Assembly (NCBI GenBank): GCA_016222905.1
Contig: JACRPZ010000036.1
Span: forward strand, 1 to 33,869
Direction: 5' to 3'
DNA: 33,869 bases
Source of the DNA: Nitrospirota bacterium
GTDB taxonomy: Bacteria; Nitrospirota; Thermodesulfovibrionia; UBA6902
This document shows positions 1 to 33,869 of this stretch, one piece after another (positions within the stretch are counted from its first letter, which is position 1; each line of letters starts with the position of its first letter). Made by a program: the position numbers and the translations under genes. The notes beneath the pieces were generated by a model. The model searched no databases. It saw nothing but the letters and a program-made list of their open reading frames with translations, and had not been told where the DNA came from.

Positions 1-67
1 CTTTCGGTATTACCGCGTCGTATATATAGCTGTAGAAACTGACCTGCCCGTAATCCTTCTTTATCAT
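1..67 (-). CDS. Transposase, N-terminal 22 codons only (IS1182-like), cut by window edge
   Basis: Read on the minus strand, an ATG at 67-65 opens a frame that stays open to the window edge. It is preceded by a perfect AGGAGG about 4 bases upstream (72-77). The translation begins MIKKDYGQVSFYSYIYDAV and continues to IPK. This resembles the start of IS1182-type DDE transposases, which typically open with a short basic stretch, a YGQxSF-like motif, then a segment ending in a PKDHxLRK-like motif; the window ends at the IPK. The family name comes from memory of these N-termini and is tentative. The catalytic part is outside the window. The terminal repeat of this element, which should lie to the right of the start codon, could not be placed. 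Confidence 0.55.
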   Translation of the reverse strand, partial: MIKKDYGQVSFYSYIYDAVIPK

Positions 68-109
68 CGTCCCTCCTGACTTTATGTTTGCTTTATTTAT
101 GCAAACTTA

Positions 110-268
110 ATGCCAGTCTTTTTCAGCAGTCTCAAATTGTACTATGCTCACCAAGGTTTGTCAGTCACAGATAAGGAAATTGAACGAGAGGTTATGGAGA
201 AGTTTATACATTTTTCAGAAGAAGCTGGTTTCAGGAAACTTAATCAGATGCACACCTTTTCTCAGTAG
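110..268 (+). pseudogene. Small 52-codon open frame, possible 3' remnant of a disrupted gene
   Basis: An ATG at 110 opens a 52-residue frame ending in TAG at 266-268. The frame is also open upstream to about position 80. The peptide is charged and helix-like in its second half (it includes SVTDKEIEREVMEKFIHF and GFRKLNQMHTF) and reads more like a real protein C-terminus than random translation. There is no good ribosome binding site. It lies directly beside the start of a transposase, so it may be the tail of a gene cut by that insertion. I do not recognise the family, and it could be chance. Confidence 0.25.
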
Positions 269-401
269 GATTTTATGAGAAACTTTCCCTCCGATCAGAG
301 GGTCCATATTCTTGCATTTCTCCAATAAACTTTTCTCATCACTCTAAGCGCTGAGGTTCAGATGCTTGTCGACACAAAGAAAGTTTAAATCTTCCCAACA
401 A
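269..401. other. Non-coding stretch upstream of the glycosyltransferase promoter
   Basis: No open frame with a ribosome binding site was found here. The only visible structure is a small hairpin, CCCTC/GAGGG around 287-302. Together with the small frame to its left and the promoter to its right, this makes the 440 bases before the first complete gene sparse and probably shaped by insertion. Confidence 0.4.
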
Positions 402-448
402 TTGACAGAGACATGTCTCTTCTATTTACTGCGTCTTTGATATCAAAG
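402..448 (+). promoter_or_regulatory. Candidate promoter with two palindromic operator-like sites
   Basis: TTGACA at 402-407 is a consensus -35 box. After a 17-base spacer comes TTTACT at 425-430, a 4/6 match to the -10 box. A perfect 14-base palindrome, AGAGACATGTCTCT, fills 407-420 inside the spacer. A second, CTTTGATATCAAAG, lies at 435-448 around the expected transcription start. Their centres are 28 bases apart. Each palindrome alone could be chance in a window this size. Their placement within one promoter suggests repression of the downstream glycosyltransferase gene. It also argues that the coding start is the later ATG at 509. Confidence 0.4.
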
Positions 449-508
449 GACCACATAAAAAGCACTCTGTTTGATATTGCAAGCCCGTTACAATTATACT
501 TCTTAAAG

Positions 509-1492
509 ATGATTTCCATTGTTATCCCCACATATAACGCTTCAAGGTTCATCCCGGATCTTCTTAGCTCCATATTCAAGCAGGCTGTTGAGGATATGGA
601 GGTCATAATAGTTGACGACCGCTCAACCGACAATACTGTTGAGCTTGTGAAGAAGCACCCTGTCAGGCTGATTGAGATGGAGAAAAATGGCGGCCCGGCA
701 AAGGCGAGGAATAAGGGCGTGAGGGAAGCCAAAGGAGACATAATATTCTTCCTCGACTCCGATGTGGTGGTTTTAGACGGTACGGTACGGGCAGTTGAGG
801 AGTATTTTCAGAATAACCCATCCGCGAAGTGCGTGATCGGCATATGCGACACTAAGTCATTAAATAAGGGTTTTGTGCCGCACTATATGGCGATGTTTGA
901 GTATATACATCTTATAGGAACTCCGGGGAACACGGTGAGCGTTTTTGCCCCGAGGTGCGGCGCAGTGAAGAGAGATTTCTTTCTTGAAATAGGCGGCTAC
1001 AATGAATCATACAAAGGCGCGGATGTTGAGGATTTTGAGTTGGCAAGGAGAGTGAACAGGACCGACCCCATAATCCTTAACGAGAAGATGCTTGTAAGGC
1101 ACCAGTTCGCGAACTTCAAACAGGCTGTGCGCAACTACTTTAAGCGAACTGTAATGTGGGTGCATCTATTCTTTAAAGAGAAGAAGCTTGACAATGCAGG
1201 GCCTACGGCGCCGAGCAACGGCATAGCCGCACTCTGCGCATTTGCCAGCTTTGTACTTTTATGTTTTATGCCTTTTGCGCCTTTTATCAAAAACGCTGTT
1301 ATCCTTCTTCTGATAATCTTCTTTATCGCTAATCTAAAATGGTGGAACTTCATGAGGAAAGAGGCCGGGCTTTTATTTGCGGTCAGGGCGCTGTTTTTAA
1401 ATTATTTCCTTGGCATCGTAATTATGTATGCGGCGATGTACGGAGCATTGAGTTACCCGTTTTCCAAAAAAGGACTGGCAGCAGCCAACTAA
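509..1492 (+). CDS. Family 2 glycosyltransferase with C-terminal membrane segments
   Basis: The protein has 327 residues from the ATG at 509. It begins MISIVIPTYNASRF, the usual first strand of GT-A family 2 enzymes. The nucleotide-sugar binding acidic residues are visible at D36-D37 (VDDRSTDN) and the metal-binding DxD at D83-S84-D85. Residues 237-280 and about 294-315 are strongly hydrophobic and probably anchor it to the inner membrane. An in-frame ATG at 413 would add 32 residues, but these are not family-like and overlap the promoter, so the later start is preferred although its ribosome binding site is weak. It probably transfers a sugar to a lipid or polysaccharide precursor; acceptor and donor cannot be told. 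The radical SAM gene starts 5 bases after its stop, so the two are likely co-transcribed. Confidence 0.85.
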   Translation: MISIVIPTYNASRFIPDLLSSIFKQAVEDMEVIIVDDRSTDNTVELVKKHPVRLIEMEKNGGPAKARNKGVREAKGDIIFFLDSDVVVLDGTVRAVEEYFQNNPSAKCVIGICDTKSLNKGFVPHYMAMFEYIHLIGTPGNTVSVFAPRCGAVKRDFFLEIGGYNESYKGADVEDFELARRVNRTDPIILNEKMLVRHQFANFKQAVRNYFKRTVMWVHLFFKEKKLDNAGPTAPSNGIAALCAFASFVLLCFMPFAPFIKNAVILLLIIFFIANLKWWNFMRKEAGLLFAVRALFLNYFLGIVIMYAAMYGALSYPFSKKGLAAAN

Positions 1493-1497
1493 TAAAT

Positions 1498-2964
1498 ATG
1501 AATAAAAATCTGGTCGTCTTATCATACGCAAATGCAAGCCCATTCCCTTATCACGCATGGACCCCTCTTGCCATCCTCTCTCTTGGAGCATATCTCGAAC
1601 AGCACGGCATCGAGGTTGAGTATTTTGACGAGAGGATACATAAAATGGAGCGGTTTAAGGAATTGGTAAACAGAAAGCCGCTTATGATAGGCCTTTCCAC
1701 CATGACCTGCTTTCAGATAAAGAACACCATCAGACTGGCAAAGCTTGCCAGAAAGATCAGCCCTGATACCCCCCTTGTCTGGGGTGGCACGCACCCGTCA
1801 ATGATGGCTGAGCAGACACTTGAGTCTGACATGGTTGATTTTGTTGTAAAGGGAGAAGGCGAGCACACACTGCTTGAGCTTATGCGCGCATTACAAGAGG
1901 GTAAAAAAGAGTTCAGCGGAATAGACGGACTCGGTTGGAAGTCGGGCAGCAAAATAACATTAAACAAAGACCGTGATTTTCTGGATATAGAGAATCTGCC
2001 TTTCCCTTATGACGGCAAAGGGAAAGAGATACTGCTTGAGTATATAAGAAGGTCAGGCGATACGCTTGAAAATATCGGTTATGAGTCCTCAAGGGGCTGT
2101 CCTCACAAGTGCGGCTTCTGCTACAACGTCTATTTCCATAAAAACGTATGCCGGGTAAAGAGCATGGAAAAGATAAGAACCGAACTGCTTAAACTCAAAG
2201 AGCTCGGCGTCCACAAGATGACTTTTTATGACGATACCTTCCTTGCCGGAAGAAAAGATGTGATGGTCAACATTGTTGAGCTTCTTAAGGAACTCAACTT
2301 TAAATGGATAGCCAATGTGAGAATAAACACCTTCACCCCTGACCTGCTGAAGAAGTTCAAGGAAGGCGGATGTGTCTACCTCTTCTTTGGCGTTGAATCC
2401 CCGGATGATGATGTCCTTAAATTCATCAGAAAGGGACAGAACCGGCGCATGATAGATGAAGGTATCAAGGTCATCTCCCAGGGCGATATCCCGACTCTAT
2501 ACTCGCTTATGATAGGACTGCCCGGCGAAACAGAAGAGCAGATGAACAGGACTCTTGATTTCGCCGATGAGCTACGCAGGAGGCATCCCGGGGCAGAGGT
2601 GCCCATCCAGCCGTACGTGCCGCTTCCCGGGACTTTAATGTATGAAGAAGCCCTTAAGTTAGGGTTTAAAGCCCCGACACATCTTGAGGGCTGGAAGAAC
2701 TTTACAAACGATGAGGTCAAAAATCCGTGGATAAAAAACCCCGGTCTTTTACACGCTATTTACATAAACTCTTTTCTCGCATTCCGCTATGACAGGTTCC
2801 TCAAGAACTTCTGGAGCAGGATTGTATTTGGCCCTTTGCACAAGCTTTCCCTATGGAGATGGAAACACAGGAATTACAAATTTTTTATTGAGATATATAT
2901 GTATCTGACATATAAACGCCTCGGCAGGTTCTTCATCATGCTGGAGAAGATTATAAAGAGTTAA
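1498..2964 (+). CDS. B12-binding domain radical SAM protein
   Basis: The protein has 488 residues from the ATG at 1498, 5 bases after the glycosyltransferase stop. The open frame extends further upstream but only as out-of-frame overlap with that gene. Residues 1-140 look like a cobalamin-binding Rossmann domain: a hydrophobic start, then VEYFDERIHK, LVWGGTHPSMM and VKGEGEHTLLELM, as in other B12-radical SAM enzymes. The radical SAM cluster motif is CPHKCGFC, with C201, C205 and C208 (CX3CX2C). A TIM-barrel half follows, with YDDTFLAG, FFGVESPDDDVL and IGLPGETEEQM, all typical of the superfamily. Such enzymes often methylate or rearrange lipids, cofactors or natural products. The substrate is unknown; the neighbouring glycosyltransferase hints at a surface lipid or glycan. 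Confidence 0.85.
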   Translation: MNKNLVVLSYANASPFPYHAWTPLAILSLGAYLEQHGIEVEYFDERIHKMERFKELVNRKPLMIGLSTMTCFQIKNTIRLAKLARKISPDTPLVWGGTHPSMMAEQTLESDMVDFVVKGEGEHTLLELMRALQEGKKEFSGIDGLGWKSGSKITLNKDRDFLDIENLPFPYDGKGKEILLEYIRRSGDTLENIGYESSRGCPHKCGFCYNVYFHKNVCRVKSMEKIRTELLKLKELGVHKMTFYDDTFLAGRKDVMVNIVELLKELNFKWIANVRINTFTPDLLKKFKEGGCVYLFFGVESPDDDVLKFIRKGQNRRMIDEGIKVISQGDIPTLYSLMIGLPGETEEQMNRTLDFADELRRRHPGAEVPIQPYVPLPGTLMYEEALKLGFKAPTHLEGWKNFTNDEVKNPWIKNPGLLHAIYINSFLAFRYDRFLKNFWSRIVFGPLHKLSLWRWKHRNYKFFIEIYMYLTYKRLGRFFIMLEKIIKS

Positions 2965-2988
2965 ACATTCCTGAAATGAGTTAATGTT

Positions 2989-4710
2989 ATGTCTAAAATC
3001 TCCATTCTTCCCGATATTCTCATAAACAAGATAGCAGCGGGTGAAGTCATCGAGAGGCCTGCGTCAGTTGTGAGGGAATTGCTCGATAATGCCATAGACG
3101 CCGGTGCTGCACATATTGAAATTGAAATTTTGCACGGCGGGAAAAAACTGATGAAGGTATCTGATAATGGCTGCGGCATGAGCAGGGATGATGCCCTGCT
3201 CTGTTTTGAAAGGCACGCAACAAGCAAGATAAGATCAGAGGAAGACCTCTTCAACATAACCTCACTCGGCTTCAGGGGAGAGGCGCTTGCCGCTATAGCT
3301 TCAGTTTCAAAGATAACACTGGCCACATTCGCTGCCGGTTCCGGCGCGGGAACAAAGATAGAGATCGGCGTTGATCATAAAAAAGAGACATCAGACGCGC
3401 CGCCCTCCGCAGGCACAACCATTGAAGTGCGGGATATCTTTTACAACACACCGGCGAGAAGAAAGTTTTTAAAAAGTAATCCTACAGAGCTTTCCCATAT
3501 CATTGAAACCGTTATGCAGAAGGCGTTTGCCTATCCGGAGATCGGATTTATCCTCACTCACAATAACGGTGAACTTGTGAATGCCCCGTCTGCCGCGACG
3601 CTTGAAGAGAGGTTTGCCCAGCTTTACGGAGAAGAACTGGCGGAAGAGTTTATCAGAGTCGGTATAGAGGAACGAGGGATGAAGATCTACGGATTTGTCT
3701 CCAAGCCCGACTTCACGCGAGCGGGACGGAGCCAACAGGTTATATTTGTAAATAAACGCCCTGTGAAAAATTCTACAGTCAATCACGCGATATACAGCGC
3801 TTATGATACGCTGATAGCAAGAGACAGACACCCTGCCTATTTCCTCTTTCTCGATATTGACGGAACGAAGGTTGATGTAAATGTTCATCCGGCAAAGCGC
3901 GAGGTGAGGTTTGAAAAGCCTGATGAAATTCACAGGATGGCCAGGGCAGTTGTTTATAAAGCATTAAATCCCGGCGCTGATCTAAGCATGATGACATCTG
4001 AAATCTCTTACTCAGGATTCCGAAACACGCCGGTACATTTCCCGGTCTCATTCGATAATCCTGTTGTAAACGAGCAGTCAGCAGGTATCTTTCCAGTTTC
4101 GCAGACGGACATCTTTTCTTCAGGCTTTGCACAGAATGTGCAGCCGTTTTTTTACGTCGGTGAGTCATTCTTTGCAACAGTTACAAATGACGGATTGCTA
4201 ATTATAGATCAGCACGCTGCGCATGAAAGAATACATTACGAAAAGTTCCTCAAAAAGACCTCTATTGAAACCGAGCCGCTCTTTCTCCCTCTGAGAATAG
4301 AACTGCCGGTCAAGGAGTACAAGCTTGTATTACATCATAAGGATCTCCTCAACAGTCTCGGACTTGATATTGAGGATTTCGGCGGGAATAATGTTATCGT
4401 CAGGTCCCTTCCTAAAGAACTATCAAAGGCTGACATGAAAGGGCTTCTCATGGATGTTGCTGCTTGCATTTTGGAAGAAGAGACAAGCGGAATAAAAGAC
4501 ACGACCGAGGAATCGCTTCTGAAGAATATCGCGGCACGAATTGCGTGCCATAAGTCAGTCAGAGGAAGCGAACAGCTTACCAATGAAGAGCTTTCAAAAA
4601 TGATGTACGACCTTGATAAGTGCGACGAGCCAGGCAGATGCCCGCATGGACGTCCGACAAGGATTCATCTCACACTTGATGATCTGAGGAAGATGTTTAA
4701 AAGGAAATAA
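2989..4710 (+). CDS. mutL: DNA mismatch repair protein MutL, endonuclease type
   Basis: This 573-residue protein couples mismatch recognition by MutS to strand removal. The GHKL ATPase domain is complete: E30 and N34 in RELLDNAIDAGA, DNGCGM, the GFRGEAL lid, and the transducer motif FYNTPARRKFL. The C-terminal domain carries DQHAAHERIHYE at 407-418, which matches the DQHA(X)2E(X)4E metal-binding motif of nicking MutL proteins, and CPHGRPT near the end. It should therefore be a nicking MutL, as in bacteria without MutH. The motif position just before residue E32 of E. coli MutL is Asp here, a conservative change. Upstream genes are on the same strand 24 bases away. miaA and hfq, common downstream neighbours of mutL, are displaced 8 kb by a minus-strand island. 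Confidence 0.95.
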   Translation: MSKISILPDILINKIAAGEVIERPASVVRELLDNAIDAGAAHIEIEILHGGKKLMKVSDNGCGMSRDDALLCFERHATSKIRSEEDLFNITSLGFRGEALAAIASVSKITLATFAAGSGAGTKIEIGVDHKKETSDAPPSAGTTIEVRDIFYNTPARRKFLKSNPTELSHIIETVMQKAFAYPEIGFILTHNNGELVNAPSAATLEERFAQLYGEELAEEFIRVGIEERGMKIYGFVSKPDFTRAGRSQQVIFVNKRPVKNSTVNHAIYSAYDTLIARDRHPAYFLFLDIDGTKVDVNVHPAKREVRFEKPDEIHRMARAVVYKALNPGADLSMMTSEISYSGFRNTPVHFPVSFDNPVVNEQSAGIFPVSQTDIFSSGFAQNVQPFFYVGESFFATVTNDGLLIIDQHAAHERIHYEKFLKKTSIETEPLFLPLRIELPVKEYKLVLHHKDLLNSLGLDIEDFGGNNVIVRSLPKELSKADMKGLLMDVAACILEEETSGIKDTTEESLLKNIAARIACHKSVRGSEQLTNEELSKMMYDLDKCDEPGRCPHGRPTRIHLTLDDLRKMFKRK

Positions 4711-4732
4711 AAGAGGCAATATTTAATGCACT

Positions 4733-5350
4733 TCACTTAATCAATCCCTTTTCGACTATTACCATAGCCCCTAATTCGATTAGATTTCTATTGTGTTCTG
4801 CGTCAAAGGTTAATATAGTTTTGCCTTTCTCTATCAACTGCCTGCAAAGCCTTTCTGTTTTGCTGTCGGGTGCAGCGTGCGGGATTAAAATCTTGTCTGC
4901 TATTGCGGCAACAAATTGATTGCGAAATTCAGATCGTTGTGCTGAAATCCTGCTATTTTTTATGTCAAAAGGTGAAAGAAAAAGGAGCCGGCCTTCTTCA
5001 ATCGGCTTTTGATATTGCTTGTTTATCTTCATGCCTTCAATACTTCTGGCGGGACAAATTATTATGTTTTGTCTTCTTTTTAATAATATGTTTAAACATT
5101 CCTGTTCTATGGTTGAATGAAAGCCGCTTATGACTGTTTGAGAGGATTCTTTTAATTGACGCAAAAAGTCATAGGTTTTAAGAATAAGTTCACCGGGACA
5201 TTTGCTGGAGCAGAAGACGGCAAGTTTGTTTTCTTTAAGGAGATCAGGATTGCCGATAGCGGTTATAGCCTCTGGTGCATCTTTCTTGAAAACTTCTCTT
5301 AAAGCGGAAGGATAAAGTGCATCAGTCAGTTTTATAACAACAGGATTCAT
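4733..5350 (-). CDS. DprA/SLOG-like Rossmann protein linked to the defence island
   Basis: This 205-residue protein resembles DprA/Smf throughout. It has an early YPSALREVFKKDAP followed by GNPDLL, AVFCSSKCPG where DprA has VGSR, TVISGFHSTIEQECL where DprA has VSGLARGID, then EGRLLFLSPF, and FRNQFVAAIADKILIPHAA corresponding to the RNRIIAGLS block, ending in LIELGAMVIV. It is shorter than housekeeping DprA (usually about 300 or more residues) and lacks the canonical GSR, RGID and C-terminal winged-helix features. Its ATG overlaps the stop of the XRE gene as ATGA, so the two are translationally coupled. SLOG-superfamily proteins are known from conflict systems as nucleotide sensors (established for the superfamily). 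A sensing or ligand-binding role here, rather than a role in natural transformation, is inference. Confidence 0.65.
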   Translation of the reverse strand: MNPVVIKLTDALYPSALREVFKKDAPEAITAIGNPDLLKENKLAVFCSSKCPGELILKTYDFLRQLKESSQTVISGFHSTIEQECLNILLKRRQNIIICPARSIEGMKINKQYQKPIEEGRLLFLSPFDIKNSRISAQRSEFRNQFVAAIADKILIPHAAPDSKTERLCRQLIEKGKTILTFDAEHNRNLIELGAMVIVEKGLIK

Positions 5351-5724
5351 TTCTTTTTGATCTTCTCTGCAAGGTTCTTCATCTCTTCCTCTGTCGGCTT
5401 CTGCCCGCGCAGTGTCCTGAAAAATGCCGGAAGCATCCTGACCGCCTCACTATCAGACATTATGTCTTTTGGAATTATCCCGCGGTCTGCTGCGGCAAGG
5501 TCAAAGAATGTGTACCAGTCATCACTGCCGTTTTTAATATCGAGCGCCTTCGCGTAACGTTCAAGAATATCGGTGTCTTGCGGCGGCGGCATTGCTCCGC
5601 GCTCAAGCCGGCTGATGTTGGCAGGGTCTGCGGAAGCTTTGAGACAGAATTCCCTGAGAGTTATTTTATTCTTTTTTCTCAAGAACTTAAAGAATTCACC
5701 AAATGTCCTATTTTCACCAACCAT
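5347..5724 (-). CDS. XRE-family helix-turn-helix transcriptional regulator
   Basis: The 125-residue protein has an N-terminal XRE/Cro-type DNA-binding domain at about residues 8-65, with FGEFFKFLRKKNKITLREFC, the turn ASADPANISRLERGAMPPP, and the closing LERYAKALDI. The C-terminal 60 residues are helical (IIPKDIMSDSEAVRMLPAFFR, then basic residues). It is preceded by a purine-rich ribosome binding site (GGGGGG, 8 bases before the ATG) and by inverted and direct repeats that are likely its own operator. It sits 69 bases after the methyltransferase stop and overlaps the DprA-like gene by 4 bases. It may act as control protein of the restriction-like locus or as repressor of its own pair. Confidence 0.8.
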   Translation of the reverse strand: MVGENRTFGEFFKFLRKKNKITLREFCLKASADPANISRLERGAMPPPQDTDILERYAKALDIKNGSDDWYTFFDLAAADRGIIPKDIMSDSEAVRMLPAFFRTLRGQKPTEEEMKNLAEKIKKK

Positions 5725-5741
5725 GCCTTATCCCCCCCTTT

Positions 5742-5797
5742 TTTGTAATAATTGTACTATTTGTACTACTATTACAAATTTATCAGGGTCTTGTCAA
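5742..5797 (-). promoter_or_regulatory. Promoter and operator-like repeats before the XRE gene
   Basis: On the minus strand a perfect -35 box TTGACA lies at 5797-5792, overlapping the methyltransferase stop codon. Possible -10 boxes follow but none is strong: TAATAG after 17 bases, or TACAAT further down. A 9-base inverted repeat, TTTGTAATA at 5742-5750 and TATTACAAA at 5770-5778, flanks two direct copies of TTGTACTA on the plus strand (5752-5759 and 5761-5768). This nested arrangement, in the 69-base gap before a helix-turn-helix gene, fits an autoregulatory operator. Confidence 0.45.
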
Positions 5798-8700
5798 GCC
5801 TCTTCTTCACTCTCCCGTCCCATGCGGTATTTGATGTCGTAGTTGATGATGAAATCCAGTTCCTCGTCTGTGAAGTCGTAGTGCTTTGCCAGTACGCGGT
5901 CGATTTCGTCGATGATGGGTTTGGATTTCTGAATCTTGAAGGACTGTGTTTCAGTCGTGCCGGTTTGCTTCTGCTGGCGAACCAGCATAGTGCTGTTCTT
6001 GTTGAGGTCTTTCAAATAGCGCTCGCCTATGGCTTGCATAACTGGATCGGCAAGTGTTGATTCGGGGAGCGGAAAATTCTGAACGTCAAAAGGGTTCAAG
6101 TGACGGACGTTTGATGTCACGGTATACCACCACCAAAACACGTCGCTGCTCAGAGCAGCGATTACGGGTCTTATATGCTCTTTCTTTGTCAAAGTGAACC
6201 ACGTTTCACGACTGCTATGACCTTTTTTGTTGTTCAAATTGAATGCCGGAGCAAAGTTGGTGAATACTTTCCAGTAAAGCCCACCGTCTGTCCGGTAGTA
6301 AACGCGGTGTTCTGATTTGCTGGTGAAGTGCTTCACGACTGTTTTGACAGCAAGGCACTTTTTGAGAATGTGCTGCTCTATTGGATCGCCAAGCTTTGGA
6401 ATCCAGCATGCCGGCCGCTTGCGAAGTACCTCGACATAGTTCAGCCGCTGCATCAGGCCGTCTCGGTCGTCGCTTGTCCATTTCTGATAGTTTGTTGAAA
6501 ACGTGTAGCCGTCTCCGGATGGGGCCACGATAAAAATGGTGAGCGCCCGATTGACGGTGTCGAAAAGTTTCGCAGGACGCCAAGCATAATTGGCATACCA
6601 AGCGCTTCGGTTTGCCTCCAACAATTTTTGCACGACCTCCATGCGCTGAGTCGACGGCAGCGAGAGAGGAACAATCATGCTCATACAGCCGCTCTTGTGT
6701 AAAAGGTGCTCGCTTCGTTCCATGCACATGGCATGGATCGCTCCACTGTCGATGCAGGTGTAGTTTTTCAGCGCATAATCAACTTCGCGGAATTCAAGAT
6801 ATGGCGGATTACCAATAATTACGTCAAATCCACCATTTTTTAAAATCCCATAAAACTCTATAAACCAATGAAAGGGCTGATGGGACTTAAGCCATTTTTC
6901 ATATGCTGTCTTTTTCCTAGAATCAACGCCATATTCATTCGCAAGATAGGTATTAAGTTCGTCTTCTAAAACTTTAAGACGCTTACGAAGCTCCTGCTTA
7001 TCTTCAGGAGTAACCTCACCGCCTAATGCTGTCTGTTGTTGATGAAAGATTTTAAACAGACGGTCAACGTCCTGTGCTTTCTCCTCGATAGCCGGTAGTG
7101 ATTGCAGGCTTATGAGGTCGCTTTGTAAGGTTTGCTTCAATTCCTCATACGTCGCAAAGCCGACAAGTGTATTGCCTGCGCGTATATTGAAATCAATATC
7201 TGGTAGTGGCTCTATTCGCTCAGGGCTGTCAATCTGAGCAACGAGTTTCAGGAACAGCCTCAGCTTGCAGATTTCAATAGCCTCCTCCATAATGTCAACA
7301 CCGTATAGGTTGTTGACGATTATAGACTTGTAGATAAAGTATTTGGGATTGGGATGTTCCTCGACGCGAGCCAAAATCTTTTTGAAATCGCCGTATTTGT
7401 CTGAACGATGTTTCTCTTTTGAAAGTTCCAGATCATCAAGAAAGACTTGCATCCGGTCAAGACATCCCTCGTAAAGCGGCTCCAGGATACTCAACGCGGC
7501 AAAAAGGAATGCACCCGATCCGCATGTAGGATCAAGCACAGTGACATTCTCAATGGCATGATAGAATGCCCTTAGAAGTTCCGGCCCCTCTGAGTTCCAT
7601 ATCACATCCTGCGCAAACTGCCTTATATCGAGATTGTATGTGATAAGATCATTGATAGAACGGATCTCGCATTTCTGCATCCTGGTTTTAACTTCATCAT
7701 ATCTCTGCCGCCTTGCCACAACCTCTCTCCAGATCTCAGTCGGCAACGCATATTCTGAGGGAGCAGGCTTGTTCCATCCGGTCCGTTTTGAAACATCTTT
7801 GATGCCGACTGCTATATTCTCAGGTATTTCAAGCTCCACCCCTTTTTTTACAGCATTATAGATATAACGGTCAGGTTCAGATTGAAGCAGCTTCCAGACG
7901 GACTGCTCTCCTTCAAAAGCGATCTTGCATTTCTTCTTCGCTTCATCAAAGAGAAACGGGATGACGGTGTTCTTGCTGATATATTCGGTAATGTCCTCTT
8001 TTGTGTAATATGCTCCCATCTGTTTCTGATTGATGTATTTCTCAAATATATAGCCGAGCACATCAGGATTGATCTCATCATCTTTTCTTAATGCCCTTTC
8101 ATCAAGATGCCATTGATACTGGTCAAAAAAGTCAAAGAGCTTCTCAAAGGCCTTATCCGCTATTTCGATTTGTTTTCCGTGAAGCTCCTCGATCTGATGT
8201 TTCAGGAACAATCCGCCATTCAGATAAGGCACTTCTCCAAGAAGTTGCTTCATCTTTACTGAACGGTCGGTCTCTTTCTTTGCAAAGCCTTCAAAAAAGA
8301 GCTGGCAGAGGATATTTTTATAGAAGAGGTCTTTTCCCTGCTTCCCGCTTTGGAGCAGCTTGTTTCTCAGGTAATTGTCATCGCTGTCAAGAAATCCCTT
8401 TTTCTGAATAAAGTATATGAACATAAGACGGTTGAGCATGACTGATGCGTACCACTTGTGAAGCTCATCATCAGGTATGCCTTCAATGAATTTGAGAAAG
8501 GCATCATGCTCTGTCTTGAACCTGTCGTAGAATTTCTTTGTTACGCGTTCAACATCAAAGGCTGATTTTGCACGGCCGGTAACATCAACGATGGTTATCT
8601 TTTCTTCTTCATCAAGTGTTACAGCCAAATTCTGGAGTTTCTGAATGAGGGAATCACCGGGCTGGTTCTGATGGTACGTGTGCTCACGGCATGCAGCAGG

Positions 8701-9030
8701 TTTGCCTGACTCTCTCTTTACCCACTGCCATATCTGGGTTGTTTTGTCCTCGTTAATATAAATAATGATATGTTCATGAACGGATTTAGCGGTAAGCTTT
8801 TCGATCTTCCTTCTTGTGCCATAGTCAGGAATTCTCCCATTTTTCAGAGAAGGGCAGAGAAAGGCGGCCATGCCTTTCTTTTCAGCAATTGCAGAAAGGG
8901 TAAATGACTTTCCGTCAACAGATATCTCAAGCTTTTTGTCATAATGATCCCATCCGAGTTCTTCTATGAAGATCGTCTTGAAATCGAATTCCTGCAGAAG
9001 ATTTCGGACTCTTGCGATATCAAGGTTCAT
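5794..9030 (-). CDS. Eco57I-like adenine-specific DNA methyltransferase (PglX / type IIG related)
   Basis: This is a 1078-residue protein. The N-terminal about 200 residues (LGWDHYDKKLEISVDG, IPDYGTRRKIEK, HIIIYINEDKTTQIWQW) belong to the region found before the methylase core in large Eco57I-type proteins, which in type IIG enzymes can be a nuclease; no clear catalytic set could be assigned. A helical segment follows (VERVTKKFYDRFK, VMLNRLMFIYFIQKKGFL). The methylase core has the SAM-binding DPTCGSGAF at 500-508 and the catalytic NPPY at 741-744, indicating N6-adenine methylation. The last about 330 residues form the probable target recognition domain; the DNA for it is more GC-rich than the rest of the gene. 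The start codon overlaps the old stop of the DUF1016 gene. It probably protects host DNA or marks it for the helicase partner. Confidence 0.88.
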   Translation of the reverse strand: MNLDIARVRNLLQEFDFKTIFIEELGWDHYDKKLEISVDGKSFTLSAIAEKKGMAAFLCPSLKNGRIPDYGTRRKIEKLTAKSVHEHIIIYINEDKTTQIWQWVKRESGKPAACREHTYHQNQPGDSLIQKLQNLAVTLDEEEKITIVDVTGRAKSAFDVERVTKKFYDRFKTEHDAFLKFIEGIPDDELHKWYASVMLNRLMFIYFIQKKGFLDSDDNYLRNKLLQSGKQGKDLFYKNILCQLFFEGFAKKETDRSVKMKQLLGEVPYLNGGLFLKHQIEELHGKQIEIADKAFEKLFDFFDQYQWHLDERALRKDDEINPDVLGYIFEKYINQKQMGAYYTKEDITEYISKNTVIPFLFDEAKKKCKIAFEGEQSVWKLLQSEPDRYIYNAVKKGVELEIPENIAVGIKDVSKRTGWNKPAPSEYALPTEIWREVVARRQRYDEVKTRMQKCEIRSINDLITYNLDIRQFAQDVIWNSEGPELLRAFYHAIENVTVLDPTCGSGAFLFAALSILEPLYEGCLDRMQVFLDDLELSKEKHRSDKYGDFKKILARVEEHPNPKYFIYKSIIVNNLYGVDIMEEAIEICKLRLFLKLVAQIDSPERIEPLPDIDFNIRAGNTLVGFATYEELKQTLQSDLISLQSLPAIEEKAQDVDRLFKIFHQQQTALGGEVTPEDKQELRKRLKVLEDELNTYLANEYGVDSRKKTAYEKWLKSHQPFHWFIEFYGILKNGGFDVIIGNPPYLEFREVDYALKNYTCIDSGAIHAMCMERSEHLLHKSGCMSMIVPLSLPSTQRMEVVQKLLEANRSAWYANYAWRPAKLFDTVNRALTIFIVAPSGDGYTFSTNYQKWTSDDRDGLMQRLNYVEVLRKRPACWIPKLGDPIEQHILKKCLAVKTVVKHFTSKSEHRVYYRTDGGLYWKVFTNFAPAFNLNNKKGHSSRETWFTLTKKEHIRPVIAALSSDVFWWWYTVTSNVRHLNPFDVQNFPLPESTLADPVMQAIGERYLKDLNKNSTMLVRQQKQTGTTETQSFKIQKSKPIIDEIDRVLAKHYDFTDEELDFIINYDIKYRMGRESEEEA

Positions 9031-9488
9031 TCTTTAGCTTCTTCCCTGTTTTTCTTTCCGAAATTTGTTCGCGAGCCATACGCACCGCCTCATGCAGTTT
9101 CTTTTCAAGCTGTTTTTTAGGCAATGCTTCTCAATTGTCGTATCAGTGATACGACAATCTTCTCGTCATGGTATATCTCTGCAAACTGAATCATTCGACG
9201 AAGATTCTTCTCTGCAAATCCGTTGCCGTATTCAATGCTCAATTGTCTTCCTAGTGATGAGACAATCTGCGCTCCGTATTCCGCCCGATCTCTTTGTAGT
9301 ATCTCCTGATAAATACGCTTTCCGACTTTCCAGTAAAGCATTGTCAGTCCGGCGTTTACGGTAACAGCAACTGCCAATCGTGCTTCTTCAATCATGCTGC
9401 GGACATCCTTAAAAAGCGCGCCGGTTTTTGCCGGCTCTTTTCCCGCAGAAGTTGTTAATGCTTTGCTTTTATTTTTTGTTTTTTTCAT
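9020..9488 (-). pseudogene. DUF1016 (YhcG-type PDDEXK nuclease), internally deleted and frameshifted
   Basis: Translation from the ATG at 9488-9486, which overlaps the helicase stop as ATGA, gives the typical DUF1016 N-terminal domain: ARLAVAVTVNAGLTMLYWKVG, YGAQIVSSLGRQLSIEYGNGF, then NLRRMIQFAEIYHDEKIV. It stops at 9117, after about 120 residues. Full-length family members have roughly 340 or more and carry the nuclease at the C-terminus. In another frame, 9130-9020, the DNA reads EALPKKQLEKKLHEAVRMAR and on to NEP and a stop. That matches the usual last 35 residues of the family (a LPxxxLLExKLHEAxxxAR motif). The middle, including the PDDEXK active site, is gone. The remnant stop overlaps the methyltransferase start, showing the original coupled operon. 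The nuclease should be dead; the N-terminal domain could still be made. Confidence 0.75.
9134..9158. repeat. Perfect 12-bp inverted repeat with 1-base spacer at the DUF1016 junction
   Basis: The plus strand reads ATTGTCGTATCA, then G, then TGATACGACAAT. Arms of 12 bases with a single-base spacer are very unlikely by chance in a window of this size. It encodes the last family-like residues (IVVSLIRQL) before the deletion junction. A related imperfect copy lies at about 9232-9267, where the protein has IVSSLGRQL; over the aligned 34 bases 28 match, with one 3-base gap. Confidence 0.7.
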
Positions 9489-12400
9489 TTTTTTAGTCCC
9501 ATTGAACATATTATCCTCGGCTCCTGTGACTGCTCCTCTTCGTGGATTACGCAGAGACGGCCGTTCTCATGAAGAGATACTACAAGCCTGGCAAGCCCCT
9601 CATCAGAGATACCCGCCCGCAATTGCCTGTTGAGTGTATCAACGGCTATCTGTCTGAGAGTGTGCCTGTAAATATCATTAACCGCCTTTTCAACTGAACT
9701 TAAGAATTCTTCTGTAATAAAAAGGTCTCTATGATCTCCTATGTCCCGAAGATACTGTTTGAGTCGTTCATAAGTTCGGAAGCGGGCGCCGGATGGACTT
9801 CCAAGCTGGCCGCCAATTAGTTTCTCCTCCTGCATTATAAGCTCAACGCCCTTTTGAACAAGCTCATGATGTTTTTCATCACGGGGAATCACGGGAGTAT
9901 CAGGCAGGCATTCAGCAGTCTTGAGAATAGCGAACTGGGATTCTGTCACACTCTTGCCTTCTTTATTTACCCATGTCAAAGCGTTATTGCCATCAGCCGT
10001 GCGCATATAGACAAGCACACCTTCAGGGGCTTTTTCTGTGCCTTCATGAGAACGCGTGGAATATACAACGGGCTGAAGAGCCGGGATGGTCTTTTCCAGC
10101 TCAGGGTTTTGAGTAATTGCATTTTTCCATATCTGATAAGCGTATGAAGCAAGATCGACCTCTCCGTCAGCATCACCATCCATAATTCCAGCCTTTTCAT
10201 TATAAAGAGCGAGCACGAGATGGTCATTATTGTCATCTTCAAAAAAGGCCTCATCAGTCCCTACGACCTCGGCATTTTCCTGAAGTCTCATACGGACACG
10301 AGAGCGCAGTCTTATAATACGCTCTACTCCTTCTGCTGGGAGAAATGAATAACAGATAATGTTTTCAGCCTGCTGCCCGATACGGTCAACACGGCCAGCA
10401 CGCTGGATCAGCCTTATAATCGCCCACGGCAGGTCATAATTAACAACAATAGAGCAGTCCTGAAGGTTCTGCCCTTCGCTAAGAACATCGGTAGCTATAA
10501 GTATACGAAGCTCATCATCAGGTTTAATTACATCTTCCTTTTCATTGCTTTTTGGACTGAAGCGCCACGCATATCCTGTCGGGTCTTCTGAGTCGCCTGA
10601 TACGCCTGCAAGTTCAGATATGCCACAGTCTTTCAGCTTCGCTTCAAGATAACGCACAGTATCGGCAAACTGACTGAATACAATTATTTTATCTTTTGGA
10701 TGCCTCTTTGAAATCAGGTCATAAAGCGCATTTAGTTTGGCATCCTTTTCAGCATCCCATTCGCCGCACTTTTTAAGGGCAGAAATAAGGGCTGTTATAT
10801 CCTTTCTCAGGTCATCGGCAAGAACTTTTTGAAAGAGCGATGACTTTAACCACCTGAAACGTTTCTTATATTTTGTCTCATAAACCCTATATAGCTCAGA
10901 AGCGCGTTTTTTAAACTCCTCTTCAGAATTAACATCATTCTCAGGGATATCTTCTTCAGATTCATCTTCATCCTCAGAATCTAAAAGGCTGAAAAAAGTG
11001 TCTTCATCACTGTAACGAGTATCCATCATTTCCGGGTCCTGTGTGCCGATTGGAAGTGGTTTGCCGTTCTCAATCGCATAAAGGAAAATATAGTTGCGCA
11101 GTATAAGCCTTTCAAGGGAGAGGATGAAGGCACTGCCGCTGCTTTCAAGGCGTTTAAAAAGATTTGTGCGGCAGAAACCCATAAGCCGCTTTCCAGCTCG
11201 TGACAAGTCCTGAAGTATTGCAGCCTCTGTCTGTGCAGGAGGCTCATGCGGGGTCTCATGAATATAGTTTGCAAGGCCATACCGGGGCAGGCTGAGGCTG
11301 TTAATGATCTCTATAATCTCAGTAGAGTAAAGCCGCGCGTACTGGTCATTAGGATTACTGTCATCAATCTTGAAAGTAACAGTCTTGGGAACCCTGAGGG
11401 GGAAATATGATCTTGAACCATCCTCAAACGTAAGAAACTTACGCCCTGTTTCAGTGTCAGTTTCAGCATAGTTGTCTTGAATGAAGCTTCGTGTGCGCCG
11501 TACAAGATAAAGACGCATGAGCTCTCTCCAGTCATCAGGATAATCACTCTTTTCAAAGGCTGAAAGAGAACGAGGCGGAACCTGAAGCCTGAGAAACTCT
11601 AACTCGCCCATTTCACGAATCTTTCTCTCTGGCCTAATTCCAATATCCTTATCATCCTGAACAAATAACCTGAGCTGATTTGAGAGGTCAAGATAATTCT
11701 TGTTATAGGGCGTTGCTGAAAGGAGAATACACTTGCTTTCATTCACCTGTATGTAGTCACGTATAGCTTTGTACCTCTTTCCCTCGCGGTTTCTTAGGTT
11801 ATGACTTTCATCTATGATGATCAGCCGGTATCTCCGTAATCCGTCAGGCCCAGGCAATTCTTTCATAGCACGCGTGACAGAAAGAACTTTTCCTCTCATA
11901 CGGTATTTATGAACGTAGTCTTCCCACATCTTAACAAGATTTTTTGGACAGATTATAAGTGTTTCCAGCCCATGATCATCCTCAAATATACGCGCAAGCG
12001 CAGTCGCCATAAGAGTTTTGCCTAAACCAACAACATCACCGATAAGAACTCCCCCGCGTTTGTTCAGATGATGAGCTGCGATCTTTACGGCTGCAGTCTG
12101 AAACTCAAAAAGCTTCTTCCCGAAATCCTTAGGGATGTTGAATTCGAGAAGGCCTGACCGGGCTTCTTCGGCAAGGTGATACGCCATCTTTATATAAATG
12201 TGATATGGGGGAATCAGCTCTTCACCCGCCCAGCTCTCTTCGATGATCTGGACCAATTCTTTAGAGATATCCAGGCACCATCTGTCATTCCATCTGTCTT
12301 CAAACCACTTCGCCAGTTTATTGCAGGCATCATGATCTAAAACATCTATATTTAGTTCACCTTGATTGGAAAGTCCGGAGAAAGTTAGATTGCTGCTTCC

Positions 12401-12874
12401 AAGATATCCGATAGTCGGATTGATGGGGTCAGGTCGAAAAAGAAGATAAAGTTTGGCATGCAGCTGGTGTTTGAGAAAAAGCTTGACCACAACTTTATTT
12501 GCCTTTATCTGTTTAGCTAACCTGCGAAGACCGGCTTCATCTTCATTTGTAGGAATCCCGATTGTAAGCTGAGTGCGAAATTCTTCGGCAAGCTTCTTCT
12601 TTATTCGAACGGCGGTCTGATTGTCGATCTTGGTATCTGATCTTATTAGGCTGAACGCTTCGTGAAGCTCTTCCTGCGGAAGCTTCTGCATACCGACAAG
12701 AAGCCTGCAGCAATTTTCTTCGCCGCCAGACCATTTGTCTATATATGCATCAAGCTGTTTCCATCCCCGAAGATTAAAATAACCGACACAAAAATCAGCA
12801 CGTTCAGATACATTGATAGTTTCCTGTAAAGCAGGTAATAACTTTGCGTCAATGTTGTCGAAGATGCGCGGCAT
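9485..12874 (-). CDS. SNF2-family helicase with N-terminal PLD-type nuclease domain
   Basis: This is a 1129-residue protein. Residues 1-230 form a phospholipase D-type domain with a single HxK motif, H139-A-K141, followed by GSSN ending at N162; such domains dimerise to make one nuclease site. The SNF2/superfamily 2 motor follows: GDVVGLGKT with K286, DESH at 355-358, LLSATPYN, then after a long charged insert (with an acidic run about 630-650) VFSQFADTVRYLEAKL, ILIATDVLSEGQNLQ and QRAGRVDRIGQ. All motor motifs appear intact. It should move along double-stranded DNA and cut through the PLD site. It is first in the minus-strand operon, with the DUF1016 gene and the methyltransferase after it. 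Architecture and neighbours suggest the restriction half of a modification-dependent defence locus. DISARM DrmD is also SNF2-like but lacks this PLD part as far as I recall. Confidence 0.9.
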   Translation of the reverse strand: MPRIFDNIDAKLLPALQETINVSERADFCVGYFNLRGWKQLDAYIDKWSGGEENCCRLLVGMQKLPQEELHEAFSLIRSDTKIDNQTAVRIKKKLAEEFRTQLTIGIPTNEDEAGLRRLAKQIKANKVVVKLFLKHQLHAKLYLLFRPDPINPTIGYLGSSNLTFSGLSNQGELNIDVLDHDACNKLAKWFEDRWNDRWCLDISKELVQIIEESWAGEELIPPYHIYIKMAYHLAEEARSGLLEFNIPKDFGKKLFEFQTAAVKIAAHHLNKRGGVLIGDVVGLGKTLMATALARIFEDDHGLETLIICPKNLVKMWEDYVHKYRMRGKVLSVTRAMKELPGPDGLRRYRLIIIDESHNLRNREGKRYKAIRDYIQVNESKCILLSATPYNKNYLDLSNQLRLFVQDDKDIGIRPERKIREMGELEFLRLQVPPRSLSAFEKSDYPDDWRELMRLYLVRRTRSFIQDNYAETDTETGRKFLTFEDGSRSYFPLRVPKTVTFKIDDSNPNDQYARLYSTEIIEIINSLSLPRYGLANYIHETPHEPPAQTEAAILQDLSRAGKRLMGFCRTNLFKRLESSGSAFILSLERLILRNYIFLYAIENGKPLPIGTQDPEMMDTRYSDEDTFFSLLDSEDEDESEEDIPENDVNSEEEFKKRASELYRVYETKYKKRFRWLKSSLFQKVLADDLRKDITALISALKKCGEWDAEKDAKLNALYDLISKRHPKDKIIVFSQFADTVRYLEAKLKDCGISELAGVSGDSEDPTGYAWRFSPKSNEKEDVIKPDDELRILIATDVLSEGQNLQDCSIVVNYDLPWAIIRLIQRAGRVDRIGQQAENIICYSFLPAEGVERIIRLRSRVRMRLQENAEVVGTDEAFFEDDNNDHLVLALYNEKAGIMDGDADGEVDLASYAYQIWKNAITQNPELEKTIPALQPVVYSTRSHEGTEKAPEGVLVYMRTADGNNALTWVNKEGKSVTESQFAILKTAECLPDTPVIPRDEKHHELVQKGVELIMQEEKLIGGQLGSPSGARFRTYERLKQYLRDIGDHRDLFITEEFLSSVEKAVNDIYRHTLRQIAVDTLNRQLRAGISDEGLARLVVSLHENGRLCVIHEEEQSQEPRIICSMGLKK

Positions 12875-12912
12875 ATCTTAATTTTCCTTAATAGCCACAA
12901 TAATAATGCCCT

Positions 12913-12940
12913 ATTATACAGAATTTCATGCCTATTGAAA
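12913..12940 (-). promoter_or_regulatory. Candidate promoter of the defence operon
   Basis: On the minus strand a perfect -10 box TATAAT lies at 12918-12913. TTTCAA at 12940-12935, with a 16-base spacer, is a weak -35. The transcript would start about 30 bases before the helicase ATG, where AAGGAAAA can serve as ribosome binding site. A 10-base palindrome, ACAAATTTGT (12942-12951), abuts the -35 and faces the miaA promoter region on the other strand. It shares ACAAATTT with the repeats before the XRE gene, so common control is possible but unproven. Confidence 0.45.
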
Positions 12941-12971
12941 TACAAATTTGTTATTCTAATTCGTGGTTTCT

Positions 12972-13901
12972 ATGAACAACACCGTCATCATTCTACTCGG
13001 CCCCACAGCCGTCGGCAAGACTGGCGTATCGATCCTTCTTGCAAAGGCGCTTAAGACAGAGATCATCAGCGCGGATTCGATGCAGATTTACAGGCATATG
13101 GACATCGGCACTGCAAAACCGTCTCCTACTGAACTCAGTGAAGTACCCCACCACCTGATTAACATCCTGTCACCGGATGAATCATTCAGCGCGGGACTTT
13201 TCAGGGATAAAGCTGTTAAGTTCATCAATGAGCTTCATAAAAAAAATAAAATCCCTCTGATAGTCGGCGGGACAGGACTATATATCAAAACTCTTACAAG
13301 AGGGTTATTTGAAGGGCCATCCGCGGACTGGAAGATGAGGGATGAATTAATGGCAGCGGAGCATTCATGCGGCAAAGGTCATCTATACGAATATCTTAAA
13401 AGGCTTGACCCTGAGGCTGCAAAAAAGATAGAACCGAATGATGTGAGAAGGATCATCAGGGCGATTGAGGTATCGCTTAAAGATAACAGGATATCAGAGT
13501 TTCAAAAAAGCGCAACAACGCCTGAGCCGTATAATTTTATCAAGATAGGCCTCACGCGTGAGAGGAAAGAACTCTACCGGCTGATTGATGAACGGGTTGA
13601 GAAGATGATGCGGGATGGTTTGCTGGAAGAGACGGAGAGGCTCTTTAAACTGAACCCGTCAGCAACAGCTTTGCAGTCCCTCGGCTATAAAGAGATCGGC
13701 AGTTCTATTGCCGGAGAGGTATCTCTTGATGAAGCCGTTGAACTGATAAAAAGGCGGACGAGGAATTACGCAAAGAGGCAGATGACATGGTTCAGAAAAG
13801 AGCCTGATATAAACTGGGTTGATGTGTCAGGGATTACGGATGCGGATGGAATCCTTGCAAAAGTATTAAATGAGGTTGAAATTATAAAGAAATTGATTTA
13901 G
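12972..13901 (+). CDS. miaA: tRNA dimethylallyltransferase MiaA
   Basis: MiaA adds a dimethylallyl group to N6 of A37 in tRNAs reading UNN codons. This 309-residue copy starts MNNTVIILLGPTAVGKT, with the P-loop GPTAVGKT, then SADSMQIYRHMDIGTAKP (tRNA and DMAPP site), VPHHLINILSPDESFSAG, VGGTGLYIKTL and, near the end, RRTRNYAKRQMTWFRKE. All are hallmark motifs. The frame is open three codons further to a GTG at 12963, but the ATG at 12972 fits the family start better. hfq follows after 67 bases, as in many bacteria. mutL, usually immediately upstream, is 8 kb away across the defence island. Confidence 0.95.
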   Translation: MNNTVIILLGPTAVGKTGVSILLAKALKTEIISADSMQIYRHMDIGTAKPSPTELSEVPHHLINILSPDESFSAGLFRDKAVKFINELHKKNKIPLIVGGTGLYIKTLTRGLFEGPSADWKMRDELMAAEHSCGKGHLYEYLKRLDPEAAKKIEPNDVRRIIRAIEVSLKDNRISEFQKSATTPEPYNFIKIGLTRERKELYRLIDERVEKMMRDGLLEETERLFKLNPSATALQSLGYKEIGSSIAGEVSLDEAVELIKRRTRNYAKRQMTWFRKEPDINWVDVSGITDADGILAKVLNEVEIIKKLI

Positions 13902-13968
13902 TCTTAACTATAGCTGGTTGAAATAAGTTTCCATTAAAAAATAAGCAGCTAAAAAAGGAGAAACTTTC

Positions 13969-14211
13969 ATGAGCGGCAAGAACCTCAATATTCAGGACCT
14001 TTATCTCAATTTCTTAAGGAAAGAGAAAATCCCGGTTGTTGTTTACCTTGTAAGCGGCGCGCGTTTAAAGGGGGTAATAAAGGGGTTTGATAATTTTGTG
14101 GTCATATTGAAGCAGGCTACACAGCAGCTCATATACAAACATGCCATCTCAACCATTTCGCCTGAAACAGATGTGGACATCAAACTTGAGAGCGTTTCAG
14201 AAGAATCTTAA
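13969..14211 (+). CDS. hfq: RNA chaperone Hfq
   Basis: Hfq is a hexameric Sm-like protein that binds sRNAs and A/U-rich mRNA tails. This 80-residue copy carries the Sm1 part [24 protein letters not shown], with FDNFVVILK and the Sm2 signature [10 protein letters not shown]. The C-terminal tail beyond the Sm fold is short (about 15 acidic residues), as in many bacteria outside the Enterobacteria. It has a good ribosome binding site (AAAGGAG, 10 bases before the ATG). A nested inverted repeat begins 4 bases after its stop and may form its 3' end. Confidence 0.95.
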
Positions 14212-14214
14212 TCT

Positions 14215-14316
14215 GAAAAATGCAGATATTGTTCAATCAGATAATTAACTCGATGAATTTATTGAAATAATATAAGGTATCGAAAATTATCTGCTCTCAC
14301 AACACCTGCATTTTTC
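14215..14316. repeat. Nested inverted repeats downstream of hfq (hairpin, sRNA or small element)
   Basis: The outer arms GAAAAATGCAG (14215-14225) and CTGCATTTTTC (14306-14316) are exact 11-base complements. Inside them AGATAATT (14239-14246) pairs with AATTATCT (14285-14292), and TCGAT (14250-14254) pairs with ATCGA (14279-14283). The result is a 102-base foldback filling most of the hfq-NUDIX gap, ending in a short T-run. It could be the structured 3' end of hfq mRNA, a small RNA, or a miniature inverted-repeat element. It has no coding potential. Confidence 0.55.
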
Positions 14317-14337
14317 TTAAAGCATTTATTGGATTAA

Positions 14338-14739
14338 ATGAACCCTCAGCCGCGTAATCCATTCCTGACAGTTGATGCAATCATCGAGATCGACGGAGGC
14401 ATAATCCTCATTAAGAGAAAGAATCCTCCGCCGGGATGGGCAATTCCCGGAGGATTTGTTGATTACGGAGAAACCCTTGAGGACGCTGTTATCAGGGAGG
14501 CAAAGGAAGAGACCAGTCTTGATATCAATCTTGTGAGGCAATTCCATACTTATTCAGACCCGAAAAGAGACCCGCGCCACCATACAGTCTCCACGATATT
14601 CATCGCAACCGCCTCCGGTAATCCTGTCGCAGCAGATGATGCCGCAGAAGTTAAGATATTTACCAGAGAGAACCTGCCTAAAGAGATAGCCTTTGATCAC
14701 AGGAAGATACTTGAGGATTATTTTGAGGGAAGATACTGA
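14338..14739 (+). CDS. NUDIX hydrolase, ADP-ribose pyrophosphatase-like
   Basis: The 133-residue protein carries a Nudix box at residues 39-61: GFVDYGE, seven residues, then REAKEETSL. The metal-binding REaxEE glutamates are all present; the usual Gly near the end is Thr. It has WAIPGGF just before the box and [11 protein letters not shown] after it, as in small archaeal-type ADP-ribose pyrophosphatases and related house-cleaning enzymes. It likely hydrolyses a nucleoside diphosphate linked to another moiety; the exact substrate is not readable. It ends immediately before the stop of the convergent thioesterase gene, leaving no room for a separate terminator. Confidence 0.85.
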
Positions 14740-15153
14740 TTATTCAATCCTGACTGAATCAATCTTAACCAGCTTTCCTGTAGCATCGGCAGCTAATATA
14801 CCGTCAGAAGTCACAGCCTTTGCGTAAGCATCAAGAGTCTTACGCGTTTCCTTTAATATTTCAGCCGAGATGGTTATCTTTTCGCCCACATTCAGGGCCT
14901 TTTTAAGCCGCACATTCATTTGAGCGGTAACAGCCGGCATATCCATTGCTATTGCAAGCTTGACCATCGCCTCATCAAGCAGGGTCGTGATTATCCCTCC
15001 GTGAACAATGTTGAAATAACCCTGATGCTCTTTCTGCGGCGTGAATTCGGTCTTTATGGTCTTCGCCTTACCGTCAAAAATAAAATCCAGCTTTAAACCG
15101 ATAGGATTCTTGGGCCCGCAGACAAAGCAGAAGCCGTCGTCAATGAGTTCCAT
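14740..15153 (-). CDS. PaaI-family hotdog-fold thioesterase
   Basis: The 137-residue protein begins DDGFCFVCGPKNPIGLKLDF, the CxxCGxxNPxGL opening common in this hotdog subgroup, followed by HGGIITTLLDEAMVKLA, the hotdog helix with its catalytic-region HGG. Such proteins cleave acyl-CoA or acyl-ACP thioesters, often as a proofreading step. The substrate is unknown. It starts directly after the stop of a 59-residue gene (TAAATG), so the two are coupled. The NUDIX gene converges on it from the other strand. Confidence 0.8.
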   Translation of the reverse strand: MELIDDGFCFVCGPKNPIGLKLDFIFDGKAKTIKTEFTPQKEHQGYFNIVHGGIITTLLDEAMVKLAIAMDMPAVTAQMNVRLKKALNVGEKITISAEILKETRKTLDAYAKAVTSDGILAADATGKLVKIDSVRIE

Positions 15154-15333
15154 TTATTCTATATTGAATACCGCGACTTCTTTGACTCCGGGGATATACT
15201 GTCCGACTGGCACAAGCTTCTTTCCCTCATTAACACAGCCTATGATTATTGTCCATAGCTGGTTGAGTTCAGTCCTTTCCCGCTCATTTTCAGGGACCAT
15301 CTTTAATAGGCTTCCCTCAAGCTCGATCTTCAT
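15154..15333 (-). CDS. Small 59-residue protein upstream of the thioesterase, unknown function
   Basis: On the minus strand an ATG at 15333-15331 is preceded by a strong GGAGG with 7-base spacing. The frame runs 59 codons to a TAA that touches the thioesterase ATG. The peptide starts MKIELEGSLLKMVPENERER and ends with GVKEVAVFNIE; it is soluble, with no membrane segment or cysteine pair. The position, spacing and promoter show a real gene in a two-gene operon. I do not recognise a family. A partner or regulator of the thioesterase is only a guess. Confidence 0.75.
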   Translation of the reverse strand: MKIELEGSLLKMVPENERERTELNQLWTIIIGCVNEGKKLVPVGQYIPGVKEVAVFNIE

Positions 15334-15371
15334 TTCAAACCTCCTGTATTGATGAATTATGTTCTCTGTTT

Positions 15372-15400
15372 AATATAACAGCTATTCTTTATGACTACAA
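15372..15400 (-). promoter_or_regulatory. Candidate promoter of the 59-residue gene and thioesterase
   Basis: On the minus strand TTGTAG (15400-15395, 4/6 match to the -35 box) is followed after 17 bases by TATATT (15377-15372, 5/6 match to the -10 box). The start of transcription would fall about 30 bases before the strong GGAGG of the small gene. Confidence 0.45.
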
Positions 15401-15467
15401 GCAACTCGTGCAAAAAAAATGGTAATATATAGCGGTTTCTTGTTTTTTTATTTTCCGAAGGAGTTCC

Positions 15468-16352
15468 ATGACAAAAAAGGTGAGAAAAGCTGTTCTGCCT
15501 ACTGCAGGGCTTGGGACGAGGTTTCTTCCCGCAACAAAGGCATCTCCAAAAGAGATGCTGCCGATAGTTGACAAGCCGATGATACAGTACGCGGTTGAAG
15601 AAGCAGAGGCATGCGGCATCTCGGAGTTTATTATGGTCACCGGCAAATCCAAAAGGGCTATTGAAGACCACTTTGATTATGCTTGGGAGCTTGAGGAGAA
15701 TCTGAGGAGCAAGGGCGAGCATAAGATGCTTGATGAAATTCGGCGCCTGAACCACCTGCAGTTCGCATACATAAGGCAGGGACTGCCGCTCGGGCTCGGC
15801 CATGCCATTCACTGCTCAAAGGCGTTTGTTAACGATGAGCCGTTTGCAGTACTCCTCAGCGATGATATCATAGACCCTGATGATAAACTTCTTAAAAATA
15901 TGATGAAGTTATACAACAAATATCATGCGACAATACTTGCACTTCAGAGGGTCCCCAGATCAGATATCCATCGTTACGGCGTAATAGCCGGCAATGAAGT
16001 GCAGAAGAACTTATTCAGAATAACCGATATGGTGGAGAAACCCGCGGCTTCCGCGGCCCCTTCGGATCTTGCAATTATCGGCAGGTATATTCTTACTCCA
16101 GACATTTTCCGGTTTATTGAGACAACAATCCCGGGAAAAGGGAAGGAGATACAGCTTACAGACGCGCTTAAGGCGCTTTTAAAGAAGAAACCGGTTTTTG
16201 GCTTTCTATTTGAAGGCAGGAGATACGACGCCGGAGACAAGGCCGGTTACCTCAAGGCAACAGTGGAGCTCGCCTTGAAGAGCCCGTCAGTCAAGGACGA
16301 TTTCAGAAAGTACCTCCTGTCGGTAATATCAAAACTTCAGAAGGAGATTTAA
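15468..16352 (+). CDS. galU: UTP-glucose-1-phosphate uridylyltransferase
   Basis: This makes UDP-glucose from UTP and glucose 1-phosphate for glycans and cell-envelope polymers. The 294-residue protein begins [20 protein letters not shown] followed by [20 protein letters not shown], the nucleotide-binding signature. It also has [18 protein letters not shown] (metal Asp), MVEKP and [12 protein letters not shown], all typical of bacterial GalU, and is of family length. It has a GAAGGAG ribosome binding site. Its TAA shares an A with the lon ATG (TAATG), so lon is translationally coupled to it. UDP-glucose could feed the glycosyltransferase gene near the left end; that link is inference. Confidence 0.93.
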
Positions 16353-18721
16353 TGGCAAAAATAGATTTAACAGAAGAGCGCGAAGTTGAGATACCGGCTG
16401 CTTTGCCGGTTCTTCCTATAAGAGATATCGTAATATTTCCTTACATGATCATACCCCTATTTGTCGGGAGGGATATCTCTATCAAGGCGATTGACGAGGC
16501 CATGTCAGGCAATAAGATGGTCCTCTTTGTCACACAAAAAGATGTAAATATTGAAACACCCTCAACAGAAGACCTTTTCAAGGTCGGCACTGTCGGGAAT
16601 ATCCTCAGGATGCTTAAGCTCCCTGACGGCAGGTTCAAGGTGCTTGTCCAGGGGCTTGCAAAGGCAAGAATTCTGAATTATACGCAGACAGAGCCTTATT
16701 ACATAGGAGAGATAGAAAAGATTGTTGATCAGCCCACGCCTGAGATAACTGTTGAGATTGAGGCGCTTATGCGCAATGTGAGGGACCTCATGGATAAATC
16801 CGTGGGACTCGGCAAATCCTTTCTACCAGACATCCTCGTTCTTATTGAAAACATAGAAGAGCCCGGAAGGCTTGCAGACCTTGTTGCGTCAAATCTTGGA
16901 TTAAAGTCCGATCAGGCGCAGGAACTTCTTGAGATAACAGACCCGGTTGCAAGATTAAAGAAGATAGGGGAACTGCTCAATAGGGAGGTTGAACTCCTTA
17001 CTGTGCAGCAAAAGATCCAGTCCGATGTCAAAGGCGAAATAGACAAGACCCAGCGCGAATACTTTCTCAGGGAACAGATGAAGGCCATCCAGAAGGAGCT
17101 TGGTGAAATTGACGAGAGGACAGAGGAGATACTCGATCTAAGCAAGAAAGTAGAAGAGGCGAAGATGCCTGAGAAGGTAGGAAAAGAGGCCATGAAGCAG
17201 GTACACCGGCTTGAAAAGATGCACCCTGACAGCGCAGAAGCCGGCACAATAAGGACCTACGTTGACTGGCTTATTGAGATTCCATGGTCCAAATCAACAA
17301 AAGACAACCTCGACCTGAAGAAGGCTAAAAAGGTGCTTGATGAAGACCACTATGACCTTGAACAGGTAAAGGAGCGTATTCTTGAGTACTTAAGCGTAAG
17401 AAAACTGAAGCCAAAGATGAAGGGGCCTATCCTCTGCTTTGTCGGTCCTCCTGGAGTCGGCAAGACATCCCTTGGCAAATCCATTGCCAGGGCGCTCGGA
17501 AGGGAGTTCTTCAGAATGTCGCTTGGAGGAGTGAGAGACGAGGCTGAGATAAGGGGACACAGAAGAACATATGTGGGAGCCATGCCCGGCAGGATCATAC
17601 AGGGGATAAAGACAGCCGGAAAGAATAACCCTGTGTTTATGTTAGACGAGGTTGACAAGTTAGGTATGGACTTCAGAGGCGACCCGGCCTCAGCGCTGCT
17701 GGAGGTGCTTGACCCTGAGCAGAACTTTGCCTTTGCCGACCATTATCTTGGTGTGCCTTTTGACCTGAGCGGAGTAATGTTTATAACAACGGCAAACCTC
17801 ATAGACCCTATCCCTTCTCCTTTAAGGGACAGGATGGAGATAATAACCCTTTCGGGATATACCTCGGAAGAGAAACTCGGCATAGCAAAAAATTATCTTA
17901 TCTCAAAACAACTTGAGGAGCACGGCATCACTGAAAAAAATCTGAAGATGCATGACAGCGCAGTGCTACAAATAATCAGCCACTACACAAGAGAGGCCGG
18001 CGTCAGAAACCTTGAGCGTCAGATAGCAAACCTCTGCAGGAAGGTTGCAAAAAAGATTGCCGAGGGCAAGGTCAAAGACTATCGAATATCAGCAACTAAT
18101 CTCTCAAAACATCTTGGGGTTCCCAAATTCCTGCCTGAGGAGGAGATGGAGAAGGATGAAGTCGGAGTTGCAACCGGACTTGCATGGACAGAGACAGGCG
18201 GAGACATAATATATATAGAAGCAACAATAATGAAGGGCAAAGGCCACATAACTCTTACAGGACAGCTTGGAGATGTTATGAAGGAGTCGGCGCATGCGGC
18301 ATTGAGCTATATCCGCTCAAAGGCCAAAGAGATCGGAATAGATAACACGCTCTTTGCTAAAAATGACATACATATTCATGTTCCTGCAGGAGCAACCCCT
18401 AAAGACGGCCCTTCTGCCGGCATAACAATGGCAACTTCAATCGCCTCAGCCTTCACAGGAAGGCCGGTAAGCAAGAGCACGGCCATGACAGGCGAGGTAA
18501 CGCTGAGGGGCAGGGTTCTCCCTATCGGCGGGCTTAAAGAAAAGACTCTTGCGGCAAAGAGGATGGGGATACATAAAATCCTGATTCCTGCAAGAAACAA
18601 GAAAGACCTCGATGATATTCCAAAGTATGTAAAGAAAGATATGGAATTTATCCTTGTGGAAACGATGGATGAGGTACTAAAGAAGGCTCTAATAAACCCT
18701 AAGAGCAAAAAACGCCGTTAA
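16352..18721 (+). CDS. lon: ATP-dependent protease Lon (LonA type)
   Basis: A 789-residue cytosolic AAA+ protease that degrades misfolded and regulatory proteins. The N-terminal substrate domain begins at [16 protein letters not shown] coiled region ([20 protein letters not shown]) precedes the AAA module with Walker A GPPGVGKT at 365-372, Walker [10 protein letters not shown] and the downstream [13 protein letters not shown]. The protease domain has the catalytic serine S688 in DGPSAGIT and, 43 residues on, K731 in [10 protein letters not shown], the same spacing as the E. coli dyad. All motifs are intact. It overlaps galU by one base. Heat-shock regulation, usual for lon, cannot be seen because transcription seems to enter from galU. 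Confidence 0.96.
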
Positions 18722-18734
18722 GCCTGTCAATTCT

Positions 18735-18800
18735 GGTGAATAGTCTGTAGGTGTTTAGGTAGATAGGGCAGTCCTGACAGACTACAGTCTAACCAACCTG
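18735..18800. repeat. Intergenic palindromic repeat, copy A (between lon and thiL)
   Basis: The stretch starts GGTGAATAGTCTGTAGG and shares most of its bases with 29491-29574. The exact inverted pair TAGTCTGT (18741-18748) and ACAGACTA (18777-18784) forms the core stem. Between the copies, TAGTCTGTAGGTGTTTAGGT and ACAGACTACAGTC are identical, and both end in CAACCTG. Copy A lacks a 23-base insert present in copy B. It lies in the 140-base lon-thiL gap, where no gene or clear terminator was found. Confidence 0.7.
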
Positions 18801-18861
18801 TTGTTATGTCTGTCTTTATCTGTGAAATCTGGGGATATAACTGCCATTTTGAGATTTAATT

Positions 18862-19809
18862 ATGCGCCTTTCAGAAATCGGCGAATTCGGCCTAATAGAT
18901 AACCTGAAAAATCTCTGCAAAATTAAGAAGCGGGATCTTATTACAGGCATTGGTGATGATGCAGCCGTTGTAAAATCACAGTCAAAAAATTATCTTTTAA
19001 CCTCCGACATGCTTCTGGAAGGGGTGCATTTCGATCTTTCATTCACAACATTTTATCAGCTTGGATATAAAACGCTTTCGGTAAATATCAGTGACATATT
19101 TGCAATGGGCGGAAAGCCGAAATACTTTCTCCTGAACCTTGGCATTCCTCAAACATGTAATCTTCAGGATATTAAGGAGATATATCGGGGCTTAAACGAA
19201 ATAGCCAAAAAGTTCGGCATAGCGATTGTAGGCGGAGACACATGCGCTTCAAAGAAAGGCCTGGTATTAAGCGGAACATTGATCGGGGAGACAGGCCATG
19301 CGATAATGCGAAAAGGGGCTGTGCCGGGAGACAGCATTTTTGTGACAGGCCCTCTCGGAGATTCAGCAATGGGGCTTGAACTTCTGAAGAAACCTGGAAC
19401 TACGAAATCGGACATAGGCACCTCACTTATTAAACGTCATTTAATGCCGGAGCCTGCGCCTTTAAAGAGAACCGCAGGGGTCACTTCAATGATAGATATA
19501 AGCGACGGGCTTCTGATAGATTTAAGTCATATATGTGATCAAAGCAAGGTTGGAGCTGTGATTTATAAAGAGACGGTACCTCTCTCGAAAGAGCTAATAA
19601 ATGCCGCTAAAAAGCTCCGGAAAGATCCTCTTGAATATGCGCTTAAAGGCGGCGAGGATTATCTCCTCCTCTTTACTTCACCGGATAAAATCAGGAAAGA
19701 TGCCGTAAGGATCGGCGATGTAATCAACAGAGGACGGTATCTTGTTGATTCAGAAGGAAGGATAGAGCGTTTTAAAGCAGAAGGATATGAACATTTTAAA
19801 AATAAGTAG
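18862..19809 (+). CDS. thiL: Thiamine-monophosphate kinase ThiL
   Basis: ThiL phosphorylates thiamine monophosphate to the active cofactor thiamine diphosphate. The 315-residue protein begins LSEIGEFGLIDNL and has GIGDDAAVV at 29-37 (metal-binding Asp pair), SDMLLEGVHFD, NISDIFAMGGKP, VGGDTCASKKG, IDISDGLLIDLSHI and LKGGEDYLLLF, the full set of ThiL/PurM-fold motifs. It has a plain ATG start and no strong ribosome binding site. A DUF2062 gene follows after 26 bases. No other thiamine gene or TPP riboswitch was noticed in the window. Confidence 0.93.
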   Translation: MRLSEIGEFGLIDNLKNLCKIKKRDLITGIGDDAAVVKSQSKNYLLTSDMLLEGVHFDLSFTTFYQLGYKTLSVNISDIFAMGGKPKYFLLNLGIPQTCNLQDIKEIYRGLNEIAKKFGIAIVGGDTCASKKGLVLSGTLIGETGHAIMRKGAVPGDSIFVTGPLGDSAMGLELLKKPGTTKSDIGTSLIKRHLMPEPAPLKRTAGVTSMIDISDGLLIDLSHICDQSKVGAVIYKETVPLSKELINAAKKLRKDPLEYALKGGEDYLLLFTSPDKIRKDAVRIGDVINRGRYLVDSEGRIERFKAEGYEHFKNK

Positions 19810-19835
19810 ACAGATTGTAGCTATATTAAAAAATT

Positions 19836-20327
19836 ATGGCTTTCAGAGATAAACTTAGAGAGATTATCAAGGTAAAAGATACGCCTCATCAAATCGCTAT
19901 GTCTTTTGCCCTTGGGGTATTTATGGGGAACTCCCCCTTTATTGGTCTTCACTATATAGGCGGTATTTTTTTAGCTTGGCTTTTCCGTCTGAATAAATTA
20001 GTGGCTTTTGCAGGAGTAAGCGTAAATAACCCCTGGACGATTGTGCCGATATCAACATTATCTGTGTGGATTGGGGCAAAACTTCTTAAAATTAAAGAGG
20101 TCTTGCCGGAAGTTGACTGGAATGCAGTGACATTCACCACAGTCATATCATGGCTGAAAAGCCTGATAACGGAGCCTAACAATTTTTTGAATCTTATTGC
20201 TTACCTGATGCCGCTGATAAAATCTTTTTTTGTCGGCGCGATTATCTTCTGCACCATTTCATCAATTGCAAGTTACTTTATAATCAAGCCAATAGCGACC
20301 AGATATAAAAGCCGGAATGCCAAATAA
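19836..20327 (+). CDS. DUF2062 domain membrane protein
   Basis: The 163-residue protein contains the DUF2062 pattern early on: TPHQIAMSFALGVFMGNSPF, then IGLHYIGGIFLAWLFRLNK and VNNPWTIVPISTLSVWIGAK. At least three hydrophobic segments (about 22-40, 40-60 and 125-150) point to the inner membrane. Molecular function of the family is not established; members often sit near envelope or polysaccharide genes. Its stop overlaps the start of the site-2 protease gene by 11 bases, so they are likely co-translated. Confidence 0.8.
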   Translation: MAFRDKLREIIKVKDTPHQIAMSFALGVFMGNSPFIGLHYIGGIFLAWLFRLNKLVAFAGVSVNNPWTIVPISTLSVWIGAKLLKIKEVLPEVDWNAVTFTTVISWLKSLITEPNNFLNLIAYLMPLIKSFFVGAIIFCTISSIASYFIIKPIATRYKSRNAK

Positions 20328-21162
20328 ACTGACTAAAATACATGTCATACTTTTTTTCCTTACGGTTGTAACCACCACGCTTGCCGGGGCCATGCTCAGC
20401 GGTGTAAACCCATTAGAAACTCCCGAAAAGATATATCTCGGACTGCCTTTCTCACTGACACTCCTCTTTATCCTTCTTGTGCACGAGTTCTCGCACTATA
20501 TCATGTCGCGCAAGCATCATGTGTCAGCCTCGCTTCCCTATTTCATCCCCGCTCCATCATTGATAGGTACCTTCGGGGCAATAATAAAGATGAAGCCTCC
20601 GATATTTGACAGGCGGGCATTGATAGACATAGGAGCATCAGGTCCGATAGGGGGTTTTATTGTCGCCATAATTGCCGTAGTCGTAGGGCTTAGCTATTCA
20701 GATATGGTGCCTCTGCAAGAGTTACATAAGACCGAAGGGAATTTGTCTTTGGGAAATTCAATCCTCTTTTATATTCTTGCCAAGATAGTCCTTAATATTG
20801 ACCCTTCCAAATATGACATACTCCTTCATCCTGTTGCCTTTGCCGGCTGGATCGGTTTCTTAGTGACATCACTCAATCTGCTGCCGATTGGACAATTGGA
20901 TGGTGGGCATATTACTTATGCCTTGTTCGGCGAAAGACACGAATGGATCGCAAAAGCTACCATACCTGTCTTAATTTTATTAGGAATCATATTATGGGAA
21001 GGCTGGCTGATATGGGCATTTCTTATGATCTTGATCGGCTACAAACATCCGCCCGTAGTATATCCTCAGATACAGCTTGACAGAAAGAGAAGGGTCATCG
21101 GCTGGGTTGCCCTACTGATCTTCATACTTACCTTCACTCCCATGCCTTTTGGGGGGGTGTAA
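20317..21162 (+). CDS. Site-2 protease-like membrane metalloprotease (M50)
   Basis: The 281-residue protein is strongly hydrophobic with about six or seven membrane segments. Zinc ligands are visible in HEFSH (H56, E57, H60) inside the second segment, and the third ligand is D195 in LLPIGQLDGGH. Both motifs are the defining pair of site-2 proteases. There is no PDZ domain or CBS extension, so it is a minimal short form, not RseP. Between the motifs are YFIPAPSLIGTFGAIIKMK and DIGASGPIGGF, typical of the plant EGY-like and bacterial subgroup. It would cut membrane-embedded substrates; the substrate is unknown. Confidence 0.88.
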   Translation: MPNKLTKIHVILFFLTVVTTTLAGAMLSGVNPLETPEKIYLGLPFSLTLLFILLVHEFSHYIMSRKHHVSASLPYFIPAPSLIGTFGAIIKMKPPIFDRRALIDIGASGPIGGFIVAIIAVVVGLSYSDMVPLQELHKTEGNLSLGNSILFYILAKIVLNIDPSKYDILLHPVAFAGWIGFLVTSLNLLPIGQLDGGHITYALFGERHEWIAKATIPVLILLGIILWEGWLIWAFLMILIGYKHPPVVYPQIQLDRKRRVIGWVALLIFILTFTPMPFGGV

Positions 21163-21188
21163 GAGAAGGAGCGTGTTTTAAGTTCATC

Positions 21189-21470
21189 TTAGAAGAGATG
21201 TCTCATCCCTCTTTCTTTAGCGAAATTTCTGATTATCATTAGCGAACTGTGAAGCCTCTGAAGCCTTATATTCCTTGCCCTTATCAAATTAATGTTCCCA
21301 TGCGGGAATTTTTCTCCCCGGATTTCTGTCTGGACTTTGGTAATCTGTCTGTAAAGCCCATCCAGCGATTCAGCGTCAAGCGGTTTCAGGAATATGGGGT
21401 TTACAGTGACATAACCTTCCGCAATATCCCTTGCAACTGCGGTGAGACTCTTGCCCCTTAATGTAATCAT
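21189..21470 (-). CDS. Hypothetical 93-residue protein coupled to tatC
   Basis: Its ATG overlaps the tatC stop as ATGA, so it is the third gene of the tat operon and probably real. The peptide starts MITLRGKSLTAVARDIAEG and is basic and helical towards the end (GNINLIRARNIRLQRLHSSL). It has no membrane segment, signal peptide or cysteine motif. I do not recognise the family. A cytosolic accessory or an unrelated passenger gene are both possible. It converges on the site-2 protease gene 26 bases away. Confidence 0.65.
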   Translation of the reverse strand: MITLRGKSLTAVARDIAEGYVTVNPIFLKPLDAESLDGLYRQITKVQTEIRGEKFPHGNINLIRARNIRLQRLHSSLMIIRNFAKERGMRHLF

Positions 21471-22267
21471 ACTTTTCTATCCCGACTTAAATTCTCTTCT
21501 GCACGATTCTTATCTTTTCCGCCCATAAGCCTTGACGCTATTATTCCAACTTCATACAGCAGAATTATGGGAACCGCCATAAGTGTTTGATTGAATGCAT
21601 CCGGTGTAGGCGTAAGCATAGCGGCAATGACAAAGGCAATAAGCGCAGCATATTTCCTGTTCCTTGAGAGAAATTCCGTTGTGACTATCCCCATCTTTGT
21701 CAGAAAGACCAGCAGAACCGGCAATTCAAAGACAGCGCCGAAGCCGAGGATAAATTTCATGCAGAAGTCTATATACTTGCCCACCGAAAGCATCGGCTTC
21801 ATATTCTCCGTCTTATATGTAAGCAGAAAGTTTATTGCAAATGGAAGGACGATAATAAAACAGAAGAGCGCGCCCAATAAAAAAAGGAAGGTGGTGACAA
21901 AAACAAACGGCAGGGCGTACCTCTTCTCTTTTAACAAAAGGCCGGGAGAGATGAACTTCCAGACTTCATAAAATATAACAGGGGTGGATAATATAAACCC
22001 TGCAATGAATGATATCTTGAAATGCATCCATAAGGCTTCTGCCGGCTCAAAGAAGAAAAGCTCAACCGCATTCTTGGTGGGCTCAAAGGCAAAATAAGGC
22101 TTACTGAAAGAAAGTTTCAGAATGTTTTGCAGAGGCATTTTAAGGATGCTGAAAATACTCTCAGAATAATAAAAACATACAGCAAAAGCTATGGCAAGAG
22201 TAACTACTGAAATGAGAATCCTTTTTCTCAGTTCCCCCAGATGTTCTGTAATGGGCTGTTTATCCAT
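21467..22267 (-). CDS. tatC: Sec-independent protein translocase TatC
   Basis: TatC is the twin-arginine signal receptor in the inner membrane. The 266-residue protein begins MDKQPITEHLGELRKRILIS, the conserved HLxELRxR cytosolic start, and then has six hydrophobic segments, with FEVWKFISPGL-like YEVWKFISPGLLLKEKRYA after the second and ELPVLLVFLTKMGIV later. The C-terminal tail is basic. It overlaps the tatB-like gene by 8 bases upstream and the 93-residue gene by 4 bases downstream. Confidence 0.95.
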   Translation of the reverse strand: MDKQPITEHLGELRKRILISVVTLAIAFAVCFYYSESIFSILKMPLQNILKLSFSKPYFAFEPTKNAVELFFFEPAEALWMHFKISFIAGFILSTPVIFYEVWKFISPGLLLKEKRYALPFVFVTTFLFLLGALFCFIIVLPFAINFLLTYKTENMKPMLSVGKYIDFCMKFILGFGAVFELPVLLVFLTKMGIVTTEFLSRNRKYAALIAFVIAAMLTPTPDAFNQTLMAVPIILLYEVGIIASRLMGGKDKNRAEENLSRDRKV

Positions 22268-22598
22268 TCTTCCCGTTTTCTGCTTTTTCTTTATTTTCAG
22301 CGCCGGGTTTGACGTTCTCTTTCTGTTCTGTCAAGTTTTCCGGCTCTGCTTTTTTCTCATTTTTGTTATTAATATCTAAGGGACCTCCTTTTATAAGGCT
22401 ATCCTTTATGCTCTCCTTTAAATCCCCTGAAAAACCTGTCTCCTTCTCCAGAGTGTCCTTGACCCCAAGCATTGCCGACTTAAGTTCCCTGATCCCTTTT
22501 CCAAGGGTCTTCGCCAGTTCAGGCAGTTTTTTGGGGCCGAAGACCAGGAGGGCGACAATAAAGATTATGATAAGTTCCTGAGTGCCTATATCAAACAT
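22260..22598 (-). CDS. tatB: Twin-arginine translocase subunit TatB-like (TatA/B family)
   Basis: The 112-residue protein has one N-terminal membrane helix (MFDIGTQELIIIFIVALLVF), a hinge FGPKKLPEL, an amphipathic helix (AKTLGKGIRELKSAM) and a long charged, low-complexity tail. The MFDIG start and the GP after the helix favour TatB. The FGPKKLPEL and ALxVFG pattern is also seen in TatA, so it may serve as a single TatA/B subunit. No second TatA gene was seen here. It has an AGGA ribosome binding site and a TATAAT at 22643-22638 on its strand. Confidence 0.85.
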   Translation of the reverse strand: MFDIGTQELIIIFIVALLVFGPKKLPELAKTLGKGIRELKSAMLGVKDTLEKETGFSGDLKESIKDSLIKGGPLDINNKNEKKAEPENLTEQKENVKPGAENKEKAENGKNG

Positions 22599-22637
22599 TT
22601 TGAAATATCCTATTTAAAGAAGATGAAATTAATATGA

Positions 22638-22643
22638 ATTATA
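22638..22643 (-). promoter_or_regulatory. Candidate -10 box of the tat operon
   Basis: A perfect TATAAT on the minus strand lies 40 bases before the tatB-like ATG. No recognisable -35 box is seen at 16-18 bases, so the assignment is weak. Confidence 0.3.
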
Positions 22644-22695
22644 CAATAAAATTGGAAAACGAGAAATTGCAGGAATGATCTCATAAATATTTGTC

Positions 22696-22723
22696 TTGAC
22701 GTTATATTGAGATTTGCCATAAA
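22696..22723 (+). promoter_or_regulatory. Candidate promoter of dapA
   Basis: TTGACG (22696-22701, 5/6 match to the -35 box) and CATAAA (22718-22723, 4/6 to the -10 box) are 16 bases apart. The dapA ATG follows after about 40 bases, with AGGGGG as ribosome binding site. Confidence 0.4.
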
Positions 22724-22762
22724 CTTTAGAATCACCAATAATCTTATATTACAGGGGGCAAT

Positions 22763-23641
22763 ATGTTTAAAGGTTCTATAGTCGCAATAGTCACACCATT
22801 TAAAAATGGGAAGGTAGATGAAAAGGCGCTCGGGGATCTAATAGAGTGGCATATTACTGAAGGCACTAACGCCATTGTGCCGTGCGGCACTACCGGAGAA
22901 TCAGCCACACTGGAGTATGATGAACATTACAGAGTCATAGAGCATACCATAAAGGTTGTCAGCGGCAGGGTGCCTGTTATTGCAGGAACAGGGGCAAATT
23001 CAACTGATGAAACAATAATGATGACCAAGAAAGCAAAGGATCTGGGCGCTGACGGAGCGCTTCTGGTTGCGCCGTATTACAATAAACCTACACAGGAAGG
23101 CCTCTACAGGCATTATAAGAAGGTGGCTGAAGAAGTTGATATGCCAATTGTACTTTACAATGTGCCGGGACGCACAGCGGTGAATATACTTCCTGAGACG
23201 GTTGCGAGACTGACAGAGGTAAAAAATATTGTCGCTATTAAGGAAGCTACAGGAAATATGGCGCAGGTCAGCGATGTCTTGCGGCTCTGCGGAGATAGGA
23301 TCACCGTGTTGTCAGGTGATGACTTTACCACCTTTGCCCTTATGGCGCTTGGCGGAAAGGGCGCAATATCAGTTTCAGCCAATATTGCTCCGCGTGACGT
23401 ATCAGAAATGTGCCGGACGTTTGAGAACGGAGATCTTGATGAGGCGAGAAGGCTGCACTTCAAGCTTGAGCCTCTGAACAAGGCCATGTTCATAGAGACG
23501 AACCCGATACCGGCAAAAACATCCTTAAGCATGATGGGTAAGATAGAAGAGGAATTCAGACTGCCGCTCTGCTCAATGAGCGATGAAAACAAGGGCAAAT
23601 TAAGAAAAATCCTTATAAATTATGGCGTTGCTTTAAAATAA
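22763..23641 (+). CDS. dapA: 4-hydroxy-tetrahydrodipicolinate synthase
   Basis: DapA condenses pyruvate with aspartate semialdehyde, the first step to lysine and diaminopimelate. The 292-residue protein begins FKGSIVAIVTPFKNGKVDE, with CGTTGESATL, the catalytic tyrosine Y132 and R137 in LYNVPGRTAV, and the Schiff-base lysine K160 in VAIKEATGN, equivalent to E. coli K161. Length and motifs are normal. No other lysine gene adjoins it. The tat operon diverges from it across a 164-base gap with promoters in both directions. Confidence 0.95.
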   Translation: MFKGSIVAIVTPFKNGKVDEKALGDLIEWHITEGTNAIVPCGTTGESATLEYDEHYRVIEHTIKVVSGRVPVIAGTGANSTDETIMMTKKAKDLGADGALLVAPYYNKPTQEGLYRHYKKVAEEVDMPIVLYNVPGRTAVNILPETVARLTEVKNIVAIKEATGNMAQVSDVLRLCGDRITVLSGDDFTTFALMALGGKGAISVSANIAPRDVSEMCRTFENGDLDEARRLHFKLEPLNKAMFIETNPIPAKTSLSMMGKIEEEFRLPLCSMSDENKGKLRKILINYGVALK

Positions 23642-23701
23642 GAAACTCAGACACTATTCTTTTGCTTGTCTCCACTCCCATAATTCCTGTATCATATCTT
23701 C

Positions 23702-25168
23702 ATGGCTTACAAAGACCTTAGAGAATTTATTACTCTTCTGGAAAAGAAAGACCTGCTCAAAAGGATAAAGGCTGAGGTTGACCCCATACTTGAGATAGCT
23801 GAGATAACAGACAGGACATGTAAACGTCCTGATGGAGGCAAGGCGCTCTTCTTTGAGAATGTAAAAGGTTCCGAATATCCTGTTGTGACAAATCTCTTCG
23901 GCTCCTTTGAGCGGATGGCTCTATCTCTATCAGTCAAGGATATTAATGAGGTCGGCGCAAGGATAGAAGAGATGCTGAAGCAGTCCCCTCCAAAGACGCT
24001 GATGGAGAAGCTCTCAATGCTTCCAAAGTTATTTGAGTTCTCAAAGTTCCTCCCGAAAAGTGTGAAATCCGCTCTATGTCAGGAAGTTGTTGAAAAGGAT
24101 AATCCTGACCTGAGTAAATTCCCAATAATAAAGTGCTGGCCCGGAGACGGACAGCCCACAGACGAAGGCAGATTCATTACCCTGCCAATGGTTTTTACTA
24201 AAGACCCTGAGACAGGAAGGCCGAACTGCGGCATGTACCGCATCCACATATTCGATAAAAAGACAACGGGAATGCACTGGCACATACACAAAGACGGCGC
24301 GCGTCATTACGATAAATACAAGGCAATAAATAAGCGCATGCCTGCCGCAATAGCAGTCGGGAGCGACCCTGCCGTGATCTACGCCGCAACCGCTCCTCTG
24401 CCTGAGGCAATCGATGAGATGATGTTTGCGGGGTTTTTAAGAAAAGAACCTGTAGAGATGGTAAAGTGCATCACATCCGATATAGAGGTTCCCGCAAATA
24501 GCGAGCTTGTTATTGAAGGTTATCTCGAGCCCGGAGAGACGCGCATCGAAGGGCCGTTCGGAGACCATACCGGATTTTATTCTGCCGCTGATCTGTATCC
24601 GGTATTCCACGTCACGTGTATTACGCACAGAAAAGACATGATATATCCTGCGACGCTTGTAGGCAAACCGCCGATGGAAGACTGCTATATCGGAAAGGCG
24701 ACAGAGAGGATATTTCTTCCGCTGCTTCAGCTTGAGTTCACAGAGATAAAGGACATGAACCTGCCGATGGAAGGCGTATTTCATAACTGCGCCCTCATTT
24801 CAATAAAGAAGAACTATCCCGGCCACGCGAAGAAGATCATTCACGGCCTCTGGGGCAAAGGGCAGATGATGTTTGCAAAACTCCTCATAATAGTTGATGA
24901 TGACGTAAATGTGCAGAACATCTCATACACCGCGTGGCGCGTACTTAACAATGTTGACTGGAAGAGAGATGTTGTTATCGCGGAGGGCCCGCTTGATGAC
25001 CTTGACCACGCGGCAAACTTCCCCCGCTACGGCTCAAAGATGGGCATTGACGCAACGAGAAAGACAAGAGAAGAAGGCATGACACGCGAATGGCCTGATG
25101 AACTCTTCATGTCTGATGAGATCAAAAAACTTGTTGACGCAAGATGGAAAGAGTACGGGTTAGAATGA
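23702..25168 (+). CDS. ubiD: UbiD-family prenylated-FMN decarboxylase
   Basis: The 488-residue protein shows the UbiD pattern: FFENVKGSEYPVVTNLFGS, CWPGDGQPTDEGRFITLP, NCGMYRIHIFDKKTTGMHWH followed by HKDGARHY, EGYLEPGETRIEGPFGDHTGFY and GSKMGIDATRK. The family uses prenylated FMN, made by UbiX, to decarboxylate aromatic or alpha,beta-unsaturated acids. It may act in quinone biosynthesis, either ubiquinone or futalosine-type menaquinone. No ubiX or mqn gene is in the window, so the substrate is unproven. Its stop overlaps the glgB start as ATGA, an odd metabolic pairing. Confidence 0.9.
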   Translation: MAYKDLREFITLLEKKDLLKRIKAEVDPILEIAEITDRTCKRPDGGKALFFENVKGSEYPVVTNLFGSFERMALSLSVKDINEVGARIEEMLKQSPPKTLMEKLSMLPKLFEFSKFLPKSVKSALCQEVVEKDNPDLSKFPIIKCWPGDGQPTDEGRFITLPMVFTKDPETGRPNCGMYRIHIFDKKTTGMHWHIHKDGARHYDKYKAINKRMPAAIAVGSDPAVIYAATAPLPEAIDEMMFAGFLRKEPVEMVKCITSDIEVPANSELVIEGYLEPGETRIEGPFGDHTGFYSAADLYPVFHVTCITHRKDMIYPATLVGKPPMEDCYIGKATERIFLPLLQLEFTEIKDMNLPMEGVFHNCALISIKKNYPGHAKKIIHGLWGKGQMMFAKLLIIVDDDVNVQNISYTAWRVLNNVDWKRDVVIAEGPLDDLDHAANFPRYGSKMGIDATRKTREEGMTREWPDELFMSDEIKKLVDARWKEYGLE

Positions 25169-27378
25169 AGAAGCTCAAAGACCAGTTCAACTTGATTGTT
25201 AATGCGGACCACTGGGACCCTTTTGCAGTACTCGGTCCTCACCCTCAAAAGAGCGCTTCAAAAGAGTCCCTGATAATAAGGGCTTTTCTTCCTGATGCGG
25301 AAGAGGCCTCTGTCATACCTCCAGACCAGCCCGGGCTTTCTATAATGAATATGAAGCGTATTCATCCCGAAGGAATTTTCGAGGCGGAATTCAAAGACGC
25401 AAAGGAAGTTTTTCCATACATGATTGAGATTAAAACGCGCGGCGGAGAGACGCGCGCATTTCATGATCCATACTCATTTCCCGCAATTCTGACTGATTTC
25501 GATCTTCACCTCTTCAATGAAGGAACTCATTTTGAAATATATGAGAAGTTTGGCGCACACACAAAGATAATCAATGGTGTTAAGGGTGTCTCTTTCGCAG
25601 TATGGGCGCCGAATGCCGGAAGCATATGCGTCACAGGAGACTTCAATAACTGGGACGGGCGGCGGCATCCGATGCGCGGCAGGGGGGTATCAGGTGTATG
25701 GGAGCTTTTTATTCCAGGGATAACAACAGGTGAAAAATACAAATTTAGGGTAAAGTCAAAAAGGGGAGATTACATTGAACACAAGGCAGACCCGTATGCA
25801 TTTTATTTTGAAGAAAGGCCGAGAAGCGCCTCGATAGTCCATAACATAAACAGGTACAAATGGAATGACGACGAATGGATCTCGGAAAGGACAAAGAAGA
25901 ATTGGCTTGACACGCCGATTTCCACATACGAAGTACATCTCGGCTCATGGCGCAGGCATACTGAGGAGAATAATCGCTTTCTGACATACAGGGAGCTTGC
26001 AGCAAGCCTCATCCCCTACGTTAAAGATATGGGCTATACCCATATTGAACTTCTTCCGGTAATGGAGCATCCCCTTGATGAATCATGGGGATATCAGGTC
26101 ATCGGTTATTTCGCTCCGACAAGCCGTTTTGGGACGCCTGAAGATTTCATGTACTTTGTTGACCAATGCCACTTAAACGGCATAGGGGTCATACTTGACT
26201 GGGTTCCGGCACACTTCCCGAAAGACCCTCACGGCCTCGCCAGTTTTGACGGCACATCCCTTTATGAGCATGAGGACCCTCGAAAGAGGGAGCAGATGGA
26301 CTGGGGAACATTAATATTTAATTACGGCAGAAATGAGGTGAGCAATTTTCTCATCTCCAATGCCCTCTTCTGGCTCAAGAAATATCATATAGACGGTCTG
26401 AGGGTTGACGCGGTCGCGTCAATGATATATCTGGATTATTCAAGAGGTCCCGGAGAATGGATACCCAACATATATGGCGGCAATGAAAACCTCGAGGCGA
26501 TCGCATTTATAAAAAGATTCAATGAGGTCGTACATCAGTATAATCCCGGAGTCCTCACGATTGCAGAGGAGTCAACCGCGTGGCCTATGGTATCAAAGCC
26601 GACATATGTCGGAGGTCTCGGTTTCAGTCTCAAGTGGGACCTCGGATGGATGCATGATATTCTCTCCTATATAGTGAAAGACCCCCTATTCAGAAAATTT
26701 CACCATAATGAGCTTACATTCAGGATCCTGTACGCCTTTACAGAGAATTTTGTCCTCGTCCTCTCCCATGACGAAGTAGTGCATGGAAAAGGCTCCATGC
26801 TTGATAAGATGAGCGGCGATCTCTGGCAGAGATTTGCAAACTTAAGGCTCTTATACGGTCTCATGTACGGGCAGCCCGGCAAGAAACTCCTATTTATGGG
26901 AGGCGAGATCGGCCAGTGGAGGGAATGGGCAGTGAGTCAATCGCTTGACTGGCATCTGCTTCAGTATGAGCCTCATAAAAAACTGCAGAGATATATAAAG
27001 GATATGAACCAACTCTATAAAAACGAGACTGCGCTTTATGAAGCAGACTTTGATCACAGGGGATTTGAATGGATAGACTTCAGGGATTGGGAGCATAGCA
27101 TAATATCATTTATAAGAAGAGGCAAAAATAGAGATGACCTTCTCGTGCTGATATTTAATTTCACGCCTGTTCCTCATTCAGGATACCGTTTAGGTGTGCC
27201 GGAAAATGGTTTTTACAGGGAGATTATCAACAGCGATTCTGATATCTACTGGGGAAGCAATATGGGAAATTCAGGCGGGCTGCAGGCAGAGAAAAAAAAC
27301 TGCCACGGCATGCCTTATTCAGTAAATCTTGTCATCCCTCCTCTCTCGGTTATTATACTAAAACCGCAGCATTCATAG
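25165..27378 (+). CDS. glgB: 1,4-alpha-glucan branching enzyme GlgB
   Basis: GlgB cuts alpha-1,4 glucan and rejoins it as alpha-1,6 branches in glycogen. From the ATG at 25165, which overlaps the ubiD stop as ATGA, it is 737 residues. An in-frame ATG 21 bases earlier lies inside ubiD and is less likely. An N-terminal beta domain is followed by a CBM48 (SFAVWAPNAGSICVTGDFNN). The GH13 barrel has the nucleophile D415 in DGLRVDAV, acid/base E468 in TIAEEST, and D536 in LSHDEVVHGKGSM. The long N-terminal form resembles E. coli GlgB. No other glg gene adjoins it. Confidence 0.93.
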   Translation: MKKLKDQFNLIVNADHWDPFAVLGPHPQKSASKESLIIRAFLPDAEEASVIPPDQPGLSIMNMKRIHPEGIFEAEFKDAKEVFPYMIEIKTRGGETRAFHDPYSFPAILTDFDLHLFNEGTHFEIYEKFGAHTKIINGVKGVSFAVWAPNAGSICVTGDFNNWDGRRHPMRGRGVSGVWELFIPGITTGEKYKFRVKSKRGDYIEHKADPYAFYFEERPRSASIVHNINRYKWNDDEWISERTKKNWLDTPISTYEVHLGSWRRHTEENNRFLTYRELAASLIPYVKDMGYTHIELLPVMEHPLDESWGYQVIGYFAPTSRFGTPEDFMYFVDQCHLNGIGVILDWVPAHFPKDPHGLASFDGTSLYEHEDPRKREQMDWGTLIFNYGRNEVSNFLISNALFWLKKYHIDGLRVDAVASMIYLDYSRGPGEWIPNIYGGNENLEAIAFIKRFNEVVHQYNPGVLTIAEESTAWPMVSKPTYVGGLGFSLKWDLGWMHDILSYIVKDPLFRKFHHNELTFRILYAFTENFVLVLSHDEVVHGKGSMLDKMSGDLWQRFANLRLLYGLMYGQPGKKLLFMGGEIGQWREWAVSQSLDWHLLQYEPHKKLQRYIKDMNQLYKNETALYEADFDHRGFEWIDFRDWEHSIISFIRRGKNRDDLLVLIFNFTPVPHSGYRLGVPENGFYREIINSDSDIYWGSNMGNSGGLQAEKKNCHGMPYSVNLVIPPLSVIILKPQHS

Positions 27379-27408
27379 AGAAATTGCAAATATGCTCAAC
27401 TCCTTTGA

Positions 27409-27440
27409 TTGACACGTTTCTTTTGTATGTGATAGTCTTA
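27409..27440 (+). promoter_or_regulatory. Candidate promoter of the TPR gene
   Basis: A perfect TTGACA at 27409-27414 lies in the 92-base gap after glgB. The best -10 at about 17-18 bases (TAGTCT region) is weak, though a TGTGATAGT context could act as an extended -10. Confidence 0.3.
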
Positions 27441-27470
27441 AAATACTCCTGATGCCGCAATAAACAACAT

Positions 27471-29474
27471 ATGGATAAAGTCGCAATAACAACCGCTGCA
27501 CAAAAATTTCTTGCAAAAGGCCAGATTGACATGGCCATTGCCGAATGGGAAAAGCTTATTGGTGAAAGCAACGAAGGCAATGTCTATAATACTATCGGAG
27601 ATCTCTACCTGAAGAAGAATTCCAAGAAAGAGGCTGTAGAAGCATTTGCAAAAGCAGCCGATATCTTCAGAAAAGATGGTTTTTCGCTTAAAGCGATAGC
27701 CCTCTATAAAAAAATCCTTAATATATCACCCTCTGAAGTAGATGCCCTTATCGCCCTCGCTGAACTAAATGAGGAGAAGGGGTTAACAGGCAATGCCATT
27801 GAGAATTTTCTTGCTGCCGCCGATATTTACAAAAAAGAGAACAAGACGGACAAGGCCCTCAACCTCTATCAAAAGATACTTAAACTTGCCCCCAGAAGCA
27901 TACACCTGAAATTGCGGATGGCGGAGTTATATATCACAATAGGCCTCAGCGGAGAGGCTGCCGGCCAATACGCTGATATTGCAACCGCTTACATTGAACA
28001 GGAAGATACGGATAAAGCAGAAGAGTTCTATCTTAAAGCGATTAATATTGTTCCCGACCATATTCCTTCATTTATAGGCCTAAGCAGGATGGCAGAGGTG
28101 GCTAATGATATGAAAAAGGCTTTTGAATATATTGAGAAAGCCTGCTACTGCGCCCCTGAAAACAGGGAGGTTTTGAGACAGCACTCGAGGCTGGCAATAA
28201 AAACAGGCGATCTTGATAATGCAAAAAGAACGCTTTTAACGCTGCTTAAGATAGAACCCTCAGACCTACAGGCTAAAAAACTTATAGGCAGCATCTGTCT
28301 TAAGGAGGGCAACCTTGAGGAAGCCTGGCATGAATTGATGCCTTATATAGATGCGGCACTAAGCTCGGAGGAATGGGACCACGCGCTTGAATTCCTGGGT
28401 AATTTCAAAGAGCTGGAACCGATAGCGGTCCGTCATCGCTTTGCGCGCGCTTATAAAGGCAAGGGGGACAGGAAGTCCGCTGTAAACGAGTTAAGAGAGC
28501 TTGCAAAACTCTATGCGGATAAAGAGCAGTTCAACGGCGCGCTTCAGGCGTGCAAAGATATCCTTGAACTGAAGCCTGATGATGAAGAAGTAAAAATAAA
28601 GATTGAAGAATTCAAAGGAAAACTCGGACTTGCAGCCCCGGCCTCTGCTTTAGATGAAGAGACTGAAGTAGAGGTTGTAAAAGTCCATTCTGTTGAAGAA
28701 GAGGCAGAGGTCATTGCCCCTGCTGAAAAAGCCGAGGCGATCAGCAAGGATGAGTTTCAGACAAGAAAGGCGGAGGCGGATTTTTATGCCCAGTACGGGT
28801 TTAAGGATCAGGCGGCTAAGCTTTATGAAGGCCTTCTCCGAATAGAGCCTGGGAATAGAGAGATACAAGAAAAGCTTAACGCGCTTAAATCTCCGGCAAA
28901 ACCTGAGGAGGCTCATGATGATTTGATCGAAGCAGTTATTTCTGATTCTACTGAGGCTGAGGAGGAGGTTGAACAGCCTCAGTCTAAGACCATAGTTGAT
29001 AGTGATGTAAAAGATATATTCAAGCAATTCAAGGAGGGCTTTGCCAAGAACATTGATGAAGGAGATTCTGAAACCCACTACAACATGGGGATAGCTTATA
29101 AAGAGATGGGTATACTGGAAGACGCGATAAAAGAATTCCAGATATCATTAAAAGACCCTAAGAGAGTGCGACAGAGCATGAGCATGATCGCATTATGCCA
29201 CATGGATATGGGAAATTACGCCGAAGCAGTTAAAGAGTTTGAAAAGATTGTCAGTGAAATGAGTTCCGGCGATGAAGCTTATCTTGACACCGTATACGAC
29301 CTGGCAACAGCTTACCTGAAAAACAGGGAATATGATAACGCGCTTAAGCTCTTTGTTGAGATCAATACAAAGGATTCCGGATTCAGGGATGCTGCCCAGC
29401 AGATAGAAGCTCTGAAAATCACGATAGCAAAGGCCAAGGCGAACCCAAAGAAGGACAGGGTATCATATTTGTAG
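27471..29474 (+). CDS. Long tetratricopeptide-repeat protein
   Basis: The 667-residue protein is built of TPR-like helical pairs through residues 1-390 (for example NVYNTIGDLYLKKNSKKEAV, KALNLYQKILKLAP, KAEEFYLKAINIVPDH) and again at about 425-470 and 515-630 (THYNMGIAYKEMGILEDAI). Acidic linkers at about 390-425 and 470-510 separate the blocks. There is no signal peptide or membrane segment. Such proteins act as scaffolds; no enzymatic motif is seen. The start ATG has no clear ribosome binding site. The gene is followed by an ExeA-like ATPase, and the two may form a unit in secretion, pilus or cell-envelope assembly. That is inference from adjacency. Confidence 0.85.
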   Translation: MDKVAITTAAQKFLAKGQIDMAIAEWEKLIGESNEGNVYNTIGDLYLKKNSKKEAVEAFAKAADIFRKDGFSLKAIALYKKILNISPSEVDALIALAELNEEKGLTGNAIENFLAAADIYKKENKTDKALNLYQKILKLAPRSIHLKLRMAELYITIGLSGEAAGQYADIATAYIEQEDTDKAEEFYLKAINIVPDHIPSFIGLSRMAEVANDMKKAFEYIEKACYCAPENREVLRQHSRLAIKTGDLDNAKRTLLTLLKIEPSDLQAKKLIGSICLKEGNLEEAWHELMPYIDAALSSEEWDHALEFLGNFKELEPIAVRHRFARAYKGKGDRKSAVNELRELAKLYADKEQFNGALQACKDILELKPDDEEVKIKIEEFKGKLGLAAPASALDEETEVEVVKVHSVEEEAEVIAPAEKAEAISKDEFQTRKAEADFYAQYGFKDQAAKLYEGLLRIEPGNREIQEKLNALKSPAKPEEAHDDLIEAVISDSTEAEEEVEQPQSKTIVDSDVKDIFKQFKEGFAKNIDEGDSETHYNMGIAYKEMGILEDAIKEFQISLKDPKRVRQSMSMIALCHMDMGNYAEAVKEFEKIVSEMSSGDEAYLDTVYDLATAYLKNREYDNALKLFVEINTKDSGFRDAAQQIEALKITIAKAKANPKKDRVSYL

Positions 29475-29475
29475 T

Positions 29476-29589
29476 ATAATAGTAACTTCAGGTGGATAGT
29501 CTGTAGGTGTTTAGGTCGATAGTCCTAACAGACTACAGTCGCTTAGAAGCGCCTACTTCCGGCTAAACAACCTGAGTTGTTACTATTAT
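29476..29589 (+). repeat. Intergenic palindromic repeat, copy B, inside a hairpin over a start codon
   Basis: Outer arms ATAATAGTAAC (29476-29486) and GTTACTATTAT (29579-29589) are exact complements. Just inside, TCAGGT (29488-29493) pairs with ACCTGA (29570-29575). The repeat core is enclosed: TAGTCTGT (29498-29505) pairs with ACAGACTA (29528-29535). GTTTAG (29509-29514) could also pair with CTAAAC (29563-29568), which would form a pseudoknot with the core stem. The right arm runs into the ATG of the ATPase gene. No Shine-Dalgarno sequence is visible in front of that ATG. Confidence 0.65.
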
Positions 29590-30418
29590 GGATTATCTCG
29601 AATTTTACAAATTAAAGGAGCAGCCTTTCTCCAACGTGGTGGACAACAGGTTCTACTACGACAACCCCCAGCTTTCAGAAGCGCTTGTACGAATAAAATA
29701 TGCTGTAGATAGCATGAAGGGGCTTGCTGTAGTGGTAGGCGATATAGGAACCGGCAAGACAACGCTTGCAAGAAAGATCCTGGATGAACTCGATGAAAAG
29801 GTGTATGAGGCAGCCCTGCTTGTTGTGCTGCACTCCTCGGTTACTTCCGACTGGCTGATGAAGAAGATCGCCATGCAGATAGGCGTGGATAAGCCGGAAG
29901 AAACAAAGGTAGACCTGCTGGGGCAGATATATAAAAGACTGCTTGAAATTCATGAAGAAGGGCGGAAGGCTGTTGTGCTCATTGACGAGATGCAGATGCT
30001 GCGATCTCAGGAAATTATGGAGGAGTTCAGGGGGCTTCTTAATATGGAAGTACCTGAAGGAAAACTTATAACGCTCGTATTCTTCGGGCTCTCTGAAATG
30101 GAGAAACTCTTTTCGCTGGATGAGCCGTTAAAACAGAGGATAGCGCTCAGGTGCCGATTGAAAGCTCTTGAGGAGGATATTACACAGGAATATATGAAGC
30201 ACAGGCTTAATATTGCAGGCGCTGAAGAAGATATATTTACTCCTGATGCGATCAAGGCAATCCATTTTTATTCTAAAGGCGTTCCGAGGCTGATCAATAC
30301 TGTTTGCGATAATGCCCTGCTTGAAGGTTTTCTCGTAAATAAAGAGATGATTGATAAGGATATTATAGAATCCGTCGGCATTACCCTTGGACTGAACACC
30401 GAAGAAAAAAATGATTAA
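29588..30418 (+). CDS. ExeA/GspA-like AAA ATPase
   Basis: The 276-residue protein begins MDYLEFYKLKEQPFSNVVDN, the typical start of ExeA-type ATPases, with Walker A GDIGTGKTT at 51-59, Walker B VVLIDEMQ at 129-136, and an FSKGVPR-like sensor region YSKGVPRLINTVCDNALLEGF. It ends soon after the ATPase domain, with no membrane segment or peptidoglycan-binding domain, unlike full ExeA. Related ATPases work in type II secretion, exopolysaccharide export and transposition (TniB-like). The TPR gene upstream favours a role with a scaffold in envelope assembly. The start codon is set by homology, as there is no ribosome binding site. Confidence 0.85.
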   Translation: MDYLEFYKLKEQPFSNVVDNRFYYDNPQLSEALVRIKYAVDSMKGLAVVVGDIGTGKTTLARKILDELDEKVYEAALLVVLHSSVTSDWLMKKIAMQIGVDKPEETKVDLLGQIYKRLLEIHEEGRKAVVLIDEMQMLRSQEIMEEFRGLLNMEVPEGKLITLVFFGLSEMEKLFSLDEPLKQRIALRCRLKALEEDITQEYMKHRLNIAGAEEDIFTPDAIKAIHFYSKGVPRLINTVCDNALLEGFLVNKEMIDKDIIESVGITLGLNTEEKND

Positions 30419-30422
30419 GGGT

Positions 30423-31100
30423 TCATTCCTGATCCGGTACTCTTAAATCAGACTCGCCAATCTGCGGATTCAGAAGAAGTTTTGTGACCTGCACTTTTAA
30501 GATATAATCCCCCATCTTTATTTCTATTGCCGACGGATACCAGAAACCTTCCTCGCTCTTTGGTCCACTGTATATAATACTCGCGCTTTTACCCTCTGTT
30601 ATAATCTCCTGCCTTAGAGGAAAGAGCGTTTCACTGTCAAGATATATCTCTTTACTCTCTGTCTTTATAATGTATTCTGTCCCTTCCTTATACATAACGC
30701 CGTCCTTTATACCATCCCACCAGAAGACAGCATGATAAAACTCCCTACCGAGCTCCTTAACCACCCCGTTGCTTTTACCGGACAGAACGTACACCTTCTC
30801 ATCCTTGATCAGAATGTCATTTACAGGCAAGCCGAATTTATAGGTACGAATACGCGCCTGACCGGGTCTTTTAATAAGAGCAGATGCGCTGATATATAAG
30901 TAAGGCTCGTTGTCTTTTTCAATGCTTATATCTGCTATCGCCTTTAGAACATCAATACTTCTGCCGGATTTTTGAATAACTTCATCAAGTGTGAGGTCCG
31001 CGCCCCTGTAAATAGGCGGGGGCGCAACTCTGGGAACACAACCGGATAAGCAGATAATAAAAAAAAAGAAATAAGAAGTTATGATCTCTTTAGTTTTCAT
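30423..31100 (-). CDS. DUF4292-type outer membrane lipoprotein (LolA/LolB-like fold)
   Basis: The 225-residue protein has a lipoprotein signal: basic start MKTKEII, a hydrophobic run YFFFFIICL and the lipobox LSGC, so the mature protein starts at the cysteine at residue 21. The remainder is beta-rich, with ALIKRPGQARIRTYKFGLPV and LDSETLFPLRQEI, patterns shared with DUF4292 proteins related to outer-membrane lipoprotein sorting folds. It is probably anchored in the outer membrane and faces the periplasm. It starts 28 bases after the radA stop, on the same strand. Family assignment is moderately sure; function is unknown. Confidence 0.7.
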   Translation of the reverse strand: MKTKEIITSYFFFFIICLSGCVPRVAPPPIYRGADLTLDEVIQKSGRSIDVLKAIADISIEKDNEPYLYISASALIKRPGQARIRTYKFGLPVNDILIKDEKVYVLSGKSNGVVKELGREFYHAVFWWDGIKDGVMYKEGTEYIIKTESKEIYLDSETLFPLRQEIITEGKSASIIYSGPKSEEGFWYPSAIEIKMGDYILKVQVTKLLLNPQIGESDLRVPDQE

Positions 31101-31128
31101 TTTTCACTTCCCATTTCTCGTTTATGTT

Positions 31129-32469
31129 TTAGAAGAATAGTATCTCAAGAGCTTCTTCAACATTCTTTATGCCTATAACTTCAATGCCTTCATTATCCTT
31201 CCGGTTTGCGTTGCTTGCCGGCACAATCCCTTTCTTGAACCCGAGCTTTGCAGCCTCTTTAAGCCTGGCTTCCGCCTGGTTTATGCCCCTTATTTCACCG
31301 GACAGCCCCACTTCTCCAAAAGTAAATGTTCCTGTCTCAACAGCCCTGTTCTTCAAAGAAGAGGCGATGGATGCTATAACCCCCATATCAATCGCAGGTT
31401 CATCAATCCTAAGACCGCCTACAACATTCACAAAGACATCCATTCCGCCAAGATGCATCCCAATGCGCTTGTCCAGCACCGCAATGAGAAGATTCAGCCT
31501 GTTGTAATCAACCCCTAAAGCGGTCCTTCTCGGAACCCCAAAGCTTGATGTGGTGACAAGCGCCTGAATCTCTACAAGCAAAGGCCTTGTGCCTTCAATG
31601 CTTACTGTGACTATGGAGCCGGGCACATTAACCGGCATCTCCGAAAGAAAGAGCTTCGAGGGGTTATCCACCTCTTTAAGTCCTGCTTCAGTCATCTCAA
31701 AGACCCCTATCTCGTTCGCAGCGCCGAACCTGTTCTTTACAGCCCTCAAAATCCTGAATGAGCTTCCCTTGTCCCCTTCAAAATAGAGGACCGTATCAAC
31801 TATATGTTCAAGCACCTTCGGGCCTGCTATTGCGCCGTCCTTTGTCACATGACCTATTAAGAAGAGGGGTTTGCCATGCTTCTTTGCCATAAACATAAGC
31901 TTTGTCGCGCACTCCCTTATCTGACTGACAGAGCCGGGCGCGGACGAGAGTTCAAGAGAGAAGATAGTCTGGATTGAATCAACCACAATAACCTGCGGGT
32001 TGATCTCATGCGCAACAGAGATTATTCCTTCAAGCGAAGTCTCGGGCAGGAGTATAATTTTATCCGACATGATCCCGAGCCTGTCCGCCCTCATTTTTAC
32101 CTGCTCAGGCGATTCCTCACCTGAAACATAGAGGACCTTCCCCATCTTTGTAAGCCCTTTCAGAGCCTGAAGTATGAGTGTGGACTTTCCGATGCCGGGG
32201 TCTCCGCCGATAAGGACAACAGAACCCAGGACAACACCTCCGCCAAGCGCCCTGTCAAGCTCTTTTATCTCCGTGGAATGCCGGGTCCCTGTTGACGGAG
32301 CTATATCAGGAAGCGCAACGGGGTCCGCCCTGTTCTGCGGAACAAGCTTTGAAACGCTCTCCTCTTCAGCAAAACTGTTCCATTCGCCGCAGTCAGGACA
32401 CTTACCGAGCCACTTAGGGCTTGCATAACCGCAGCTCTGGCATTGATATAGGATCTTTGCGCGTGCCAT
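31129..32469 (-). CDS. radA: DNA repair protein RadA
   Basis: RadA is a RecA-related, hexameric branch-migration helicase used in recombinational repair. The 446-residue protein has the N-terminal zinc finger C10, C13, C24 and C27, the Walker A GGDPGIGKST at 88-97, the RadA-specific KNRFG at about residue 245, and a C-terminal Lon-protease-like domain (VNVVGGLRIDEPAIDMGVIA, GEVGLSGEIRGI). All are intact. No clear ribosome binding site precedes its ATG, and an insertion sequence lies about 95 bases upstream, so its native promoter may be altered. Confidence 0.95.
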   Translation of the reverse strand: MARAKILYQCQSCGYASPKWLGKCPDCGEWNSFAEEESVSKLVPQNRADPVALPDIAPSTGTRHSTEIKELDRALGGGVVLGSVVLIGGDPGIGKSTLILQALKGLTKMGKVLYVSGEESPEQVKMRADRLGIMSDKIILLPETSLEGIISVAHEINPQVIVVDSIQTIFSLELSSAPGSVSQIRECATKLMFMAKKHGKPLFLIGHVTKDGAIAGPKVLEHIVDTVLYFEGDKGSSFRILRAVKNRFGAANEIGVFEMTEAGLKEVDNPSKLFLSEMPVNVPGSIVTVSIEGTRPLLVEIQALVTTSSFGVPRRTALGVDYNRLNLLIAVLDKRIGMHLGGMDVFVNVVGGLRIDEPAIDMGVIASIASSLKNRAVETGTFTFGEVGLSGEIRGINQAEARLKEAAKLGFKKGIVPASNANRKDNEGIEVIGIKNVEEALEILFF

Positions 32470-32564
32470 ATGTTTTTTAGATTACAGGATGCAGGAGGCA
32501 AGATGCAAGAAAGTTTCATGCGCTTTTCGTAAAATAGGTTTTTATTTTCTGTTAGCTAAAATTC
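32470..32564. other. Short gap between radA and the insertion sequence
   Basis: It contains two near-identical short motifs, GGATGCAGGA and AGATGCAAGA, in tandem at about 32487-32513. These resemble a low-complexity family of sequences often found in intergenic regions. No promoter with both boxes was recognised for radA. Confidence 0.4.
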
Positions 32565-32598
32565 AAAAGTGCACACTTTAAGAATTAAAAGTGCACAC
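32565..32598. repeat. Left end of the IS: two direct copies of a 12-base site
   Basis: AAAAGTGCACAC occurs at 32565-32576 and 32587-32598. The inner copy encodes the end of the transposase (the codons for VHF and the stop), so the gene runs into its own terminal repeat. Confidence 0.8.
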
Positions 32599-33763
32599 CT
32601 GCAATGTCTTTGTTTTTGACATTTTGAACATCAAGCAATTTCCCATTGCACCAGAATCTGATCTCAGACAATGAATTATTCAGTGAGGAATCAATAGTTC
32701 TGTTAGTTCTGAGACAGAATATGTCTTTCGTGGATTGATAAGGCGGCAATATATTGAACTCCCTGAATAAAGAATTATTTTTTGTAAGGGCTTTCTGAAA
32801 GCGGAAATAAGGGACCTCATGGGTTGTTGAATGGACTTGACGGTAATTGTATCGATGAAGCTCCTGGTTGAGAATCTTCTGAGCATGTTGAATGTCAGTC
32901 ACATTTTCTCTAATACAGGTTCTAATGAGACGATCCTGAAGCCAGCCGTAAGGTCGTTCAATCTTGCCTTTGGCTTGCGGAGACAGGGCGTAAGTGACTT
33001 TCACATTACAGTCAAACAAGACCTGCTTCCACTGAGGGATGGATTCATCAATAAGTTTATGATGGTTAAGCCATAGCTTATCACGGCCTCTGACAAATCG
33101 GAAGATTGAATGACAGTCAACGTAGTACTTGTAAGGGCAGCCATATCGCATAATTACCGTCTGTAATGCCAAGATATGTGCCCAGGCGGTTTCTCTTCTA
33201 AGAAGGGCAGCATAGAGCATGTAACGGCTGAAGTCGTCTATGGAGGTAATGAGATACCATTTCTCTTTTGCAGCCGGTGCCCAAAGGTGATGGGATGAAT
33301 CATGCTGGATGAGTTCCCCGGCATAATTACTAAGAACTTCACGATCATGAACCGCTTTCTTCCTTTTTTTAGGCAGATAGAGATCATTTTTTCTGGCCCG
33401 GTCAATAATCGTAGGTAATGAAACCTTTTGCTTGTACTTTGTTTCCAAGCGATCTTTGACGTAACTGTAATTATATGATTTCAAAGGAATGTCTTTATTC
33501 TGAATGGCCTTTTTATCAATTGTAAGTTCCTTGATAATATTGGTTTCAATGCCTGGGTCAATGGATCTGCTTTTGCTGTTACGGACATATCCAATCGAGA
33601 AGTTCTCAGGATCATTTCGATACTTTTTCAGTAATACAAAGAACCGCCTTTTTTTGATGCCTAATATCTCTTGTATATATTTCCGCTCGATTTCGCTTTT
33701 GAGATACCGTTGCAAAAAACTCTTGATTTGATCGTCAGTGAACTTCTTGTGGATTTGAGCCAT
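32585..33763 (-). CDS. DDE transposase with integrase core (IS481/IS1202-like)
   Basis: The 392-residue protein has an N-terminal helix-turn-helix region (residues about 10-60, with IERKYIQEILGIKKRRFFVLL) and an integrase catalytic core. The first Asp is in LIQHDSSHHLWAP, the second in YYVDCHSIF, and the Glu in AKGKIERPYGWLQDR, giving a plausible DDE triad. ITSIDDFSRYMLYA and YNYRQVHSTTHEVPYFRF are also typical. It has a GGAGG ribosome binding site. No frameshift or missing catalytic residue is seen, so the element may be active. Its product ends inside the left terminal repeat. Confidence 0.88.
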   Translation of the reverse strand: MAQIHKKFTDDQIKSFLQRYLKSEIERKYIQEILGIKKRRFFVLLKKYRNDPENFSIGYVRNSKSRSIDPGIETNIIKELTIDKKAIQNKDIPLKSYNYSYVKDRLETKYKQKVSLPTIIDRARKNDLYLPKKRKKAVHDREVLSNYAGELIQHDSSHHLWAPAAKEKWYLITSIDDFSRYMLYAALLRRETAWAHILALQTVIMRYGCPYKYYVDCHSIFRFVRGRDKLWLNHHKLIDESIPQWKQVLFDCNVKVTYALSPQAKGKIERPYGWLQDRLIRTCIRENVTDIQHAQKILNQELHRYNYRQVHSTTHEVPYFRFQKALTKNNSLFREFNILPPYQSTKDIFCLRTNRTIDSSLNNSLSEIRFWCNGKLLDVQNVKNKDIAGVHF

Positions 33764-33808
33764 AATCTAAAGCCTCCGTTTTTGAGTTTTAGATTACAGC
33801 TTATAGGG

Positions 33809-33853
33809 GTGTGCACTTTTAAATTTTAAATCTGCTCAAAAGTGTGCACTTTT
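33809..33853. repeat. Right end of the IS: two direct copies of the 12-base site
   Basis: GTGTGCACTTTT, the complement of the left-end site, occurs at 33809-33820 and 33842-33853. The spacing of 33 differs from the left-end 22 by 11 bases, about one helical turn. Both sites lie upstream of the transposase gene, so the transposase could repress itself by binding here. Confidence 0.75.
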
Positions 33854-33869
33854 AATTCTTAATTGACAA

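Follow-up and report, generated by a model that had tools for sequence, protein, structure and literature searches.

A PLD-SNF2 protein and an Eco57I-type methyltransferase form a mobile two-gene core with exchangeable cargo, most likely an ATP-dependent restriction-modification system, in a Nitrospirota genome

Do five genes packed between mutL and miaA of a Nitrospirota bacterium form a single defence machine and, if so, of what kind? The original prediction was of an unnamed, compact, restriction-like operon of five parts, dependent on modification and distinct from BREX and DISARM. The window referred to here is the whole stretch of DNA analysed (33,869 nucleotides, contig JACRPZ010000036.1). 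All five open reading frames were found in their predicted place on the minus strand, filling the gap between mutL and miaA exactly, from 12874 to 4733, and Pfam returned the expected domains (PLD/SNF2, DUF1016_N, Eco57I, HTH_3 and DNA_processg_A). The overlaps between them are also real: an ATGA is shared by the helicase stop and the DUF1016 start, and another by the XRE stop and the start of the DprA-like gene, whilst a TGA stop in the remnant frame of DUF1016 lies just inside the start of the methyltransferase. In five relatives (G209, G867, G162, G864 and G201) mutL and miaA are separated by 6-89 bp, and therefore positions 4711-12962 are a single insertion. The ends of the block carry no direct repeat exceeding 7 bp. 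The helicase and methyltransferase are hereafter called HEL and MT, and the features of the region are as follows.

2989-4710: mutL, flanking the inserted block.
4711-12962, no strand assigned: inserted block between mutL and miaA, containing exactly five genes.
4733-5350, minus strand: DprA-like gene, a 205-aa DprA core, optional accessory (DNA_processg_A, 5e-15; PADLOC PsyrA, 1.9e-21).
5347-5724, minus strand: XRE, a 125-aa helix-turn-helix protein (HTH_3 at the cut-off; PADLOC capH, 6.7e-6).
5742-5797, minus strand: upstream of XRE, a TTGACA resembling a promoter element (from 5797) and a palindromic operator (5778-5742), the latter conserved in locus L002.
5794-9030, minus strand: MT, a 1078-aa Eco57I-type N6-adenine methyltransferase, predicted to recognise the site and mark self (Pfam, PADLOC).
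5926-6795, minus strand: hypervariable region of MT for target recognition, roughly residues 746-1035 (comparison with near relatives).
6810-6799, minus strand: NPPY motif of MT.
7536-7507, minus strand: LDPTCGSGAF motif of MT.
9020-9130, minus strand: C-terminal remnant of DUF1016 in another frame, its end overlapping the start of MT (alignment to L010 protein residues 332-362).
9117-9488, minus strand: N-terminal part of the DUF1016/YhcG pseudogene (DUF1016_N, 2e-27; aligns to the L010 protein).
9485-12874, minus strand: HEL, 1129 aa, a PLD nuclease fused to an SNF2 motor, predicted translocase and endonuclease (Pfam, PADLOC).
10373-12040, minus strand: SNF2 motor of HEL (motor residues invariant or near-invariant in 50 homologues).
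10405-10373, minus strand: motif VI of HEL, QRAGRVDRIGQ.
11812-11801, minus strand: DESH box of HEL.
12040-12014, minus strand: Walker A of HEL, GDVVGLGKT.
12356-12460, minus strand: PLD active site of HEL, H139, K141, N162 and E173 (homologue conservation).
12963-13901: miaA, flanking the inserted block.

HEL and MT constitute a real, mobile and conserved two-gene core. MT lies directly downstream of HEL, on the same strand, in 40 of the 46 informative loci (those in which HEL is in one piece and the sequence extends 3 kb or more downstream), which span several phyla; it is present in 42 of the 46, and in L118 and L146 it is found upstream of HEL. Among 296 Nitrospirota genomes HEL was detected in 16 (E <= 1e-80), and 13 of these 16 contain MT, against 18 of the 296 overall (hypergeometric p = 3e-16, a guide only as the genomes are related). 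The two proteins thus co-occur in other genomes, as the original prediction required. HEL was also found in 31/244 genomes from the phylum of the cyanobacterial locus and in 3/321 from the class of the betaproteobacterial locus, in loci from Acidobacteriota, Chloroflexi and Actinomycetota, and on plasmids, including one of Thermococcus. No HEL was found in phage records.

The gene between HEL and MT is a pseudogene, judging from its alignment to an intact 367-aa protein encoded at L010. Residues 1-119 are kept in an open reading frame at 9509-9117 (the start in the ATGA overlap is at 9488), about 120-331 are lost and 332-362 lie in another frame, such that nearly all of the YhcG_C PD-(D/E)XK nuclease domain, intact at L010, is missing from the window copy. 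In other genomes the interval between HEL and MT holds an intact DUF1016 gene (L010), MNT-HepT (L062), a ParE-like toxin (L001) or a VapC pair (L075). The position after MT is occupied by DarT-DarG (L069), RhuM (L065, and L005 by similarity), YhcG/DUF1016 (L062, L073), AbiJ_NTD4 (L140), a KAP NTPase (L059), an OLD-like gene (L061), AIPR (L063) or XRE with or without an IrrE-type peptidase (L002 and the window). Since the cargo differs across genomes at both positions, the HEL-MT pair acts as a platform whose two slots are exchangeable.

XRE is partnered by an IrrE-type peptidase in L002 and L058, and this gene is missing from the window. The palindrome upstream of xre (GTAATA...TATTAC) has 13-bp arms that are perfect in L002 and carry 2 mismatches in the window, where it matches once; none of 100 shuffles contained a match. 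With a TTGACA and a palindrome single in the window lying upstream of xre, XRE probably represses its own promoter, and xre-dprA is probably a separate autoregulated unit. Control of the HEL promoter by XRE was considered but found no support, because the full operator is found solely upstream of xre.

The profile of the DprA-like protein matches the solved DprA structures 5mll, 4ljr and 3uqz and, more weakly, ShosA (9vzo). The protein does therefore have a core of DprA type, and might be the sensor suggested in the original prediction. Its gene follows MT after XRE, XRE-IrrE, DarTG, YhcG, RhuM or AbiJ-like cargo. Of 20 strong matches in the 296 genomes, 9 are near MT (co-occurrence p = 1e-7), and the remainder are solitary or beside SLFN_AlbA_2 genes (e.g. 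L185, L192). None was found in plasmid records. A constant core role was rejected, as the gene is absent at all cyanobacterial loci and often located elsewhere; it is an optional accessory. The gene recalls ShosTA and PsyrTA in matching PsyrA and ShosA, but no phosphoribosyltransferase (Pfam) or other known partner toxin lies beside it. The predicted operon therefore stands as a compact restriction-like cluster, but not as a single five-part machine: HEL and MT alone recur together widely, DUF1016 is dead and XRE and DprA are optional.

We then considered what each half of the core may do. HEL matches PLDc_2 and RE_NgoFVII in its N-terminal PLD domain, followed by SNF2-rel_dom and Helicase_C, and its best PADLOC match is C3a139 'HKD+Snf2' (175 bits in two stretches, the best covering 505-767 of 948). 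It falls below every curated NCBIfam cut-off, scoring 142 of 1100 bits for phospholipD_antiphage and 131 of 610 for DrmD. Conservation runs the whole length of 50 aligned homologues, among which H139, N162 and E173 are found in 50/50 and K141 in 49/50; we take this H-x-K...N...E arrangement to be the pattern of BfiI/NgoFVII-type PLD nucleases. The PLD motif (H139, K141, N162) and complete SNF2 motor noted in the original prediction are thus present and near-invariant, in keeping with its suggestion that one protein could both translocate and cut. In about 8 loci HEL is broken, a sign of decay at those sites. The AlphaFold2 models made for HEL and MT, from alignments of only 6 and 4 sequences, were of too low a quality for use (mean pLDDT 39 and 45).

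MT matches Pfam Eco57I (3.7e-23) and, over residues 1-1075, its full length, the PADLOC model PDLC03628 REase_MTase_IIG (1047 bits). Residues 746-1035 share only 21-29% identity with the MTs of L010, L058, L059 and L062, whereas the other MT segments share 68-95% and HEL 70-76%. This is the pattern expected if MT carries the specificity, and marks MT as the bearer of an exchangeable recognition region and HEL as a constant effector. The sole candidate nuclease motif of MT lies at its N-terminus, where E50 is found in 20/37 and K52 in 3/37 homologues, and on this conservation an active nuclease there was rejected; at a guess, residues 5-105 have a secondary structure that would suit a degenerate PD-(D/E)XK core. 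A PDB fold search with the AlphaFold2 MT model returned nothing below 1e-3. Because the PLD residues are near-invariant and E50/K52 are not conserved, HEL is the sole intact predicted nuclease of the core.

How does the pair relate to known systems? Type ISP enzymes (LlaBIII/LlaGI) are single polypeptides with an Mrr-like nuclease and methylate one strand. The pair resembles them in having a motor, a nuclease, an N6-adenine methyltransferase and a recognition domain, but here these are split over two genes and the nuclease is of PLD type. MT resembles Type IIG enzymes in its full-length match to PDLC03628, but the nuclease motif at its N-terminus lacks conservation, and HEL is probably the nuclease. 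No Type I HsdS specificity subunit was found among the genes of the insertion. The claim that the locus is neither BREX nor DISARM withstood closer inspection, and Hma can be added, as PglZ, MZB/DUF1998 and DUF499 are all absent from its own genome. The BREX PglZ (PF08665) is also absent from 27/28 HEL-bearing genomes, the single match being on another contig, and no BrxC-like ATPase reading frame lies beside the five genes. For DISARM, MZB/DUF1998 (PF09369) is absent from the own genome and the best DrmA match of HEL reaches 50 bits.

The closest published architecture is that of BREX-related Type-2 (BR-2)/Hma, comprising an HKD-SNF2 helicase, an N6-methyltransferase, DUF499 and DUF3780 (PMC12839542). 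The HEL-MT locus also has the HKD(PLD)-SNF2 helicase and N6-methyltransferase, but the defining DUF499 ATPase is missing from this genome. DUF499 (PF04465) is likewise absent from 18/21 HEL-bearing genomes and, in the other three, is found elsewhere and never at the locus; none of the five proteins has a Pfam match to DUF3780. In CglI and NgoAVII DNA is cut by a PLD nuclease powered by an SF2 ATPase, and mutating the H of HxK abolishes cleavage (PMC4267653). The pair shares with these a RE_NgoFVII-group PLD nuclease with H-x-K, an SF2 ATPase, a methyltransferase and a short asymmetric site. However, in CglI/NgoAVII the PLD and motor are separate proteins, accompanied by B3 and Z1 domains and a C5-cytosine methyltransferase (PMC4267653), whereas here PLD and motor are fused and MT is adenine-type; no Pfam match to B3 or Z1 was found in the five proteins. 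We found no named system for the PLD-SNF2 and Eco57I pair in the open-licence literature or profile libraries. The description of the system as unnamed therefore holds for the pair in that literature but not for MT, which matches the PADLOC type IIG model; annotation tools would probably label this half of the pair.

A relative of the pair sits on plasmid pSYSX of Synechocystis PCC 6803, in the order HEL (SGL_RS01585), a small gene, a VapC-family toxin gene, MT (SGL_RS01600; perhaps slr6050, counting locus tags from the copper-response genes) and a DUF2513 gene. Two DNA methyltransferase genes, the HEL-linked MT and a type I M subunit, are listed in our survey of pSYSX, which covered all but about 5 kb and drew on an incomplete gene table. 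M.Ssp6803V is slr6095 (PMC7296061) and M.Ssp6803IV is also encoded by pSYSX (PMC6604393). Therefore, by elimination, the HEL-linked MT should be M.Ssp6803IV, which marks GAm6AGGC, 99.6% methylated (PMC7296061). As the complement of GAAGGC contains no adenine, one strand alone can be marked, and so after replication one daughter site is unmarked, as in Type ISP and Type III systems. Marking of one strand would favour a rule in which two sites are needed for cutting.

Taken together, the core is most likely an ATP-dependent, PLD-type restriction-modification system in a new arrangement, with accessory cargo. On the strength of the gene linkage, the conserved catalytic residues of HEL and the variable recognition region of MT, we think it rather probable that HEL and MT are a two-protein system in which MT recognises and marks whilst HEL translocates and cuts. 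We infer a HEL-MT complex, translocation, cleavage and blocking by methylation. MT would use its variable C-terminal recognition region to bind a short asymmetric site, and would methylate adenine, in the best-studied relative on one strand alone. Where incoming DNA is unmethylated, MT would recruit or license HEL, whose SNF2 motor would move along the duplex; the PLD domain is expected to be dimeric, as in SauUSI and NgoAVII, and would probably cut when two complexes meet. The pair would thus work like a Type ISP or Type III enzyme split in two, PLD replacing PD-(D/E)XK, with DUF1016 (dead here) and XRE/DprA as exchangeable accessory cargo. A few loci have an intact HEL with MT truncated or missing (L130/G713, L144), which the cell could tolerate if HEL cannot cut by itself, as where a nuclease needs its methyltransferase for recognition. 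These loci fit that reading weakly, and other methyltransferases could protect.

The PLD domain might instead go unused on unmarked DNA, MT marking self and HEL blocking the replication or expression of such DNA in a BREX-like exclusion. MT does resemble PglX/BrxX (NCBIfam BREX_1_MTaseX, 3e-18, and a PDB match to BrxX), and the motor region of HEL partially matches the DrmD and BrxH models. However, disuse would not have preserved catalytic residues that are near-invariant in 50 homologues, and the genome has neither PglZ nor DUF499; we regard exclusion without cutting as quite unlikely. SauUSI, a Type IV enzyme whose single, dimeric chain unites PLD and SF2, translocates along DNA and shreds it (PMC7913695), and HEL too has a PLD then an SF2 motor in one chain. 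It is nevertheless highly improbable that HEL is such an enzyme, cutting foreign-modified DNA with MT a mere neighbour. SauUSI reads 5mC via an SRA domain, whereas the HEL-MT locus has a methyltransferase gene and no SRA match. Pfam finds in HEL neither SRA nor any other known reader of modified bases, and the linkage of HEL to a methyltransferase is near-constant. 'Modification-dependent', in the Type IV sense, was the wrong term: the presence of a cognate MT whose recognition domain varies suggests that the system's own modification blocks it.

Could the linkage of HEL and MT reflect clustering in defence islands, with MT an orphan or regulatory enzyme and HEL acting separately in defence? 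In G179, G243 and G279 MT is present and HEL gives no match, though fragments of HEL adjoin MT in these. The gene order is tight across several phyla, and HEL is well conserved while MT partners diverge: at L060 and L066, HEL is 72-75% identical to that of the window and MT, of a distant class, mostly 39-45%. We consider an association of this kind very unlikely. Much the same low probability applies to the window island being in decay and no longer active. The DUF1016 pseudogene and the missing IrrE-type peptidase of L002 would suit it, but these lost parts are exchangeable cargo, whilst HEL, MT, XRE and the DprA-like gene are intact open reading frames, catalytic residues are retained and the XRE operator is kept. 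Restriction by the HEL-MT pair remains the reading we favour.

Within the restriction-modification reading, the DprA-like protein could be a controller, linking restriction with whichever toxin or nuclease cargo is embedded, a suggestion we make as unlikely. In H. pylori DprA inhibits a restriction enzyme and stimulates a methyltransferase (PMC4489622), and DprA homologues are antitoxins in shosTA and related systems (PMC9122126). By analogy with the former, the protein might bind DNA arising from attack or repair and damp HEL or stimulate MT; alternatively, it might free the cargo toxin upon failure of restriction. If true, this would be restriction-modification with a built-in, swappable second defence (DarTG, YhcG, RhuM, AbiJ-like, or XRE with or without IrrE peptidase).

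The pair recurs in many bacterial phyla, HEL nearly always adjoining MT. The one-strand mark raises the question of how freshly replicated self DNA is spared. If the pair restricts, the plasmid copy in Synechocystis PCC 6803, with its known methylation motif, offers a ready test, and premethylation at that motif could serve as a practical aid to transformation.

DprA-like genes, one of which is an optional accessory in the window operon, have a second partner that recurs upstream of them: a SLFN_AlbA_2/RecG-C-type gene. Such genes precede DprA-like genes at loci L185:10601-12262 and L192:2-1681, and the ends of similar genes lie upstream of DprA at L186 and L189.

On plasmid pSYSX of Synechocystis PCC 6803, the locus at which a VapC pair separates the PLD-SNF2 helicase (HEL) from the Eco57I-type methyltransferase (MT) is adjoined by a ubiquitin-like conjugation operon, which is followed by an HTH/ImmA-IrrE pair:
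L075:17924-20545, ubiquitin-like conjugation operon, comprising a multiubiquitin protein, E2, ThiF-type E1 and DUF6527, with the HTH/ImmA-IrrE pair after it

The same plasmid carries a block of more than 20 kb that appears to be duplicated (about 4-27 kb vs 58-82 kb; L196 and L197), the protein accessions being identical between the copies; ArdA and a member of the phospholipase D family are among the proteins encoded there.

Elsewhere, a 740-aa ORF of genome G109 with a match to the DISARM marker domain MZB/DUF1998 (L062:15971-18193) is oriented divergently from HEL. At L057:388-2257, downstream of an intact HEL, short ORFs look by eye like the N-terminal part of a Mod methyltransferase of type III, and genome G270 yielded no MT.

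Lastly, HEL is in pieces at approximately eight loci (L004, L006, L007, L008, L064, L070, L132 and L136), for which phase variation or assembly errors may also account; at several of them MT is still largely intact, as would be expected of a decay path for the predicted restriction subunit.
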